A stretch of 64,000 nucleotides of DNA. Source: Kosmotoga olearia TBF 19.5.1 (GTDB taxonomy: Bacteria; Thermotogota; Thermotogae; Petrotogales; Kosmotogaceae). This document shows, piece after piece, positions 1-64,000 of this stretch. The DNA is taken from assembly GCF_000023325.1 (NCBI RefSeq), contig NC_012785.1:1054001-1118000 (forward strand), in the 5' to 3' direction. The position numbers and the translations under genes were made by a program. The notes beneath the pieces are model-generated. The model did no database searches and was not told the DNA's origin. It worked only from the letters and a program-made list of their open reading frames with translations. Positions within the stretch are counted from its first letter, which is position 1, and each line of letters opens with the position of its first letter.

Positions 1-323
1 GAGTCAACGGAAAAAATGGTAAAGTTACATTTTTTCCTGGAAAAGTACTTTTGTATTCCCTCAATAACCTTGAGATAAAACTGATAATCTCTACTTTCAA
101 TTCCCCTAAAAACTTCATCAGTACAGCCTATTCCTATCTCCCAATAGCGTTTTTTGGCAAGGTTTTTTGCAAAAAGGTCAGGTGTGTAGTCAAGAGATTC
201 TATTGCCATCAAAACTTTTTGTCGGGTTTTTTCAGAAACATTCGGACTTCCATTTAAAACGCGGGATACTGTTGCAGTTGATACATTCGCGATTCGTGCT
301 ATGTCTTTTGTTCTCACTTTCAA
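1..323 (-). CDS. LacI-family transcriptional regulator, N-terminal part (cut by window edge)
   Basis: Reading the minus strand gives a typical LacI helix-turn-helix followed by a hinge: RTKDIARIANVSTATVSRVL, then an NGSPNVSEKTR segment and the beginning of the ligand-binding domain. The gene runs off the left edge, so only about 107 residues are visible. An ATG at 332 sits directly against the AAAGGAGG ribosome-binding site. The in-frame TTG at 323 has a normal 7-base spacing and is preferred. A palindromic operator lies just upstream, next to a TATAAA-like -10 (361-366), which suggests autorepression. Sugar-responsive control is expected from the family. The effector and regulon cannot be read here. 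Confidence 0.88.
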   Translation of the reverse strand, partial: MKVRTKDIARIANVSTATVSRVLNGSPNVSEKTRQKVLMAIESLDYTPDLFAKNLAKKRYWEIGIGCTDEVFRGIESRDYQFYLKVIEGIQKYFSRKKCNFTIFSVD

Positions 324-346
324 AAGCTTCATCCTCCTTTGGTAAT

Positions 347-360
347 TGTAAGCGATTACA
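347..360. promoter_or_regulatory. LacI-type operator 1
   Basis: TGTAAGCGATTACA is a near-perfect palindrome with the central CG step typical of LacI/CcpA-family operators. It lies 24 bases upstream of the LacI start and abuts a TATAAA-like -10 on the minus strand. The same 14 bases occur in reverse complement at 475-488. Confidence 0.75.
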
Positions 361-474
361 TTTATATGCCATATTATTTCACATCAAAGGTTATTAAAGC
401 TAACCTGTTTTCTACTGAACATATACAGTCAGGACTAAATAATCCGGATTAGCGGTTTTTGACTGAAGTGATTA

Positions 475-488
475 TGTAATCGCTTACA
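475..488. promoter_or_regulatory. LacI-type operator 2
   Basis: TGTAATCGCTTACA is the exact reverse complement of operator 1, with centres 128 bp apart. A TATAAT box at 504-509 lies just to its right on the plus strand. The site could therefore repress a rightward promoter or act as an auxiliary looping operator. No convincing gene follows on the plus strand. Confidence 0.65.
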
Positions 489-632
489 ATTGCATTGAAA
501 AGATATAATATATGAATTTTTTCACAAAATACAACGGCATATGACCTTTTTAAGCGAAACACGAAATGATAAATGCGAAGTATTTCACAAGCAGATTGCT
601 TATGTATGCGGATACATTTTTGGTGGTGAGCG

Positions 633-695
633 CTGGTCTGCGTCCAGGAGGATTGGAATGGCTATGCCGTTGACGCTTGGAGCGACTACGTCGCT
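633..695. repeat. Micro-hairpin repeat units (locus 1)
   Basis: Three short palindromes follow one another: CTGGTCTGCGTCCAG (633-647), AATGGCTATGCCGTT (657-671, one G-T pair) and AGCGACTACGTCGCT (681-695). Each is about 15 bases with a 5-7-base arm. The middle unit recurs almost unchanged at 19599-19613. This is the least regular member of the dispersed hairpin-array family. Confidence 0.6.
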
Positions 696-726
696 GACAA
701 AAAAGGGCACAGCATCCTGTATAAAA

Positions 727-950
727 TCCGAGAGTCCGAGACCCGAGAATCCGAGAAATCAAGAACAGCGGATCTTGAATCATGTTCAGGATGACGGTTT
801 TACCAAACGTCGCTTCATCAGTCGACAGCTTCCGCAAGCATCCTGTTTTTCTCAGACTCTCTTGTTTTTCCAATCTCCAGTTTCTAACATCCAATCTCGC
901 TCTTGATCTCTAATCCCGGGTCTCGGGCTCTCGGTTCTCGGATTCTCGGT
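727..950. repeat. Intergenic repeat island: CTCGG/CCGAG degenerate tandem repeats and palindrome
   Basis: At 727-760 there is a run of 7-9-base units of the type CCGAGAG, CCGAGAC, CCGAGAA. The opposite-strand version (CTCGGGCT, CTCGGTTCT, CTCGGATT) fills 912-950. Between them, 772-792 is an imperfect copy of the ATCCTGAA...TTCAGGAT palindrome. Overlapping open frames on both strands (541-906 and 550-894) look like by-products of this repetitive DNA, and I do not call them genes. Confidence 0.65.
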
Positions 951-994
951 TATTTATCTGCACCCTAGACCCGGTTTTTATAGTCTCGGCTTTC

Positions 995-1033
995 TAAAAA
1001 AAAAAGAAACGGCGCTCTTTTCGAACGCCGTTC
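995..1033 (-). terminator. Rho-independent terminator after tRNA-Pro
   Basis: On the minus strand ACGGCGTTCG and CGAGCGCCGT-like arms form a GC-rich hairpin followed by a run of T (A9 on the plus strand, 996-1005). It lies directly downstream of the tRNA. Confidence 0.8.
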
Positions 1034-1034
1034 C

Positions 1035-1110
1035 TGGTCGGGGCGACTGGACTTGAACCAGCGACCTTCTGCGCCCCATGCAGACACGCTTCCATCTGCG
1101 CTACGCCCCG
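1035..1110 (-). tRNA. tRNA-Pro (anticodon GGG)
   Basis: The minus strand folds as a full cloverleaf. The acceptor stem is CGGGGCG/CGCCCCG. The anticodon stem TCTGC/GCAGA encloses the loop ATGGGGC, so the anticodon is GGG. The T-arm is GCTGG-TTCAAGT-CCAGT. A CCA end is encoded at 1037-1035. It reads proline CCC (and CCU) codons. Confidence 0.95.
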
Positions 1111-1251
1111 CTAAACTTCATTCTATCACAGAGAACAATCACTTTCAAGTATATTGTCTATGGCACTTTTTTGTTGTACATCCGGGAGGGTATATGGTTT
1201 CTTTATTCATGTTAAAATTCAATTGAGAAGAGAGGGAAGGAGGGGGGTAAT

Positions 1252-2352
1252 TTGGATGATACGGTTATCCTCACCTTATATGAAAGACAGATTCTGGTAG
1301 AAGGTATTGATATTGAATTTCAACAAAGACTCACAGAGCAGGTTTTGGGAGTTCCGAGAATACCTGCCGAAAGGTTGATAGTAAGGTTATTGTTCAGGTC
1401 AGGGTTGCTTGGGGTTTCCCAAGACTATTCCTGGGATGAAATGAAAGTTCTTTCGGGGATTAATTCTTATATTTTTCCTTCTTCAGAAACTACGGTTATT
1501 TTCGAAAATTCAAGTGAGATGTCAGTTGAGTATGACAACACCAATGATCGGGTTACAGTAAAATCCCCGGCAAATATTTCGGATATAGCCGCGGTAATAC
1601 TGGCAAGCAAGGTCTTCATGGCTTTTTTGAAGAAGGAAGGCACAAAGCTTTCCCCGGATATAATACCGGATTTTGGCAGATTTTCAATCCCGGAAAACAA
1701 AAAGGTAATGGTGGTCGGAGCTGGAGGGCTTGGATCACCGGTAATTGAATATTTGCTCCGTTGGGGATTGAAAAAGCTGGTGGTTGTCGACAATGATTGG
1801 GTGAATGTATCCAACCTTCACAGACAGACGTTGTATTTCTACGAAGATATTGGGAAGCCAAAGGTCAAGGTTTTAGAGAAAAGGATTTCCCGTTTCATGC
1901 AGGACGTTGAAATCATCGGTTATGAGACAACATTTTGTGGAGAAATGTTGTCAAAAGAGAAACCAGATGTTGTTGTTTCAGCGGTGGATAATTTCAGGAC
2001 TCGTTATGAAATCAACTATGAGTGTTATCGCAGGTACGTACCTTTTATCGACGCTGGTGTGTCTGGATACGAGGGTTATGTGATGAGACATACACCTGAA
2101 GAATCTTGTTACAGATGCTTTGTTGGTGATGATAAAAAGGATAAAGAAGGTAAAAAGCCAATTCTACCATTTACCAGCTATTTGGGTGGACTGCTGCAGG
2201 CTTACTGGGTATCTGCATTGTTAAATAATAAGAAATTGCCTCAAGCGTATTGGTTTGATCTGAAGAACATGATTTTCAGTTCTTTTGAGGTTCCAAAAAA
2301 GGAAACATGTCCTGTTTGTGGGAGGAATAGCCGTGGACGTCGTTTATGGTGA
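1252..2352 (+). CDS. ThiF/MoeB/HesA-family E1-like adenylyltransferase
   Basis: E1-like enzyme expected to adenylate the C-terminus of a ubiquitin-like sulfur carrier. Start is TTG at 1252 behind GGAGGGGGG. The C-terminal two thirds is the classical E1 fold: a nucleotide-binding VVGAGGLGSPVIEYLLRWG near residue 155, an acidic VVDND strand end, and SNLHRQ with the catalytic Arg. Zinc-type CxxC pairs are CYRC near 290 and CPVC near 355. The first 150 residues do not resemble usual MoeB or ThiF N-termini and I do not recognise them. The last 20 bases overlap the sulfur-carrier gene, so the two proteins are almost certainly partners. The product (thiamin, molybdopterin/tungstopterin or tRNA thiolation) cannot be decided from sequence. 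Confidence 0.88.
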   Translation: MDDTVILTLYERQILVEGIDIEFQQRLTEQVLGVPRIPAERLIVRLLFRSGLLGVSQDYSWDEMKVLSGINSYIFPSSETTVIFENSSEMSVEYDNTNDRVTVKSPANISDIAAVILASKVFMAFLKKEGTKLSPDIIPDFGRFSIPENKKVMVVGAGGLGSPVIEYLLRWGLKKLVVVDNDWVNVSNLHRQTLYFYEDIGKPKVKVLEKRISRFMQDVEIIGYETTFCGEMLSKEKPDVVVSAVDNFRTRYEINYECYRRYVPFIDAGVSGYEGYVMRHTPEESCYRCFVGDDKKDKEGKKPILPFTSYLGGLLQAYWVSALLNNKKLPQAYWFDLKNMIFSSFEVPKKETCPVCGRNSRGRRLW

Positions 2353-2521
2353 TAAGAAGTGGAAATTCAACGAATCCATGACAGTTAAAGAACTTCTGGA
2401 AAAGACCGGTTTGAGAAGAGATCCGGTACTTGTTATGGCGGATGGACGTTTGTTAAGTCCGGAAGATGTTATTCATGCAGATGCCAGGGTACTAATAATA
2501 AATGCGGCGAATGGAGGTTAG
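2333..2521 (+). CDS. ThiS/MoaD-like sulfur carrier protein
   Basis: A 62-residue beta-grasp-type protein. The GTG at 2333 is chosen because GGAGG at 2321-2325 lies 7 bases upstream; a longer frame from 2285 would be buried in the E1 gene. It ends in AANGG, the diglycine terminus that is adenylated and thiocarboxylated in ThiS, MoaD and Urm1-type carriers. Its start lies inside the 3' end of the E1-like gene, which fits translational coupling. No thiazole or molybdopterin biosynthesis gene is nearby, so the recipient pathway is unknown. Confidence 0.85.
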   Translation: MDVVYGDKKWKFNESMTVKELLEKTGLRRDPVLVMADGRLLSPEDVIHADARVLIINAANGG

Positions 2522-2550
2522 CATACTCGCGCATACTCATGCATACTGTG
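2521..2550. repeat. Three tandem 10-bp repeats (GCATACT core)
   Basis: GCATACTCGC, GCATACTCAT and GCATACTGTG follow each other without gap, in exact 10-bp register, right after the sulfur-carrier stop codon and about 50 bp before the next promoter. The spacing is one helical turn, which would place the cores on one face of the DNA. This is an observation; no binding protein is known. Confidence 0.55.
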
Positions 2551-2601
2551 GTAAAAAAGAGTCCTTTTTCTTTAATTGCTGTATTTTATGAATAGGTCTT
2601 T

Positions 2602-2630
2602 TTGAAGGCAGCTATTTTCGTTGATAAAAT
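2602..2630 (+). promoter_or_regulatory. Sigma-70-type promoter for the cDPG synthetase-like gene
   Basis: TTGAAG (2602-2607), 17 bases, TAAAAT (2625-2630). Transcription would start near 2637. This rules out translation from the upstream in-frame codon at 2602 and supports the GTG start at 2671. Confidence 0.65.
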
Positions 2631-2670
2631 CAAAGCGGTACATTTAGAAAATCAAATGGAGGTGACATTT

Positions 2671-4002
2671 GTGACAAAGAAACGCGTCATAATAATGGGA
2701 GCTGCCGGAAGAGACTTCCATAATTTCAACACGTATTTTAGAGATAATCCAAATTATGAGGTAGTAGCTTTCACGGCAACACAAATCCCCGGTATCGATG
2801 ACAAGAAATATCCGGCTGAACTTGCCGGCGAACTGTATCCTGATGGGATACCTATCTATTCTGAAGAAAGACTTTTCGACCTTATAAGGGAACACAATAT
2901 CGATGAAGTTGTGCTCTCTTACAGTGATCTTCCTCATCAGTACGTGATGGAAAGAGCCGAAATAGTTCTCGCGGCTGGTGCGGATTTCAAACTGATGGGT
3001 CCAAAGAACACGATGTTGAAATCTTCTAAGCCTGTTATCTCGGTTTGTGCCATTAGGACAGGTTGTGGAAAAAGTCAGACCACCAGAAGGGTTCTCGATA
3101 TCCTCAGAGCCAAGGGTAAGAAAGTCGTTTCTATCAGGCACCCGATGCCTTATGGTGATCTGGTAAAGCAGAAGGTCCAGAGATTTGCAGATTATTCAGA
3201 TCTCGATAAGCACGAATGTACTATTGAAGAGCGTGAAGAATATGAACCTCATATCGACAGAGGTTCTATTATTTACGCTGGTGTTGACTACGAAGCCATT
3301 CTTCGCGAAGCTGAAAAAGAGGATGTTGACGTTATTCTCTGGGACGGCGGAAACAACGATTTCTCCTTCTACAAAACCGATCTTTATATAACCGTTGTTG
3401 ACCCGCACAGGCCCGGTCATGAAATTACATATTACCCCGGAATGGCAAACCTCATTATGGCCGATGTTATTGTTATCAACAAAGAAGAAACGGCAGATCC
3501 AGAAGGCATCGATATAGTCAGGAAGAACATTGCAAAATACAATCCCAATGCCATCGTTATCGATGCAGCTTCACCGCTCATCGTTGAAGATGGAGAGAGT
3601 ATCAAGGGTAAAAGAGTTCTTGTTGTCGAAGATGGACCAACCCTGACTCACGGTGAAATGAGATATGGTGCTGGCTGGGTTGCTGCAAAGAAATATGGCG
3701 CTGCTGAGATAATCGATCCCAGGCCATATGCTGTTGGTTCTATAATCGATACTTACAAGAAGTATAACCATCTTGACCAGATCCTGCCTGCCATGGGTTA
3801 CGGTGAAAAACAGATGAAAGAGCTTGAAGAAACCATAAACAACACGGACGCCGATCTTGTCATAATTGGAACCCCGATAGACCTCAGAAGGGTTATCAAG
3901 ATAAACAAACCTGCTGTGAGGGTAAGATACGAGCTTCAGGAGATTGGTGAGCCAACTCTGGAGCAGGTAATAGATGAGTTCCTGAAAAAGCACAATATCT
4001 GA
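2671..4002 (+). CDS. Cyclic 2,3-diphosphoglycerate synthetase-like GTPase (COG2403)
   Basis: A protein of 443 residues from GTG 2671, behind GGAGGTG. The N-terminal 120 residues form a Rossmann-like domain (VIIMGAAGRDFHNFN at the start). A P-loop domain follows, with TGCGKSQTTR near residue 130 and LWDGGNNDFSF near 225. This layout matches the family named after the Methanothermus enzyme that cyclises 2,3-diphosphoglycerate into the thermolyte cDPG. Bacterial homologues are often labelled only as GTPases, and cDPG synthesis here is an inference. The gene has its own promoter and a strong terminator, so it is monocistronic. Confidence 0.82.
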   Translation: MTKKRVIIMGAAGRDFHNFNTYFRDNPNYEVVAFTATQIPGIDDKKYPAELAGELYPDGIPIYSEERLFDLIREHNIDEVVLSYSDLPHQYVMERAEIVLAAGADFKLMGPKNTMLKSSKPVISVCAIRTGCGKSQTTRRVLDILRAKGKKVVSIRHPMPYGDLVKQKVQRFADYSDLDKHECTIEEREEYEPHIDRGSIIYAGVDYEAILREAEKEDVDVILWDGGNNDFSFYKTDLYITVVDPHRPGHEITYYPGMANLIMADVIVINKEETADPEGIDIVRKNIAKYNPNAIVIDAASPLIVEDGESIKGKRVLVVEDGPTLTHGEMRYGAGWVAAKKYGAAEIIDPRPYAVGSIIDTYKKYNHLDQILPAMGYGEKQMKELEETINNTDADLVIIGTPIDLRRVIKINKPAVRVRYELQEIGEPTLEQVIDEFLKKHNI

Positions 4003-4018
4003 GTTTGAATAAAAAGAA

Positions 4019-4049
4019 TCAAGCCGGGAGGTCATCTCCCGGCTTTTTT
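4019..4049 (+). terminator. Rho-independent terminator (possibly bidirectional)
   Basis: AAGCCGGGAG-GTCAT-CTCCCGGCTT followed by TTTTT. It lies 17 bp after the synthetase stop. A-rich sequence on the left could also let it serve the convergent gene ending at 4071. Confidence 0.9.
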
Positions 4050-4070
4050 ATGAGCACTGTTTGGTGTTTC

Positions 4071-4805
4071 TTAATCCAGAGTGTTTTCATCAATGGGTTT
4101 TAAATTTTTTCCATCGAAAATAAGTTCGTAGTCGAAGATCTGAGGTAAGAACGTTCTATATTCGTGTTGCCCTTTCATTGACATAAAAACAGCGTCTATT
4201 AACTTATAAGCGTGTATTTGCTCTCCCTTTCTTGTGAACTTATAAACTGGTGTGTAAAAGCTGTTGAAGACAATCGGGGCAACGATCCTTCCACCTGAAC
4301 TTTTGAGTTGTTCTATCCATTGAACGGGAAGGGTTTCGCAAGCAACCATAGAGATTATGGCATCGTAAGGAGCCTTCAAACTATATCCCTCAAATCCGTC
4401 TCCACTGATGCAGGTAATATTTTCAACCCCATAACGTTCGAAATTCCTTAGTGCTATTTCATGGAGTTCACGATTGTACTCGATGCTAATGACTTCGCCA
4501 TCTTTGAGAATTTTGGCGAGTATTAGAGTGGCATATCCTGTTCCTGTCCCTATGTCAAGCACTTTCTCATTTCCTGTGAGATTTAGATTTTGAATCATTT
4601 GGACAACAAGGGATGGTTGGGTTGAGGTGCTGATGATGAACCCGTTCTTTTCTGCGGAAGGAAGGACTTCATCGATGTGCGCGAGGAATTTATATTTCGG
4701 CAGGACAAACTCGCTTCTGTCAATTTCGCACATCGCCTGATAAATTCTTGAATCTCTTATGATGTTCCTCTGGAGCAGTTCATCGGCGAGGTCACGGGAC
4801 TTCAT
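4071..4805 (-). CDS. pcm: Protein-L-isoaspartate O-methyltransferase
   Basis: SAM-dependent methyltransferase that starts repair of isoaspartyl damage in proteins. The 244 residues contain the family hallmarks: ISTSTQPSLVVQMIQNL before the core, motif I VLDIGTGTGYATLILA near residue 83, and acidic motif SIEYNRELHEIA. The SGDGFEG and VACETLPVQWIEQL segments follow in order. The last 50 residues extend beyond the usual 210-220-residue catalytic domain. The ATG is weakly supported by GAGGAATG 13 bases upstream. It stands alone and converges on the preceding gene. Confidence 0.9.
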   Translation of the reverse strand: MKSRDLADELLQRNIIRDSRIYQAMCEIDRSEFVLPKYKFLAHIDEVLPSAEKNGFIISTSTQPSLVVQMIQNLNLTGNEKVLDIGTGTGYATLILAKILKDGEVISIEYNRELHEIALRNFERYGVENITCISGDGFEGYSLKAPYDAIISMVACETLPVQWIEQLKSSGGRIVAPIVFNSFYTPVYKFTRKGEQIHAYKLIDAVFMSMKGQHEYRTFLPQIFDYELIFDGKNLKPIDENTLD

Positions 4806-5434
4806 GATGTTTAGGCATTCCTCGTATTATTAATGAAATGCCAGTACCTCCCTTCTTCGGATTTTTAGCCAATTTTTGTTTTTTTTTGTCTTCTTTCACG
4901 TATTAGTGTGAGTCCCTTACGAAGTATAACAGTTATATTCTTTTTTCACAGCAGAGTGTTATCTCTAATCAGGCAGTAATTTGCCAAGTCAATATCAAAA
5001 TCTCATTTGTGAAAACCCGCTTCGGTGATGCAAACGCTTTTTTCCGATATAAAATAATTCGGTCGATTTTGTTAGTAATTCACGGTGATTTTTATCCAAT
5101 GTTATAGCTCAATCGTATGATATTTCCACGAGGGAAACTATACAAGAAAAGCGAAGGAAACGCTAAAAAAACCGATTTACAGTGAGATATTACCGAATTT
5201 TGAGGATTACAAGTAAAAAAAGCAGTTATTCTCGTGAATAATCACGTTTATACACTCTTTGGCGATATTGCCCTCGAATTGTACAATAAAGATGTCAAAC
5301 GAATGAGATATACTTTAGAACAATAAATAAGAAAGATTCTATCAATTACATCAAACGATTAAATTCAAAACAACGCATGGAAGTAGAAGGCAGTAATCTG
5401 TAAGTAAGAATACATAATCTATTTAAAGGGGGTA
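4806..5434. other. AT-rich intergenic region with degenerate coding-like fragments
   Basis: No intact gene is visible. Short plus-strand open stretches look protein-like but are broken. One reads EGNYTRKAKETLKK and shifts frame at a run of seven A (5165-5171). The next frame reads PIYSEILPNFEDYK and stops at 5213. A third runs from about 5204 to 5326 and contains VKKAVILVNNHVYTLFGD. They could be the remains of one small gene. The alternative is chance open frames in AT-rich DNA. Confidence 0.35.
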
Positions 5435-5440
5435 ATGAGA

Positions 5441-5515
5441 ATGATACCAACACCGATGGGAAGTCCAGGACTTTGGGCAGTACCTGTGGAAGACGAGGAA
5501 TTGGGGGAAGTTTAG
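5441..5515 (+). CDS. Putative 24-residue small peptide
   Basis: A short open frame begins at ATG 5441, eight bases after AAAGGGGG, and encodes MIPTPMGSPGLWAVP followed by an acidic tail (VEDEELGEV). An ATG at 5435 is in frame but too close to the ribosome-binding site. A strong hairpin terminator on the same strand starts 27 bases after the stop. The terminator lies inside the 3' end of a gene on the other strand and would have no purpose without a plus-strand transcript. I do not recognise the peptide. It has no cysteines and no signal peptide, and no modification enzyme lies next to it. Confidence 0.5.
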   Translation: MIPTPMGSPGLWAVPVEDEELGEV

Positions 5516-5538
5516 TATAAGAATCTGAAATGTGGAAG

Positions 5539-7239
5539 TTATACGGGGCTGTGCCCCGTTTGTTTTTTTAGTAACTCTTCGAGGATTTCAGACCAGATCT
5601 CTTCGAAACCAAGCTCGTAAGGTTGCGGAATCCCTTCTTTTGCACACAATTCGAGGTTCTCGATTATTTCTTTTCTTACAATATCTTTTCCGTGGTCGTG
5701 GATATATTTCAGCGCTTCGTATGAGGACCAGCCTTTTCTGTACGGACGATCGGTCGTCAGAGCGTCGTAGATATCCGCAATCGCGACTATCTGGGCGAGT
5801 TTAGGTATTTCCTCTCCTTTTAAGCTCAAGGGATAGCCGGAGCCATCCAGGCGTTCGTGGTGCAGCATAACCACGTCCACTATCTCTTTGGGAAAGTCCT
5901 GCTTCTTCAAATACTGAGCCCCGATCAGGGGATGTTGTTCAATGATCGCTCTTTCTTCAGGGGTTAGCTTTGTTGGTTTGTTCAGTATTTCGGAAGGTAT
6001 TTCGATCTTCCCGAAGTCGTGGAACATAGCACCTACGGAAAGATAGAAAAGGTGGGTGCGGTCTATTCCGAGTTTTCTGGCGATTCTGTGGGAGATCATG
6101 GAGACCCTGAGCGTGTGCGAAGCTGTGTAGTTGTCCTTCTTTCTGAGTTCCTCGATGAGTTCTTTAAAAATAAGCGCGATACTTGCAAGAAGGTTATTGA
6201 GAAGATCTTCTATATGCGGAGAACTGACTTTATAGACGTGCAAGAGTTCAAATGCTTTTATTGCGCTTTTAAGGCCTTCAAAGTTTTTACCCTCGCTGTT
6301 TTTTATCAATGCATCGAGAATGAGTGTTTCGCCTTTCATATAGTTGTTTATCTTATATTCAGGGGAACTTATTAACTTTTCATGATAAATTTTCGCGCGC
6401 TGGATGTTTCCTTTCATAACGTAGTAATGTCCCAAAAAAATGTGAGAAGACCAATCACTTATCCACTCTTTTCGTGAATTGAGTTCTTCTAGTTTTTGAA
6501 CAACCATGGCAGCTTTTTTATAGTCAGATAATTGCAAAAATATCTTCAATTTCAGTGTTTCACGATATCCAACTATAGTTGGATAAGCATTATCATCGAT
6601 TTTTTCAAGTATATTTATGGCCGATTTATATCTTCTTTTACTGTAATAATAGTTGGCCAGATTGATGAAGATTATCAATTTTTTTGTTTCAGTATCTGCG
6701 TATTTTAGCGCCGCGAAATAATATCTTTCGGGATCACCTTCCTGAAAGAATTGAGCGATAACGAGAGCCAGACCGTTGTAGTATTCGAAACCAAAATCCT
6801 CCGGGATGAATTTTTCTAATCGAACCAGCTTGTTATAGTTTTTCAGGGTTTCTGCCGTATCCCCGGTATCGAATGCGGTCATCATCTGGAGAAAACGTAG
6901 TTTGATAACATACAGAAGTTTCTCATCTTCATTCTTTATAAATTCCTCAGCCAACGACAAAATCAATTTTGCTCTTCCATCAAGGTTTCTTCTGACAAAA
7001 AAATACGCGAGTTCATAGATTCCTTCCAGTAATTGTTCTTTTGTAAAATTTTCTATGATGGGTTTTTTTGCAAAAGCTTTTGTTATGGCAAAGTCAAGTG
7101 CCACGGCAAAATTGAACGATTCATCATTTAAATCGTTCTTTTCCAAAATCTTTTTAAGTTCGTTTTGTATTTCATCGGCGTGCTCGTAATCAAACTTTTT
7201 TGCCAGACGTCTTAGTCGCTTCAGTATATTTTCAGTCAT
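5539..7239 (-). CDS. HD-GYP domain protein with helical-repeat N-terminus
   Basis: Probable cyclic-di-GMP phosphodiesterase of 566 residues. Residues 1-350 are helical with TPR-like pairs (for example AALKYADTETKKLIIFINLA and YYYSKRRYKSAINILEKI) and no membrane segment. The C-terminal 190 residues are HD-GYP: HTLRVSMISHRIARKLG, HDFGK with the metal-binding HD pair, IEQHPLIGAQYL, and HHERLDGSGYP with the GYP signature. Start ATG 7239 follows GAGGAG. The TPR-like part suggests sensing through protein contacts. It is monocistronic, and its 3' end is shared with the convergent small-peptide terminator. Confidence 0.88.
   Translation of the reverse strand: MTENILKRLRRLAKKFDYEHADEIQNELKKILEKNDLNDESFNFAVALDFAITKAFAKKPIIENFTKEQLLEGIYELAYFFVRRNLDGRAKLILSLAEEFIKNEDEKLLYVIKLRFLQMMTAFDTGDTAETLKNYNKLVRLEKFIPEDFGFEYYNGLALVIAQFFQEGDPERYYFAALKYADTETKKLIIFINLANYYYSKRRYKSAINILEKIDDNAYPTIVGYRETLKLKIFLQLSDYKKAAMVVQKLEELNSRKEWISDWSSHIFLGHYYVMKGNIQRAKIYHEKLISSPEYKINNYMKGETLILDALIKNSEGKNFEGLKSAIKAFELLHVYKVSSPHIEDLLNNLLASIALIFKELIEELRKKDNYTASHTLRVSMISHRIARKLGIDRTHLFYLSVGAMFHDFGKIEIPSEILNKPTKLTPEERAIIEQHPLIGAQYLKKQDFPKEIVDVVMLHHERLDGSGYPLSLKGEEIPKLAQIVAIADIYDALTTDRPYRKGWSSYEALKYIHDHGKDIVRKEIIENLELCAKEGIPQPYELGFEEIWSEILEELLKKQTGHSPV
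5543..5568 (+). terminator. Rho-independent terminator of the small-peptide unit
   Basis: ACGGGGC-TGT-GCCCCGT followed by TTGTTTTTTT. It overlaps the last codons of the HD-GYP gene on the minus strand, and its T run is on the plus strand. Confidence 0.8.
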
Positions 7240-7439
7240 ATTTTCTCCTCAAGAATATGTTACCATGAAAACCGCTTTAAGAAGAACCCTCTAAGCGTAC
7301 TAAATTTTGAATCAACGCTTAATATTTTCACACAATCGATTGATATGGAAAATATCCACTTATTTTATTATATTGGGTTCAATGGTTTGTATGTAGGGTA
7401 TCTATTTAGTCATTTTCGCTATTGGTTATTGTTCAGAAA

Positions 7440-7467
7440 AGTAAAAACCAGAGAACCTTCTCTGGTT
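7440..7467 (-). terminator. Terminator after the tldD-tldE operon
   Basis: On the minus strand AACCAGAGAA-GG-TTCTCTGGTT is followed by TTTAC. It lies about 40 bp past the TldE stop. Confidence 0.7.
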
Positions 7468-7506
7468 CCCTGGTTCTCCGGTTTCCTATATTATTTTCTT
7501 TTGTTG

Positions 7507-8841
7507 TTATTGTTTCCCGGTGAAAGAGACGGTGTCAACCAGAATATAAGGAAGTTCTCCCATTGTTGTTTGTTCTCTTTCTCTTGAAACAGCCACGATA
7601 TGGTTCAGCAGCTCCAGTGCGTTTCCAGATACGAGTGTTCCCGTTACCGGGTGAATTCTGTTACCGTTTTCCAGATACCAGCCTCCTTTAACAGCGCCGG
7701 AGAACAACCCGTTCACGGGATTTATATTTCCGCTGAATCTATTCACATATACACCCTTATCGATCATTTTGTAGATATCATCGAGGGGTATTTCACCTTC
7801 AACGACAGCGTTGTAGATGCTTATTTCCGGGAGGCTGGAGTAATCCCCTGTGGCATGTCCTGTCATCGGTGCCTTAAGAAGCGTTGCGGAATACGCATTG
7901 TGGATGAATGTTTTCAGAACACCATTTTTGATGAGGGTCAAGCGTTTTGTCGGGACGCCTTCTCTGTCAAAAGGTGTGGAATAGGGATTATATGGAATGG
8001 TGGGATCGTCGTATATGGTCAGATTTTCCCCCGCAATTTTCTCCCCGATTTTTTCTTTGAAAGGACTGCGGTTTTCCAGGATGTTTTCACCGCTAAGTAA
8101 GAAACTGAGGGGCATAATTATAAGCCTTTCGACGGTGGAGGGACTCAAGAGTGCAAGCCCTTTGAAGGAGTTACACGGTTTGGCACCCAGTGAGCCAAGA
8201 ACACTGTTTGCAAAGCTCTGAGCGGCTTCTTGAAGTTTTGATTCTATTTCTTCAGGATTCAGAATCATTCCATAACGGTAGTCAAAAGAGGAAATATCGT
8301 TCCCGTCGATTGCCATTCCCATTATTACGTATGACAGGGAGGATTTGCTTTTGGTGGCGCTGATACCTCTGGAGTTTACAAGGTGGGAATCGGTCACTGT
8401 TAGCTGGACCTGAGCGGAATCTATCGTAATCCTGGAATCGATCTTCTTTACAGTTTCAAACAGCATTTTACCGAATTCCAGAACCTTTGGAAGGTTATAT
8501 TCGCTAAGTTCTTTAGAATATAAACCTGGGATTTCTTTTATTTCGGCAGGATCTGGTAATACGTTTCCGGGATCCGCTTTAGATTTTTCCATAGCGCTAA
8601 CAGCATCATCGATAAGAACCGCCAGGTCGTCTTCCTCGATGGTATTGGAGGCCCCAAAGCCGAGTTTTCCATCTTTTACAACCCTTACGCCGATTCCGCT
8701 TGATTCGTCTTCGTGCAGTGTTTTGAGTTCATTTTTCTCGAAGAAAACTCTCGCTCTTTTTGTATGCTGAAAACATACCTCGGCATCTCCTTTGCTTTTA
8801 TTTTTAGCCAGTTCAAGAGCTTTTTTGACTATTTCTCTCAT
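7507..8841 (-). CDS. tldE: TldE/PmbA-family metalloprotease-like subunit
   Basis: Second subunit of the TldD/TldE modulator-of-gyrase protease, 444 residues. The N-terminus carries the family pattern in which AEVCFQHTKRARVFFEKNEL is followed by GIGVRVVKDGKLGFGAS. The C-terminal half has the PmbA-type NRSPFKEKIGEK and the SGNINPVNGLFSGAVKGG end. No HExxH motif is present, as expected for this subunit. It overlaps the TldD stop by 4 bp and starts behind GGAGGGG. In other bacteria the pair degrades unfolded peptides or matures peptide natural products. No such precursor is adjacent here. Confidence 0.9.
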   Translation of the reverse strand: MREIVKKALELAKNKSKGDAEVCFQHTKRARVFFEKNELKTLHEDESSGIGVRVVKDGKLGFGASNTIEEDDLAVLIDDAVSAMEKSKADPGNVLPDPAEIKEIPGLYSKELSEYNLPKVLEFGKMLFETVKKIDSRITIDSAQVQLTVTDSHLVNSRGISATKSKSSLSYVIMGMAIDGNDISSFDYRYGMILNPEEIESKLQEAAQSFANSVLGSLGAKPCNSFKGLALLSPSTVERLIIMPLSFLLSGENILENRSPFKEKIGEKIAGENLTIYDDPTIPYNPYSTPFDREGVPTKRLTLIKNGVLKTFIHNAYSATLLKAPMTGHATGDYSSLPEISIYNAVVEGEIPLDDIYKMIDKGVYVNRFSGNINPVNGLFSGAVKGGWYLENGNRIHPVTGTLVSGNALELLNHIVAVSREREQTTMGELPYILVDTVSFTGKQ

Positions 8842-10229
8842 TTTTGTTCCCCTCCTATCTTGACTTTACACCTTATATGAGGGCCACCAGCATCTACCTT
8901 GGCAGGCTGGAATTTTCCACAATATCCGGCTCCCAGTGTAAATTCAAAATCATTTCCAACCGCATCTACTGATTTAAGAACTTCAAAAGCCTGCCCGGAG
9001 ATGGTTATTCCCTTCACTGGTTCCCCGATTTTTCCGTTTTTTATTTCGTAGGCTTCAAGAACACCAAACATGAATTCTGCGTTGGCATCTGCCTGGCCGC
9101 CGCCACCGAGTCCTTTGAGGTATAAACCTTCTTTTGTGGTCGCGATTATCTCTTCAACAGGGGTTTCACCAGGTGCTATGTATGTGTTTCTCATCCTGAT
9201 TATAGGTTCATCTGAATAAGTGAAGGCTCTTGCATTTCCCGTCGGTTCGACACCAAAAACAGCGGCTGTTTCAGCATCGTGGAGATACGATTCCATAATT
9301 CCATTCCTTATTACGTAAATCTTTTTTGTGAGGTTTCCTTCATCATCTATCAAGACTATTCCAGAGGCACCGGTTCTTAGTTCTGGATTGGGGTCATCTA
9401 TCAAAGTGACGAGATCGCTTGCAACTTTCTTTCCTATCATCCCTTTAGCTGCGGATCCGGCAAGAACAAAATCGGCTTCAACCGTATGCCCTATAGCCTC
9501 ATGAGCAAGCACACCCACCAAAGATGGATGTAAAACAACAGTATAGATGCCACCTTCTGGAGTTTTTCTACCGAGCTTATCCAGAGCAATTCTCGCAGCT
9601 TCTTCGGCCATTTCTTCCCATGATTTATCGCCGAAGAGTTCTCCCCAACCACCAGTGGCTCCGGAACTTGCATAACCTAACTCCATTTCACTTCCGTCAC
9701 TTGCAAAAGCAATAGCCCGGAAATCAGCTTTTACATCATAATAGGTTGCTTCCACGCCATAGTTTGAAACCATGGTTTTATTGTCGATAAGCTCCATATA
9801 GGTTGAACTGGAAGAAACAATCTTTTCGCTCACGTTCTTGATTCTTTCAACCGTTTTCCTGACGAGGTCTATCTTTTCATCAACCGTGTGGTTTTCAACC
9901 GGGTCAGTTTCAATGATCTTAAACTCTCCTCTGGCAGGTTTGAAGATAGGTTTGTAAATCTCTCCTGATTTAACTCCTTTCCCTTTACGCGCAGCGTCGA
10001 TAGCACTTTCAATGGCTTTTGAGATTCCGGCTTTTGTCATGATGCTGGTACTGGCGAATCCCCAGACTCCTTCGTACCAAACTCTGACGCTGACACCTGT
10101 TAGTTTTTTCGTGGATGCTTCTTTTAGTTTCCCGTTAGAGAAACTAAAAACGCGAGAGGTTCTGGCGTGGTATCTGAGAAGAACCGGATAAGAAACCGCC
10201 GGTACCACGGATTTCAATAGTTCTAACAT
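8838..10229 (-). CDS. tldD: TldD-family zinc metalloprotease
   Basis: Catalytic subunit of the TldD/TldE pair, 463 residues. The zinc site is HEAIGH in the segment VGVLAHEAIGHTVEADFVL near residue 245. The N-terminal TSRVFSFSNGKLKEAST and C-terminal GGGGQADANAEFMFGV segments are typical. Start ATG 10229 follows GGAGGTG. Upstream on the minus strand a TATAAT (10264-10269) with only a weak -35 may be the operon promoter. It forms a two-gene operon with TldE and is divergent from the MBL hydrolase. Confidence 0.92.
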   Translation of the reverse strand: MLELLKSVVPAVSYPVLLRYHARTSRVFSFSNGKLKEASTKKLTGVSVRVWYEGVWGFASTSIMTKAGISKAIESAIDAARKGKGVKSGEIYKPIFKPARGEFKIIETDPVENHTVDEKIDLVRKTVERIKNVSEKIVSSSSTYMELIDNKTMVSNYGVEATYYDVKADFRAIAFASDGSEMELGYASSGATGGWGELFGDKSWEEMAEEAARIALDKLGRKTPEGGIYTVVLHPSLVGVLAHEAIGHTVEADFVLAGSAAKGMIGKKVASDLVTLIDDPNPELRTGASGIVLIDDEGNLTKKIYVIRNGIMESYLHDAETAAVFGVEPTGNARAFTYSDEPIIRMRNTYIAPGETPVEEIIATTKEGLYLKGLGGGGQADANAEFMFGVLEAYEIKNGKIGEPVKGITISGQAFEVLKSVDAVGNDFEFTLGAGYCGKFQPAKVDAGGPHIRCKVKIGGEQK

Positions 10230-10344
10230 TTCTACACCTCCATTTATTCATTAACACAAATCCATTATATAATAATACGCAGTATGAACTAAATACACTG
10301 GTAACCCACTAAAATATCTTAAAAGGATTTAGGAGGCAGATAAA

Positions 10345-10941
10345 ATGATTGAAAGGGTAATATCTTCAGTACTTGATGAAAATTCCTATATAGTGAAAAT
10401 TGATGGAACCGTGTACGTTATAGATCCGGGAAAAGGAGCAGCAGAATTTGTTAAAAAACGTTATGGTAATGAAGAGGTTTTTGTGCTTTTAACCCATTCT
10501 CATTCAGATCATTTGATTGATTTGCCTGAACTAAAGATAAAAGCTATATATATGCATCCTGAGGAAAGAAGCGTTTTTGAAAACCCCGAATTGAATTTCG
10601 TCAACTATTTCGGGATGGAGCAATCTCAGCTCAGTAAGTTGAAAGAATTTTTGACAGACAACCCCGGAGAGCACTGGAAAGTGATACACACCCCCGGGCA
10701 TACTCCAGGTTCATGTTGTTATTTGTTGTGTAACAGGTACCTGTTCGCCGGAGATACGCTTTTTGAGCGATCGATAGGAAGAACAGATTTACCGGGTGGT
10801 GACCCGGAAAAAATGGAGAATACTCTGAGGTTATTAAAATCTTTTCTTGAGAATAATCCCGAACTGGTAATATTTCCAGGTCACGGACCTTCAACAACAG
10901 CCGCTAGAAATTTGAAGGAGAATCCTTTTTTTAATTTCTAA
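10345..10941 (+). CDS. MBL-fold metallo-hydrolase (glyoxalase II-like)
   Basis: A 198-residue metallo-beta-lactamase-fold hydrolase. Metal ligands are visible in order: THSHSDH (HxHxDH) near residue 50, HTPGHTPG near 115, FAGDTLFE (Asp) near 134, and FPGHGP (His) near 175. Size and layout match single-domain glyoxalase II-like hydrolases acting on thioesters or similar substrates. The substrate is not specified by sequence. Start ATG behind TAGGAGG. Its stop directly abuts the stop of the convergent C69 peptidase gene, with no terminator between them. Confidence 0.9.
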   Translation: MIERVISSVLDENSYIVKIDGTVYVIDPGKGAAEFVKKRYGNEEVFVLLTHSHSDHLIDLPELKIKAIYMHPEERSVFENPELNFVNYFGMEQSQLSKLKEFLTDNPGEHWKVIHTPGHTPGSCCYLLCNRYLFAGDTLFERSIGRTDLPGGDPEKMENTLRLLKSFLENNPELVIFPGHGPSTTAARNLKENPFFNF

Positions 10942-12264
10942 TCAGAGTCGTGTTTTATGCGATTTACCTTTTTTGCCGAAAAAACGCTTATTCTGGAGGT
11001 TCCAGTACAAACGAAACACAGGAGAAGCTTTTCCTTTTTTCAGATTTTCAGATTTCTCAATCAAAAGATCGCCAATCTTCCAGCTTTCGTCAAAAGCCAT
11101 TTTGGTGATTTTGCAGAGTTCGTCAAAATCCTGTGTGTCCATTGATTTCAGCTCTTCCACAAGTTCGAGAAGCTTTCTTTCCAGGGGTATAGCTAATCCT
11201 TCGAAGAGATCTTTTGCTTGCGAATAGTTTTTTAGGGCTCTTCTATGAAATCTTTCCCAGTGAAACCAATGCTTCAAGGCCTCATCCTCTGAGTTGTATG
11301 GAAGAGAACTTTTTTCACTGTCAAACCACACCGGTTTGAAGATTGAGAGACATGGAGCACTGCCGGAAGTTACCCAGACTGTCGCTTTTTCACCGATTTC
11401 ACAGACCATAGAAGCTGTCGTCTGACTGGAGATGATTCCACCTGCGTGCATACAAACGGTTTTCATGGAACCTTTCGTTATGTTTTCCTTTCCCCCATGA
11501 TCCCTTAAGATTTCAAAGAGTTTTTTTACGTTTATATCAGGCAGAGCATCTCTCAAAAGTTTTTCGGACCGTTCTTTTCTTATTTTTCCGCCGGATAAGG
11601 AAGCGTACAGCTCTTTCCCATAGGCTTTTTTGAATTCAAAATCATCTATACTCTTGCACCAGTGTTTTTTCACAGCGTGTTCGATGGCTTCAGGATGGAT
11701 CATGTCGAAGTCATTTCCAATTGTCAGGGCATTTGATATGGTGCAGATTGTTTTGATTTCCTTTGCCACCCAGTACTTTCCTGCTGTTTCTAAAAGCCAT
11801 ACCTTGCTTTTATCTGCTAATATGAAGGAATTATGATACATGAGTTTTTTGTTGAGAGCTCCATTGCCGCCCTGGCCAGGGATTTCCAGAAGAGAAGTGA
11901 TTATCTCCAGAGCGGAATCAGCCGAATCGGCCCTTTCGAGAGCAATTCTGAGTATATCCATTCCCAGGAGCCCATTTTTGTTTACCGGCTCTTTTGTGAA
12001 AACCGCTTCATTTCCTATCACGACATTTTTATCGTTCACCCCCATTTCTCCACCCCATATCCACGAAGGCTTTGAGAGAATGAGAGCGTTCGTTCTTTTG
12101 ACCTGAGGAAGAGTGATATAAGTAGCGTCTATTTCCTTTTCTTCCGGGATTCGTGAAGGAAAGTATACGATGCTCTGGGGTTCATTTGGTTCCCGATCGC
12201 TGTTTTTAGCGAAGAAGAGGATTCCGCTGGTTAATTTTGGAGCTACTACAAGGGTATCGCACAT
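10942..12264 (-). CDS. C69-family (secernin-like) dipeptidase
   Basis: N-terminal nucleophile hydrolase of 440 residues. The protein begins MCDTLVVAP, so removal of Met exposes the catalytic Cys2. GILFFAKNSDREPNEPQ, GWIWGGEMGVNDKNVVIGNE-type and MHAGGIISSQTTASMV segments match secernins and peptidase family C69. Acyl-peptide or dipeptide hydrolysis is expected. It is the last gene of a tightly packed minus-strand operon, 8 bp after the ElyC-like gene. Confidence 0.87.
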   Translation of the reverse strand: MCDTLVVAPKLTSGILFFAKNSDREPNEPQSIVYFPSRIPEEKEIDATYITLPQVKRTNALILSKPSWIWGGEMGVNDKNVVIGNEAVFTKEPVNKNGLLGMDILRIALERADSADSALEIITSLLEIPGQGGNGALNKKLMYHNSFILADKSKVWLLETAGKYWVAKEIKTICTISNALTIGNDFDMIHPEAIEHAVKKHWCKSIDDFEFKKAYGKELYASLSGGKIRKERSEKLLRDALPDINVKKLFEILRDHGGKENITKGSMKTVCMHAGGIISSQTTASMVCEIGEKATVWVTSGSAPCLSIFKPVWFDSEKSSLPYNSEDEALKHWFHWERFHRRALKNYSQAKDLFEGLAIPLERKLLELVEELKSMDTQDFDELCKITKMAFDESWKIGDLLIEKSENLKKGKASPVFRLYWNLQNKRFFGKKGKSHKTRL

Positions 12265-12272
12265 ACTTTCCC

Positions 12273-13037
12273 CTACCTTTTTGCGTTGTACCAGATAATA
12301 CCGATAAATTCATGTATTCCTGAAAGATTTGCAGTTAAAGCGTCTCTACCTGGAAGGAAGTCAACCCAGCTCAAATCGGTATAGTCGTAAAGGTAATCCG
12401 TTGGATAAGGGATCACGTTCAATCCCTGTTCTTCAAAACTTTCCACGGATCGTTTCATATGTACAGCCGAAGTTACCAGAACTATCTTTTTCCATTTCTT
12501 TTCTTTACAGATTTCGGCAACTCGAACCGCATTCTCATTGGTATTCCTCGCTGAGTTTTCAACAATTACATCGTTTTCATCTATTCCCCAATTGAGCAGC
12601 GTGTTCAACATTACCTCACTTTCCGATAGTGAATCACGTCCCATGGGTGTTCCACCTGTAACAATGATTGGTTTACCTGTTGCTCTATGTATCTGAAAAG
12701 CTTTATAAAGCCTTTTGAGAGTATGATCACCTGGTTCGAGTTCATACGGAGCTATGATCATTCCCCCTCCCAGAACAACAATTGCTTCAGCTGTATCTAA
12801 AAGTGAGGCATTTGGTACCGAATATTCAGTTTCCAGAGGCTTTACGTAAAGGTAAGTACCTATACCGCTCATTAAGAGATACGAGAAGAGCCCGATAATA
12901 AGGATAGAAAATGACAACATTTTCTGGAGAGGAGAAATTGCCTTTTTAAGGCTGATCAGGCCAATTATGATAATTAAAACCATTATGATTCCTGGTGGAA
13001 CGAGTATAGAACTGATCACTTTTTCAAGATAAAACAT
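12273..13037 (-). CDS. DUF218 (ElyC/SanA/YdcF-like) membrane protein
   Basis: A 254-residue protein with two N-terminal membrane helices (about residues 5-30 and 38-62), then an extracytoplasmic DUF218 domain. Visible motifs are AIVVLGGGMI, VTGGTPMGRDSLSESEVM, ENSARNTNENAVRVAEI and LVTSAVHMKRSVESFE. Relatives affect envelope or undecaprenyl-phosphate metabolism in Escherichia coli; a role in envelope maintenance here is inference. Start ATG behind GGGGG at 6-base spacing. It lies between GDPD and the C69 peptidase in one operon. Confidence 0.85.
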   Translation of the reverse strand: MFYLEKVISSILVPPGIIMVLIIIIGLISLKKAISPLQKMLSFSILIIGLFSYLLMSGIGTYLYVKPLETEYSVPNASLLDTAEAIVVLGGGMIIAPYELEPGDHTLKRLYKAFQIHRATGKPIIVTGGTPMGRDSLSESEVMLNTLLNWGIDENDVIVENSARNTNENAVRVAEICKEKKWKKIVLVTSAVHMKRSVESFEEQGLNVIPYPTDYLYDYTDLSWVDFLPGRDALTANLSGIHEFIGIIWYNAKR

Positions 13038-13047
13038 CTAAAACCCC

Positions 13048-13770
13048 CTATCTTCCACCTTTCAGGGCGAGAATGGAAAGAAGGTTATCGGTGATAAAGA
13101 AATCGCAGTGCTGTCTGACTTTGAGTGCTAATTCTGGATCGTTGATCGTCCAGAGGGCTATTTTTATTCCGTTGTTACGCAGTAGTCTTAAAAAGGCAAG
13201 ACCGGTTTCCAGGCCAAACTCGTCGAATAACTGAACAGGCAAATGCAGCGAATAGGGTTTGTATCTATTGAGCAGTTCTTCGAGATAGCCAACAGGATCT
13301 TTTCCTTTTGCGTCTTCCCCTATTAGAAGCCCTATTTTGGCGTCTGGGGTGTTCGCTTTCACGTCCAGAAGGCATTCATGATGAAAGGAGGAGAAAATGG
13401 TTCTCTCTATGGCGTTGAAGCTGTTGACAAGAGGACCTACGAACTTAGCGGCGTCAGGATCTTTAATCTCCACATTCACAATAGCGTTGTTTGGCAGTTC
13501 AAGATAGAGTTTTTCCAGCGTTGTGAGTTTTTCATCAGATATGAGGCCAATTTTTTTGAGCTCTTTATAAGTGATCTCTTTGACCTTAGCGTCAACTCCG
13601 TAGAGTCGTTTTAAATCCTCGTCGTGTGCCAGAAGCAGAGATCCGTCTTTCGTTAACCATACATCAGTCTCTACTCCGTCTGCACCAATCTGTACTGCCC
13701 TGATCAAGGATAAAAGAGAGTTTTCATCGTTGCCTTCTCCCATGCCTCTGTGTCCTAGTACTTTAACCAT
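13048..13770 (-). CDS. Glycerophosphodiester phosphodiesterase
   Basis: GDPD-family TIM-barrel enzyme, 240 residues, cytoplasmic (no signal peptide). It hydrolyses glycerophosphodiesters to glycerol 3-phosphate and an alcohol. Motifs are GHRGMGEGNDENSLLS at the N-terminus (catalytic His and Glu/Asn), GADGVETDVWLTKDG, LLAHDEDL, NVEIKDPD, and IALWTINDPE near the end. It overlaps the upstream DUF1858-like gene by 8 bp and starts behind GGGGGTAG. Confidence 0.92.
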   Translation of the reverse strand: MVKVLGHRGMGEGNDENSLLSLIRAVQIGADGVETDVWLTKDGSLLLAHDEDLKRLYGVDAKVKEITYKELKKIGLISDEKLTTLEKLYLELPNNAIVNVEIKDPDAAKFVGPLVNSFNAIERTIFSSFHHECLLDVKANTPDAKIGLLIGEDAKGKDPVGYLEELLNRYKPYSLHLPVQLFDEFGLETGLAFLRLLRNNGIKIALWTINDPELALKVRQHCDFFITDNLLSILALKGGR

Positions 13771-14014
13771 CGTTTCTACCCCCTAAATCTAAATATGTTC
13801 TGCCGGAAGACCCTTTCTCCTGAATTATTTGATTTGCCTCTTTGATGATGCTATCGAGTTCTTCACTTTTTCCCTGTCTGTTGACTTCTTCCTCAAGTGT
13901 ACCCCAGAGAACGTCTCCACAAACCATTAACTTTATACCTTTTTTCAGAAAAAAATCGATCAGGAAAGGATAACGATCAACTATCTCAGGAATAGGCATG
14001 TTTTTACTGATCAT
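13763..14014 (-). CDS. DUF1858-like small protein
   Basis: An 83-residue protein beginning MISKNMPIPEIVDRYPFLID. The pattern of a short lead followed by IPEIVDRYP and KKGIKLMVCGD resembles DUF1858 domains, which often accompany redox or hybrid-cluster proteins. The ATG at 14014 is chosen because GGGAGG lies 6 bases upstream; the frame is open 16 codons further. It is the first gene of the four-gene minus-strand operon. The single cysteine argues against a metal cluster. Function is unknown. Confidence 0.7.
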   Translation of the reverse strand: MISKNMPIPEIVDRYPFLIDFFLKKGIKLMVCGDVLWGTLEEEVNRQGKSEELDSIIKEANQIIQEKGSSGRTYLDLGGRNDG

Positions 14015-14107
14015 ATCCGTCCTCCCAATGAAAGGATATTTGTCCTTTAGTGCTCTATACATTCGATTATAGCAGGTTAATAAATGCGTACATCTTTATG
14101 CTTCGTA

Positions 14108-14136
14108 TTAGAAATTTTTTTCTTATGGTGTATAAA
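14108..14136 (+). promoter_or_regulatory. Candidate promoter of the proline operon
   Basis: TTAGAA (14108-14113), 17 bases, TATAAA (14131-14136), which would leave a leader of about 50 nt before the GTG start at 14194. It lies in the 180-bp divergent gap shared with the DUF1858-like operon. Confidence 0.45.
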
Positions 14137-14193
14137 ACATATACTTGTATTGTAAACTACAAATTTTTTTATTGCGATAGGGGGCAAAAATCT

Positions 14194-14511
14194 GTGGAGA
14201 GATTGCGAGAGCATCCTATCCTCAAAATCAAGAGGGGGCGCAAAATTCATTTCTTCTTCGAAGGAAAAGAATTCGAAGCATACGAAGGCGAGACCATTGC
14301 AGCGGCTCTTCACGCAAACGGTATAAGAGTGTTGAGAATCACCCCAAAGCGGCAACGCGCACAGGGCCTTTTTTGTGCCATAGGAAAATGCTCTTCCTGT
14401 CTTATGGAAGTTGATGGTGTTCCAAATGTTAGAACATGCATAACCCCGGTGCGCGAAGGAATGTCTGTCAGGCGTCAAAAAGGAAGAGGTGAGATTGTTG
14501 AACAGGATTGA
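14194..14511 (+). CDS. 2Fe-2S subunit of an amino-acid (proline) dehydrogenase-type complex
   Basis: A 105-residue ferredoxin-fold protein. A beta-grasp lead (FFFEGKEFEAYEGETIAAAL) is followed by cysteines in CAIGKCSSCLMEV and a later RTCITPV, the Cx4Cx2C...C arrangement of the HcnA or sarcosine-oxidase-alpha N-terminal type. GTG 14194 is preferred because GGGGG lies 9 bases upstream. The stop overlaps the next gene by about 20 bases. It should relay electrons within the complex encoded by the next two genes. Confidence 0.85.
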   Translation: MERLREHPILKIKRGRKIHFFFEGKEFEAYEGETIAAALHANGIRVLRITPKRQRAQGLFCAIGKCSSCLMEVDGVPNVRTCITPVREGMSVRRQKGRGEIVEQD

Positions 14512-16312
14512 TGCTCTGGTAATTGGAGGAGGTCCTGCTGGTCTTGCCGCAGCCATAGAAATCGGCAAGAGTGGGTTAAAGGTATTGGTAGTTGATGAGG
14601 GAGTCAGACCCGGAGGACAATTGGTTAAGCAGACACACAAGTTTTTCGGCAACAAAGAATTCTATGCTTCCATCAGAGGATTCGAAATAGCGGAAAATCT
14701 CATTCAAGAACTGAAGAAGATGGACAATGTGAGGATCATGACTGAATCCACGGTTATCGGAATCTATGAAGATGGTGTTCCTGTGCTTCACAGGCCTCGT
14801 GACAAGACAATTCTCTATCATCCAAGAAGAATTCTAGTGGCAACCGGTGCGTCAGAAAAGTATCTTCAGTTCGATAACAACGATCTTCCTGGGGTTTATG
14901 GTGCTGGTGCGGTACAAACACTCATGAATCAGTTTGGGGTATTACCTGGAAAAAATGTTTTGATGATAGGTTCTGGAAATATTGGATTGATAGTTAGCTA
15001 TCAATTAATTCAAGCAGGGGTCAATGTAAAGGCTATCGTAGAGGCAGCTGATAGGGTAGGAGGCTATCAGGTACACGCCGATAAGGTAATGAGACTGGGA
15101 ATCCCCATTTTGCTCAGACATACTATCGTGAAGGCAATAGGGAAAAAGGAGGTTCAGGGTGCGGTAGTTGTACAGGTGGATGATCATTGGAAACCGATAC
15201 CCGGTACAGAAAGAGAATTTGTTGTGGATACAATATGTGTGGCTGTTGGTTTGTTGCCTTCGGCAGAGCTCATAGCCCAGGCAGATGGAAAGCTGCAGTT
15301 TATACCTGAACTTGGAGGCTATGTTCCGGTAAGGGATGAAGATATGAGAACTACCGTTCAGCATGTCTTTGTTGCTGGTGATGCTGGTGGTATAGAAGAA
15401 GCAACAACGGCTATGATTGAGGGTCGGATAGCTGGATTGAATATTGTAAAAGACCTTAAAGGGAGTATAGATGAATCTTATCTGAATCACCTGAAATCCC
15501 AGCTCGAAGGGTTTAGAAGCGGTCCCACATCTGAAAAAGTGAGAAAGGGATTGCGAAAACTTGGTATCGAGTTCCATCCTGGTAGTTATGAAGTTAATCG
15601 GAATAGTGTTTCGAAGAATTATATTGGAAAGCTGAGGCCCATAATAGAGTGTTTCGAAGCTATTCCCTGTAATCCCTGTGAAACAAGCTGTCCTGTTGGT
15701 GCCATAACGATCGGTGAAAACATAAACAATGTACCTGTCGTCAATTACGATAAATGTACCGGCTGTGGAATTTGTGCTACCAAATGTCCCGGTCTCGCCA
15801 TATTTATGCTTCAGGAGTTCCCCGAAAAAGGAAAAGCCATAATAGGCATACCTTACGAATTCCTCCCGATTCCCGAAAAAGGCGAAATGGTTGTTACCCT
15901 CCGAAAAGACGGTAGTGTTGCCGGAACAGGTGTTGTTCATAAAGTTATCAAAACACAGAACAGCACGACAGTCGTTTATGTGGAAATTCCCATCGAACAT
16001 GCATCAGAGGTCAGGCATATTCATGTAGGTGAAAAAGAGGAAAATGCCTTTGTTTGCCGGTGTGAAGAGATAACTGTGAAGGAGATAGAGGAAGCTATCG
16101 AGGAAGGCTTTACAGACTTTGAGGAACTGAGAAGGCGCTTGAGGATAGCCATGGGACCCTGTGGGGGCAGGACGTGCCGTCTGAACGCACTCATGATACT
16201 TTCGAGAAAAACAGGTATTCCTGTTGAGAAACTTGATCCCGGTACATTTAGACCTCCAACGGTTCCAACGACTTTTAGAGCCATCGCACGGGAGCGTGAA
16301 GAAGATGAATGA
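14489..16312 (+). CDS. FAD/NAD(P)-linked oxidoreductase with ferredoxin and BFD-like domains (alpha-type subunit)
   Basis: A 607-residue fused electron-transfer subunit. Residues 1-330 are a two-dinucleotide flavoprotein: ALVIGGGPAGLAAAIEIGKS, VLMIGSGNIGLIVS and VFVAGDAGGIEEATTA. Near 390-430 a ferredoxin-like segment has CNPCETSCPVGAI and CTGCGICATKCPG. The C-terminal 70 residues form a BFD-like 2Fe-2S domain with CRCEEITVKEIE and GPCGGRTC. GTG 14489 is the longest start. TTG 14498 fits the ribosome-binding site better. In Thermococcales dye-linked proline dehydrogenases, related functions are split among separate small subunits, whereas here they are one chain. It overlaps both neighbours. 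Confidence 0.87.
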   Translation: MRLLNRIDALVIGGGPAGLAAAIEIGKSGLKVLVVDEGVRPGGQLVKQTHKFFGNKEFYASIRGFEIAENLIQELKKMDNVRIMTESTVIGIYEDGVPVLHRPRDKTILYHPRRILVATGASEKYLQFDNNDLPGVYGAGAVQTLMNQFGVLPGKNVLMIGSGNIGLIVSYQLIQAGVNVKAIVEAADRVGGYQVHADKVMRLGIPILLRHTIVKAIGKKEVQGAVVVQVDDHWKPIPGTEREFVVDTICVAVGLLPSAELIAQADGKLQFIPELGGYVPVRDEDMRTTVQHVFVAGDAGGIEEATTAMIEGRIAGLNIVKDLKGSIDESYLNHLKSQLEGFRSGPTSEKVRKGLRKLGIEFHPGSYEVNRNSVSKNYIGKLRPIIECFEAIPCNPCETSCPVGAITIGENINNVPVVNYDKCTGCGICATKCPGLAIFMLQEFPEKGKAIIGIPYEFLPIPEKGEMVVTLRKDGSVAGTGVVHKVIKTQNSTTVVYVEIPIEHASEVRHIHVGEKEENAFVCRCEEITVKEIEEAIEEGFTDFEELRRRLRIAMGPCGGRTCRLNALMILSRKTGIPVEKLDPGTFRPPTVPTTFRAIAREREEDE

Positions 16313-17447
16313 AAGGGCATCCGTTGTGATAATAGGTGGCGGAATAATTGGAACCGCCATAGCTTTTTACCTGTGCAAGAACGGAATGAATGATGTAGTT
16401 GTTCTGGAGAAGAATTATCTTTCCTCAGGAGCTACGGGAAGATGCGGTGGGGGGATAAGGCAGCAGTGGAGTGAAAGGATGAATATACGCCTTGCAATGA
16501 GGAGCGTGAAGCTTTTTGAAAACTTTGAAGAAGACGTTGGCATGGATATAGAGTACTACCAGGGGGGATATTTGCTTCTCGCATACACAGATGAAGAGGT
16601 CGGTTTTTTCGAGAAAAATGTGAAAATGCAGCAGGAAGAAGGGCTTGATGTTCGCATACTGACGAAACAAGAAATAGAACGTATGTTCCCATTTATGAAT
16701 TCAGAAGGTGTCAAATTGGCCACATACTGTCCCACAGACGGCCATGCCAACCCGCATTTAGCGACCTTTGCATATGCCAGAGCTGCCGAAAGGATGGGAG
16801 CAAAGATTTACACTCACACAGAAGCCACAGGTATCGATGTTGCTAACGGTCAAATAATCGGTGTTCAAACCAGTAAGAGTTATATTAAAACCTCCGTTGT
16901 CATAAATGCTGCAGGCGGTTATTCCAGAGAGGTCGGTTTGATGGCAGGTGTGGAATTGCCGACAGAATCTTACCGCCACCAGATATTCGTTACGGAACCT
17001 CTCGAACATATACTCGATCCGTTGGTTATAAGTTTCGAAAACAATTTTTATATCAGGCAGACAAAGTCCGGCAACTTCATCATGGGTCAGGGAGATAAGG
17101 ATGAGCCACCAAGCCACAATCACAATCCGAGCTGGCGCTTTTTAAAGGAAATGACTCAGAAGATGCCAAAATTCTTTCCTTTTCTTGAGGACGTTAGGGT
17201 ACTCAAGCATTGGGCTGGGTTGTACAACATGTCTCCAGATGCTCAACCCATAATAGATAAAGCGGACAACGTACAGGATTTCTATTTTGCCGTGGGTTTT
17301 AGCGGGCACGGTTTCATGCTGGCACCTGCCGTTGGGGAAGCCCTTGCGGAATGGATTGTTTACGGTAAACCGAAGAAAGTAGATATCTCAAATCTCAAAA
17401 TAGATAGATTTGCAAAAGGTGTTTCAAGAGAAAAAAATGTTGTATAA
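16305..17447 (+). CDS. FAD-dependent oxidoreductase (DAO family), probable proline dehydrogenase beta-type subunit
   Basis: A 380-residue D-amino-acid-oxidase/sarcosine-oxidase-beta type flavoprotein. The FAD site is VVIIGGGIIGTAIAFYLCKN at the N-terminus, followed by GATGRCGGGIRQQWSERMN and the C-terminal FAVGFSGHGFMLAPAVGEA. ATG 16305 overlaps the upstream stop by 8 bp; a longer frame from 16224 lies wholly inside the previous gene. With the two Fe-S/flavin subunits upstream and P5C dehydrogenase 6 bp downstream, proline is the most likely substrate. Sarcosine or another amino acid remains possible. Confidence 0.85.
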   Translation: MNERASVVIIGGGIIGTAIAFYLCKNGMNDVVVLEKNYLSSGATGRCGGGIRQQWSERMNIRLAMRSVKLFENFEEDVGMDIEYYQGGYLLLAYTDEEVGFFEKNVKMQQEEGLDVRILTKQEIERMFPFMNSEGVKLATYCPTDGHANPHLATFAYARAAERMGAKIYTHTEATGIDVANGQIIGVQTSKSYIKTSVVINAAGGYSREVGLMAGVELPTESYRHQIFVTEPLEHILDPLVISFENNFYIRQTKSGNFIMGQGDKDEPPSHNHNPSWRFLKEMTQKMPKFFPFLEDVRVLKHWAGLYNMSPDAQPIIDKADNVQDFYFAVGFSGHGFMLAPAVGEALAEWIVYGKPKKVDISNLKIDRFAKGVSREKNVV

Positions 17448-17453
17448 GGAGGT

Positions 17454-19037
17454 ATGAATATGCCAGAGGCCACAGATTACATTATTCTTCCACCCTTTAA
17501 GAATGAAGGGTACATCAACGTTTCTGATCCAGAGATCCAGCGGAAGATGAAAGAAGCTTTCGAAAAAATCGAAAAAGAGAGCAAGGAATACGACATAATT
17601 GTTGCAGGTAAAAGAATTAAAACCGATCGGAAGATACGCTCTATCAACCCTAGCAACCCTGAAGAGGTTGTTGGAATCGTTTCAAAGGCGGATAAAGAAA
17701 TTGTCGATACGGCTATCGAAAAAGCGTGGAAGGTCTTTGAATACTGGAAAAATCTCCCGGTCGAAAAACGGGTGGAGCCGTTCCTTAGAGCCGCCAAAAT
17801 AATGAGGGAAAGGCGCTTCGAACTCGATGCAACGATGATAATGGAGGTTGGGAAGAACTGGCTCGAAGCCGATGCGGATCTTGCCGAAGCGATTGATTTT
17901 CTCGAATTTTACGCTCGTGAAGCTGTCAGATATGCATCACCCCAACCGGTGGTAAGAATCCCAACCGAAAACAATGAATTGGTTTACATTCCTCTTGGCG
18001 TTGGTGCGGTAATTCCACCATGGAACTTCCCAGCAGCTATAATGGTTGGAATGACCACAGCAGCGGCTATAACAGGGAATTGTGTCATACTCAAGCCCGC
18101 GAGTGACTCTCCTGTAATAGCCGCAAAATTTGTTGAGATCCTTCATGAAGCTGGTCTACCCGAAGGAGTGGTCAATTACGTTCCGGGAAGTGGTGGAGAG
18201 ATAGGTGATTATATCGTACAGCATCCGAAGATAAGGTTCATCTCCTTCACCGGCTCAAAAGAAGTGGGGTTGAGAATAAACGAGATCGCTGCGAAGCACC
18301 AGCCTGGGCAGTTATGGATAAAACGTGTTGTTCTCGAAATGGGCGGAAAAGATGCTGTTGTAGTTGATGAAACAGCCGATCTTGATGCTGCAGCTGAAGG
18401 ATGTGTTGCCAGCGCCTTTGGGTTCCAGGGGCAAAAATGTTCTGCCGGATCCCGTATAATCGCCGTTAAGGAGATATACGACGAACTCCTTGAAAAAGTC
18501 GTTGAAAGGACAAAAAAGATAAAGATCGGTGATGTGAGAGACCCAGAAAATTGGCTTGGCCCGGTTGTGAACCAGTATGCCGAGAGGAAGATTTTAAGCT
18601 ATATAGAAATTGGTTCGACAGAAGGCAGAATCGTTTATGGCGGCAAGAAAGTGAAGAGTCTTCCCGGATATTTCGTTGAACCAACTATAATTGCTGATGT
18701 AGATAGAAATGCACGGGTAGCTCAGGAAGAAATCTTTGGACCGGTAACAGCCTTTATAAAAGCAGAGAATTTTGATGATGCGATGGTAATAGCGAATGGA
18801 ACCGAGTATGGCCTTACGGGTGCTCTTTATACCAAAAGGCGTGAAAGGATAGAGACAGCTAAAAGAGTGTTTCACGTTGGAAATCTGTACTTCAACAGAA
18901 AATGTACCGGAGCTCTTGTTGGAGTTCATCCCTTCGGTGGCTTCAACATGTCTGGAACGGATTCGAAGGCTGGCGGAAGGGATTATCTGTTACTATTTTT
19001 GCAGGCTAAATCGATATCCGAGAAGATAAATCTGTAA
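17454..19037 (+). CDS. pruA: L-glutamate gamma-semialdehyde (1-pyrroline-5-carboxylate) dehydrogenase
   Basis: Aldehyde dehydrogenase of 527 residues, the length of RocA/PruA-type P5C dehydrogenases. Motifs are IPPWNFPAAIMVGMTTAA near residue 180, ILKPASDSPVIAAKFVEIL, FTGSKEVGLRINEIAA, the catalytic Glu in VLEMGGKDAVVV and the catalytic Cys in GFQGQKCSAGSR. PFGGFNMSGTDSKAGG is near the end. It oxidises glutamate semialdehyde to glutamate with NAD(P). It is the last gene of the proline operon and is followed by a strong terminator. Confidence 0.93.
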   Translation: MNMPEATDYIILPPFKNEGYINVSDPEIQRKMKEAFEKIEKESKEYDIIVAGKRIKTDRKIRSINPSNPEEVVGIVSKADKEIVDTAIEKAWKVFEYWKNLPVEKRVEPFLRAAKIMRERRFELDATMIMEVGKNWLEADADLAEAIDFLEFYAREAVRYASPQPVVRIPTENNELVYIPLGVGAVIPPWNFPAAIMVGMTTAAAITGNCVILKPASDSPVIAAKFVEILHEAGLPEGVVNYVPGSGGEIGDYIVQHPKIRFISFTGSKEVGLRINEIAAKHQPGQLWIKRVVLEMGGKDAVVVDETADLDAAAEGCVASAFGFQGQKCSAGSRIIAVKEIYDELLEKVVERTKKIKIGDVRDPENWLGPVVNQYAERKILSYIEIGSTEGRIVYGGKKVKSLPGYFVEPTIIADVDRNARVAQEEIFGPVTAFIKAENFDDAMVIANGTEYGLTGALYTKRRERIETAKRVFHVGNLYFNRKCTGALVGVHPFGGFNMSGTDSKAGGRDYLLLFLQAKSISEKINL

Positions 19038-19044
19038 AGCTAAT

Positions 19045-19076
19045 AAAAACGCCACCCGGATCGGGTGGCGTTTTTG
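19045..19076 (+). terminator. Rho-independent terminator of the proline operon (probably bidirectional)
   Basis: AAAACGCCACCCG-GAT-CGGGTGGCG-TTTTT. A and T runs on both sides let it also end transcription of the convergent gene at 19098. Confidence 0.92.
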
Positions 19077-19097
19077 GTTTTCAGTTTTAATCTCAAA

Positions 19098-19523
19098 TTA
19101 GAATATGTATGCGATAGCTCCTGACCAATAGTATCCACCTATACCGTATCCACTTGTGGAGGTAAGTAAAAAATTGTCACCAATCAAGGTTTTGAACGTT
19201 ATGCCAGCGCCAAGAACAAGAGATGTACCGCTAAAATTGAAGGATAAACCAGCCCCTGCACCGAGATAAACTTTTGCCAGTTTGGTTCCGAGATTGTATT
19301 CATAAATTTTGAAGGGAGTGTAGTTGGCAGAGATACCTAACCCATTTCCAAGTGCTCCCATCAGGACGGTATGCCCTTCTCCAAAATCTGCGAGATTGTA
19401 GGTTAATGTAAGACCTCCGACGATTCCAACAACATCTCCAACCCCACCAACACCCGCGAAGTAATTCGCAAAAGCAAAGCTTGCCAGAGAGAGGATTAAT
19501 ACCAATGCCAAAATTGTTCTCAT
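19098..19523 (-). CDS. Small exported protein, glycine-rich, unknown function
   Basis: A 141-residue protein from ATG 19523 behind GGAGGTGAAGG. The N-terminus is a clear Sec signal (MRTILALVLILSLASFAFA, cleavage after AFA). The mature part alternates polar and hydrophobic residues with many glycines (FAGVGGVGDVVGIVGGLTLT, YLGAGAGLSFNFSGT) and ends in an aromatic-rich strand, YYWSGAIAYIF. This pattern suggests a small beta-barrel or envelope protein, perhaps of the toga outer membrane. I do not recognise a family. It appears monocistronic. Confidence 0.72.
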   Translation of the reverse strand: MRTILALVLILSLASFAFANYFAGVGGVGDVVGIVGGLTLTYNLADFGEGHTVLMGALGNGLGISANYTPFKIYEYNLGTKLAKVYLGAGAGLSFNFSGTSLVLGAGITFKTLIGDNFLLTSTSGYGIGGYYWSGAIAYIF

Positions 19524-19598
19524 ACCTTCACCTCCAAAAAAGCATATAGATATGAGCATTATAACAAACATTTCATAAATTATTATAGAAAAGCTTGG

Positions 19599-19775
19599 AA
19601 TGGCTACGCCGTTGATACTTAGATTCGCTTCGCTCATTATCGTTGTCGGTTGTGGGTTGTAGGTTGTTCGTAACAATCGAGAATCGAGATTCGAGATAGC
19701 CGCTTCGCGGCGGATACGAATCCCTTCGGGATTGTTGCGAACTCCTTCGGAGTTGACCCGAACTGCTGCGCAGTT
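19599..19775. repeat. Micro-hairpin array (locus 2)
   Basis: Four consecutive hairpins at about 21-bp period: GCCGCTTCGCGGC (19699), AATCCCTTCGGGATT (19719), AACTCCTTCGGAGTT (19740) and AACTGCTGCGCAGTT (19761). Spacers are 6-7 bases of the type GNNNCG. The arms differ in every unit but stay complementary. About 100 bp upstream lies AATGGCTACGCCGTT (19599-19613), nearly identical to the unit at 657. The array fills the gap between the exported protein and phosphofructokinase. Confidence 0.82.
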
Positions 19776-19813
19776 GGCATTGCTTAAAATAGAATTACAG
19801 ACAAAGGATTGTC

Positions 19814-19877
19814 ATTCCGTACATGATTCGGAATCTGAAATTTTTCTAAGGATGAGATCCTGAATCAAGTTCAGGAT
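19814..19877. repeat. Two intergenic palindromes, including the ATCCTGAA...TTCAGGAT family
   Basis: ATTCCG...CGGAAT at 19814-19834 is followed by a 21-bp near-perfect palindrome at 19857-19877 (ATCCTGAAT, CAA, GTTCAGGAT). The latter recurs at 772-792 and 58910-58930. Confidence 0.75.
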
Positions 19878-20034
19878 GACGGATAGAGTTAGGGGTGACA
19901 TATGGACTGTACCTTTTTTTGAGGCGTACCCCCGGCATAGCCGGTTTTCCCCTTGCAATGCCAGGCTTTTCCATAACGCAGCCAAGCTTACCTGCTGACA
20001 GTGTGCTTACTGATTCTTGGTTTTTATTTACTTA

Positions 20035-20065
20035 CTCTCGGGCTCTCGGATTCTCGATTCTCGGT
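20035..20065. repeat. CTCGG-type degenerate tandem repeat
   Basis: CTCGGGCT, CTCGGATT, CTCGATT, CTCGG in tandem. It reaches to within about 20 bp of the TATAAT (20086-20091) that probably serves phosphofructokinase. Confidence 0.6.
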
Positions 20066-20119
20066 CACCAAATCTCACTCCATGTTATAATCATCAAAAA
20101 AATGAGGAGGTGTTTTCTT

Positions 20120-21349
20120 ATGAAGAAAAGAAATCTAATATATGGCCAATCTGGCGGAGTGACATCTGTGATAAACGCTTCAGCATACGGTGCTATAATT
20201 GCAGCCATCAACAACCCTATGGTTGAGAATGTTTACGCTGCTCTGAACGGGATAAAGGGAATACTGGAAGAAAGAATAATCGATTTGAAAGCCGAATCAA
20301 AGGATGAGATTGAAAAGATTGCTTTTACTCCTGGAGCAATCTTTGGCTCTTGCAGGACAAAGCTCAAAACTGAAGAAGATTTCGAGCGGTTGTTCAAAGT
20401 CTTTGACGCATACGATATAGGTTATTTTCTATACAATGGCGGGAACGACTCTATGGAAACCGCTTATCAAATAGCGTTAAAAGCACAGGAATACGGCTAT
20501 CCGCTGAAAGTAATAGGAATCCCCAAGACTGTTGATAATGACCTTATGTATACTGACCATTGTCCCGGTTATGGCTCCGCAGCAAAATTTACAGCCATAT
20601 CAATTCTTGAAGCTACAAGAGATCTGGAGTCAATGCATACCGACTCGACTCAGGTTTTCATACTAGAATCCATGGGACGCTATGCCGGTTGGCTTGCTGC
20701 TTCAGGGATTCTTGCAAGTATAAATGGAGAACGCGGCCCTCAAATCTTTCTTCTACCGGAGGTACCCTTCAATGAAGAGAAATTTCTGTCGAAAGTTGAG
20801 GAAGTCATAAGAAGAGACGGATATTGCAGCATTGTTGCTGCTGAAGCTTTAAAAGACTCTGAAGGAAATTACATTTCGACAGAAGATTATACCGACGCAT
20901 TTGGCAATATCCAGCTTGGAAAGATAGGTATTTACCTGCAAAAGTTGATACGACAAAATCTCGGCAGAAAGGTTCATACAGCTCTTCCGGATTATCTCCA
21001 GCGGTCTTCTAGACACATAGCCAGCTTGACAGATTGGGAGGAAGCCATCGGAGTTGGAGCTGCTGCGGTTAAATTTGCGGTTGATCAAGGACTAAGTGGT
21101 GTTATGGTGTCGATAGTAAGAGATTTAGATAGTCCATACTTGAAGCACTATGAGCCTGTCAGTTTAGAAGGGATAGGTGGAAAGGTTAAGTATCTGCCAG
21201 AAGAGTATATCTCCCCGGATGGTTTTGGTGTCACCGAAAAGTTCGTCGAATACGTAAGACCTTTGATACAGGGCGAAGCTCCCAACCATTACCTTCGAGG
21301 GATACCGGTATATGCAAATCTGAAAAAAGTTCCAGTAAAAAGAAAATAA
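20120..21349 (+). CDS. 6-phosphofructokinase, pyrophosphate-dependent type
   Basis: Phosphorylates fructose 6-phosphate in glycolysis. It has 409 residues from ATG 20120, 9 bases after AGGAGG. The start NLIYGQSGGVTSVINAS and the substrate motif IPKTVDNDLMYTDHCPGYGSAA are diagnostic. At the position of the GGDGS loop of ATP enzymes it reads GGNDSMETA (near residue 107). An Asp at that second position blocks ATP and marks PPi-dependent enzymes. ESMGRYAGWLAA and EAIGVGAAAVKFA are also present. The likely promoter -10 is TATAAT at 20086-20091. A symmetric terminator follows. Confidence 0.9.
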   Translation: MKKRNLIYGQSGGVTSVINASAYGAIIAAINNPMVENVYAALNGIKGILEERIIDLKAESKDEIEKIAFTPGAIFGSCRTKLKTEEDFERLFKVFDAYDIGYFLYNGGNDSMETAYQIALKAQEYGYPLKVIGIPKTVDNDLMYTDHCPGYGSAAKFTAISILEATRDLESMHTDSTQVFILESMGRYAGWLAASGILASINGERGPQIFLLPEVPFNEEKFLSKVEEVIRRDGYCSIVAAEALKDSEGNYISTEDYTDAFGNIQLGKIGIYLQKLIRQNLGRKVHTALPDYLQRSSRHIASLTDWEEAIGVGAAAVKFAVDQGLSGVMVSIVRDLDSPYLKHYEPVSLEGIGGKVKYLPEEYISPDGFGVTEKFVEYVRPLIQGEAPNHYLRGIPVYANLKKVPVKRK

Positions 21350-21378
21350 AAAACGGGAGTCAAAAGACTCCCGTTTTC
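21350..21378. terminator. Bidirectional terminator between phosphofructokinase and the two-component operon
   Basis: AAACGGGAGTC-AAAA-GACTCCCGTTTT, with A and T runs on both flanks, sits between two convergent stops 44 bp apart. Confidence 0.88.
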
Positions 21379-21392
21379 ATAATGTAAGCTTT

Positions 21393-22490
21393 TTACCTCT
21401 CTTTTTCAAAATCAAATCCTCGTGAGAACACTGCTATGCAAGCTTTTACAGCCTCAGGGTCGTAGAGGTTACCTGAATTTGTGGTGATCTCCTCTAAAGC
21501 TTTAGCTATACCAAGTGCCGGACGATAAGGTCTGTGGAACGCCATGGCTTCAACAACATCTGACACTGCTAGTATCTTCGCTTCTGTGAGAATTTGGTTA
21601 CCCTTCAAGCCATTAGGATAACCGGATCCATCTATTCGTTCATGATGCTGGAGCACAATCTCAGCTATGGGCTGGGAAAATTCCACGTCTTTTAATATTT
21701 CAAATGCAGTTTGTGGATGGTTTCTTACAATTCCGAGTTCAAATTTATTCAGTTTGTCAGGCTTGTTCAAGATATCTGTCGGTATGGATATCTTGCCAAT
21801 ATCATGTAAAAGACCAGCTATACGAACAGCCTCAATTTGTTCTTCTGACAGGTTCATTTCTCTGGCAATAGCGCAGGCAAGCTGACTTACGCGTCGTTGA
21901 TGACCAGAAGTGTAGGCATCTCTCATTTCAATTACCAATCCTATTGTTTCAACAACGGAATCCAGGGTTCTCTGTACCTTTTTATAGCTTTTTTCGAGTT
22001 CTTTGTTTCTTTCTTCTAACTGAAGCATTCCATCTTCCAATTTCTTGATCAATCTCTCGTTGTATTTCTTAAGATATACAATCTCTTCCTTATTTACTAC
22101 CTTGTTGTTTGAAGGTTTTACTTTATGGTTCTGAATAACTTCTTTTATTATCTCAACAAAAGTAGCTGGTTCTAATGGCTTGACAACAAACCTATCGACT
22201 CCAAGGCTGAGGGCGAATTTTCTATCTTCTGGATCGGTGTAGGCAGCGGTATAAAGTATAAAAGGGATTTCTTTTAATCTATCATCCATTTTCACCCTGC
22301 GACATAATTGAAAACCATCCATCTCGGGCATCAAAATATCGGAAATTACCACGTCAAAATCCTGTTCGGCCAATTTCTCCAGAGCTTCAACACCATTCTG
22401 GGAAGATTCAACTTCATAACCATAGCTCTTGAACAAAGTCTCTAACATATAGATATTTTCTTTGTTATCATCAACAGCCAGAATTTTCAT
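21393..22490 (-). CDS. Response regulator with HD-GYP output domain
   Basis: RpfG-like protein of about 365 residues. The receiver is at residues 1-125 (ILAVDDNKENIYMLETLF, phospho-acceptor Asp in DVVISDILMPEMDG, TAAYT, and Lys in VVKPLEP). A coiled coil of about 50 residues (MLQLEERNKELEKSYKKVQ) leads to HD-GYP: HQRRVSQLACAIAREM, LLHDIGKISIP, VRNHPQTAFEIL, HHERIDGSGYPNGL. It should hydrolyse cyclic-di-GMP on phosphorylation. ATG 22490 is preferred over GTG 22499 from the AAGGAAAG spacing. The start overlaps the upstream receiver gene. Confidence 0.9.
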   Translation of the reverse strand: MKILAVDDNKENIYMLETLFKSYGYEVESSQNGVEALEKLAEQDFDVVISDILMPEMDGFQLCRRVKMDDRLKEIPFILYTAAYTDPEDRKFALSLGVDRFVVKPLEPATFVEIIKEVIQNHKVKPSNNKVVNKEEIVYLKKYNERLIKKLEDGMLQLEERNKELEKSYKKVQRTLDSVVETIGLVIEMRDAYTSGHQRRVSQLACAIAREMNLSEEQIEAVRIAGLLHDIGKISIPTDILNKPDKLNKFELGIVRNHPQTAFEILKDVEFSQPIAEIVLQHHERIDGSGYPNGLKGNQILTEAKILAVSDVVEAMAFHRPYRPALGIAKALEEITTNSGNLYDPEAVKACIAVFSRGFDFEKER

Positions 22491-22875
22491 GTTTATCACT
22501 TTCCTTATTTTCGAAAAGATATTTCTCTATTTCTGGTATGAAATTCTCAGGAAAAAATGGTTTCTTGATGTATCCAACACAGCCGATGGCAAGCGCCTTT
22601 TCTTCATCTGCTGGCATGGCGTAAGAAGTTACAGCGACTATTGGAATATGACTAATCTCGTCTATACTCTTTATCCGCTTCGCCACCTCGTAGCCATCTA
22701 ACTCAGGGAGCTGTATATCCAGGAGGATAAGGTCAGGTTTCTTCTCTATAGCTTTTTTTATCCCTTTGATCCCATCGATGGCTGTAATGACCTCATATCC
22801 TTTACTTTCAAGAAGAAAGGTTATTAAATACAGATTCTGTTCGTTATCATCTATCACCAGTACTTTTTTCTTCAT
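22471..22875 (-). CDS. Single-domain (CheY-like) response regulator
   Basis: A 134-residue receiver without output domain: VLVIDDNEQNLYLITFLLES, phospho-acceptor Asp in LILLDIQLPELDGYE, Thr in AVTSYAM and Lys in YIKKPFFPE. ATG 22875 lies 8 bases after GGAGGAG; the longer frame lies in the kinase gene. It overlaps the kinase by 29 bp and the HD-GYP regulator by about 20 bp. It probably acts as a phosphate shuttle or sink between the two. Confidence 0.9.
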   Translation of the reverse strand: MKKKVLVIDDNEQNLYLITFLLESKGYEVITAIDGIKGIKKAIEKKPDLILLDIQLPELDGYEVAKRIKSIDEISHIPIVAVTSYAMPADEEKALAIGCVGYIKKPFFPENFIPEIEKYLFENKESDKHENSGC

Positions 22876-24463
22876 GATTATTCTCCTCCACAGATTTGAG
22901 CGGCAGGGTGAATGTAAATGTAGAACCTTTACCGTATTCGCTCTCAACCCAGATTTCACCGCCCAACAATGTCACAAGCTTTTTGGAAAGATAAAGCCCC
23001 AGCCCAGCACCTTGGTACCTGCGCCGTGCCGAACCACTTATCTGTCGAAATGCTTCAAATAATGTTTCCATATCTTCTTCCTTTATCCCTTTTCCTGTAT
23101 CAGAAACGCTGATTTTCAGTTTATCTCCATCTACCTCGCATTTTATCCTTATCTCGCCCTTCTCCGTGAATTTAATCGCGTTACTGACCAGATTCAGGAG
23201 AATCTGGAAAACCCTCGTTTTATCACTGTAGACCTCTGGAATCTCGTCAGGTATTTCTGTTATTAACTTCACTTCTTTTTTAGAAATCAACGGCGAAACA
23301 TTTTGTACAACTTCAGAAATAACGTCTTTAATATTGAATCTATCCTTAGAAAAACTCATTTTACCAGCTTCAATCTTGGAGATATCCAGGATATCGTTTA
23401 TCAGATTTAAGAGGTGTATTGAAGAACTGTGAACCATAGAGAGTTGCTTCCTCTGCTCCTCGTTGATGTCTCCTGAAATGCCCTGCAAAATCATGCTAAC
23501 GAACCCAATAATAGAGTTGAGAGGGGTTCTCAACTCATGACTCATAGTAGCAAGAAATTCGGATTTAAGACGTTCTAACTCTTTGATCTTTATATTATCT
23601 TGTTCCATAGTTTTTATCATCTTCCTTGCGTTTGTGAGAATAGCAAAATACGTTAGGAGAATAACGGTGAGGAATGTGGCAGCAATAATAATCGAAATGA
23701 GCAGGGCCAATTTTTTTATATGAGCGTAGATAATATCATTAAGTATGCTGGCAACCAGAAAGGCATCCGTATCTCCTATTTTCATAGTATACCATGTTAT
23801 TTTCTCATTTGAACCCAACGTATCGTCTTTGAGAACGTCAAATGTTTTTCCTTTTGATGAAATGTATTTTGAATTAGTTGCGATATAGATCTCATATACA
23901 ATATTTCCTGTATTGATTTCATCTAAGAGTTTTGTCATGTCAAAAGAAACAAAGTCATAACCTATAATTGTGTCGGCTTCGCGTATTGGAGAACATACAT
24001 TGACAACAATCGATTGATTCTCAAATTCTATATCTAAAGATGTTTCTGACACGTCTTCACAACTTATTGCTTTTTCCATGTTTGAATCTCCAACAGAAGC
24101 AATGATGTTTCCCGAGACAACTCGAGTAGCACTTTTCAAATTCCGGAGTGTACTAGCTCCATCGAGATATTTCGGTGAAGTGTATTCTTGAAGTTCCTTG
24201 AGGGTGATGTTACCACCGAGATATTCAACTATCATCTTCCTGATCATAGTACGGCTGGAAAGGCTTTCTGCTCCCTCGATACAGCGTTCAAGGAAACTCT
24301 CAACAGTTTTCTCGGATAATTTGGCGTTGTTTGAGAAGCTCTCATGGACTTCTTTTGTAAGTTCATTTTTCATTGGCAGGTATATCCCAAATAGTATAGC
24401 GAATAATATGATCAGCAAAGAAAGAAGTAGACTCAATCTGAAGATGTTCAACAACTTATTCAT
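22847..24463 (-). CDS. Membrane sensor histidine kinase
   Basis: A 538-residue kinase. One membrane helix lies at about residues 6-28 and a second near 255-280. The roughly 225-residue extracytoplasmic part between them looks like a Cache-type sensor. Then come a short coiled coil, the HisKA box (FLATMSHELRTPLNSIIGFV, phospho-His), an N-box region and ATP-lid motifs (SDTGKGIKEEDMETLFEAF, GAGLGLYLSKKLV). ATG 24463 follows TGGAGG. It is the first gene of the kinase/receiver/HD-GYP operon, so an external signal probably sets cyclic-di-GMP breakdown. Confidence 0.9.
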   Translation of the reverse strand: MNKLLNIFRLSLLLSLLIILFAILFGIYLPMKNELTKEVHESFSNNAKLSEKTVESFLERCIEGAESLSSRTMIRKMIVEYLGGNITLKELQEYTSPKYLDGASTLRNLKSATRVVSGNIIASVGDSNMEKAISCEDVSETSLDIEFENQSIVVNVCSPIREADTIIGYDFVSFDMTKLLDEINTGNIVYEIYIATNSKYISSKGKTFDVLKDDTLGSNEKITWYTMKIGDTDAFLVASILNDIIYAHIKKLALLISIIIAATFLTVILLTYFAILTNARKMIKTMEQDNIKIKELERLKSEFLATMSHELRTPLNSIIGFVSMILQGISGDINEEQRKQLSMVHSSSIHLLNLINDILDISKIEAGKMSFSKDRFNIKDVISEVVQNVSPLISKKEVKLITEIPDEIPEVYSDKTRVFQILLNLVSNAIKFTEKGEIRIKCEVDGDKLKISVSDTGKGIKEEDMETLFEAFRQISGSARRRYQGAGLGLYLSKKLVTLLGGEIWVESEYGKGSTFTFTLPLKSVEENNHEEKSTGDR

Positions 24464-24889
24464 AGAACGCCTCCAGGCAATTAAACGAAAAGAAGAACAT
24501 TTAAATAATGACAATGTCATCCAAAGGATGATTTTGTATGGGAACAAGACAATCTCCCCGTACATTTTGACTAACCGCGAATATATAAAGGGTCATGCTG
24601 TTTTCAATGACCTTCCATCTTGCCTTTAAGTTGGTTAAAAGTATGTGCTTTGAATTCGTTATATACAATTAATTATATGTTTTTGTCATTATGTTCCCCT
24701 TTCATTGATATTATATTTGTTCATATGATTGTGTTTTATTATTTCATTAGTATTACTTATTCATTCGTATGATTGGTTCATTGGATTTAGTATAAAATCT
24801 GGGAGTATGTTAAGGGTCTGAAATTTTCTGTGTACCTGATTTGTTAGAATTAAAGTCGGTTTTATCAATAAAAATAACCCTCCACTCTG
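24464..24889. other. AT-rich intergenic region upstream of the kinase operon
   Basis: I see no gene, RNA or repeat here. It must carry the leftward promoter of the histidine kinase operon, but no convincing -35/-10 pair stands out. Its right end (24876-24886) is the left arm of a terminator hairpin split by the adjacent IS21 element. Confidence 0.4.
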
Positions 24890-25017
24890 CAAAGTTGTAT
24901 GTGGTCAAATAAAATTGACCCCCCAGGGCCATAGAAAATTGACCCGTTACCCCCTGGAAAAAAAGACCTTCTTGAGCGAGATAATAGAAACAATCTGCTC
25001 AAGGAGGTATACGAGGG

Positions 25018-26487
25018 GTGAAAAACGTGTACGAGGTCAAAGAGATTCAACGGCTCTATCAGGAATATGGTTCTATTCGTGAGGTAACAAGACTCACCGG
25101 GATATCCCGGAACACTGTTAGGAAGTATTTACGCAGAATCGAAGCAGTGAAATTAGGAAGCGCAAAGGAAGTGATTGTTAGGAAGCCCGTTCCTTTTAAG
25201 CGTCGGACGATTGAGCCAAGGACAGTAGCGAGGATTGAAGAACTCCTGGATTCCAACAAGGACAAACCCAAGAATTTGCAATTCACCGCGAAGAAAATCT
25301 GGCAAATGGTGGTTAAGGAAGGACACAAGATAAGTTATACCTCGGTGAAAAGGATTGTTCGCAAATGGAAGGAAGAACACGGTCAAAGGGATGTCTACAT
25401 CATTCAGAAGCCGGATGGTAAACGAGCTGAATTTGATTGGGGAGAGGTGGAACTGGTCATTGCCGGTGAAAAAGGGAAATACCCTGCTGCATTCATGGTA
25501 CTGAATCGTTCGCTGTATCGTTTTTCCAGGGTCTTTGAAAGAGAAACTGCCCAGGAGGTAATCCAGGCACACATAGACTTTTTCGAGGAGATTGGTGGTG
25601 TACCACAGGAGATATTCTACGACAACATGAAGGTGGTGAAAGACAGGAAGAACCTGAACAAGAACTTCGTCAAATTTGCCACCTTCTTTGGATTCACTCC
25701 CAGGTTGTGTAATCCTTATTCACCCCAGGAAAAGGGGACAGATGAGGAAAGTGTTGGTTTCGTTAGAAATTGGGTATTCAGTGAAAGGAATGAATTCGAT
25801 TCCCTGGAAGAAGCGAATGAATATTTAAAAGAAAAACTGGCAGAACTAAATGCTTCTCCTGTATATGGAAGAGAGTTAGTTCCGGTAAAAGCTCTCAATG
25901 AAGAAAAACTAAATGCATTACCTACCGCCAGCTACAACAACTATCGTCTTGAAGAAAGGATCATATCCAGATATTCGTTAATAATGCTGGACGGTAATTA
26001 CTATTCTGTTCCTGAGGATTGCCCCGGGAAGAGAGTGCAGCTGAAGATATATCCAGACCGTATAGAAATATTGAAAGAAGGCAAAGTCGTTGCGGTTCAC
26101 AAACGCTTAAGAGGTAAAGGTAAATACGCCATACAGATAGCTCACTACCTGAACACCCTAAGAAAAAAGCCTGGAGCCCTTGCAGGATCAAGAGCCTTCC
26201 AGGCATTAAACGACACACTAAAAGTCGTGTTCGGCAAATATTATACCACTAAGCCAAGGGAATTCGTACAATTACTGGAATTATTGAACGATTATGACGA
26301 AAAAACCTTCTGCGAAAAAATAGAAGAGCTCTTTGAAAACGGGATTATCCCAACAGCAGACATAATGAGAAACCTATTACAACAAAAGCCCATACAATAT
26401 GAAACCTTTGACTATCCTTTGAAGATACAGATAGACCACGGTGATCCTTCTGAGTTCGACAGATTGGTAGGTGTTCACCGTGGATGA
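25018..26487 (+). CDS. istA: IS21-family transposase IstA
   Basis: DDE transposase of 489 residues. An N-terminal helix-turn-helix (REVTRLTGISRNTVRKYL) binds the ends. The catalytic core shows Asp in EFDWGEVEL, Asp in EIFYDNMKVV and Glu in PYSPQEKGTDEE. Start GTG 25018 follows AAGGAGG. It overlaps istB by 17 bp. It differs from copy 2 at only five residues over the shared 446. Confidence 0.95.
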   Translation: MKNVYEVKEIQRLYQEYGSIREVTRLTGISRNTVRKYLRRIEAVKLGSAKEVIVRKPVPFKRRTIEPRTVARIEELLDSNKDKPKNLQFTAKKIWQMVVKEGHKISYTSVKRIVRKWKEEHGQRDVYIIQKPDGKRAEFDWGEVELVIAGEKGKYPAAFMVLNRSLYRFSRVFERETAQEVIQAHIDFFEEIGGVPQEIFYDNMKVVKDRKNLNKNFVKFATFFGFTPRLCNPYSPQEKGTDEESVGFVRNWVFSERNEFDSLEEANEYLKEKLAELNASPVYGRELVPVKALNEEKLNALPTASYNNYRLEERIISRYSLIMLDGNYYSVPEDCPGKRVQLKIYPDRIEILKEGKVVAVHKRLRGKGKYAIQIAHYLNTLRKKPGALAGSRAFQALNDTLKVVFGKYYTTKPREFVQLLELLNDYDEKTFCEKIEELFENGIIPTADIMRNLLQQKPIQYETFDYPLKIQIDHGDPSEFDRLVGVHRG

Positions 26488-27217
26488 AAAACTAATGAGA
26501 TTGTGCAAAAGGCTGAAAACACCGGGAATATTCAACAGTTACGAGAGAATCACTAGACAAGCTCAACAAGAAGGCATGAGTTACATTGAATTCCTTCTGG
26601 AGATACTGGAATCGGAAGTACAATCCAGAGAAAGCAGAAACATAGTGAAAAAAATAAAACGGGCTGGATTTCCAACACCCAAAAGATTTGAAGAACTCAA
26701 CGAAGCAGCCCTTCCAGAAGACGCCAGGAAACATCTTAAAGAACTGAAATCGTTGAAATTTTTAAGCGAGAATAGAAACCTAATACTGCTGGGTAACTCC
26801 GGTACAGGAAAAACACATCTGGCAACGGCAATAGGAATAAAAGCCTGTGAAGAAGGATATAACGTTCTATTCAAAACAGCGGCAGGCCTGATTAACGAAC
26901 TGAAAGAAGCAAAAGACGAAAAACAACTTGTGAGATACGCAAAACAATTCAAAAAGCTCGATCTGGTGATAATAGACGAATTGGGATACATTTCCTTTGA
27001 CATTGAAGGTGCAGAGCTGCTCTTCCAATACCTGGCAATGAGATACGAGACAAAGAGCACGTTAATTACAACGAATCTCGTGTTCTCAGAATGGATAAAG
27101 ATTTTCCATGATAAAGCCCTAACCATGGCATTGTTAGACAGAATTACACACAACGCTTTGATCCTCAATATGTCTGGAAGAAGTTACAGAAGAAGGGATA
27201 TTTTAGAAGATACCTGA
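26471..27217 (+). CDS. istB: IS21-family helper ATPase IstB
   Basis: DnaC/DnaA-like AAA+ ATPase of 248 residues that assists IstA in target choice. Walker A is LLGNSGTGKTHLATA near residue 105. Walker B is LVIIDELGYI. Its start overlaps the end of istA, the standard IS21 arrangement. It differs from the copy at 61879 by two residues. Confidence 0.95.
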   Translation: MFTVDEKLMRLCKRLKTPGIFNSYERITRQAQQEGMSYIEFLLEILESEVQSRESRNIVKKIKRAGFPTPKRFEELNEAALPEDARKHLKELKSLKFLSENRNLILLGNSGTGKTHLATAIGIKACEEGYNVLFKTAAGLINELKEAKDEKQLVRYAKQFKKLDLVIIDELGYISFDIEGAELLFQYLAMRYETKSTLITTNLVFSEWIKIFHDKALTMALLDRITHNALILNMSGRSYRRRDILEDT

Positions 27218-27343
27218 GGTGGGTAGCGGGTCATTTCCTTATGGCCCTCCCGGGTCAAAAACCTATTGACTTTATACACAAAGTGGAGGGTTTGATTCTA
27301 AAAAATTGTAACGGTTAGAGTTAGAGGCAGTTTAAAAACAATT

Positions 27344-28444
27344 TTAGCCCAACGTGTTTATTAACTTTTCTAGAGCTTTTTCAACTGAGGCTTTAATTGT
27401 ATTAACGTCGGAGGAAACCATGAGTCTTTTATCAGCCTTTTCTATTTTTATTAGGTCACTTTCTATTAAATACCAGATGTGATGTGAAATCTCTGAGTTT
27501 GATAATTTCAAGGTTCTTCCCAGATCTGATACATCTATTTTTTCTTTCACAGCTGCTTTTAATATTTGAATTCTTATTTCGTTTCCCAGAGACTTAAAAA
27601 GGAGGCTGACACAACTTAAAGTATCATCTTTCTTTTCAGCGGCTTTATGTATCCGATCGTAGCCGTTTATGCTCATCACCATATCGTCATTTATGGAGCT
27701 TAAAGATGAAAGACCATAGAAATAAGAAACACCAAGAACGATTTTTTCTGCCTTCATTGCGAATTCCTGAGATAGTACGAGCTTTTTTAAATATTCTTCC
27801 CCATAGTCATTCAAGTAACCTTCTAAAAATCTCAGGTAGTTCTGATTAGATTTTTTTACTTTATCTTCTATTGGCTTAAATATATGCTCATAATACCATT
27901 CGAGCAAGTATAGATAATCCTGCTTGGCTTTTGAAGGGTCTGAAAAGAATTCAAGAACCACTGCCTTTTGTTCCACAGGGAAAAGCAGATTCTTGCTTAT
28001 AAACATGAGCATCTTTTCCTGGTCGTCGATGAGTTCCTCGATGAGTTTTTCGAATGATTCAACCTTTTCATCCTTCTCAATAATCGGACCAAAGCCTGAG
28101 CAAATAAAATGCTGTAGAAGTTCTTTTTCGGACATATTTCTAATAAAATTAATGAATTCTTCAACGCTTTTGATATCGTGACGTACTATGTTTAGTGCCA
28201 GGCAGAGACCAAAAGAGGTTTCCCAATGGAAATATTTGTCCATCAATTCTTTGATATCTTCAGGTAATTCTTGAAGAGTCTCATTTATCCATGCTACCAG
28301 TTCCGGAGATGGGTAGAATTTGTTCTTTATCCCGGGTTTGTCGTATGCACTTCTAAATTTTTCGTTATTGTTGAGTCTTTCGAGACTCATCAGAAAGTCA
28401 TAGACGATTGAATCGGTCAGAACAACTTTTTCAATTAAACTCAT
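27344..28444 (-). CDS. ArsR-like HTH regulator with large N-terminal domain
   Basis: A 366-residue protein from ATG 28444, 8 bases after GGGGG. The last 90 residues form a winged helix of the ArsR type: LFKSLGNEIRIQILKAAV, then DLGRTLKLSNSEISHHIWYL and a wing around IEKADKRLMVSS. The first 270 residues are charged and helical, with no membrane segment or metal motif I recognise, and may bind a ligand. It is transcribed alone. Its terminator has been split by the IS21 element, so its transcript may now run antisense into istB. Confidence 0.78.
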   Translation of the reverse strand: MSLIEKVVLTDSIVYDFLMSLERLNNNEKFRSAYDKPGIKNKFYPSPELVAWINETLQELPEDIKELMDKYFHWETSFGLCLALNIVRHDIKSVEEFINFIRNMSEKELLQHFICSGFGPIIEKDEKVESFEKLIEELIDDQEKMLMFISKNLLFPVEQKAVVLEFFSDPSKAKQDYLYLLEWYYEHIFKPIEDKVKKSNQNYLRFLEGYLNDYGEEYLKKLVLSQEFAMKAEKIVLGVSYFYGLSSLSSINDDMVMSINGYDRIHKAAEKKDDTLSCVSLLFKSLGNEIRIQILKAAVKEKIDVSDLGRTLKLSNSEISHHIWYLIESDLIKIEKADKRLMVSSDVNTIKASVEKALEKLINTLG

Positions 28445-28487
28445 GCATTTAACCCCCTTCACTTTCAACCTTTAAACTCCTTGAGAA

Positions 28488-28509
28488 GGGGGGCTTTTTA
28501 ACTGCCCCC
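28488..28509 (-). terminator. Possible weak terminator after the M20 peptidase gene
   Basis: On the minus strand GGGGGC and GCCCCCC arms enclose a loop AGTTAAAAA. The following sequence (TTCTCAAGG) is only weakly T-rich, so termination may be partial. Confidence 0.35.
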
Positions 28510-28537
28510 TGTCATCCCCTTGGTTGTTTTGTATATA

Positions 28538-29929
28538 TTACCACTCTGTTAGAACACGATAGAACAGTTGAGCATATATTCTTGCCAGCATTATCAGATC
28601 ATCGATGAGGACTCTCTCATCGGGTTTGTGACCGGTGAACTCCCTACCCGGGAAAAGTGCTCCAAAGGCTACAGCATTGGGAACAGCTCTGGCGTAGGTC
28701 CCGCCACCGGTTGTGAGAAGCTTTGCTTCTTCCCCTGTAACCTCTTCATAGACTTCTTTAAGAAGTCTCACAAGATCGCTGTCTGGTGACATATAGAGTG
28801 GATCATGATGATGTTTCCTTTCCACTGTTAAGCCCTTCATTGCTTCTTTTACCTGCGAGAAAATCCGTTCTTCGTTGAAGAAGACTGGATATCTTATGTT
28901 TATAACCGCTTCTAACGCGTCTCCGTTTGCCTTGAGTGTTCCTAGATTTACCGTAAGGGGTCCTGTGATTCCATCCATCCCGGAAATCCCGAGGGAATTA
29001 CCATCGATTTCATAGCCGATTTTTTCGTTCAGAAGTTTAATAAACCTTTCAAATGACTCGTTGTTTAAATTTAGCTTTGAAAGAAGGTCGAGCATTGGAG
29101 CTATCGCGTTGACACCATTTTGAGGTTCTGCACCGTGTGCTGAAACGCCTTCGAAGTTAATTCTCAGTTTGGTTCCTTCCTTTTTCCAGTTTATCTTAGT
29201 ATCATTCTTTGGTTTGAATTCTTTGAGAAGCTTTTCTGCCTCATCGAGTTCTCCGTTGAGCACAACATAAGCGGATGCTGGAACCATATTCGAAGCGTTG
29301 CCACCATCAATTTCTTCTATTCGCAAGTTTCCCTTCCATTCTCCTGTTTCCCCAAGAAAATGATAGTTTACTATTCCCTTCTCCGCGTGAATGATAGGGA
29401 ACGAAGCATCGGGGGTAACGGACATTTCAGGAATTTCTTCTTTTTTGAGGTAATAATCAATACCCTTCCAGCCTGACTCTTCATCTGTACCGAATATAAC
29501 TCTAATTCTGTTTTTGACTGGAATTCCAGAATCTTTTACAGCCTTAAGTGCGTAAAGAGCGGCTATCGTTGGTCCTTTATCATCAATTGCTCCTCTACCC
29601 CATATATAACCATATTTTATAACCCCACTGTAAGGATCGACGCTCCAACTGTCACCTTCCGGAACAACATCAAGGTGACCTAAAACTCCAAACAGTTTTC
29701 CTGAGTTACCGAATTCGGCGTGCCCTGCGTAATTATCTACGTTTTTAACGTTGAACCCCAGAGATTCACTCAATTTAAGGGCATAATCCAATGCTTTTTT
29801 AACACCTTCACCAAATGGAGCATCGGGTTTTGGCGTTCCTTCAACGGAGGGTATTTTAATAAGTTCTGAAACGGATTCAACTATTTTGTCGCGCAATTCA
29901 AGAACCATTTTGTCAATTTTTGTATTCAC
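28538..29929 (-). CDS. M20-family dipeptidase (Sapep/PepV-like)
   Basis: Zinc di- or tripeptidase of 463 residues, cytoplasmic. Motifs are ELIKIPSVEGTPKPDAPFG, the metal-site GHLDVVPEGDSW with IWGRGAIDDKGPT (bridging Asp), catalytic FGTDEESGWKGIDYYL and GTYARAVPNAVAFG near the end. GTG 29929 behind GGAGGAG is preferred to the 20-codon longer frame. It overlaps the guanylyltransferase gene upstream by 4 bp, so the two are co-transcribed although no shared pathway is obvious. Confidence 0.9.
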   Translation of the reverse strand: MNTKIDKMVLELRDKIVESVSELIKIPSVEGTPKPDAPFGEGVKKALDYALKLSESLGFNVKNVDNYAGHAEFGNSGKLFGVLGHLDVVPEGDSWSVDPYSGVIKYGYIWGRGAIDDKGPTIAALYALKAVKDSGIPVKNRIRVIFGTDEESGWKGIDYYLKKEEIPEMSVTPDASFPIIHAEKGIVNYHFLGETGEWKGNLRIEEIDGGNASNMVPASAYVVLNGELDEAEKLLKEFKPKNDTKINWKKEGTKLRINFEGVSAHGAEPQNGVNAIAPMLDLLSKLNLNNESFERFIKLLNEKIGYEIDGNSLGISGMDGITGPLTVNLGTLKANGDALEAVINIRYPVFFNEERIFSQVKEAMKGLTVERKHHHDPLYMSPDSDLVRLLKEVYEEVTGEEAKLLTTGGGTYARAVPNAVAFGALFPGREFTGHKPDERVLIDDLIMLARIYAQLFYRVLTEW

Positions 29930-30948
29930 GCTTTCTCCTCCAATCTTTTTGTGATTTCTCTTACATATTGTGTTTCTCCGCGATGACATAGTAAAGTTCC
30001 TTCATTGGAAACAACGACTATCATATCTTCAACATGAGAAATACCGATATTCCTCTGTGTGGTATTTACTAGAAGAGAATTTCTTACATTGTGTAGAATA
30101 AAATTTCCCTTAACGACGTTACCATTTTCATCCTTTTCTTCCAGATCGTAAACGGAATCCCAGCTTCCAACATCGTTCCAATAAAAGTTCGCTGGAATTA
30201 CAATAACATTATCTGCTTTTTCCATTATCCCATAATCTACAGAAATGTTGGGCATGCCCTTGTAAACGCTCTCAAGTTTCGAATAATCATTTTTGATTTC
30301 TTTCATAGCTGAGTTGATATCCTTTAAGTGCGAAGCAAGAGCTTTATCGAAAGAGGATTTTTTCCATACAAACATTCCAGAATTCCAGTAAAAACGTCCA
30401 TCTTTTACATAACGTTGGGCGACATCAAAAGAAGGCTTTTCGTGGAATTTTTTTACGGTGAAACTTCCCGTTTCTGAATTGAATGTCTCACCTCTTTCAA
30501 TATAACCGTAACCTGTATGAGGTGAATTTGGTGTAATACCTATAGTGACAAGGATATTGTTTTTTGATGCTTCTTTGATTGCGGAATTCATGGTTCTTTC
30601 AAAGGTTTCTTTATCTCTTATAATATGATCAGAAGGTAGAACTACTATTATATCTTCATCAGAAGCATGCAAACACCCCAGAGCGATTGCAGGAGCAGTA
30701 TTACGCCTGAAAGGCTCTATCAATATGTTTTGTTGCGGAAAATTCGGAAGATAATTCGTGAACAATGCTTTTTGTTCTCGGGTGGTAACTATATAGATTT
30801 TATCCGCAAATGCCTGTGCCCTTTCCACTGTTAGCTCTATTAGAGTTTTTTCTGCTCCAAAAATGTGAAATTGCTTTGGCTTTTTTCTGGTACTGAGGGG
30901 CCACAACCTTTCCCCTATACCCCCTGCCATTATTACTGCGATTATCAA
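29926..30948 (-). CDS. manC: Mannose-1-phosphate guanylyltransferase
   Basis: Makes GDP-mannose from mannose 1-phosphate and GTP. The nucleotide signature AGGIGERLWPLSTRKKPKQF is at the N-terminus, followed by LPSDHIIRD, GYGYIERGE, FHEKPSFDVAQRY and YWNDVGSWDSVYDLEE. At 340 residues it is the short form, without the C-terminal isomerase domain. TTG 30948 has GGAGGTG at 6-base spacing, whereas the ATG at 30963 overlaps the ribosome-binding site. GDP-mannose would feed glycan or compatible-solute synthesis. Confidence 0.9.
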   Translation of the reverse strand: MIIAVIMAGGIGERLWPLSTRKKPKQFHIFGAEKTLIELTVERAQAFADKIYIVTTREQKALFTNYLPNFPQQNILIEPFRRNTAPAIALGCLHASDEDIIVVLPSDHIIRDKETFERTMNSAIKEASKNNILVTIGITPNSPHTGYGYIERGETFNSETGSFTVKKFHEKPSFDVAQRYVKDGRFYWNSGMFVWKKSSFDKALASHLKDINSAMKEIKNDYSKLESVYKGMPNISVDYGIMEKADNVIVIPANFYWNDVGSWDSVYDLEEKDENGNVVKGNFILHNVRNSLLVNTTQRNIGISHVEDMIVVVSNEGTLLCHRGETQYVREITKRLEEKA

Positions 30949-31054
30949 AAGTATCACCTCCATTATATTAGGATATCAGAAAAAAAGGGAGTTGTTTCAA
31001 AATGTAGTATAATTGTTAAAGGTGGATATGATTCGTATATGTGGGGTCGATTGT

Positions 31055-32761
31055 ATGAGATATTTGTTTCCCCTTTTTATAATGGTGGCGGTTTCAGTTC
31101 TTATAACGACAATTTTTATCATACAAGGGTTCACTTTTAACTTCCAGCTGGAGATAGTCCCTTTGATTGCTTTTTATGTATTTACTGATCTATTTAGGAT
31201 AAAAAAATCAAAGATAAAACTTGTCACCAATTTTGCTGGTGCAGTTCCTATTGTAGTTTTTGGGGCACCGTATTTTCTTCCTTTTATTGCATTTTTCTCC
31301 AGTTTCTTTAAAAAACACTCTGAAGGGCCTGACTTGATAAAAAGAAAGCTGTACGGGGCCCTTCACTATTTCGTTATGTACGGAGTTGCCGTATATTTTT
31401 CGGATAACGTAAGAAACCCCTACATAGCTCTGCTGGTGTTTGCAATAGTGGCAAAAGCACTGAACTTTATTATGGGAGATCTGTTGTACGCGTATATTAG
31501 AAAAAAACAGGTATTTGATTCGGAGCTGTTGAAAGTTAGTGGTATAGAATTTATTTATTTTGTATTTCTCGCGATTTATGGTGGCCTTATGTGGCGGCTT
31601 TATGAACTTGGCCTTGCTTTTGAAACCATTTTAGTTTTCCTTCTTTATCCTGTCATTGTGGGAATCGTTTGGGTATATGTTCAGTTTTCAAACATCTCTA
31701 AAGAACGAAAGAAAAGTATAGAAAGAATAGAGAGTATAAGGGAAAGGCTTAAAAAGATTTTAGAAATGATTTCAATAGTTCGATCAAATCCGGACTTTGA
31801 AGAGGCGTTAAATACAATGGCGCAAATAGTAAATGACGCGTTAGGTTACAAATACTGTATTATAAATCTTCTGGATAGAAGGAATAATAAGATAATTCGT
31901 GTTGCACAATCAGGATTAACAAAAGAAGAGTTCGATAAGCTGAAGTCAAATCCTCCACCGATTGACTATATAATGCAGGTTTTAGATGACCAGTTCAAAG
32001 TAAGTAGATCGTATTTTATACCTGAAGGTGCTAAAGAGATTGATACCACATATGCTTATGTCGGCGATTACGATGAACTTTTGAAATCCGAAGCAGAATG
32101 GAAGCCGGGCGATGTATTGATTGTTCCCATAATGAGAAACGAAGAAATGGTTGGTTATATATCTGTCGACGCGCCCAAAGATGGAAAAAGGCCTCAGTTT
32201 GAAGATATTGAAATGCTCGAAATCATCGCGGATCAAATATTGAGAGTAATAGAGGATTCAACCAGGTTCAGAGAAATTCTTATGGCTAGTAAGACCGATC
32301 TTGCAACAGGGCTGTACACCCATACAGAATTTTATTCAGTCTTAGAAAAACTAATAAAATCGAAAGAAAAACGTTTCTCAATCATTATGATAGACCTTGA
32401 CAACTTCAAGGAAATAAATGATACCTATGGGCATGTTGTTGGAGATCAGGTGATAGAAAAGATAGCTCGGGTTATAAGGAAGAACCTTAGAAAGAAAGAT
32501 ATTGGTGCAAGATACGGTGGAGATGAATTCGCTGTAATCGCTATGGATGCTTCAAAAGCAGACGCTATGAATATTGCTAAAAGGATCAGTAAGGAGATAA
32601 GAGAAATATCTGTAGGACAGATAAAAATGAGAGTAACATGTAGTATGGGGATTGCCTCATATCCTTTCGACGGTGAAAGTGCTTCTGATCTGGTTGAAAA
32701 AGCTGATAGGGCTTTGTACGCTGCGAAAAAAGCCGGGAAAAATAAAATTTATGCTATCTAA
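31055..32761 (+). CDS. Membrane GAF-GGDEF diguanylate cyclase
   Basis: Cyclic-di-GMP synthase of about 568 residues. The N-terminal 220 residues hold several membrane helices (YLFPLFIMVAVSVLITTIFI and others). A GAF-type sensor domain spans roughly 240-400. The GGDEF domain follows: DLDNFKEINDTYGHVVGDQV, active site YGGDEFAVIA near residue 488, and SMGIASYPFDGESASDLVEK. ATG 31055 is preferred because GGGG lies 8 bases upstream; starts at 31013 or 31028 are also open. Its stop overlaps the convergent HD-GYP gene by 4 bp. Confidence 0.87.
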   Translation: MRYLFPLFIMVAVSVLITTIFIIQGFTFNFQLEIVPLIAFYVFTDLFRIKKSKIKLVTNFAGAVPIVVFGAPYFLPFIAFFSSFFKKHSEGPDLIKRKLYGALHYFVMYGVAVYFSDNVRNPYIALLVFAIVAKALNFIMGDLLYAYIRKKQVFDSELLKVSGIEFIYFVFLAIYGGLMWRLYELGLAFETILVFLLYPVIVGIVWVYVQFSNISKERKKSIERIESIRERLKKILEMISIVRSNPDFEEALNTMAQIVNDALGYKYCIINLLDRRNNKIIRVAQSGLTKEEFDKLKSNPPPIDYIMQVLDDQFKVSRSYFIPEGAKEIDTTYAYVGDYDELLKSEAEWKPGDVLIVPIMRNEEMVGYISVDAPKDGKRPQFEDIEMLEIIADQILRVIEDSTRFREILMASKTDLATGLYTHTEFYSVLEKLIKSKEKRFSIIMIDLDNFKEINDTYGHVVGDQVIEKIARVIRKNLRKKDIGARYGGDEFAVIAMDASKADAMNIAKRISKEIREISVGQIKMRVTCSMGIASYPFDGESASDLVEKADRALYAAKKAGKNKIYAI

Positions 32762-34209
32762 GATTCTATTGATTTTGATATCACTCGCTTAAAAACTTCA
32801 ACAACTTTTGGATCAAAAGATTTTCCTTTCTCACTTTCAATGATCCTCAATGCTTCTTTTTTGGGGTATTGTGCTCTGTGGAATCTTTTTGAGATAATGG
32901 CGAAATATGTATCAACCAGATTGACAACCTTGGCTCTTGTTGATATATGATCACCGGATAGACCATCCGGGTATCCCTGGCCATTGTAGCGTTCATGATG
33001 GTGCTTTATGATATCTTCCAGAAGTGGTGATAGCGAGAGTTGAGAAACTAATCTTGCTCCGATTAACGGATGTTTTTCAACAATTGCCCTTTCATTTTCC
33101 GTTAGGATCCCCGGTTTGTGGAGAATGCTTTCAGGAATTTCTATCATCCCGATATCATGGAGAATAACGCCAAACTCTATAGCTTCAAGCTCTTCTTCAT
33201 CTTGTACCCCTAATTCCTGAGCTGTCAAAAGTGCTACTTCCACCATCGTTTTAATATCAGGTGTCACGCTGTGAGAACGTTCTTCGATCTCTTGTCCGAG
33301 TGCCGTAAGGAGCTTTTTGAAATGTGCTCTAGCAATTTCGCGTTCCAATTCGATTTTTTTCTTACACTTTTCCAGTCCCTCTCTTAACTTACCTAGCTCG
33401 TTGAGTAGCTTTTTCCGTTCGGAAGAACAGGACTTGATTGCTGTAAGTAATTTTATGTGTTCCTTATAATGTACGATTACCTTTCTGTCTCGATTTTCGA
33501 GTACTTTGGAAAGCTCTTTTTGGTCATTTTGGATTTCATTTGTTTCTGCAGCGATTTTACTAATTGTAAGAGCTAAAGGAAGGTATGATATGAAAATTAT
33601 AATACCTAATGAAACAAGAAGGAACATAAGGGAATTTATCCATTGTTCTCCGATTCCTAGAACATAATCCGAACCCAAAATATTGAATGTTGTGAACTGA
33701 TAAAAATGATCTGACCCCTTCAAAACATCTTTGCTAGATTCACTCAACACCAATGGCGTTGAAGAATATAGTATTTTTCCATTTTCGTCCGCTATGTACC
33801 AAATAATTTTTGGAACATTGAAAAATTTCTCTATGAATTTTATGGGTACCTCGACCAAATATCCCTTATCGTTCTCTTTTTTCAGAAACTTGAAGCTGGT
33901 TTCCTCACATAGAATGCCTTCTCCTATTGAAAAGTTTTGATCCCCTATCAGGCGTTCTAATTCGATTCCCCTCACTGTTCCATCTTCAACCGGTTCGATA
34001 AAAACACCCGGAAGCTCAGGATTTACAGAGATCATTTGCAGAATTGACTCGAAGTTTTCTTTTGCCATGGTAGCTCTATCTCGGACACTTTTTGTGTATA
34101 TAGAAGAAATTAAAACAATCGCGATAACCGTCCACACAATATAATTGATCCAAACAGCAGCAACTGCGCGTTTTGAATACTTCTTCAAATCACCAATGCT
34201 TTTCTCCAT
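32758..34209 (-). CDS. Membrane-anchored HD-GYP protein
   Basis: A 483-residue protein with membrane helices near residues 15-38 and 195-220, enclosing an extracytoplasmic sensor region, then a coiled coil and a C-terminal HD-GYP domain. The domain has HSVTPDIKTMVEVALLTAQ, HDIGMIEIPESILHKP, VEKHPLIGARLV and HHHERYNGQGYPDGLSG. The HDIGK motif reads HDIGM: metal ligands are kept but the lysine is replaced. It overlaps by 20 bp the upstream gene for a membrane-tethered binding protein, which may supply its signal. It converges on the diguanylate cyclase. Confidence 0.87.
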   Translation of the reverse strand: MEKSIGDLKKYSKRAVAAVWINYIVWTVIAIVLISSIYTKSVRDRATMAKENFESILQMISVNPELPGVFIEPVEDGTVRGIELERLIGDQNFSIGEGILCEETSFKFLKKENDKGYLVEVPIKFIEKFFNVPKIIWYIADENGKILYSSTPLVLSESSKDVLKGSDHFYQFTTFNILGSDYVLGIGEQWINSLMFLLVSLGIIIFISYLPLALTISKIAAETNEIQNDQKELSKVLENRDRKVIVHYKEHIKLLTAIKSCSSERKKLLNELGKLREGLEKCKKKIELEREIARAHFKKLLTALGQEIEERSHSVTPDIKTMVEVALLTAQELGVQDEEELEAIEFGVILHDIGMIEIPESILHKPGILTENERAIVEKHPLIGARLVSQLSLSPLLEDIIKHHHERYNGQGYPDGLSGDHISTRAKVVNLVDTYFAIISKRFHRAQYPKKEALRIIESEKGKSFDPKVVEVFKRVISKSIES

Positions 34210-35227
34210 TGAAAACTTCCTCCAATGTTATTATGCTGCATTCCTTTGTTGCGTAATAATTTTCGGTAATCGTAACCGGGCCATCTATCCCCTCAAAAGA
34301 AAAGTTTATAAGTTCTGTAAATGCCCGCTTTAAATCATTGTGATATCTTTCCAAAAGCAGTTTAGCAAGGATGACGGCGTTATAAGTTCCAACGTAGTCG
34401 GCATTTTTACTTGGCGCTATCTTTTTCGAAACAGGCATAAACACTTTCAATTTATCGATATATTTTTTGGAAAAGAGCAAAAGATTTTTGTCCATAGCAT
34501 AATCAGAAGCATATATTTTTCCTTTATAACCTATGTCGAAGAGTTTTTTGCACAGCATACCCGTTGTTTTGCCGTCGGTTACACACAGAATTCCGTCGAA
34601 GTTTAATACATTATCGGGAAGTTCAAATTCCTTCTTGGCATCTTTGTGAAGACAATGAACTATAACTTCTTCGCCTTCAAATTCAAGCTTTAAAAGTTCT
34701 ATAAAGGGTAAAAAAGCATAAGCGTTATTCTCTTCTCCCTTAATGACAAGAAGTCTCTTTATCTCATCTTTCATCATTTCTTGAACCAGCATCTCGATTT
34801 GTTTTTTATCCTCAACAGCCATGGTTACTATTCTTCTGTCGATTCCTACAACACGGGGAGAAGTGACGGTGGGAGAAATCGCATACATGTCCAATTCAAC
34901 CAGGATGGGCAACAAAACTTCAGCCTCTGAACTAAGTCGTGGCCCGATTATCAGCCGAATCCCATGACGTGAAACCATTTCAAGTTGTTTTTTAACAGTA
35001 TCGGGATTATATCGTATTTTGAAAACCTTCAAATCAAGATTATACGCTTCGTAAGCTTCCTCGAAAGCTCGCAGCATATCGCTGCTGTCATCGTAAAGTA
35101 AAATGACACCGGAAATTGAAACTATCCTTAAAATACTAAAAACTGCGGATATGATAACAACTATTCCTAAAAGGACAAGCCAAAAGATTTTTGCTCGTTC
35201 TCTTTTACTTTCTTTTGTTCCTGTCAT
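34190..35227 (-). CDS. Membrane-tethered type 1 periplasmic-binding-like protein
   Basis: A 345-residue protein from ATG 35227 behind GGGGG. A signal anchor (IFWLVLLGIVVIISAVFSIL, residues 14-33) has no lipobox, so it stays in the membrane. The outside part resembles leucine/amide-binding folds: GVILLYDDSSDMLRAFEEAY, LIIGPRLSSEAEVLLPI, YAISPTVTSPRVVG and GYKGKIYASDYAM. No transporter genes adjoin it. Overlap with the HD-GYP membrane protein suggests a ligand-sensing partner rather than an uptake role; this is inference. Confidence 0.78.
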   Translation of the reverse strand: MTGTKESKRERAKIFWLVLLGIVVIISAVFSILRIVSISGVILLYDDSSDMLRAFEEAYEAYNLDLKVFKIRYNPDTVKKQLEMVSRHGIRLIIGPRLSSEAEVLLPILVELDMYAISPTVTSPRVVGIDRRIVTMAVEDKKQIEMLVQEMMKDEIKRLLVIKGEENNAYAFLPFIELLKLEFEGEEVIVHCLHKDAKKEFELPDNVLNFDGILCVTDGKTTGMLCKKLFDIGYKGKIYASDYAMDKNLLLFSKKYIDKLKVFMPVSKKIAPSKNADYVGTYNAVILAKLLLERYHNDLKRAFTELINFSFEGIDGPVTITENYYATKECSIITLEEVFNGEKHW

Positions 35228-35835
35228 TTGTTGCCCCCGTACCTGTGTAAAATCAAATATTACCATATTTATTCCTAGGAACCCCGAAAGATTTTAGAAA
35301 ATCCTAGGGTATTGTAACACTTTATTTTGTATCTGTGACCGGTAAGATTCGACTTATTTTTTTGGTTTTGTATTGTGCAAGTCAATTGTGAAAGAATTTT
35401 TGATTCAGACAACTTAAGCACTTTTTCTTGAAATAACTCTTTGAAAAAAGATATTATTTCTATACGTTCAAATAAAGTATTTGTTTGTTTCTTGTCACTT
35501 GTTACTATATAAATATCCTGTTTTTTTCGGGAAGTGTAGAAAAAGTTATATATGATGGTATGATGTAAAATCGTACTTTGTGGGAAAAGGCGAACATGAT
35601 TGCTCTGTTTTTAATCTTAGGTTAATTATAGCACAAAAATGGGCAAGGAATTGTTTTGAAAACGACAATGCCGCTGATACCGGGCGATGCTTGGAATCAG
35701 CTTCACTGACTGATGCTGGGCAGCGCTTCGCGTCGGATGCCAGATCTCGAACAAGAATTCAGTTGCTAGTTGTTAGTTCCTAGTTTTTGAACTTTCTAAA
35801 CCCTATACCCCAGATCCGATACCCGCTTTTGGTTT
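35228..35835. other. Intergenic region with CCTAGG palindromes and the edge of a repeat island
   Basis: No gene is seen. Near the start, two CCTAGG palindromes (about 35273 and 35304) flank an A/T-rich stretch and could be an operator for the leftward operon. From about 35650 the sequence becomes repeat-like (GCCGCTGATACCGGGC, GCTGGGCAGCGCTTCGCG) and leads into the hairpin array. Confidence 0.4.
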
Positions 35836-35839
35836 TTTC

Positions 35840-35912
35840 CGCCGAAGGCGCATGACAACCACGTAGTGGTTCGAGTCAACTCTGCAGGAGTTCGTAACAA
35901 CCGCTTGCGGTT
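35840..35912. repeat. Micro-hairpin array (locus 3), inverted relative to locus 4
   Basis: CGCCGAAGGCG (35840-35850), AACCACGTAGTGGTT (35857), AACTCTGCAGGAGTT (35878) and AACCGCTTGCGGTT (35899). Exact 21-bp period in the last three, with spacers CGNNNC. Read on the minus strand, it has the same three stems in the same order as the array at 55486-55541, so the two are copies of one element in opposite orientation. Confidence 0.85.
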
Positions 35913-35984
35913 CGTGTCGCTTCTCCAACTGACAGCCTGCAAGCGTCCCAGACGTTGTCCGGTACTTCCACCGCAAAGCGACTC

Positions 35985-36233
35985 TCAAACCTTCAACAAC
36001 GTAGCTTTGACCTTAACGCCTTCGATTTGCCCAAGTTTTCCAGTAAGGGCTCCAATTTCGTCAGTCGTTCCATCAACCAATACGGAAATTATAGAGATTT
36101 GTCTCTCTTTAACCGGTAAACCCATCCGTCCTAAAATTACGTCTGCAAATTGATGTAGAATTTCGTTAACCCTGGCATAATTTTCACGGTTTAAAACGGT
36201 TATTGCCACTATGCCCACTTTTCTTTCCTGCAA
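35985..36233 (-). CDS. TM1266-like iron-only hydrogenase system putative regulator
   Basis: A small ACT-like alpha/beta protein of about 82 residues: KVGIVAITVLNRENYARVNE, VILGRMGLPVKER, ISIISVLVDGTTDEIGALTG, and the VKATLLKV end. This matches the family around Thermotoga TM1266, usually named for its proximity to FeFe-hydrogenase maturation genes. None are present here. TTG 36233 fits the GAGGTG ribosome-binding site better than GTG 36242. The 3' end abuts the hairpin array. Confidence 0.82.
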   Translation of the reverse strand: MQERKVGIVAITVLNRENYARVNEILHQFADVILGRMGLPVKERQISIISVLVDGTTDEIGALTGKLGQIEGVKVKATLLKV

Positions 36234-36340
36234 ATTTATCACCTCAAAACTATGTTATCAAAGAGATTTGAATAGTGGGTTAAACGCTTTCGATGGTACA
36301 ATAAAATTGTGATGGAATTGAGGTAAGAAAGGAGATAGAA

Positions 36341-39300
36341 ATGAAAGTCTTTCTTATCACTGGACCTACCGGATCTGGAAAAACAGAACTTATAATCTCC
36401 GAAATGGAGAAAGCACATCGTTCCAACCCTTTTTCATACGTTTTTGTTGGTCCAACCGGTAGTTACGTTAAAACAATCAGGGAAGCCTTTTTAAATCGGG
36501 TTGGGAGTATCGTTGCATCCAGATTTATGGCGATTGACGAGTTTGCTGTAACGATTATGAAGAAGCTTCGCCCGGAAATGCTTCACATCAGCAGCAATAT
36601 CGTTAAATCTGAAATAAGCGATATCCTTGAGGAAATCGGAAGAAAAGACCTGGCACAATCTCCGACTTTTGTAGAATATGTATTTGACATAATTAATGAT
36701 GTGAAAGAAAATGATGGATTCGATAAGATATTTGCCCAAGATGATGAAATCACCTTGCTTATGAGAAGCCTTTATTCAAAACTTTCAGATAGATTCAATT
36801 CGAATCTCATATACGACACCTTTGATGCTTATCTTTCTTTAGCAGAATTATCGGACGAACTACATCCAGGTGAATTTGGAGAAACCTTGTTTATAGACGG
36901 CTTCCACGACTTTTCGCCGGCTGTAAAAGCTTTTCTCGAAGGGATTGTTCCAATCTTTTCAAAGGTTTTTATAACTGCTCCAGAAGACGCAAACCGGTGT
37001 GAATTGTTTGCCGAGGCAAGAACCATTATTGATTTTGTTGAAGAACGGGAAGGGAAAATTGATTCAAACGGCGAGATTATAACTTCCGAAAAAAGATTTC
37101 TTTCAGAACAACATCTACCAAAAAATCTCGAACCTTTCCTCAAAACCTTTTTCTCAGAGCAAAAAATCACTCAAAGCTGCGAAAATGTTGAAGTTATTGT
37201 AGCCTCGGATATTTTCAACGAAGTGGAATACATTTCGAGAGAAATAAAACGTACGATAAAATCCGGTTACGAGCCTGGAGATATTGCGATCGTTGCATCT
37301 GATTTTTCCAGATACGAAAAATTGTTTTCAGAAAGATTAGACGAGTACGGTATCCCGTTCAGAAGCGAAGGGGATGAACCTCTTTTAGAATCCAGAGCGG
37401 TGAAAATGCTTCTTTTACCCTTTGAAACGGCGGTCAATGGTTTCAAACCAGAAAAGATCGTTGCAATGGGAGATTTTGGTTATGGCGGCAGTAAACTTGA
37501 CACAAAGTTTTTCGAATCCATCGCTATACAGGCACGGCTTATTTATGACTACCCCACTCTTACGTTGCAGAAAAGAGTTGAAAGCTGGGAAGAACGATTG
37601 GAAAGATACAAAGAGCTTGTTCAGAGAAAGATAAGAGCTGTTGAAGAGATTTCCGATGAGGAATTCATCGAGCAGGAAATCAGTGGATACAGAGAAGTAA
37701 TTCTGAGGGTAGATGAAGAAATCGAGCCAGCAATAGAGAGGATTTTTCAGGTTCTCGCGCCATTTCGTAGCCTTTCTAGAAGGGATTGTCGAATATACCG
37801 TGAATATTTTTATGAATGGTCAGAACTCATAAGAATTGAAGAACGCTATAGAAAACTGGTTGAAGAGTCAGAAGAGGAACCATTCAGGAAACTTGAAGGG
37901 GAGCGTGAATTATTAGCGCTGAAAAGATTCTTTAATGATGTACTGCCTGCTTTAGAAGAGCTTCTCCTTTTTCTCGGGAAAGAGCGAATTTCTCCAGCTG
38001 ATTATCATAGGTATCTAATGCTCATTTTGAGGAACACCTCTTTTAAAAGTTCCAGGGCCATTGAGAACAGGGTTGAGATTCAATCTTTGCTGAATGCTCG
38101 TTTTTCACGAAAAAAAATAAAATTCTTTGTTGGATTTAATGACGGTTACTATCCTATGATTCGAATGAATCCCCTGTACAGTTTTACCCAATATGACGAG
38201 AAAGCTCCTAAAGACTTGCTTCTGGTAAAAGAGAAACAGCAGAAGCTGAATCTATACCTTGCGGTAACAAGAACATCCGATAGGCTTTATTTTTCTTATC
38301 CTGAATCTACGATTGATGGTGAGCCTCTTTTGCCATCAGCATACCTTCAGGATGTAATAAAAAGTGCGGGGGTAACTCCTGAACGAGTTGGTCAAAAGGA
38401 AGGTAGAAAGGTGGATATTATTCCAGAGCTCGAAACGGTTATGAGTGAAAAGGAACTGAAAATAGCTGTTGCTAACTATTTTAATACCGGGCACTGGAAA
38501 TCGCTGAAAGATCGGTTTGGAATGGGTGATCTTGAGAAAGTACTGCAGGGTTTCAATCGGGAATTCACCTGGATAATCAGCAATCGAAAAAAGATAGAAG
38601 ATCATATTGGAAAGGTCTTTAGTTTTTCCAGATTGCAGAGTTATCACAAGTGCCCCTTTTCCTTTTATTTGGCCTATATCCTGAAAATACAGACGCCGGA
38701 AGAGGGACTTTTTGAGCTAACCCCGCTGGAGGAAGGTAATGTTTATCATAACGTGCTCAAAGACTACTTCTCGAAGAGTGCTCTCGACTGGGAAAAATCC
38801 CTCGAGGAAAACATGAGGAAGTATATCAGACATGACAGTGAACTGGTTTTTAAATTCGAATATGAACGCCTTCGAAGGGTAATTGCCGAGTATATTCAGA
38901 TAAAGGAATCAAAGAAACTGCCAAAGGTGGAAGGGGAATTCGAACCGACATATTTTGAGCTGGGTTTCGGGATGGGTAATCAGAAGCCGGTGAAGGTCCT
39001 GGAAGATGCTTACATAAGGGGAAAGATAGATAGAATCGACGTGGATAAAGATACGGGTGCGATGTATATTATGGACTACAAGAGAGGAAACTCCGGAGAG
39101 AAAGAACAGCTAATACTTTACTCTATTGCAGCAAACGAATTGTTGAAAGAAAAAGGATATTTTGTGGTCGGGGGTAGTTTTAGGCCGCTTTCTGGTAGCA
39201 CAAATTTCAAGGATAGTTTTGTCGTTGTTACAGACGAAGGAAAGGATATATGGAAGTTTTCGAAGAGTAAATTTACCAGGGAGGATATTGAGAACTGGGT

Positions 39301-39433
39301 TAAAGAAAAAACGGAAGGGATATTCAACGGGGTTTATATTCCCAAAATTATTGAAAATAGATCTGGCTGCTACAATTGTTCATTCGCAAAATTAAAGATC
39401 TGTTCGGTTATTTTGTGGAGGAAGGAAGAATAA
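36341..39433 (+). CDS. addB: AddB-like helicase-nuclease subunit
   Basis: A 1030-residue partner of AddA in double-strand-break end resection. N-terminal Walker A is ITGPTGSGKTELII. The C-terminal PD-(D/E)XK nuclease has GKIDRIDVDKDTGAMYIMDY with KRG. Four cysteines expected for the AddB 4Fe-4S cluster are present: one in SYHKCPFSFYLAY near residue 770, and three in SGCYNCSFAKLKIC near the C-terminus. Start ATG behind AAGGAGAT. The stop lies 2 bp before the AddA start. Similarity to Firmicute AddB is low in the middle region, as is common for this subunit. Confidence 0.87.
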   Translation: MKVFLITGPTGSGKTELIISEMEKAHRSNPFSYVFVGPTGSYVKTIREAFLNRVGSIVASRFMAIDEFAVTIMKKLRPEMLHISSNIVKSEISDILEEIGRKDLAQSPTFVEYVFDIINDVKENDGFDKIFAQDDEITLLMRSLYSKLSDRFNSNLIYDTFDAYLSLAELSDELHPGEFGETLFIDGFHDFSPAVKAFLEGIVPIFSKVFITAPEDANRCELFAEARTIIDFVEEREGKIDSNGEIITSEKRFLSEQHLPKNLEPFLKTFFSEQKITQSCENVEVIVASDIFNEVEYISREIKRTIKSGYEPGDIAIVASDFSRYEKLFSERLDEYGIPFRSEGDEPLLESRAVKMLLLPFETAVNGFKPEKIVAMGDFGYGGSKLDTKFFESIAIQARLIYDYPTLTLQKRVESWEERLERYKELVQRKIRAVEEISDEEFIEQEISGYREVILRVDEEIEPAIERIFQVLAPFRSLSRRDCRIYREYFYEWSELIRIEERYRKLVEESEEEPFRKLEGERELLALKRFFNDVLPALEELLLFLGKERISPADYHRYLMLILRNTSFKSSRAIENRVEIQSLLNARFSRKKIKFFVGFNDGYYPMIRMNPLYSFTQYDEKAPKDLLLVKEKQQKLNLYLAVTRTSDRLYFSYPESTIDGEPLLPSAYLQDVIKSAGVTPERVGQKEGRKVDIIPELETVMSEKELKIAVANYFNTGHWKSLKDRFGMGDLEKVLQGFNREFTWIISNRKKIEDHIGKVFSFSRLQSYHKCPFSFYLAYILKIQTPEEGLFELTPLEEGNVYHNVLKDYFSKSALDWEKSLEENMRKYIRHDSELVFKFEYERLRRVIAEYIQIKESKKLPKVEGEFEPTYFELGFGMGNQKPVKVLEDAYIRGKIDRIDVDKDTGAMYIMDYKRGNSGEKEQLILYSIAANELLKEKGYFVVGGSFRPLSGSTNFKDSFVVVTDEGKDIWKFSKSKFTREDIENWVKEKTEGIFNGVYIPKIIENRSGCYNCSFAKLKICSVILWRKEE

Positions 39434-39435
39434 TA

Positions 39436-42351
39436 GTGAGTGTAAACAGGGACATATTCATTTCTGCATCCGCTGGAACGGGAAAAACCTACAGATTGGT
39501 GAGTCATTATGTTCAGATATTCGAAGAGGCATTCAGGCACGGTGAAAAACTCGACGTGCACAACGTCGTGGCGATAACATTTACCAGAAAAGCGTCGAAA
39601 GAGATGAAAGAGCGGGTGCATTTGAGAATCAACGAAAAAATCGAGAATAATGAGCCCGGCGACTGGAAAAATCTACGTTCCAGATTGATATACGCATGGA
39701 TTTCAACTATCCATTCCTTCTGTGAACGCATACTCAGGGAGAGTTCCATTTTTCTTGGTATTGATCCGGGATTTGAAATTTTGAGCGGTGTGAGACGGGT
39801 GGCTCTTGAGGCACAGGTAGTTAGAACCTATTTTGAGCAGCATCTGGATGAACTTGAGCCTCTTTTCGATTTGATAGGTGTTGACAAAACCTTTGAGCTT
39901 TTTAAGAAAGCACTTTCTGGCATGAGGGTGAATTTGAGGATCATTTCTCCTTATGAAGAGGAACCATTAAAGATAGGAAATGACGGAGAAAAGATTCTCC
40001 TGGCAACCAGAACCTTCCATAAACACTTTAAGCAATTGGTAGAGCATTATGAGAACGAAGCAAGAAGAAATAATTCCCTTGACTTTGATGATCTTCTTAT
40101 CAAGACTCGTGACCTGTTGCACAACTTTCCGCAGCTCAGGGAAAAATACGTAAGAAGGTTTAAATACATACTGATAGATGAATTCCAGGATACTGACTGG
40201 CTTCAGAAAACGATAATAGACTACCTCCACGAGGAGGAAAGAAACTTTCTTCTCTTTGTTGGTGACGCCAAGCAGTCGATATACCGTTTCAGGGGAGCTG
40301 ATGTTACGGTATTTAATAGAACAAAGGCAGAATTTGAAATAAAAAATGCTCATCTTGAAACGCTAAGTGTCAACAGGCGTTCGCATCCGGATCTGGTCGA
40401 ATTTCAGAACAGGCTTTTCTCAAAAATAATGCTTCAGGATCGGAGCGGAAAGTATTACAAATCAATCTACGATACAGAAGTATCTGCCATTCCATACGAA
40501 CAAGATTCTAACGATTCCAGAGTAAGGGTGCTGGTTTCTGAAAATTCAGACGATTCGCAGGTTGTTGCACAGTATATAAAAAATTTGTTGAGTGAAGAAA
40601 TAACCTTTAGAAACAAAGATGGTAGCTATTCCACCAGAAAGATCAAACCGGGGGATATAGCGATACTGTTGCGAAAATTCGTAAATGTCAGTAGATATGA
40701 AGATGCTCTTGAAGAAAATGGTATCCCGTACTATACGGTTGGAAGCAAAGCCTTTTACGACCGACCAGAAATTGCAGGCCCTCTTGCGTGGCTGGATGTA
40801 ATCGTTGATCCGCTAGATGATGCGGCATTTGCAAGGTTTCTCCTTTCTCCGGCTTTTGGAGCGACATTCGAAGATCTTTTCGAATTGAAAAGCAAGGAAA
40901 AGCACATATCAGACGCTATTCTAAAAACCACAGATGAACGTTTCAAACCGTTACGAGAATTGTTCATCAAATATTCTGAATTAAAGCATGTTCTTTCACC
41001 GAGTAGTGTTTTACAGAAATTTGTAGATGAGACGGAATATCTTCCAAAACTTGCCAGCATGAAAAGAGGGGAAAGGGCGATAAACAATGTTAAAAAGATG
41101 CTTGAAATAGCAAAAGAACTCGATCGTCTTGGAACAAGCCTCAGGGAACTCTCGTCAAATATAAAGGCGTTTATAGACTCGAGTGAAGAGACGGAAGCAA
41201 CCCTTGAAACGGAAGAATCTGACAGCGTTAAACTCCTGACAGTCCATAAATCAAAAGGTCTGGAGTTTCCTGTTGTGATTGTTGCAGATACATTCTGGAA
41301 AGGGAAAAGTGATGGTTCCCCTTACATATTAACCGGTGAAGACGGGTATATTGTTTCCAGAGAGCAACCAAAGAAAGAAAGTGATACCATTGAATCGCAG
41401 TTGCATCTGGAAGAGAAGGAAAAGAATCTGGAAGAGGAAAAAAGAACCCTTTATGTTGCCTTTTCCAGAGCCAGGGAAATGCTTGTGGTAAGCTTGAATG
41501 GGAAGAAAGCCACTTCAGATCGTCCGTGGTCTCAAATGCTTCAAGGAACGTTGATTACTGGTGAAAACCAATTATGCGAAGATATGGAGGACCTTGTGGA
41601 AATTGTTGAACCTGGAGAAGCGGTAAGAGAAGAACCTGAGAGTATTGAAGAAAAAGAATCGTTTATAATTCAATGGCCTGATATCGAATTCATAAAATCC
41701 GTAGATGACAGGTCTTATATAAAATATATTTCACCATCATTGCTTGCGGAGGATTTCACTATAGAAATCTCAGAAAGCGAGCCGGGAGATATTCTTATAA
41801 GAAAGCCAAGAGAGCTTGGGACCCTTACGCATAGCGTCCTTGAAGCTGTTGGTATCCGTGGAAGAACCGGAAGAGTGACGACCTTAGAATCACTTCTTTC
41901 CGGTGGAATACCTGCATCTGTGGACAGGATAAGATTTTCGGAAGAAGATTATGAGATTGTCAGAAAAATCCTTTATAAACTTATCGACCATCCTTTGATA
42001 AAAGAGATAGAAACCAGTGATGAGGCTATGAGTGAGGTTCAGTTCCAGAAGAAATTCGATCGTTACGTACTTTTGGGGATTGTGGATAAATTGTATCGTG
42101 TCAACGGAAACTGGAGGATTCTGGATTTCAAATTTGCAGAATTCAGCCAGAAGAGTTTCCCAAAGTACGAATTCCAGATGAAATTTTATCTTTACATACT
42201 GAAAGAACTTCTTGCACCGGAATGTGCGAAGCTTCTGTTTTTGAAAGATGGTGAGGTTAGAGAGGTTAGGTTGAATAATGTAGAGGAGTTTGAAAAGGAA
42301 CTATTAGAAAAAATAGAAAACCTTGGTGGAACAAATGAGAGAGGGGAATGA
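39436..42351 (+). CDS. addA: AddA-like UvrD-family helicase-nuclease subunit
   Basis: A superfamily 1A helicase of 971 residues. Motif I is SASAGTGKTYRLVSHY near the N-terminus, Ia is AITFTRKASKEMKERV, II is YILIDEFQDTDWLQ, III is VGDAKQSIYRFRGAD, and V is LLTVHKSKGLEFPVVIV. YVAFSRAREML follows. The C-terminal 200 residues carry a RecB-type nuclease with LGIVDKLYRVNGNWRILDFK. GTG 39436 is chosen because it follows the addB stop and GGAGGAAGG; the frame is open further upstream inside addB. It overlaps the PH-domain gene. Confidence 0.9.
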   Translation: MSVNRDIFISASAGTGKTYRLVSHYVQIFEEAFRHGEKLDVHNVVAITFTRKASKEMKERVHLRINEKIENNEPGDWKNLRSRLIYAWISTIHSFCERILRESSIFLGIDPGFEILSGVRRVALEAQVVRTYFEQHLDELEPLFDLIGVDKTFELFKKALSGMRVNLRIISPYEEEPLKIGNDGEKILLATRTFHKHFKQLVEHYENEARRNNSLDFDDLLIKTRDLLHNFPQLREKYVRRFKYILIDEFQDTDWLQKTIIDYLHEEERNFLLFVGDAKQSIYRFRGADVTVFNRTKAEFEIKNAHLETLSVNRRSHPDLVEFQNRLFSKIMLQDRSGKYYKSIYDTEVSAIPYEQDSNDSRVRVLVSENSDDSQVVAQYIKNLLSEEITFRNKDGSYSTRKIKPGDIAILLRKFVNVSRYEDALEENGIPYYTVGSKAFYDRPEIAGPLAWLDVIVDPLDDAAFARFLLSPAFGATFEDLFELKSKEKHISDAILKTTDERFKPLRELFIKYSELKHVLSPSSVLQKFVDETEYLPKLASMKRGERAINNVKKMLEIAKELDRLGTSLRELSSNIKAFIDSSEETEATLETEESDSVKLLTVHKSKGLEFPVVIVADTFWKGKSDGSPYILTGEDGYIVSREQPKKESDTIESQLHLEEKEKNLEEEKRTLYVAFSRAREMLVVSLNGKKATSDRPWSQMLQGTLITGENQLCEDMEDLVEIVEPGEAVREEPESIEEKESFIIQWPDIEFIKSVDDRSYIKYISPSLLAEDFTIEISESEPGDILIRKPRELGTLTHSVLEAVGIRGRTGRVTTLESLLSGGIPASVDRIRFSEEDYEIVRKILYKLIDHPLIKEIETSDEAMSEVQFQKKFDRYVLLGIVDKLYRVNGNWRILDFKFAEFSQKSFPKYEFQMKFYLYILKELLAPECAKLLFLKDGEVREVRLNNVEEFEKELLEKIENLGGTNERGE

Positions 42352-42353
42352 GT

Positions 42354-43112
42354 ATGGAGGAAATTACTTTAAAGCCCACAAGAAGGGCCTTTTTCGTTCG
42401 ATATACAATTTATCTGTACTATGTCATCATAGGAGTACTTATGCTGGTTTTTGGAAATCTCCACAACCCCGAAGGTAGCAGGCTAGGAATGTTGTTGAAT
42501 TTCGGATGGCTCACAACATATCTGGGATTGTTTGGATTGTGGCTACTCCTCACCATAATTCCAGGAATCATTCTGGCATTTAAGAGAAGGACCTTCCTTT
42601 GGTTTTTCTGGCCAGCAATACTGAATCTGGTTGGTTGGATAATTTCATTACTTCTGGGCGAAAAGTACCCGGATCACCGTCTGTGGATCGATAATGCTCC
42701 TATTCTGCTGTTTCTTATTATCGGAATAGTTGCGCTTGCAATAATTGATTTTTATCGGATGACGTTCAAATACACTATCACCGAAAATTCCATCGAGATA
42801 AAGTATGGACTTTTCAATGCGAACAAGCATATGGTTTTGTTGAATCATGTGACCAACGTTCTCCTGAAGAGGTCTTTTCTGGAAAGGTTAATTGGAGTGG
42901 GGCATATCATTCCTGTGTCATCATCCGGGATAGGTTCAGGAGATAAAGGGGTTCTTGGAGGCGTAACGGCGGATGTTGGTTCGAAGGTAAGTGTTGGTGG
43001 ATTCATGGGTGGTATTTCGACCGAGAAAGAATTCGTGGCGAATCCCAAGAACTGTATCTACGGTGTCTCCAAACCCGAAAAAATATTTGAGGAACTGAGA
43101 TCGAAACTCTGA
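42354..43112 (+). CDS. PH-domain (bPH2-like) membrane protein
   Basis: About 252 residues. Four membrane helices occupy roughly residues 15-145 (YLYYVIIGVLMLVFG, LGLFGLWLLLTIIPGIILAF and two more). A PH-like domain of the YdbS/YdbT type follows (FKYTITENSIEIKYGLFNAN, HMVLLNHVTNVLLKRSFLER, VGHIIPVSSSG). ATG 42354 gives proper spacing from AGAGGGGA; ATG 42348 is also possible. It is the last gene of the addBA operon. A link to DNA repair is not apparent. Confidence 0.78.
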   Translation: MEEITLKPTRRAFFVRYTIYLYYVIIGVLMLVFGNLHNPEGSRLGMLLNFGWLTTYLGLFGLWLLLTIIPGIILAFKRRTFLWFFWPAILNLVGWIISLLLGEKYPDHRLWIDNAPILLFLIIGIVALAIIDFYRMTFKYTITENSIEIKYGLFNANKHMVLLNHVTNVLLKRSFLERLIGVGHIIPVSSSGIGSGDKGVLGGVTADVGSKVSVGGFMGGISTEKEFVANPKNCIYGVSKPEKIFEELRSKL

Positions 43113-43149
43113 GTTTCTTCATAGGGTTATTAAAAAGCATTTGCTGAAA

Positions 43150-43175
43150 TTCCCATCCCCTTTAGGGGATGGGAA
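43150..43175. terminator. Strong hairpin between the addBA operon and the CPBP gene
   Basis: TTCCCATCCCC-TTTA-GGGGATGGGAA is a perfect 11-bp stem. No long T run follows on either strand (TTTCAGC on the minus strand), so it may act as a weak bidirectional terminator or an RNA-stabilising hairpin for the two convergent operons. Confidence 0.6.
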
Positions 43176-43213
43176 CATATAGGAGAATGTACTATCTAAA
43201 TGTTCATACCACT

Positions 43214-43909
43214 TTAAGTTAAGTCATTGGTGAATATTTTTTTCTTTCGGTAGATGAGAAAGCTCATATTGAGTCCATCTATGAGATTGTGGATTATTAT
43301 CGGATACAGCAAACTTTCCGAAATCTGGAAAGTGTATCCTAGCACCAGTGCGACAACGAGTCTTCCCGGTAGCATTGCTATGAATTGCCGTAACGTTTCG
43401 CCCCCGAGAAAAATATTGCCGATGTGTATAGCTACAAAGATGACACTTGAAATAATTGTAGCGTAGCTAATAGTCAAAAAATCTCCGGAGATGACGTTCT
43501 GAAGGTTAACTTGCAGGAATCCTCTGTAAAGCAGTTCTTCAACAATCCCTACGAAAATCCATACGTATAAAAGCTGGGAGACCATTGTTCGGGGTCGTCC
43601 GTATCTGAGTTTTCTTATTTCACTTTCAGGAATGAAGAAGATGCTTATGGCTGAAATAACAGCGATCGGTAATCCCAGTACGAGTACCATCAAGAATCCT
43701 TTCTCAGGGTCCCCAAGCGTCAAACCGGCTTCTTTCAGGCTGAGTCCGGTGATGTATATAAACAAAGAGGTGATAGCTATGCTGAAAGGCGTTAAAAACA
43801 ACAATTTCTGAAAATCCTGAAGTCTGGTTTTCCTGGTTATAAGCTTTCCGAGTAGTCTTATCAAAACATGGTATAAAACCAGAAGTAGAAAAACCATTAC
43901 TAATCTCAT
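43214..43909 (-). CDS. CPBP-family intramembrane metalloprotease
   Basis: An integral membrane protein of 231 residues with about six to eight helices. The CAAX/Abi signature is present: EELLYRGFLQ (EExxxR) near residue 120 and the second-motif histidine in FVAIHIGN. IIHNLIDGLN follows near the end. Members process prenylated proteins or act as immunity factors for bacteriocins. The substrate is unknown here. Its ATG lies 1 bp after the PadR stop, so both are in one operon. Confidence 0.88.
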   Translation of the reverse strand: MRLVMVFLLLVLYHVLIRLLGKLITRKTRLQDFQKLLFLTPFSIAITSLFIYITGLSLKEAGLTLGDPEKGFLMVLVLGLPIAVISAISIFFIPESEIRKLRYGRPRTMVSQLLYVWIFVGIVEELLYRGFLQVNLQNVISGDFLTISYATIISSVIFVAIHIGNIFLGGETLRQFIAMLPGRLVVALVLGYTFQISESLLYPIIIHNLIDGLNMSFLIYRKKKIFTNDLT

Positions 43910-43910
43910 C

Positions 43911-44402
43911 TTATTCCCCCAGTTCTTTCAAGAATTCGAATAGGGCTCTTCGTTCCGTTTCGAGCAGGGAACGTCCGAGCTCAAAACAAAATTTCTGACC
44001 CTTTGACATCGTGATTTTGTCGGTGATTTTGTTGAGTTCGCCCAGTTTGCTTTCAACCTCTCCAAGTCTTTTGTATATTTGAGAAAGCAATCCCGGGAGT
44101 TCAGTATCCGTGGCAAAGAACATCTTTAACATGAATTCATCTTTCCAGATCTGCTTTTTATATGGTTGTTTTATCCAGCTATCCAGTGTGTTCCTGCCTT
44201 GTTCTGTTATACTGTAGATCTTTTTTCCTTCGGATTCCTTAATTTTTACCCAATTCTTCTTTTCCAGCCTTGCCAGAGCCGGATAAAGCCCTCCAAAACT
44301 TGCCGTCCAGAAATTGCTTGTGGATACATCGATATTTTTCTTCAGCTGATAACCGGTCATGGGCATTATTCTCAAAAATCCTAGAATCACGTAATCAAGC
44401 AA
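43911..44402 (-). CDS. PadR-family transcriptional regulator
   Basis: A 163-residue regulator. The winged helix is the classical PadR one: DYVILGFLRIMPMTGYQLKK, NFWTASFGGLYPALARLEKK, and the wing GKKIYSITEQG. A C-terminal coiled-coil dimerisation part follows (VESKLGELNKITDKI). TTG 44402 behind GAGGTGG is chosen; a 119-codon upstream extension is open but does not look like protein. A 17-bp palindrome lies 17 bp upstream, which fits autoregulation. It is divergent from a broken aldo/keto reductase. Confidence 0.88.
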   Translation of the reverse strand: MLDYVILGFLRIMPMTGYQLKKNIDVSTSNFWTASFGGLYPALARLEKKNWVKIKESEGKKIYSITEQGRNTLDSWIKQPYKKQIWKDEFMLKMFFATDTELPGLLSQIYKRLGEVESKLGELNKITDKITMSKGQKFCFELGRSLLETERRALFEFLKELGE

Positions 44403-44418
44403 CGTAACCACCTCTCTG

Positions 44419-44435
44419 TATATCGAATCGATATA
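44419..44435. promoter_or_regulatory. Candidate PadR operator
   Basis: TATATCGAATCGATATA is a perfect 17-bp palindrome (odd centre) in the divergent gap. It is followed by TATATATATT. It overlaps the expected promoter of the PadR-CPBP operon. Confidence 0.6.
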
Positions 44436-44549
44436 TAGATTATATATATTTATGGTTTCTTTGTCAACCTTACGAGTGCATTGGTTGAAAAATGCAGTGA
44501 AAAGATGATATTCTGAACACGAAATACTTAGATGTTTTTTGGTTAAGAG

Positions 44550-45298
44550 GTGGTTGCAGTAGTATACACAACAGCAGGGGATCTTACAGTTTCGCGTATA
44601 GGAGTAGGGTGCTATGCGCTGAGTGGAGTATATGGAAGAAAAGATCCGGACACTTTCAGGGTGATGTTGAAGAGAGCGCTCGAACTTGGGGTAAACTTCT
44701 TTGATACTGCAGATACATATGGTGATGAAGCTGAAGAGCTTTTGGGTGAAGTCCTTCAACCAGTCAGAAAGGATGTCATAATTTCTACTAAGAAAGGAAC
44801 ATCGATCCCCTTTTCCAGAGAGAACGCTTTAAGTCAGCCTTGAGAATACAGAAGCAGCTTGAGAAAATGGGGGAAAAGTATGGAAAAAGCTCGGTTCAGA
44901 TGGGAATAAACTGGGTTCTTTCTCACAAAGAAGTGATGACCGCCCTGATCGGCCCGTCGAAAATTGAACATCTTGAGGAAAATCTCGGAAGCTGTGGCTG
45001 GAGAATCGATGAGGAAGATCTAAATGTTTTACAGAAATTATTTGAGGACGAAGAAAAACTTCTCAAAAAAGCAAACGTACAACTGGTGAAAGAGATAATT
45101 TCAACCCCCGTAACCGATTCCGGGCGCGCCTTTAGTGATCTTATATATGCAATTGAGACAGCGATCATCATGTCATTAGCCGATGAAAATGAATTGGTGG
45201 CTGTTTTCAAAGAAATATATAAAATGAAAGATGACCTTTCGTCCGAAAAGCTTGAAAAATATAGAAAGGTATTGTCAGAACTTATAACCCTTGACTAA
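44550..45298 (+). pseudogene. Aldo/keto reductase gene with internal deletion and frameshift
   Basis: The first 97 codons encode the N-terminal part of an aldo/keto reductase (SRIGVGCYALSGVYG, NFFDTADTYGDEAEELLGE with the catalytic Asp and Tyr, RKDVIISTKKG) and stop at 44843. The C-terminal part resumes in another frame from about 44819 (LEKMGEKYGKSSVQMGINWV, SHKEVMTALIGPSKIEHLEE). About 130-150 residues of the barrel, including the catalytic Lys/His region, are missing. An unusual 75-residue helical tail follows. The enzyme cannot be active. Confidence 0.82.
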
Positions 45299-45336
45299 TT
45301 TTTCTTATTTATTGGTTATAGTTGCGATACTATGTT

Positions 45337-45369
45337 GAACAAACCCTCACATGCTTTAATACATGAGGG
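45337..45369 (-). terminator. Terminator of the sugar-utilisation operon
   Basis: On the minus strand CCCTCATGTATTAAAGCATG closes with TGAGGG and is followed by TTTGTT. It lies about 30 bp past the glycosyltransferase stop. Confidence 0.7.
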
Positions 45370-45398
45370 AAGAATAGTAATATTTTTTGAGTCAAAAG

Positions 45399-46556
45399 TT
45401 ATTCGTTCTCATATTTTATGAAGTGCCATAACTGGAGTCTTTCAAGATATTGGGTGATGGTTGATTTTTCGCCGGCGCTGTGGGTATATGGAACGGCAGC
45501 GTTTTTCATACATTCAGCAAATGCCTCCTTATCACCCTCAGCGAGGTATCTTAAAGCCATCATCCTGCTGTGTTCAAGAATTCTGTCGTCAAGATCCTCT
45601 TTCATGAACACTCCCGGATAGGGTTCAAGTTCCTGGAAAGCGACCTTTTGTACGCGTGTTTCCTTAAGATGATCTTTGTATTTTTCTCTTAGGTACAAAA
45701 ATCTTAGTATATCCTTGCGTGCCTTTTTCCAATCAGGTGTTTTTTTATCGGGAGGCAGGTGCTTGATCCTCAGTTTTTTGTCGAAGTAGAAACGGTATCC
45801 AAGCATTCTCGCGTTCAAGACGTAATCCATATCTTCGCCACGGTGTATCTCCGGATCGAAACACACGTTGAGCATAAGCTCACGCGTCATGACCATGTTA
45901 CCTCCAAGCGCAACCATGGTAGGAGAAAAACGATAATCGGATGTCATCAGGCGGTTGAAGGTTTCATTGAATGTTTTATCTTTAGGCCACCACTTGAGTT
46001 CCCAGAATCTTGAGAAACTGGGCCTATTTTGTACGTAATATCCTGCTTTTCCGTAGATGACACCATTGTCTGGGCCTCTTTCAAGTAACCCTTCCAGGGC
46101 TATGTCAAAGTAATCTTCATCTATCAGGATCTCATCATCGTCAAGGAATATTCCGGCTTCGGCGCCTGTATCGATAGCTGCCAGAAGACAGATGTTTCGG
46201 ATCTGGGCGTATCCGACCGGTTCTATCAATTGGTCTATTTCATCTGAAAGACTATTGCTTTGCTTAAGTTTTTCAAGCCAGCTGTACGAGCATAGTTTAA
46301 TATCCATTCTTTCTTCAAACGGTTTGATATAATCGCGGAGATACTCTTCCACTTCTTTTCTCAGGCATTTTTTATTTGCCACGCCTACAACCCTGACGGG
46401 AATGCTCCCGCATCTTATTTCTTCAAACTCGCTAAGATTGTCAAGAAGCCTTGCGAGGGTTCCAGCAGTTCCTAAAGGTGTTGGGTGATCGAAGATAATT
46501 TCTTCGCTGCCATCTATAGGCCCCCAGTAGGTCGGTATAACGACACAGGCTTTCAA
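45399..46556 (-). CDS. GT-A-type glycosyltransferase
   Basis: A 385-residue nucleotide-sugar transferase, soluble. The start is MKACVVIPTYWGP from TTG 46556, 8 bases after GGGAGG. The metal-binding DxD is GIFLDDDEILIDEDYFD near residue 143, and ALGGNMVMTRELM and HRGEDMDYVLNARMLGYRFY follow. These resemble family-2-like enzymes. The C-terminal 100 residues are a charged helical extension. It is the last gene of the sugar operon and may transfer a sugar to a small acceptor or glycan. Donor and acceptor are not determinable. Confidence 0.8.
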   Translation of the reverse strand: MKACVVIPTYWGPIDGSEEIIFDHPTPLGTAGTLARLLDNLSEFEEIRCGSIPVRVVGVANKKCLRKEVEEYLRDYIKPFEERMDIKLCSYSWLEKLKQSNSLSDEIDQLIEPVGYAQIRNICLLAAIDTGAEAGIFLDDDEILIDEDYFDIALEGLLERGPDNGVIYGKAGYYVQNRPSFSRFWELKWWPKDKTFNETFNRLMTSDYRFSPTMVALGGNMVMTRELMLNVCFDPEIHRGEDMDYVLNARMLGYRFYFDKKLRIKHLPPDKKTPDWKKARKDILRFLYLREKYKDHLKETRVQKVAFQELEPYPGVFMKEDLDDRILEHSRMMALRYLAEGDKEAFAECMKNAAVPYTHSAGEKSTITQYLERLQLWHFIKYENE

Positions 46557-46586
46557 AAACTGCACCTCCCAGACTCACTAATTTGT

Positions 46587-47948
46587 TTATAATGAAATTT
46601 TTCCGGCGATAAAATCACGGTAAAAATAATAACTGGCCTTGGGGATTCTTTTGAGTCCATTGTTTCTATCCACATACACCAATCCAAATTTCAGCGTATA
46701 ACCACTTGTCCATTCGAAATTATCGAGCAACGACCACACAAAATAACCCTTGATGGGTATTCCAGAGTCAACGGCTTTTTTGAGCTGAACAATGTGTTCT
46801 TTCAGAAAAATAATTCTCTCTGTATCCTCGAGCTTTCCTGAAGCAACAGGAGAGTCGAGGTCCATACCATTCTCCGTTATGTAAATTTGTTTGCTGTCGA
46901 AGTTTTTGTGAATTTTCTTGAGTACGAGAAAGAGTCCACATGGATAGATCTCAGCTCCCCGTCTGGTTGCAGGAAATTTGGGAGATGCCTGAGCAAAGCC
47001 GAGAAGAGAATTATTTGATTGGATTGCAAGTGCTCTGGTATAGTAATTAATTCCCCAGAAATCCTGCTCTGCAACGATGTTGTCCATATCATCCGGTTCC
47101 ATCTCTGGTGCCCAACCACGTTTTTTGAGTTCCAGCATGAGTTCTTCAGGGTATTTTCCGCTTACGGGTGGTAGATAAAACCAGTCGTTATAGAATTGAT
47201 CAAGCAACAGTGCTGCTCTTTTATGTTCAGGAGTATCTTCTATTGGTTCCACGTATATCGATGAATTAGAGATGCCAATTTTTCCATCTGGTATCTCCTG
47301 CTTCATTATTTTTGTTGCACCAGCATGAGCTAAGAGCAGGTGATGAGCAACCTGAAAGGAGTCTTTTGGAGACTTTCCCTTTCCTGGGGCTGCCTTCCCA
47401 TCGATGTAACTCCGATGAGAGATTCTTAGAGGTTGATTCAACGTTATCCAGTACTTTACGCGGTCTCCAAACTTTTTGAAGAGAAAATGAGCGTATTCTA
47501 AGAAATAGGATATTGTCTCTCTTGATTCCCATCCACGGTGCTCTTGTTGAAGTTTCAACGGAAGATCGTAATGATAAAGGGTGAGGAAGGGAGTTATGCC
47601 GGCTTCAAGCAGATTGTCAATAAGTCGATCGTAAAAATCCAGGCCGAAAGGATTTGGTTTTCCATAGCCGTCTGGAAATATTCTTGGCCAGGAAACGGAA
47701 AACCGATAAGCGTTAGCTCCTAAATCTTGCATCAAAAAAATATCCTCTGTGTACCTGTGATAATGGTCACAGGCAATCATACCACTTTCGCCGTCAACTA
47801 TGTTGTCCTTATATTTAGTATATTCAGTCCAGATAGAGGGTCCCTTTCCGTCCTCGAGATCTGCTCCTTCTATCTGGTAAGAAGAGGAAGCAACTCCCCA
47901 TAAAAAACCTTCCGGAAAATCTTCTGCGGAAACCCTGTTTTCAGGCAA
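46587..47948 (-). CDS. GH1-family beta-glucosidase-like enzyme with Gln at the acid/base position
   Basis: A 453-residue TIM-barrel protein of normal GH1 length with no signal peptide, so it is cytoplasmic. GFLWGVASSSYQIEGA is at the N-terminus. The nucleophile is intact (YITENGM, Glu359), as is LLDNFEWTSGY near the end. The acid/base motif, normally T-x-NEP, reads TLNQP (Gln172, codon CAA at 47435-47433). Plant myrosinases have the same Glu-to-Gln change. Normal O-glycoside hydrolysis should be poor; a good leaving group, an external base or transglycosylation could rescue it. It overlaps the GT4 gene by 8 bp. Confidence 0.88.
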   Translation of the reverse strand: MPENRVSAEDFPEGFLWGVASSSYQIEGADLEDGKGPSIWTEYTKYKDNIVDGESGMIACDHYHRYTEDIFLMQDLGANAYRFSVSWPRIFPDGYGKPNPFGLDFYDRLIDNLLEAGITPFLTLYHYDLPLKLQQEHRGWESRETISYFLEYAHFLFKKFGDRVKYWITLNQPLRISHRSYIDGKAAPGKGKSPKDSFQVAHHLLLAHAGATKIMKQEIPDGKIGISNSSIYVEPIEDTPEHKRAALLLDQFYNDWFYLPPVSGKYPEELMLELKKRGWAPEMEPDDMDNIVAEQDFWGINYYTRALAIQSNNSLLGFAQASPKFPATRRGAEIYPCGLFLVLKKIHKNFDSKQIYITENGMDLDSPVASGKLEDTERIIFLKEHIVQLKKAVDSGIPIKGYFVWSLLDNFEWTSGYTLKFGLVYVDRNNGLKRIPKASYYFYRDFIAGKISL

Positions 47949-49113
47949 GATTGCTCAACGTCCTTTCATAGATTTCTTCTATCTGGTTTGTGATGGCTTC
48001 CCAGGAGAAGCTTTTCTCAACGGTTTTTCTACCTTCTAGTGCGAGTATTTCAGCTTTTTTATAATCAGACAATATGTCATTTATAGCGTTCGCGAGTTCT
48101 TCAGGGTTGTTGGGGTTAACAAGTATCCCGTTTTCTCCGTTTCTTATAACAGAAGGAATGCCGCCAATATTAGAAGCGACTACCGGGGTCTTTGCAGCCA
48201 TTGCTTCGAGTATTACAAGTCCGAGGGCTTCTGGCCAGACCGAGGGTACACAAACCACGTCACTGTGGATGTAGAAATCGATGATCTTCTTTCCCAGATA
48301 CGGCAGAAAGCGAATGTTTTCACTGTCAGAAGCCATTTTTTTTAAGGTGTTTTCATAGTTTCCGTTTCCACTTATAACCACCACAACATCTTTTCCAAGA
48401 TGTTTTTTAGCAGCCTGGATAAGAACTTGAACACCTTTTTCCTTTACAAGTCTTCCAACGAATAACACGATTTTCTTTCCTTTGAGGTTGTATTTCTCGT
48501 CGAAATCTTTTTTACGCATTGAAGGAAGCGAGAACTTCTCAATATCAACACCACCTGGGATGATATAACTTTTCCAGGAACTTCCAAACATCTCCTTAAA
48601 ACCGTCAAGAGGAGAAGTGCTGACGGAGATCACATCATTAACACATTGAAGTCCTGCTTGCACGAGAGAGCGCATTCTTGGATCTCTCTGGCAAAGATAG
48701 ATCCCTGTTCCGTGTAACGTGACTACGACAGGGATCTTGAATACTGAGGCAACAAGGCTTGCGGGAAAAATCCATGGACCTGCGTGTTGTACATGTATCA
48801 GATCAGGTCGTTCTTCAGCTATAAGGTTCAAAAGTTCATTGATGTACAGGTGTATGATTTTGGAAACTTTCTCATTACTGAGTTCTGCAAAACTTACAGA
48901 ACGTACAGTAGGATGATTTGTGAACACCGGCACCGGGGATATTTCTATGTTTCGTGTATAGAAAGGTTTTTTGGTAACCATTGGTCCCGGATATAATACG
49001 GTTACCTTATGGCCCCGAACAGACAGTTCGCAAGCGAGGTTTTCAGTATATGTGCCGCTTCCAGAGCCTTCAAGGGGCACTGAGTGTAATAGCAACACCT
49101 TCATCTTTTCCAC
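47941..49113 (-). CDS. GT4-family glycosyltransferase
   Basis: A retaining GT-B glycosyltransferase of 390 residues. The N-terminal domain begins MKVLLLHSVPLEGSGSGTYT. The C-terminal donor domain has KKIVLFVGRLVKEKGVQVLI, PSVWPEALGLVILEAMAAKT with the conserved Glu-x7-Glu pattern, and VASNIGGIPSVI. Homologues include sucrose, trehalose and glycolipid synthases. Its place directly behind the ABC permease genes suggests it handles the imported sugar or stores it as a solute; this is inference. Confidence 0.86.
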   Translation of the reverse strand: MEKMKVLLLHSVPLEGSGSGTYTENLACELSVRGHKVTVLYPGPMVTKKPFYTRNIEISPVPVFTNHPTVRSVSFAELSNEKVSKIIHLYINELLNLIAEERPDLIHVQHAGPWIFPASLVASVFKIPVVVTLHGTGIYLCQRDPRMRSLVQAGLQCVNDVISVSTSPLDGFKEMFGSSWKSYIIPGGVDIEKFSLPSMRKKDFDEKYNLKGKKIVLFVGRLVKEKGVQVLIQAAKKHLGKDVVVVISGNGNYENTLKKMASDSENIRFLPYLGKKIIDFYIHSDVVCVPSVWPEALGLVILEAMAAKTPVVASNIGGIPSVIRNGENGILVNPNNPEELANAINDILSDYKKAEILALEGRKTVEKSFSWEAITNQIEEIYERTLSNLA

Positions 49114-49941
49114 CTAACCCTTTAATCCCGTAGAGGTTATTCCTTCGATGAACTGTTTTTGCATCAAGAGGTACACTATGAGTATCGGTATAACCGAAAC
49201 AACTGCTCCTGCTAGAAGATAATTCCATTGAGCTGAGTATTCACCCTGGAAACTTGCCAGAGCGAGAGGAAGGGTGAACTTTTCCCTTGTATTCAAGTAT
49301 ACGAGAGGTCTCAAGAGGTCATTCCAATTTATCAGGAACGAAATTATGAACAATGCTGAGAGTGGTGTCCTTGCGAGAGGGAGGAATACGTTCCAGTAAA
49401 CCCTGAAGGGGCTTGCACCGTCGATTACGGCGGCTTCCTCCAGTTCCATTGGTACATTTTCGTAGAAACTTCTCATTAAAAATATACCTGTAGAACCAAC
49501 AAGGAAAGATGGAACAATCAGCGGCAGATAGGTATCTATCCAACCAAAAGACTTCATTAAAAGAAATTCAGGTATAATAACGACCTCAACGGGAACCATC
49601 ATTGTCGCTAGAATAAGACCGAAGAATAATTCCTTTCCTTTGAATTTCATTCTCGCAAAGGCAAACCCTGCAATTGAACAGGTAAACAACTGTCCTAAAG
49701 CTGCCGTTGTTGCGACAAATAAACTGTTTAAGGTGAATTTCAAGAAATTGAACCTTGAGAATATGGTCTTGTAATTGTCGAATGTTGGTTGGCTGGGGAA
49801 GAACTCTGGTGGGTATTTATAAACAGCGCTCAAAGGTTGTAACGATGTAATAACCATCCAGTAAAATGGAAAAATCATCACAATAGCGATAGTTATCAAC
49901 AATATATAAAGAAATATCTTTCTTAATACGTTCCCTACCAT
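49114..49941 (-). CDS. Sugar ABC transporter permease (MalG-type)
   Basis: A 275-residue inner-membrane protein with six helices. The EAA loop is visible as ELEEAAVIDGASPFRVYWNV near residue 175, and the C-terminus is the typical QKQFIEGITSTGLKG. It pairs with the MalF-type permease 9 bp upstream and the binding protein beyond. No ATPase gene is in the operon; a shared MsmK-type ATPase elsewhere probably energises it. Confidence 0.92.
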   Translation of the reverse strand: MVGNVLRKIFLYILLITIAIVMIFPFYWMVITSLQPLSAVYKYPPEFFPSQPTFDNYKTIFSRFNFLKFTLNSLFVATTAALGQLFTCSIAGFAFARMKFKGKELFFGLILATMMVPVEVVIIPEFLLMKSFGWIDTYLPLIVPSFLVGSTGIFLMRSFYENVPMELEEAAVIDGASPFRVYWNVFLPLARTPLSALFIISFLINWNDLLRPLVYLNTREKFTLPLALASFQGEYSAQWNYLLAGAVVSVIPILIVYLLMQKQFIEGITSTGLKG

Positions 49942-49950
49942 GTGACCACC

Positions 49951-50823
49951 TCAATACTGATATTTGACCCAGCGGGATCTGTATTTGAAGTTGATGTAAG
50001 TTATCGTTCCAACTATTACGAGTAGCACTGTGGCTACACTTGATGCGTAACCCATTTGGAATAACTCAAAGGCGTTTTGGAAAACGTAATAAGACAGCGT
50101 TGTAGACGAAAAGCCTGGTCCACCTTTAGTCATTGTATAGACGATTTCAAAACTCTTGAAAGAATCAATTGTCGACATTATCAAAACAAAAAACATCGTT
50201 GGGGTAATCAGTGGAAGAGTGATATATCTGAAAACCTTGAATTTACTCGCGCCATCGATTCTTGAGGCTTCTATAAGAGTTCTGGGTATATCCTGAAGTC
50301 CCGCAAGGTAGATGATCATATAGTAACCAACCCTCTTCCAGGCGTAGACGAAGGCGACAACAAAGAGAGTGTATCTGCCATCGGACAACCAGGAGGGAGG
50401 GTCATCAACACCTAATGACCTTAAAACAAAATTTAGAAATCCTATGTCAGTACTGAATATCCACTGCCATACAATGGCTATTGCGACGGTAGAGGTTATT
50501 ACAGGTGCAAAGTACATCACCCTGAACACAGTCGTTCCCTTCAAACCCTGATTCAACAGAACAGCCAATAGCAGCGAGAACACGAGTATGCTCGGGACAA
50601 ATATAGCGCTGAAAAGCAGAGTATTCCCAAATATTCTCCAGAAGCTGGGAGATGTGAACAGATCGATGAAATTCTCCAAGCCGATCCATTCCGGTGATCC
50701 GAAAGGACTCCAATCAGTAAAAGACATACCTATGGCCATAGTGATGGGACCCAGCCTGAAAACAAAAAGGCCGATGAGGGCCAGTAGGATGAACAGGTAA
50801 GGTACGTACCACTTGTATTTCAT
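49951..50823 (-). CDS. Sugar ABC transporter permease (MalF-type)
   Basis: A 290-residue permease with six helices (YLFILLALIGLFVFRLGPIT is the first) and the EAA motif IPRTLIEASRIDGASKFKVF. It belongs to the carbohydrate-uptake CUT1 group. It is preceded by a hairpin terminator/attenuator that separates it from the binding-protein gene. Confidence 0.92.
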   Translation of the reverse strand: MKYKWYVPYLFILLALIGLFVFRLGPITMAIGMSFTDWSPFGSPEWIGLENFIDLFTSPSFWRIFGNTLLFSAIFVPSILVFSLLLAVLLNQGLKGTTVFRVMYFAPVITSTVAIAIVWQWIFSTDIGFLNFVLRSLGVDDPPSWLSDGRYTLFVVAFVYAWKRVGYYMIIYLAGLQDIPRTLIEASRIDGASKFKVFRYITLPLITPTMFFVLIMSTIDSFKSFEIVYTMTKGGPGFSSTTLSYYVFQNAFELFQMGYASSVATVLLVIVGTITYINFKYRSRWVKYQY

Positions 50824-50842
50824 CTTCTCCCTCCCAACACGT

Positions 50843-50875
50843 TAAAAATAAGGCAAACCCCCTCAGGGGCTTGCC
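50843..50875 (-). terminator. Intra-operon hairpin between binding-protein and permease genes
   Basis: On the minus strand GGCAAGCCCC-TGA-GGGGTTTGCC is followed by TTATTTTT. It lies in the 75-bp gap inside the operon. Partial termination here would give much more binding protein than permease, as is usual in CUT1 systems. Confidence 0.75.
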
Positions 50876-50898
50876 AAAACAGGGGTAAAAGCACGAAT

Positions 50899-52185
50899 TT
50901 ACTTGTAAGCCTTTTTAAGCATCCTGTTGATCTGTTTGTCGGCTCTGGTAAAGAAGTAATCGAGAGTGATGTTTCCGTTCAATAGAGAGTCTATAAGATC
51001 GCTGAGCCCGGTTCCTTCGGCACTTCCATAGCCTCTCCAGAACTTCCAATATTTCGTGTAGAAATGCTTGGCATTTTCACCGTAATCGAGTATCAGTGTT
51101 TTGTGTTCAGGGAGTTTGCCAAAAGTAGTCCATTCATCCCATTCAGGAGAATATGCTTCACCCTTGTAGAACGGGACTTTACCGGGATAGTAATCTTTAG
51201 CTGCACGTTCTTTTATGAGGAACTTAATGAATTCCCAGGCTTCTTCAGGATGCTTGGAGTTGGCAGCAATAGCGAGACCATCAGCCCAGGCATGCATTAC
51301 ATTTTCTTTCCAGTGTGGACCTCTGGGAATATAGGCAATATCCCAATTGAAATTAGCGGGGATGTCTTCTCTCATAAATTTGATATTCCATGTTCCCTCT
51401 GTGATCATAGCTGCCTTACCCTGCGCAAACAATATTTTGATCTTTTTCTTGTCGAGGTCATAATACTTAGGCTTTGGAGATACCTTGTAAACATTAACGA
51501 GATCGGCCAGGAACTTAATGGTGTCTTTTGCATTCTGGTTGGGTGCCCATCTCATATTTTCTCTGTCAAGGTAATCACCGTCATTCTGAAGTATCCAGCC
51601 ATCAAATACTGCATAACGGCTGAAGAAAGCGTAACCCCATATATCGATCTTTCCATCACCATCTTCATCGATGGTTAAAGCTTTGGCTCTTTCGAGGAAA
51701 TCTTCCCATGTCCAATCTTCGGTTGGATAAGGAACACCGTACTTATCGAAGAGATCCTTGTTGTAGTAAAGAACACTACCGACCCATGCGAAAGGAACAC
51801 CGTAATATTTTCCACGTATATTGAAGCTTGATTCGAGTACGCTCCAGAAATAATCTTCCTTGTTGAAGTCTCTCAAAATGAGACCGGTAAGGTCCATTAG
51901 AGCCCCCTGATCGGCGAGATCTTCAACGGAGTTTGGATGCATGGCCATGACATCAGGCAGGGATTTAGCTGCAGCCATAGCAGCAAGCTTTGTCCAGTAA
52001 CTCGATGGGGGAAGAGCGGTCAACTCGATCTTAATTCCAGGATGGGTGGCTTCAAATCTTTCAATCATTTCCTGTTCTTTGTCACGGAAGTTTGGATCCC
52101 AGAACCAATACTGCAAAGTAACTTCACCGAGAACCGCAACGGCAAGAACAACCAGCACTAAAGCCAACAACAAGCCTTTCCTCAC
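50899..52185 (-). CDS. Sugar ABC transporter extracellular binding protein
   Basis: A 428-residue family-1 solute-binding protein. GTG 52185 follows GAGGAGTG. The signal peptide is KGLLLALVLVVLAVAVLG with no lipobox Cys. The mature part starts EVTLQYWFWDPNF and has ATHPGIKIELTALPPSSYWT, SLPDVMAMHPNSVEDLADQG and HPEEAWEFIKFLIKE typical of the family. Many Trp and Tyr residues suggest an oligosaccharide ligand. It is directly downstream of the beta-phosphoglucomutase gene. Confidence 0.92.
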   Translation of the reverse strand: MRKGLLLALVLVVLAVAVLGEVTLQYWFWDPNFRDKEQEMIERFEATHPGIKIELTALPPSSYWTKLAAMAAAKSLPDVMAMHPNSVEDLADQGALMDLTGLILRDFNKEDYFWSVLESSFNIRGKYYGVPFAWVGSVLYYNKDLFDKYGVPYPTEDWTWEDFLERAKALTIDEDGDGKIDIWGYAFFSRYAVFDGWILQNDGDYLDRENMRWAPNQNAKDTIKFLADLVNVYKVSPKPKYYDLDKKKIKILFAQGKAAMITEGTWNIKFMREDIPANFNWDIAYIPRGPHWKENVMHAWADGLAIAANSKHPEEAWEFIKFLIKERAAKDYYPGKVPFYKGEAYSPEWDEWTTFGKLPEHKTLILDYGENAKHFYTKYWKFWRGYGSAEGTGLSDLIDSLLNGNITLDYFFTRADKQINRMLKKAYK

Positions 52186-52210
52186 AACACTCACTCCTCT
52201 CATGTATGAA

Positions 52211-52882
52211 CTAAAAAGCCCCTTTGGAGGGAACCTTTTCCAACACACCAAGATTTATCTCTTTGAGATTTCTTATAACGAAGTCCGCTTTACTGAGGAC
52301 AGATGGATTTCCAATTCCTATGCACTTCATACCAGCTCTGTGAGCGGCCTCAATACCTGCTACTGCGTCCTCAAAAACTATGCACTCTTGTGGTGATACT
52401 TCCAGCATCTCTGCAGCTTTTAAGAAAACTTCAGGATCGGGTTTTCCATTTTTAATCATATTTCCGTCAACTATGACATCAAATAGTTTTTCTATACCAG
52501 TTTTTTCAATTATCACAGATGCATTCTTGCTTACTGTTGCAAGTGCTGTTTTCAGTTTTGCTTCTCTTAAGGTTTTCAAAAACGTGATCACGCCGGGAAG
52601 CACTTCAGATTCATCTATTTTCGAGATAAACTCTAAATAATAATTGTTTTTACGTTTGGCAAGTTTCTGCTTATCTTTTTCATTTGCTTTGATACTACCA
52701 AACTTCAAAACTATATTCAAAGCTTCAAGACGTCCAATTCCTTTGAGCTGTTCACCAAGCTCAGGAGATAGTTCAAAGCCCAGCTCTCCAGCAAGCTTTT
52801 TCCATGCTAGAAAGTGATACCTAGCAGTATCAACAATTACTCCATCCATATCAAAAATACAGACAGAAAAGCTCACTGGCAA
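52211..52882 (-). CDS. pgmB: Beta-phosphoglucomutase (HAD family)
   Basis: Converts beta-glucose 1-phosphate to glucose 6-phosphate. It has 223 residues. The nucleophile motif FDMDGVIVDTARYHFLAWKK carries the general acid Asp and the substrate-binding signature of beta-PGM. IGRLEALNIVL, LATVSKNASVI (Ser/Thr motif II), Lys in IKNGKPDPEVFLKAAEML and FEDAVAGIEAAHRAG complete the set. Beta-glucose 1-phosphate normally comes from inverting disaccharide phosphorylases. No recognisable one is in the operon. Confidence 0.92.
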   Translation of the reverse strand: MPVSFSVCIFDMDGVIVDTARYHFLAWKKLAGELGFELSPELGEQLKGIGRLEALNIVLKFGSIKANEKDKQKLAKRKNNYYLEFISKIDESEVLPGVITFLKTLREAKLKTALATVSKNASVIIEKTGIEKLFDVIVDGNMIKNGKPDPEVFLKAAEMLEVSPQECIVFEDAVAGIEAAHRAGMKCIGIGNPSVLSKADFVIRNLKEINLGVLEKVPSKGAF

Positions 52883-52898
52883 ACACCATCCGTGACAT

Positions 52899-53909
52899 TC
52901 AAGCGCTTTCCCGAACGATGAGTTCTGTGGATAGAAGTATATTTTTCTGTTTTGCCTTTTTTCCTGATAGAATTCTTAAGAGCATATTTGATGCGAGTTC
53001 TCCCATAAGGTGCATATTCTGCGCAACAGTAGTTAAAGAAGGTACAAAATCTCTCGAAAGGCGTATATTGTCGAACCCAACTACTTTTACCTCACTCGGG
53101 ACTTTTACCCGGTTTTCGTAGAGCGCTCTTAGCGCACCAATAGCTATTAAATCTGAAAAGCAGAACAGCCCATCAAAGTCTTCGCCTTCTTTGAGAAGTT
53201 TTTCTACCGCTTTTTTTCCACCATTTATACTCACTGGAGTCTCGACTATCTTGCAATAGCTTATTTTGTATTTTTTGAGGGTATCTATATAAGCCTTTTT
53301 CCTGTGGAGGTATGAAGGTTTTTCCCCCATGCCGGTTACATAGACTATTCTCGAACAGCCAGTTTTTATTAGATGTTCAACGGCTTTATTTGCTCCACCG
53401 TAATTGTCTGAAGATACCGTGACGAAATCGTACTCTTTCATGAGATTCTCTCCAACGAGGATGGAAGGTATGGAATTTATCTTTAGCGTTTCCAGTAGTT
53501 CACGTTCGTAAATGCCCTCGAAAACGATGAGACCATCAAGAAGTCCGGAGTTCATATAGTCCACAAAGAGGGATTTACCTTGAGAGTCAAGCAGATTGAA
53601 AATAACACTACGGTAGTTCTGAGTCTTGAGCCATTCGACAGCTGCTCTTATACATTCTCCATAAAACGGTGAGATGATGAAGTCTTCATTTGATTTTACG
53701 AGAAAACCAATTGTTCTGGATTTCCCCCCTGCAAGCACTCTTGCCACAAATCTCGGGCGGTAATTAAGTTTTTTCATGGTTTCCATGATCAGGTTTAATG
53801 TTTCGGGGTTAACCTTTTCAGGGTGGTTTATTGCCCGGGATACAGTCATCTTTGAAACTCCCGCGGCTTTGGCAACCATTTCGATTGTTGGTTGAACCGT
53901 TTTCACCAT
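52899..53909 (-). CDS. LacI-family repressor of the sugar operon
   Basis: A 336-residue regulator: helix-turn-helix TIEMVAKAAGVSKMTVSRAI, hinge NYRPRFVARVLAGGKSRT, then a ribose-binding-like domain (RTIGFLVKSNEDF, DGLIVFEGIYERE, FDGLFCFSDLIAIGALRAL, VKVVGFDNIRLS). It is the first gene of the operon, and its promoter overlaps a perfect palindrome, so it should repress itself and the downstream transport genes until a sugar binds. Start ATG 53909; the GTG one codon later is equally spaced from GGAGGG. Confidence 0.93.
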   Translation of the reverse strand: MVKTVQPTIEMVAKAAGVSKMTVSRAINHPEKVNPETLNLIMETMKKLNYRPRFVARVLAGGKSRTIGFLVKSNEDFIISPFYGECIRAAVEWLKTQNYRSVIFNLLDSQGKSLFVDYMNSGLLDGLIVFEGIYERELLETLKINSIPSILVGENLMKEYDFVTVSSDNYGGANKAVEHLIKTGCSRIVYVTGMGEKPSYLHRKKAYIDTLKKYKISYCKIVETPVSINGGKKAVEKLLKEGEDFDGLFCFSDLIAIGALRALYENRVKVPSEVKVVGFDNIRLSRDFVPSLTTVAQNMHLMGELASNMLLRILSGKKAKQKNILLSTELIVRESA

Positions 53910-53920
53910 CCACCCTCCTC

Positions 53921-53936
53921 ATGTTACCGGTAACAT
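53921..53936. promoter_or_regulatory. LacI-type operator of the sugar operon
   Basis: ATGTTACCGGTAACAT is a perfect 16-bp palindrome with a central CG. It begins 12 bp upstream of the LacI start and covers the predicted transcription start. Confidence 0.8.
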
Positions 53937-53963
53937 TATCTCATAATACAATAGATTTTCCAA
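53935..53963 (-). promoter_or_regulatory. Promoter of the LacI-sugar operon
   Basis: On the minus strand TTGGAA (53963-53958), 17 bases, GATAAT (53940-53935). Transcription would start inside the palindromic operator. Confidence 0.65.
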
Positions 53964-54052
53964 AGTTATTTAGCAAGGATTAACTCATGTCACAAATGAA
54001 GTATGGTGGTTAAAAGGGTTTAGGTTTACTGACGGATAACATTCTCACGAAG

Positions 54053-55282
54053 TCAACTTCGATTTGTTTTCGTATCGGACTTTATCATGAAAACAAAGAT
54101 AAAAGCAATTGCAAATGAGACTGCCGCGGTGATAAACATCGAGCCAAACCCTAAGAAATCAACGAAAAACCCGAATATTAGAGGTCCGAGTATCGCCGCT
54201 AACGATGAGAAGAAATAATATATGCCGGTGTATGTTCCCACTTTTTCTTCTGTTGTTGTTTCCACCACCATAGGATAAGAGTTTATGTTTATGCATGCCC
54301 AGAAGAACCCGCCTATCGCAAAAAGGAGCATCATAACTACGTTATATGGCATCCCGAATACGCTGGTTGTTGTTCTAACGATTGCTAGAAGTCCAAAAAC
54401 AATGAAGAGCCCTGCCACACCAACTAAAATTGTTCTTTTCTTTCCGAACTTTGTAGCTATAAAGCCACTCGGGATGGCAAAGACGAGGAAAGCTGCTGCA
54501 AAACTGCTGAGGATTATAGAACCGGTACTTTCTTTTATTTTGAGGAAATGAACACTATAATTACTAAAAGTTGCTTCCACTCCCTGATAGCCAACAAACC
54601 AGAAGAATATGGCTAAAAGTATATATAGAGCTGTCTTGTCTTTACTGACAAAAATCTCTTTTATTGAAGATATCAGGCCAATTTTTTGCTCTTCATTTGT
54701 GGTAACGGTGATGTTCTTTGGTTCCTTTATAAAGATGTACAGCATAGCCAGAGCAAGGAACATCAAAATGGCAGTAGCAATGAACGGAAGATTTTTGTTT
54801 ATATCGTACAGTACAGCCCCGACGGAAAGGACCAGAACGGAAGCCAATCCACCCATGAAGTTTATTATTCCATTGGCTTTGCTACGCAAGGGCCTTGGTG
54901 TTATATCCGGCATAAGGGCAACTGTTGGTGCTCTATAAATTGCCATAGCGAGGTTAAAGGATATTAGGATAATCATCAGGGAAGTAAAACTACTGTATTG
55001 AGGCAAAAGAGCAAAAAGGATGGCTGAGATGGGAATACCTATGAGCAAGTACGGCATTCTTCTTCCAAATCGGGTATTTGTCCTATCGCTAAGACTTCCA
55101 AAAACAGGAATCAGGGTAATAGCCAGAATATTGTCCAGAGTCATGATGGAGTTTATCCAGAACTGACTCTTGATGTAGGTTTTCAAGAAAAGCGGGATGT
55201 AGTAGTTATAAAGTGGCCAGGTAAGACTGATAGCAAAAAAACCAAGCCCAAGAATGAATGTTTTCTTGTAATCCAGTTTCAA
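54053..55282 (-). CDS. MFS transporter, probable sugar carrier
   Basis: A 12-helix major facilitator protein of about 409 residues from TTG 55282, behind GGGGGG. The loop between helices 2 and 3 reads GSLSDRTNTRFGRRMPYLLI, the GPH/SLC45-like form of the MFS signature, typical of sugar-cation symporters. A central cytoplasmic loop (IKEPKNITVTTNEEQKIG) divides the halves. It is upstream of the LacI gene on the same strand with a 143-bp gap holding the LacI promoter, so it is probably its own unit. Confidence 0.85.
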   Translation of the reverse strand: MKLDYKKTFILGLGFFAISLTWPLYNYYIPLFLKTYIKSQFWINSIMTLDNILAITLIPVFGSLSDRTNTRFGRRMPYLLIGIPISAILFALLPQYSSFTSLMIILISFNLAMAIYRAPTVALMPDITPRPLRSKANGIINFMGGLASVLVLSVGAVLYDINKNLPFIATAILMFLALAMLYIFIKEPKNITVTTNEEQKIGLISSIKEIFVSKDKTALYILLAIFFWFVGYQGVEATFSNYSVHFLKIKESTGSIILSSFAAAFLVFAIPSGFIATKFGKKRTILVGVAGLFIVFGLLAIVRTTTSVFGMPYNVVMMLLFAIGGFFWACININSYPMVVETTTEEKVGTYTGIYYFFSSLAAILGPLIFGFFVDFLGFGSMFITAAVSFAIAFIFVFMIKSDTKTNRS

Positions 55283-55363
55283 TTGACACTCCCCCCTGCA
55301 ATATATGATGATTAGAAAAAACACATTGATTATATCATTTGAGGGAGAACCGAAATCCGGTGT

Positions 55364-55386
55364 TCGAGAATCGAGAACCGAGAGAA
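55364..55386. repeat. CGAGAAC-type degenerate tandem repeat
   Basis: CGAGAAT, CGAGAAC, CGAGAGAA in tandem, the opposite-strand form of the CTCGG repeats seen in other islands. Degenerate hairpin-like stretches (GAACTTCGTTC near 55408) follow up to the regular array. Confidence 0.55.
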
Positions 55387-55485
55387 TGCTATGCTGCTGA
55401 CGTGCAGAACTTCGTTCCGGAGACTCACAACGTTGACGCTTGCGAGGCTGAGGCTGCGGACGCTGTCAGTTAATAAAGCGACACG

Positions 55486-55541
55486 AACCGCAAGCGGTTG
55501 ACACGAACTCCTGTGGAGTTGTTCCGAACCACTACGTGGTT
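55486..55541. repeat. Micro-hairpin array (locus 4), interrupted by the group II intron
   Basis: AACCGCAAGCGGTT (55486), AACTCCTGTGGAGTT (55506) and AACCACTACGTGGTT (55527), each followed by a 6-bp GNNNCG spacer. The next unit in register would begin at 55548, which is the first base of the intron. It continues after the intron as AACTGCTTCGCAGTT at 58884-58898. The same three stems occur in inverted order at locus 3. Confidence 0.85.
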
Positions 55542-56202
55542 GTCTCGGTGTGCCCGGCATGACATACAACTATAGGGTGAAAGTCCCGAATGCGGGGAGC
55601 GAGATAAGCATTAGCTGAGGGCAAGGGTGTCACTGGTAACGGTGAATCTGAAGGAAGCCTAAGGCAAAATCTGGAACTGAACGAAAGTGAACCAGTGTTG
55701 GCCGGTAGAGAGGGTAACCTTGCCGAGAATGGGTAAGCCCGAGCTCCAACTCTACAGGTTTGGATGGCAGGATTCGGATGAAAGCTGTATGTCTTACCCG
55801 GGGAAGTCCTCACTCGTCCCAAAATGGGTAAGCCGGAACAAGGGGAGACCCAAGGACTGGTGAAGCGGAGGAGGATGGCAGACGAACCCGTAGTAGTGTT
55901 GAACCTCTCTGAAAGGAGAAGGGACTATCGCCTTGAGCGATGGGGGTAACAGGAACCGAAAGGGCCTGTTACTTGCGAAGGGGGGAAGGATTGAGGAAAT
56001 GGCACAAAGGGAAGCGAGTATAACAGGAGTCCGTAACGGAGGCTGAAATGCTAACGACGGTTGAGAATAGCCGGGGCAGGTAAGTAACCATTGCAAAGAT
56101 AGGAAGATTCCCGGGGGGGGGGTAAAGAATCCAATCTTTGGATGGGAGAAGAAACCGATTCTGTTATATGCGACTTATCCGGAAGGCCATACAGGAGGAA
56201 AC

Positions 56203-57474
56203 ATGAGGAAGTACTACAGTCTTATTGACAAAGTTTATCTGGAAGCGAACCTGGTCAAAGCATATCACAAGGTGCGGAAGAACAACGGAGCACCTGGGAT
56301 AGATGGAGTAACGGTTCAGGAGTATGGAGAAAACCTTCTGGAAAGGATTAAGAAACTCAGCGAAAAGTTGCGAAAAGGAGAATACCGGCCTTCACCGGTA
56401 AAAAGGGTAGAAATCCCGAAAGGAAATGGGAAGACACGTATGCTCGGGATACCGACGGTAGAGGATCGAATAGTACAACAATCGCTGAAAGAAATAATGG
56501 AACCAATCTTTGAGGAAGGATTTCATCCTTCAAGTTATGGATACAGGAAAGGAAGGAATCCACACCAGGCAGTAGAGAAAGCCTATGCCTTCGCGTGCAA
56601 ATACAAAATGAAATACGTGGTACAGTTAGACCTTAGTCAATGCTTTGACACCTTAGACCACGAAAAGATGATAGACGCAGTAGCGGAAAGAATAAGCGAT
56701 GGCAAAATATTGAGACTAATAAGAAGTTTCCTCAAAAGTGGAGTCATAACAGACCAATACCAACCCAGTGAGATGGGAAGTCCACAGGGCGGAGTAATAA
56801 GCCCCCTGCTATCCAACATCTATCTGAACAAATTTGACCAGAAAATGATGGCCAGAGGAATAAGGATAGTGAGATATGCAGATGACATACTAATCTTCGC
56901 AAAGAGCTACAAAAGCGCGGAAAAATATCTGAGAATAGCTATCCGAATACTGGAAAAAGAGCTGAAATTGAAGGTCAACAAAGAAAAGACGAGAATAACC
57001 ACGATAGATGATGGAATCGAATTTCTTGGATTCACCATACAAAAAGGCAAAATACGAATCCAGGAAAAGAAAATAAAGAGGTTCAAAGCCAAAGCAAAAA
57101 CACTCACCCGAAGAAACCAATGTACACCGATCGGAGAGATAATAAAACGACTAAACCAATTGCTGAGAGGCTTCAGCAATTACTACAAAATAATCGACTG
57201 GGTGGGAGTATTCAGAGACCTCATGGGTTGGATAAGAAGGAGATTGAGAGCCATAATCCTGCGACAATGGAAAACGACAAAGAAACTACGCAGGGTGATG
57301 AGACAAAAAGGATACAGAGGCGAAATATCCGGAATAAGAATGAACAAATGGAGAAGCTCTCGATCGCGATTGGTCAGTAGACTACTGCCTAACAAATATT
57401 TTCAGAAGATAGGGCTGTATGATATGAAGCTTTCACATGTACCACTGTCGGAGAATCCGATACTCAATCCATGA
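56203..57474 (+). CDS. ltrA: Group II intron reverse transcriptase/maturase
   Basis: A 423-residue intron-encoded protein starting behind CAGGAGG. The RT domain shows NNGAPGIDGVTV, IPKGNGKTRMLGIPTVEDR, QLDLSQCFDTLDHE, GSPQGGVISPLLSNIYL and the catalytic YADD in RIVRYADDILIFAKS. The maturase X/GIIM part follows (LRGFSNYYKIIDWVGVFRDL, WIRRRLRAIILRQWK). No HNH endonuclease domain is present, so integration must rely on reverse splicing at hairpins or at replication forks, as in class C-like introns. Class assignment is inference. Confidence 0.93.
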   Translation: MRKYYSLIDKVYLEANLVKAYHKVRKNNGAPGIDGVTVQEYGENLLERIKKLSEKLRKGEYRPSPVKRVEIPKGNGKTRMLGIPTVEDRIVQQSLKEIMEPIFEEGFHPSSYGYRKGRNPHQAVEKAYAFACKYKMKYVVQLDLSQCFDTLDHEKMIDAVAERISDGKILRLIRSFLKSGVITDQYQPSEMGSPQGGVISPLLSNIYLNKFDQKMMARGIRIVRYADDILIFAKSYKSAEKYLRIAIRILEKELKLKVNKEKTRITTIDDGIEFLGFTIQKGKIRIQEKKIKRFKAKAKTLTRRNQCTPIGEIIKRLNQLLRGFSNYYKIIDWVGVFRDLMGWIRRRLRAIILRQWKTTKKLRRVMRQKGYRGEISGIRMNKWRSSRSRLVSRLLPNKYFQKIGLYDMKLSHVPLSENPILNP

Positions 57475-57506
57475 GCCGTGTACGTTGGCCCGTACGCACG
57501 GTTCTG
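57473..57506 (+). ncRNA. Group II intron domain V
   Basis: GAGCCGTG pairs with CACGGTTC around an inner TACG/CGTA stem, the conserved catalytic hairpin of group II introns. It begins at the RT stop codon. Confidence 0.8.
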
Positions 57507-57529
57507 TGAGAGGACGGGGGGATTCCCCC

Positions 57530-58861
57530 GGGTCTGTTAGCAATTTTGTGTAAACTCCCTCCGAAATATGAGAAAATAACAAAAAGCTAAGGAGGGAGAA
57601 CAGTGGGAAACTTTGACAAAGAAGCAATGAAGAGATTGGTACGAGAGAGGAAATTAAAGACAACAGAAGACGCGGAAAATCTTGTAAAAGAATTATTTGG
57701 AGACATCATTAAAGAGATGCTGGAAACGGAACTTGAAGAAGAACTGGGCTATTCCAAGCATGACTATAGGAACAAAGAAACGGATAACTCCCGAAACGGT
57801 TATTCGAAAAAAACAGTGAATACCTCATATGGCAAAATAGAGCTTTCAATTCCCAGGGATCGAAAAGGTGAATTCGAACCAATAGTGGTTAAAAAGCACC
57901 AGCGAAGCATAGCTTCCATAGAGGACCAGATATTGTCTATGTATGCCCGGGGAATGACATACAGGGACATACAGGCACATCTTAAGGACATATACGGCTC
58001 TGAATTGTCAACTGAAAGCATAAGCAGGATAACAGACAAGATAATACCCATCGTTTCCGAATGGAGAAACAGACCCCTTGAAGAGGTATATACCATAATC
58101 TACATGGATGCTATCTTTTTCAAAGTCTCTGAGAACAACCAGATAAGAAATAAGGCTTTGTATATAGCCTTTGGGATAAATCTGGAAGGAATGAAAGATG
58201 TCCTAGGAATGTGGATAGCTCAGAGTGAAGGTTCAAAATACTGGCTTGGTGTGCTAAATGAGCTGAAAAACCGAGGTGTCAAAGGAGTGATGTTCTTTTC
58301 AATAGACGGATTAAAGGGAATGGAAGAGGCAATAGAAGCGGTATATCCCCAGGCTAAAATCCAGAGATGCGTAGTACACCAGATAAGATATTCCATGAAA
58401 TTTGTATCCTGGAAAGACAAAAAGAAATTCGCTGCTGACCTGAAATCGGTATACACAGCAGACACAAGAGAAGCAGCATGGAACGCCCTTATGGCTTTTG
58501 AAGAGAAATGGGGAGAAAAGTATCCTTTCAGCATTAAAAGCTGGAAAGACAACTGGGAATCCCTCACGACCTATTTCGAATATCCCAAAGAGATTAGAAA
58601 ATTGATTTACACAACCAATCCAATAGAATCCCTGAACAGCCAACTCAGGAAGGTAACAAAGAACAGAGGTGTTTTTCCCAATGACATGGCTCTCATGAAA
58701 CTGGCATATCTCGCCATTAACAATATAACTAGAAAATGGACCGTGAGAATAAATGAATGGGATAAAATCCTTGCCACTTTGATGATAGAATTTGATTGGG
58801 TGAAATCCTATGTCTGATCTTTTCCGGAGTTTGGGGTTTACACAAAATATGTGACACGCCC
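57530..58861 (+). mobile_element. IS256-family insertion sequence inside intron domain VI
   Basis: The element is 1332 bp. Its left end starts GGGTCTGTTAGCAATTTTG, and its right end, reverse-complemented, starts GGGCGTGTCACATATTTTG. Both continue TGTAAAC. It is flanked by a 9-bp duplication GATTCCCCC (57521-57529 and 58862-58870). Length, ends and duplication size fit the IS256 family. Confidence 0.88.
57603..58817 (+). CDS. IS256-family (mutator-type) transposase
   Basis: DDE transposase of 404 residues, GTG start behind GGAGGGAG. The N-terminal half has YSKHDYRNKETDNSRNGYSK and ISRITDKIIP. Catalytic residues are Asp in IIYMDAIFFKV, Asp in MFFSIDGLKGME and Glu in TTNPIESLNSQLRK. RCVVHQIRYSM is the conserved C/H region. 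It appears intact. Confidence 0.95.
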   Translation: MGNFDKEAMKRLVRERKLKTTEDAENLVKELFGDIIKEMLETELEEELGYSKHDYRNKETDNSRNGYSKKTVNTSYGKIELSIPRDRKGEFEPIVVKKHQRSIASIEDQILSMYARGMTYRDIQAHLKDIYGSELSTESISRITDKIIPIVSEWRNRPLEEVYTIIYMDAIFFKVSENNQIRNKALYIAFGINLEGMKDVLGMWIAQSEGSKYWLGVLNELKNRGVKGVMFFSIDGLKGMEEAIEAVYPQAKIQRCVVHQIRYSMKFVSWKDKKKFAADLKSVYTADTREAAWNALMAFEEKWGEKYPFSIKSWKDNWESLTTYFEYPKEIRKLIYTTNPIESLNSQLRKVTKNRGVFPNDMALMKLAYLAINNITRKWTVRINEWDKILATLMIEFDWVKSYV

Positions 58862-58883
58862 GATTCCCCCCCTCCTACTCGAT

Positions 58884-58930
58884 AACTGCTTCGCAGTTGA
58901 CTAGGAGAGATCCTGAACTTGATTCAGGAT
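58884..58930. repeat. Hairpin unit resuming after the intron, plus ATCCTGAA...TTCAGGAT palindrome
   Basis: AACTGCTTCGCAGTT (58884-58898) is the next unit of array locus 4. At 58910-58930 lies the cleanest copy of the 21-bp palindrome (ATCCTGAAC, TTG, ATTCAGGAT). Confidence 0.8.
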
Positions 58931-59020
58931 CTATTGTCCTTGTTTTCTCGGATCTCAATTAACTAAATTCCAATTTCCAACATCTGGTCTTGTTCTTTTT
59001 TTACACCGAAGACACGTATC

Positions 59021-59177
59021 AACTCCAAAGGAGTTCGTACCACCGGTGGAGCCGGTCGTACCAATCCCGAAGGGATTCGCAGCGGCAGCGAGCTGCATTC
59101 TCGACTTCTCGATTATTGATCAAGTCTGGAATGACCTTCGTAAACGTTCTCGGATCTCGAACACCGGATCTCGGTTT
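59021..59177. repeat. Micro-hairpin array (locus 5) and CTCGG tandem repeats
   Basis: AACTCCAAAGGAGTT (59021), ACCGGTGGAGCCGGT (59042), AATCCCGAAGGGATT (59063) and GCAGCGAGCTGC (59085) at an exact or near 21-bp period. The first two spacers are CGTACC, the reverse complement of the GNNNCG type, so the array is in minus orientation. Degenerate CTCGA/CTCGG repeats run from 59097 to 59177. The island ends about 70 bp before rtcB. Confidence 0.82.
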
Positions 59178-59248
59178 TTGTATTAGCGCCTACTTTTTTC
59201 TCTCGAGTGATAGAATCTTACTGAACCCAAATAAATCGGGGTGATGTT

Positions 59249-60400
59249 ATGAACTTTTACAGTCCTAAACTAAAGGCAAAGTTCTGGATACCCGTGAAAG
59301 AAATTGAAGAAGAGGCGATGCAGCAAATCAGGAATCTTTCGGAAATTCCAGACGTTTTTAGATGGATAGCAGTAATGCCGGATGTTCATCCGGGTTATGG
59401 TATGCCCATAGGCTGTGTAGTAGCGCTGAAGGAAAATGTTATTCCTTATGCCGTTGGTATGGATATAGGATGTGGGGTTGTTACTGTCAAAACAGACCTA
59501 ACCGCAGACATGGTGATGAAATATCGCCAGCAGATACTCAAGTTATTTCTTGAAAAAATACCTGTTGGCTTCAAGTGGAGAAAAAAAGCACTCGCAAGTG
59601 ATTTCTGGAAGCGAGAACCCGCCGGGCCCATCACTGAAAGGGAACGAAAAAATGCCGAAAAGCAGCTTGGAACCCTTGGAGGAGGAAACCATTTTATAGA
59701 GATTCAAAAGGATGAGCTTGGGAATATTTACCTTACAGTGCATAGCGGTTCGCGTAACCTTGGAAAACAGGTAGCGAGTTATTATGACAAAATCGCCAGG
59801 GAATACTGTAAAAAGCGGGGCATAAAGCCACCTCCCGGGCTGGCCTGGTTGCCGAGGAATAGCAAATCCGGAAGACAATATCTTGCAGAGATGGAGTTTT
59901 GCATGGCCTTCGCTTCAGAAAATCGCCGTTTGCTGGTGGCATCCGCATTAGAAGTAATGCGGTACTTTTTCCCCGAAATGAAAGAGCTGGAAAGAATTGA
60001 GACAGTTCACAATTATGCGAGTCTTGAGAGGCATTATGGAGAAAAGGTGCTTGTCCATCGAAAAGGAGCGGTGCTGGCAAAAGGTAAAGTGATAATTCCC
60101 GGTTCCATGGGGAGTCCCACCTACATAGCCAAAGGCCTGTGCAATCCTGAAAGTTTTTGTTCTTGCTCTCACGGTGCGGGAAGGGTGCTGGGCAGGCATG
60201 AAGCGAAAAGAAAGCTCAATTTTGCCGAAGTGAAGAAAGATCTGGATGAGAGAAATGTCGTTCTTATGACTCCGGATAAAGGTGCTGTAATAGAAGAAGC
60301 CAGAGTAGCTTACAAAGACATAGATAAAGTTATGGATTATCAAAAGGATCTGGTGGAACGATTGGTAAAATTAACCCCTCTTGCTGTGATTAAAGGCTGA
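59249..60400 (+). CDS. rtcB: RNA-splicing ligase RtcB
   Basis: Mn/GTP-dependent ligase joining 2',3'-cyclic phosphate to 5'-hydroxyl RNA ends. It has 383 residues, a compact bacterial form. Motifs are MPDVHPGYGMPIGCVVAL, the metal site VGMDIGCGVV, TLGGGNHFIEIQ, TVHSGSRNLGKQ and NYASLERHYG. SCSHGAGRVLGRHEAK carries the guanylylated histidine region. Start ATG follows GGGGTGATG. It is isolated, with repeat islands and the intron immediately upstream. No archease or RNA-repair partner is nearby. Confidence 0.93.
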   Translation: MNFYSPKLKAKFWIPVKEIEEEAMQQIRNLSEIPDVFRWIAVMPDVHPGYGMPIGCVVALKENVIPYAVGMDIGCGVVTVKTDLTADMVMKYRQQILKLFLEKIPVGFKWRKKALASDFWKREPAGPITERERKNAEKQLGTLGGGNHFIEIQKDELGNIYLTVHSGSRNLGKQVASYYDKIAREYCKKRGIKPPPGLAWLPRNSKSGRQYLAEMEFCMAFASENRRLLVASALEVMRYFFPEMKELERIETVHNYASLERHYGEKVLVHRKGAVLAKGKVIIPGSMGSPTYIAKGLCNPESFCSCSHGAGRVLGRHEAKRKLNFAEVKKDLDERNVVLMTPDKGAVIEEARVAYKDIDKVMDYQKDLVERLVKLTPLAVIKG

Positions 60401-60407
60401 AAGTTGT

Positions 60408-60622
60408 TCACTTCACCTCCATATTCTTTTGTTCTTCTGATACTTTTTCAACAATTCGCAGAGCTTTGTCAAGCATAGGATCTGCTTCACCAATTAGCCA
60501 TGAGATCTTTTCCTCAAGGCTCAGAGGTATGGGAATATCCGGCTCTATATGTCTCCCCTCTTCAAGAAGCAAAATCCTCGCTTTTGATAGATTTGCATTG
60601 TATTTTTGATTGACGTTTTTCT
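60408..60622 (-). pseudogene. Gene remnant, truncated at the 5' end
   Basis: A minus-strand frame of about 70 codons without a credible start encodes SKARILLLEEGRHIEPDIPI, then SLEEKISWLIGEADPMLDKA and a charged helical end. It stops at 60408, beside the rtcB stop. Codon choice looks coding. No ribosome-binding site or ATG is found, and upstream lies an IS256 end fragment, so it is probably the tail of a lost gene. I do not recognise the family. Confidence 0.5.
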
Positions 60623-60713
60623 ATTTTACAATCGATGTGAACATTCAGTTTCATGAGACTGTTTTTGTTAGTCATTGTTGCATATACACTGTCTCATTTT
60701 TGGGGTTATATCA

Positions 60714-60751
60714 CATATTTCGGAGGGAGTTTACGCAAAATTGCTAACAGA
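60714..60751 (-). repeat. Solo IS256-type terminal fragment
   Basis: Read on the minus strand, 38 bases match the left end of the IS256 element at 57533-57570 with one mismatch (TCTGTTAGCAATTTTG then C/T then GTAAACTCCCTCC). No transposase or second end is nearby, so this is a relic of an earlier insertion or deletion. Confidence 0.75.
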
Positions 60752-60796
60752 TTCAATTCAGAATTTATAGAAAATTCTTGACACAGCCTGGCTAGA

Positions 60797-61855
60797 TCAA
60801 GCATCAACAACGCTTCCATTCTCGAACTTTAACACCCTATCTGCAATAGCAATAGTGGAGGTTCTATGACTTATAACCAAAACCAAAGAATTTTGCCGCT
60901 TCAATTCAAGGAGTGAATCCAATATAATGTTTTCCGTATTAGCATCAAGGAACGATGTTGGTTCATCTAGTATCACTATTTTAGGTCTTCTTAGCAGGAG
61001 TCTTGCCAAACCAATACGTTGTGCTTCTCCAGGTGATATACATAAACCTCGCACTCCCAAATACATATTAAGTCTCTTGGGACTGGTGTCTATTAATTCT
61101 TCTAGACCCGCTTGTTTGACTATTTTCTCTACTTCAGCAATGGAGTACTCCTTCATCCCCAATGTAATATTTTCTAAAAGGGTTCCCTCTATTATAAATG
61201 TAGTTTGAAGCAAGAACCCGATATTTTTTCTGTAATCATCCATCTTGATCGCGTTAATGTTAACCCCATCTATATATATTGCTCCACTTTGTGGTTCAAG
61301 CAATCTCGCAAGGATTCGTGCAAAGGTGCTTTTGCCGGAACCACTACGTCCTGTTAGTGCAACAATATTCCCCGGCTCTAAAACAAGATTCACATTTTTA
61401 ATCACAGGTGTGTAACCATCGTAAGAAAAAGTCACATTACGAATTTCCAAAGCTTTCTCAAAACAAAAGGGTTTGCTACCTTTGCTTCCCACAATATTGT
61501 TTGGTGAATGGATGTAATATTCTTCAAATCTTTCATAAGAGACTTTTACTTCTTGATAGCTTAGGACTATCCCTGTCAGCGACACTACAGGTTGATATAG
61601 CAAACCAGCAAGTAAGTAAAACCCCATGAAAGTCCCCAATGTAATGTTACTGGCGAAAACAAGGTTCGCTCCGACCAATAAAATTCCAAACGACCATAGA
61701 TAATTCAGTAAACTTGCACCTGCTTGATACATAGACTGAAGAAACATTACCCTAATTATCACTTGTATCAATTGCTTCATTCTAGAACTTATATCATTGT
61801 ATGCATACTTTTCCAATTGTATAAAGTCAATAGGTTTTTGACCCGGGAGGGCCAT
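60797..61855 (-). pseudogene. ABC exporter gene truncated by IS21, chimeric start
   Basis: About 340 residues remain of a fused membrane/ATPase exporter, with a helix region (LWSFGILLVGANLVFASNIT) and a full ATPase. Walker A is GRSGSGKSTFARIL, the Q-loop region is NIGFLLQTTFI, the signature is CISPGEAQRIGLAR, Walker B is IVILDEPTSFLD, and the switch is VISHRTST. The N-terminal half of the membrane domain is missing. The IS21 end at 61818 replaces it and supplies the first codons (MALPGQKPIDFI). The ATPase resembles bacteriocin/lipid exporters. Function is doubtful. Confidence 0.8.
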
Positions 61856-61878
61856 AAGGAAATGACCCGCTACCCACC

Positions 61879-62625
61879 TCAGGTATCTTCTAAAATATCC
61901 CTTCTTCGGTAACTTCTTCCAGACATATTGAGAATCAAAGTGTTGTGTGTAATTCTGTCTAACAATGCCATGGTTAGCGCTTTGTCATGGAAAATCTTTA
62001 TCCATTCTGAGAACACGAGATTCGTTGTAATTAACGTGCTCTTTGTTTCGTATCTCATTGCCAGGTATTGGAAGAGCAGCTCTGCACCTTCAATGTCAAA
62101 GGAAATGTATCCTAATTCGTCTATTATCACCAGATCGAGCTTTTTGAATTGTTTTGCGTATCTCACAAGTTGTTTTTCGTCTTTTGCTTCTTTCAGTTCG
62201 TTAATTAGGCCTGCCGCTGTTTTGAATAGAACGTTATATCCTTCTTCACAGGCTTTTATTCCTATCGCCGTTGCCAAATGTGTTTTTCCTGTACCGGAGT
62301 TACCCAGTAGTATTAGGTTTCTATTCGCGCTCAGAAATTTCAACGATTTTAGTTCTTTAAGATGTTTCCTGGCGTCTTCTGGAAGGGCTGCTTCGTTGAG
62401 TTCTTCAAATCTTTTGGGTGTTGGAAATCCTGCCCGCTTTATTTTCTTCACTATGTTTCTGCTTTCTCTGGATTGTACTTCCGATTCCAGTATCTCCAGA
62501 AGGAATTCAATGTAACTCATGCCTTCTTGTTGAGCTTGTCTAGTGATTCTCTCGTAACTGTTGAATATTCCCGGTGTTTTCAGCCTTTTGCACAATCTCA
62601 TTAGTTTTTCATCCACGGTGAACAC
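61879..62625 (-). CDS. istB: IS21-family helper ATPase IstB (copy 2)
   Basis: The 248-residue AAA+ helper, identical to the first copy except FLSANRN (Ala for Glu) and HNTLILN (Thr for Ala). Walker A and B motifs are intact. It overlaps istA by 17 bp. Confidence 0.95.
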   Translation of the reverse strand: MFTVDEKLMRLCKRLKTPGIFNSYERITRQAQQEGMSYIEFLLEILESEVQSRESRNIVKKIKRAGFPTPKRFEELNEAALPEDARKHLKELKSLKFLSANRNLILLGNSGTGKTHLATAIGIKACEEGYNVLFKTAAGLINELKEAKDEKQLVRYAKQFKKLDLVIIDELGYISFDIEGAELLFQYLAMRYETKSTLITTNLVFSEWIKIFHDKALTMALLDRITHNTLILNMSGRSYRRRDILEDT

Positions 62626-64000
62626 CTACCAATCTGTCGAACTCAGAAGGATCACCGTGGTCTATCTGTATCTTCAAAGGATAGTCAAAGGTTTCATATT
62701 GTATGGGCTTTTGTTGTAATAGGTTCCTCATTATGTCTGCTGTTGGGATAATCCCGTTTTCAAAGAGCACTTCTACCTTTTCGCAGAAGGTTTTTTCGTC
62801 ATAATCGTTCAATAATTCCAGTAATTGTACGAATTCCCTTGGCTTAGTGGTATAATATTTGCCGAACAGGACTTTTAGTGTGTCGTTTAATGCCTGGAAG
62901 GCTCTTGATCCTGCAAGGGCTCCAGGCTTTTTTCTTAGGGTGTTCAGGTAGTGAGCTATCTGTATGGCGTATTTACCTTTACCTCTTAAGCGTTTGTGAA
63001 CCGCAACGATTTTGCTTTCTTTCAATATTTCTATACGGTCTGGATATATCTTCAGCTGCACTCTCTTCCCGGGACAATCCTCAGGAACAGAATAGTAATT
63101 ACCGTCCAGCATTATTAACGAATATCTGGATATGATCCTTTCTTCAAGACGATAGTTGTTGTAGCTGGCGGTAGGTAATGCATTTAGTTTTTCTTCATTG
63201 AGAGCTTTTACCGGAACTAACTCTCTTCCATATACAGGAGAAGCATTTAGTTCTGCCAGTTTTTCTTTTAAATATTCATTCGCTTCTTCCAGGGAATCGA
63301 ATTCATTCCTTTCACTGAATACCCAATTTCTAACGAAACCAACACTTTCCTCATCTGTCCCCTTTTCCTGGGGTGAATAAGGATTACACAACCTGGGAGT
63401 GAATCCAAAGAAGGTGGCAAATTTGACGAAGTTCTTGTTCAGGTTCTTCCTGTCTTTCACCACCTTCATGTTGTCGTAGAATATCTCCTGTGGTACACCT
63501 CCAATCTCCTCGAAAAAGTCTATGTGTGCCTGGATTACCTCCTGGGCAGTTTCTCTTTCAAAGACCCTGGAAAAACGATACAGCGAACGATTCAGTACCA
63601 TGAATGCAGCAGGGTATTTCCCTTTTTCACCGGCAATGACGAGTTCCACCTCTCCCCAATCAAATTCAGCTCGTTTACCATCCGGCTTCTGAATGATGTA
63701 GACATCCCTTTGACCGTGTTCTTCCTTCCATTTGCGAACAATCCTTTTCACCGAGGTATAACTTATCTTGTGTCCTTCCTTAACCACCATTTGCCAGATT
63801 TTCTTCGCGGTGAATTGCAAATTCTTGGGTTTGTCCTTGTTGGAATCCAGGAGTTCTTCAATCCTCGCTACTGTCCTTGGCTCAATCGTCCGACGCTTAA
63901 AAGGAACGGGCTTCCTAACAATTACTTCCTTTGCGCTTCCTAATTTCACTGCTTCGATTCTGCGTAAATACTTCCTGACGGTGTTCCGGGATATCCCGGT
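62609..64000 (-). CDS. istA: IS21-family transposase IstA (copy 2, N-terminus beyond window)
   Basis: The reading frame is open to the window end. Its last visible codons (ISRNTVRKYL) correspond to residues about 27-36 of copy 1, so roughly 25 residues are missing. The DDE residues are present. Differences from copy 1 are KESKIV for KEGKVV, KVLFG for KVVFG and EKVEVLF for EKIEELF. Confidence 0.94.
   Translation of the reverse strand, partial: TGISRNTVRKYLRRIEAVKLGSAKEVIVRKPVPFKRRTIEPRTVARIEELLDSNKDKPKNLQFTAKKIWQMVVKEGHKISYTSVKRIVRKWKEEHGQRDVYIIQKPDGKRAEFDWGEVELVIAGEKGKYPAAFMVLNRSLYRFSRVFERETAQEVIQAHIDFFEEIGGVPQEIFYDNMKVVKDRKNLNKNFVKFATFFGFTPRLCNPYSPQEKGTDEESVGFVRNWVFSERNEFDSLEEANEYLKEKLAELNASPVYGRELVPVKALNEEKLNALPTASYNNYRLEERIISRYSLIMLDGNYYSVPEDCPGKRVQLKIYPDRIEILKESKIVAVHKRLRGKGKYAIQIAHYLNTLRKKPGALAGSRAFQALNDTLKVLFGKYYTTKPREFVQLLELLNDYDEKTFCEKVEVLFENGIIPTADIMRNLLQQKPIQYETFDYPLKIQIDHGDPSEFDRLVGVHRG

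Follow-up and report, generated by a model that had tools for sequence, protein, structure and literature searches.

A short reading frame convergent with a TPR-HD-GYP gene

The DNA analysed here (the window) is a stretch of 64,000 nucleotides, positions 1054001-1118000 of a genome that consists of a single contig of 2,302,126 bases. It carries a reading frame of 24 codons that converges on an opposite-strand gene whose predicted product combines TPR repeats with an HD-GYP domain, and which we treat as a candidate receptor gene (Table 1). An earlier note on this DNA had described the frame, a Shine-Dalgarno sequence at 8-base spacing and a terminator 27 bases after the stop, and all three are confirmed: the frame starts with the ATG at 5441 and ends with the stop codon at 5513-5515, the 8-base spacer reads TAATGAGA, and the terminator consists of the hairpin ACGGGGC-TGT-GCCCCGT (5543-5559) followed by TTGTTTTTTT, overlapping the 3' end of the gene at 5539-7239 (-). 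The description of the gene as isolated does not hold, as the peptide gene is tied to this convergent receptor gene. The note further attributed the terminator to a plus-strand transcript with the peptide as its only candidate product; more precisely, the terminator ends a peptide transcript that has a conserved putative promoter, and we infer that this transcript starts near 5294, with a leader of about 147 nt.

Table 1. Positions of the features at the peptide locus (window coordinates)
Feature	Position	Strand	Remarks
Peptide gene, 24 aa, MIPTPMGSPGLWAVPVEDEELGEV	5441..5515	+	Orthologues at the same site in 3 genomes; core pN/pS 0.43
Shine-Dalgarno sequence AAAGGGGG	5425..5432	+	Part of the invariant block AAAGGGGGTAATGWGAATG
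Motif PGLWAVP, ligand-like	5465..5485	+	Common to sister-genus peptides and the C-terminal tail beside the paralogous receptor
Intrinsic terminator of the peptide transcript	5543..5569	+	Lies within the receptor gene, at its 3' end; hairpin and T-run at the same site in G002, G006 and G008
Putative sigma-70 promoter, TTGGCG-17-TACAAT	5259..5287	+	-10 TACAAT/TAGAAT aligned in relatives; the -35 position holds TTGAAT in G002 and G008
Leader block TGTCAAACGAATGAG	5293..5307	+	Predicted 5' end of the transcript; identical in G000 (the window's genome), G002, G006 and G008
Conserved upstream block AGCTCAATCGTATGATAT	5106..5123	+	Related to the leader block at 5293; aligned in 4 genomes
Receptor candidate, three-helix bundle + 7 TPR + HD-GYP, 566 aa	5539..7239	-	Pfam HD_5, E 4.9e-37; AlphaFold pLDDT 86.5
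N-terminal part of the receptor: three-helix bundle at residues 2-56, then seven helix pairs at 67-333	6205..7239	-	AlphaFold pLDDT 90.5; best structural matches Rap-pheromone complexes, Z 21.3, with LGN nearly tied at 20.2
Receptor HD-GYP domain (residues 362-518)	5686..6156	-	Metal and GYP residues kept; 4mcw, Z 21.2

Taken alone, the sequence of the window makes a weak to modest case for the peptide. Fourteen of its 697 ATG-initiated ORFs of 15-60 aa have a Shine-Dalgarno sequence comparable to that of the peptide ORF, and the stretch 4000-7500 contains six terminator-like sites against a shuffled mean of 2.7 (about twice expectation). A Pfam scan of the 24-aa protein matched no family. A start block of the AAAGGGGGTAATGWGAATG type also precedes groEL in the same genome, and a second AAAGGGGGTAGTGTGAATG in this genome and its relatives, considered as a second peptide gene, was rejected, being the groEL start. 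The frequency of comparable Shine-Dalgarno sequences might suggest a chance ORF in front of an unrelated terminator, yet this is contradicted by conservation and by all the comparative results given below, and we attach practically no weight to it. The ORF stands above chance because three relatives share its start block, reading frame, motif and terminator.

A ThiF/MoeB-like ORF at 1252-2521 of the window is overlapped by a short ORF which by eye has a ThiS-like ending.

Conservation of the peptide within the family

At the orthologous loci of three Kosmotoga-type relatives (G002, G008 and G006), AAAGGGGGTAATGWGAATG is followed by MLMMGPGMWQIPDEEEEFDPT, MFTVLMGPGMWVFPDDDDKLED and MFTVLMGPGMWTFPDDDDKLED respectively and then by the hairpin and T-run, and in each the peptide gene converges on a receptor orthologue. 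Start block, frame, motif and terminator are consequently retained in all four Kosmotoga-type genomes (the window's own included). The neighbour on the far side differs, being a PCMT-type methyltransferase gene in the window and an alpha/beta-hydrolase-like gene (by eye) in the relatives. In the DNA search, the only rows at the orthologous site came from G002 and G008 (query 46-123) and from contig C25 of G006 (query 46-64); most of the others were short AT-rich chance matches. A protein search of 61 genomes returned, besides the query, only chance-level rows, one of which (G002) coincided with the DNA match. The rows in G039, G012, G047 and contig C120 of G008 were chance frames within other sequence, and 41-aa frames in G056 (four copies), G038 and G044 were rejected as orthologues, being 16S rRNA. 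A longer ORF starting in the leader was also rejected, since only G002 allows uninterrupted reading from the leader ATG to the end of the peptide, stops closing the frame in the other three genomes.

A profile of the four Kosmotoga-type peptides, searched against 103 genomes of the phylum at E up to 1, gave 46 rows. Forty-three of these fall at one type of locus, the slot convergent with the receptor gene, in 15 of the 17 genomes of the family; the three off-locus rows (one each in G009, G043 and G064) look like chance. Outside the family, the same 103 genomes at the same threshold yielded no relative of the peptide except two chance-level rows. These 15 genomes, among them that of the window, are also the ones with a full-length receptor orthologue; the remaining two (G004, and G015, which is 78% complete) have neither a peptide hit nor a full-length receptor.

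In the two sister genera the slot is occupied by two types of peptide gene. The first is an ORF of only 10-11 codons (MWK[IV]P plus an acidic tail), found as MWKIPEEDDH, MWKIPEEEDH, MWKIPEEDEH, MWKIPEEEEPH/Q and MWKVPDDEEE, in most cases behind a GGAGG-type Shine-Dalgarno sequence. It is present in ten of the 11 receptor-bearing genomes of these genera; in the eleventh (G011) the contig begins too late to tell. The second type, of 48-50 codons, codes for a signal peptide (by eye), directly followed by two GPG[LFM]WK[IV]P repeats with a spacer between them. This gene occurs in one to four tandem copies, four at about 190-base spacing in G012, two in G007, G009 and G013, and one together with a truncated remnant in G010; the corresponding stretch reads N in G001, while in G003 and G014 the peptide array and the receptor lie on different contig ends, the array running over the contig break. 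Signal peptides were assessed by eye, without a prediction program. On this basis the 48-50-codon precursors carry an export signal, and none is seen on the peptide of the window, on the other Kosmotoga peptides (21-24 aa) or on the 10-11-aa ORFs.

The Nei-Gojobori estimate of pN/pS is 0.20 for the 10-aa ORF (45 pairs over 9 codons). Nine secreted precursors, each from a different genome, were compared in 36 pairs and gave 0.195 over their full length and 0.10 over the mature part alone; the 14-codon core of the Kosmotoga peptides gave 0.43 (6 pairs only). Shifted frames gave 0.94-2.0. The G005 precursor, which has a different spacer, was excluded, and since the pairs are not independent the values are descriptive only. 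Judged from these substitution patterns, all peptide types are under purifying selection at the protein level (pN/pS 0.10-0.43). Conservation and codon bias had been named in the earlier note as the test of the peptide, and its frame is kept, with pN/pS at 0.43 when the four copies of the Kosmotoga type are compared and at 0.10-0.20 for the sister-genus peptides. The proposal of a translated small peptide, possibly a regulatory protein or secreted signal, is thereby supported by frame conservation and protein-level selection.

The note had also allowed that the RNA itself might be functional. Since the transcript has a conserved putative promoter and an inferred leader of about 147 nt, the leader may still act in some way as RNA, but the ORF itself is under codon-level selection. 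A stronger form of this idea would make the transcript chiefly a leader element or dual-function RNA, with the ORF secondary. The 15-base leader block is identical in four genomes, and CGAACGACCTATTAT (0-1 mismatch) is found in only four of the 17 family genomes, three Kosmotoga-type and one of a sister genus (locus L142, around 2662), always in the leader upstream of the peptide locus; both observations would suit an RNA. Against it stand the leader alignment, whose consensus fold is negligible (-0.04 kcal/mol), the clear codon-level selection, and the recurrence of the motif as the C-terminal tail of an unrelated protein (see below), and we regard a primarily RNA-based role as very improbable. 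Blocks related to TCAAACGA lie both upstream of and inside the leader (5106-5123, 5293-5307). Allowing up to three mismatches to a 22-base version of the leader block, there are five sites in the 17 family genomes, four of them at the peptide locus; the fifth, in G004 (three mismatches), was rejected, as it lies near unrelated genes where no peptide was found. An Rfam scan of the window returned only a tRNA and a group II intron (RF02001, E 4e-19, at 55630-55792).

The receptor candidate and a second motif-bearing locus

The structure of the receptor candidate was predicted with AlphaFold using 17 homologues (pLDDT 86.5 at full length; 90.5 when residues 1-345 were modelled). Helices at residues 2-14, 18-34 and 39-56 form the predicted three-helix bundle, and seven helix pairs follow from 67 to 333. 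In Pfam scans, TPR hits to the receptor are weak and below the cut-off, while a paralogue (see below) matches TPR_12 (E 1.1e-08); neither protein matched an HTH domain in these scans, and both have a C-terminal HD-GYP domain instead. When the TPR part of the model alone was compared with known structures, Rap proteins took ranks 1-5 (Z 21.3, 21.2, 21.1, 20.7 and 20.2; rmsd 4.0-4.8 over 282-291 aligned residues), and RRNPPA receptors make up 28 of the 50 structural matches listed (6ipx counted by title only). However, the fold match alone is not decisive, because eukaryotic LGN at Z 20.2 is in a near tie with the Rap proteins (20.2-21.3), and in Foldseek's own ranking designed TPRs, LGN and LapB stand ahead of them. 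Profile searches against PDB sequences found no RRNPPA receptor, only HD-GYP proteins and designed or other TPR proteins. We did not count the absence of a family from the structural lists as evidence. Among the matches listed, none from outside the family extends before residue 274 of the receptor.

Rap-phi3T is reported to consist of a three-helix bundle followed by seven TPRs, and a conserved Asn anchors the peptide main chain (PMC11343458). In the receptor candidate, N155, N193, K232 and E304, on the first helices of helix pairs 3, 4, 5 and 7, are invariant in 17 of 17 sequences, and the likewise invariant E130 and E251 lie on second helices. At the other end of the protein, H375, H407, D408, K411, H436, H460, H461, E462, G468-Y469-P470 and D489 are kept in all 17 sequences, D465 being replaced by N in two. 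By its sequence the HD-GYP domain is intact; hydrolysis of c-di-GMP is inferred, with no enzyme data. GGDEF domains number 9 in the window's genome, 14 in G002, 13 in G006 and 18 in G012.

Two genomes, that of the window and G002, contain a second, paralogous receptor, with 41% and 38% identity respectively. Its gene converges on that of a 434-aa barrel-like protein, which carries a signal peptide by eye and matches nothing in Pfam or NCBIfam. The C-terminus of the latter reads RMPGAWLDPSED or YSPGMWLDPEED, ending in PGAWLDPSED in the window's genome and PGMWLDPEED in G002. Barrel-like homologues elsewhere in the phylum (six of six aligned) stop at the last strand, without such a tail. G006 retains a protein of the 434-aa type, with no second full-length receptor among the matches listed; its neighbour is the gene found on the far side of the receptor in G002, and the tail of the protein has become SPDGMWLAGE. 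Matches to PGxWxxP at the DNA level number 19 in the window's genome (18 read, one without a locus) and 12 in G002, and in each genome only the two beside the two receptors are read in frame, close to the C-terminal end of an ORF that has a start codon, and carry an acidic tail. The presence of the motif beside both receptors, and its decay where one receptor has been lost, is in our opinion the strongest argument that the motif may be the receptor's ligand, an argument drawn from sequence comparison; the evidence from the second receptor consists of two genomes and one loss.

Separated by a single ORF from the gene for the second TPR-HD-GYP receptor is a GGDEF gene (locus L153, about 5211-5678; G000:C1:640710-641177). 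In other families of the Thermotogota, the barrel protein has homologues of about 700 aa that by eye include a FecR-like part; the gene behind them, on the same strand, encodes an HD-GYP protein without TPRs (L194, L196-L202, L207 and others), forming a gene pair of surface protein and c-di-GMP phosphodiesterase.

One could imagine that the TPR domain recognises the motif on precursors still awaiting secretion (the barrel-like protein and the peptides with signal sequences), coupling secretion to c-di-GMP as a sensor of export load. The motif does occur on signal-peptide proteins in two settings, and the pairing of barrel-like homologues with non-TPR HD-GYP genes elsewhere in the phylum points in the same direction. 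Such a sensor leaves unexplained the peptide-only genes without a signal peptide and the free 10-aa ORF, however, and we consider it improbable.

A putative peptide signalling system acting on c-di-GMP

The earlier note was right about a real gene product, and the larger finding is the pair of peptide and receptor. Our preferred interpretation, to which we assign a probability of roughly three in four, is a peptide-receptor system like Rap-Phr/RRNPPA with a c-di-GMP phosphodiesterase built in as its output; binding, export and re-import have not been demonstrated. The ORF at 5441-5515 encodes a short peptide in which acidic residues follow the motif PG[LMFA]WxxP, and this peptide would act as ligand of the convergent TPR-HD-GYP protein, for which there are no binding data. 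We infer that the peptide may lie in the TPR groove, where N155, N193, K232 and E304 stand on first helices, and that its binding may alter c-di-GMP hydrolysis. In the sister genera the signal peptide would export the two-repeat form, which after cleavage by signal peptidase would begin with GPG[LFM]WK[IV]P, and this suggests that the peptide there probably acts as a signal outside the cell and is then re-imported, as in Rap-Phr. Export is less certain in the organism of the window, as its peptide lacks a signal peptide, and an intracellular role remains possible in that organism.

The general form of this alternative is an intracellular microprotein, never exported, which binds the TPR-HD-GYP protein and tunes the phosphodiesterase, so reporting its own expression. 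The absence of signal peptides from the 21-24-aa Kosmotoga peptides and the 10-11-aa ORFs is what it would predict, and it is a serious, if on balance unlikely, explanation: in the sister genera the motif directly follows the expected cleavage site of signal-peptide forms, the second ligand is part of a protein with a signal peptide, and a missing leader does not preclude export, the SHP pheromones of streptococci being leaderless peptides of about 20-24 aa that are known to be exported. Returning to the peptide-receptor system, its mechanism is limited by the lack of binding, expression and enzyme data and by the resemblance of TPR folds to one another. A fuller version, held only tentatively and at slightly less than even odds, is that a secreted Trp-Pro pheromone is read by a Rap-like TPR-phosphodiesterase that sets c-di-GMP, with a paralogous channel that uses the cleavable tail of a surface protein, and a 10-codon ligand gene among the shortest conserved bacterial genes. 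With a ligand motif, a receptor groove and a natural case of receptor loss, the claim is directly testable with synthetic peptides; candidate ligands for the TPR domain (residues 1-345) would be SPGLWAVPVEDEE, GPGMWVFPDDDD, GPGLWKIPEG, MWKIPEEDDH and the PGAWLDPSED tail.

This looks like a peptide signalling system acting on c-di-GMP that has so far not been described. Searches of an open-access library showed no TPR-HD-GYP peptide receptor, and nothing relevant on HD-GYP proteins in Kosmotoga or peptide quorum sensing in Mesotoga. In PMC9765709, RRNPPA genes are reported in Firmicutes, all but one genus in Bacilli, and the main text of PMC10075063 and of PMC12700828 contains no occurrence of words beginning with Thermotog, of HD-GYP or of c-di-GMP. 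A survey found Thermotoga maritima to be the only thermophile with peptide quorum sensing, its tables including Kosmotoga olearia, pacifica and arenicorallina (PMC6022435). If our interpretation is correct, TPR-type peptide reception extends well outside the Firmicutes and is wired there to c-di-GMP turnover, not to transcription or a phosphatase, and peptide communication would be present more widely in a phylum for which one survey of thermophiles had only T. maritima.

Four known systems invite comparison. The SHP-Rgg system of streptococci shares with the present one a leaderless peptide of about 20-24 aa, but Rgg carries an HTH domain, which the receptor here does not. As in rcbAB of Vibrio vulnificus, TPR proteins would modulate c-di-GMP, although neither a peptide ligand gene nor a TPR-HD-GYP fusion is stated for rcbAB in the part of the report available (PMC12282931). 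The peptide signalling of Thermotoga maritima is claimed for a member of the same phylum (PMC6022435), whereas relatives of our peptide were found only within the family (103 genomes of the phylum, E up to 1, bar two chance-level rows). Rap-Phr differs from the present system in several ways: here the gene order is convergent, an HD-GYP output is attached and there is no HTH, the phylum lies outside the Firmicutes, the peptides of some species lack a signal peptide, and no Rap-type receptor is recovered by sequence profile. In common with Rap-Phr, on the other hand, are a small peptide gene beside that of a TPR protein, a predicted three-helix bundle with seven TPRs, precursors in the sister genera with a signal peptide (by eye) and duplicated motif units as well as duplicated genes, invariant Asn residues in TPR helices, and the best structural matches, though with LGN nearly tied.
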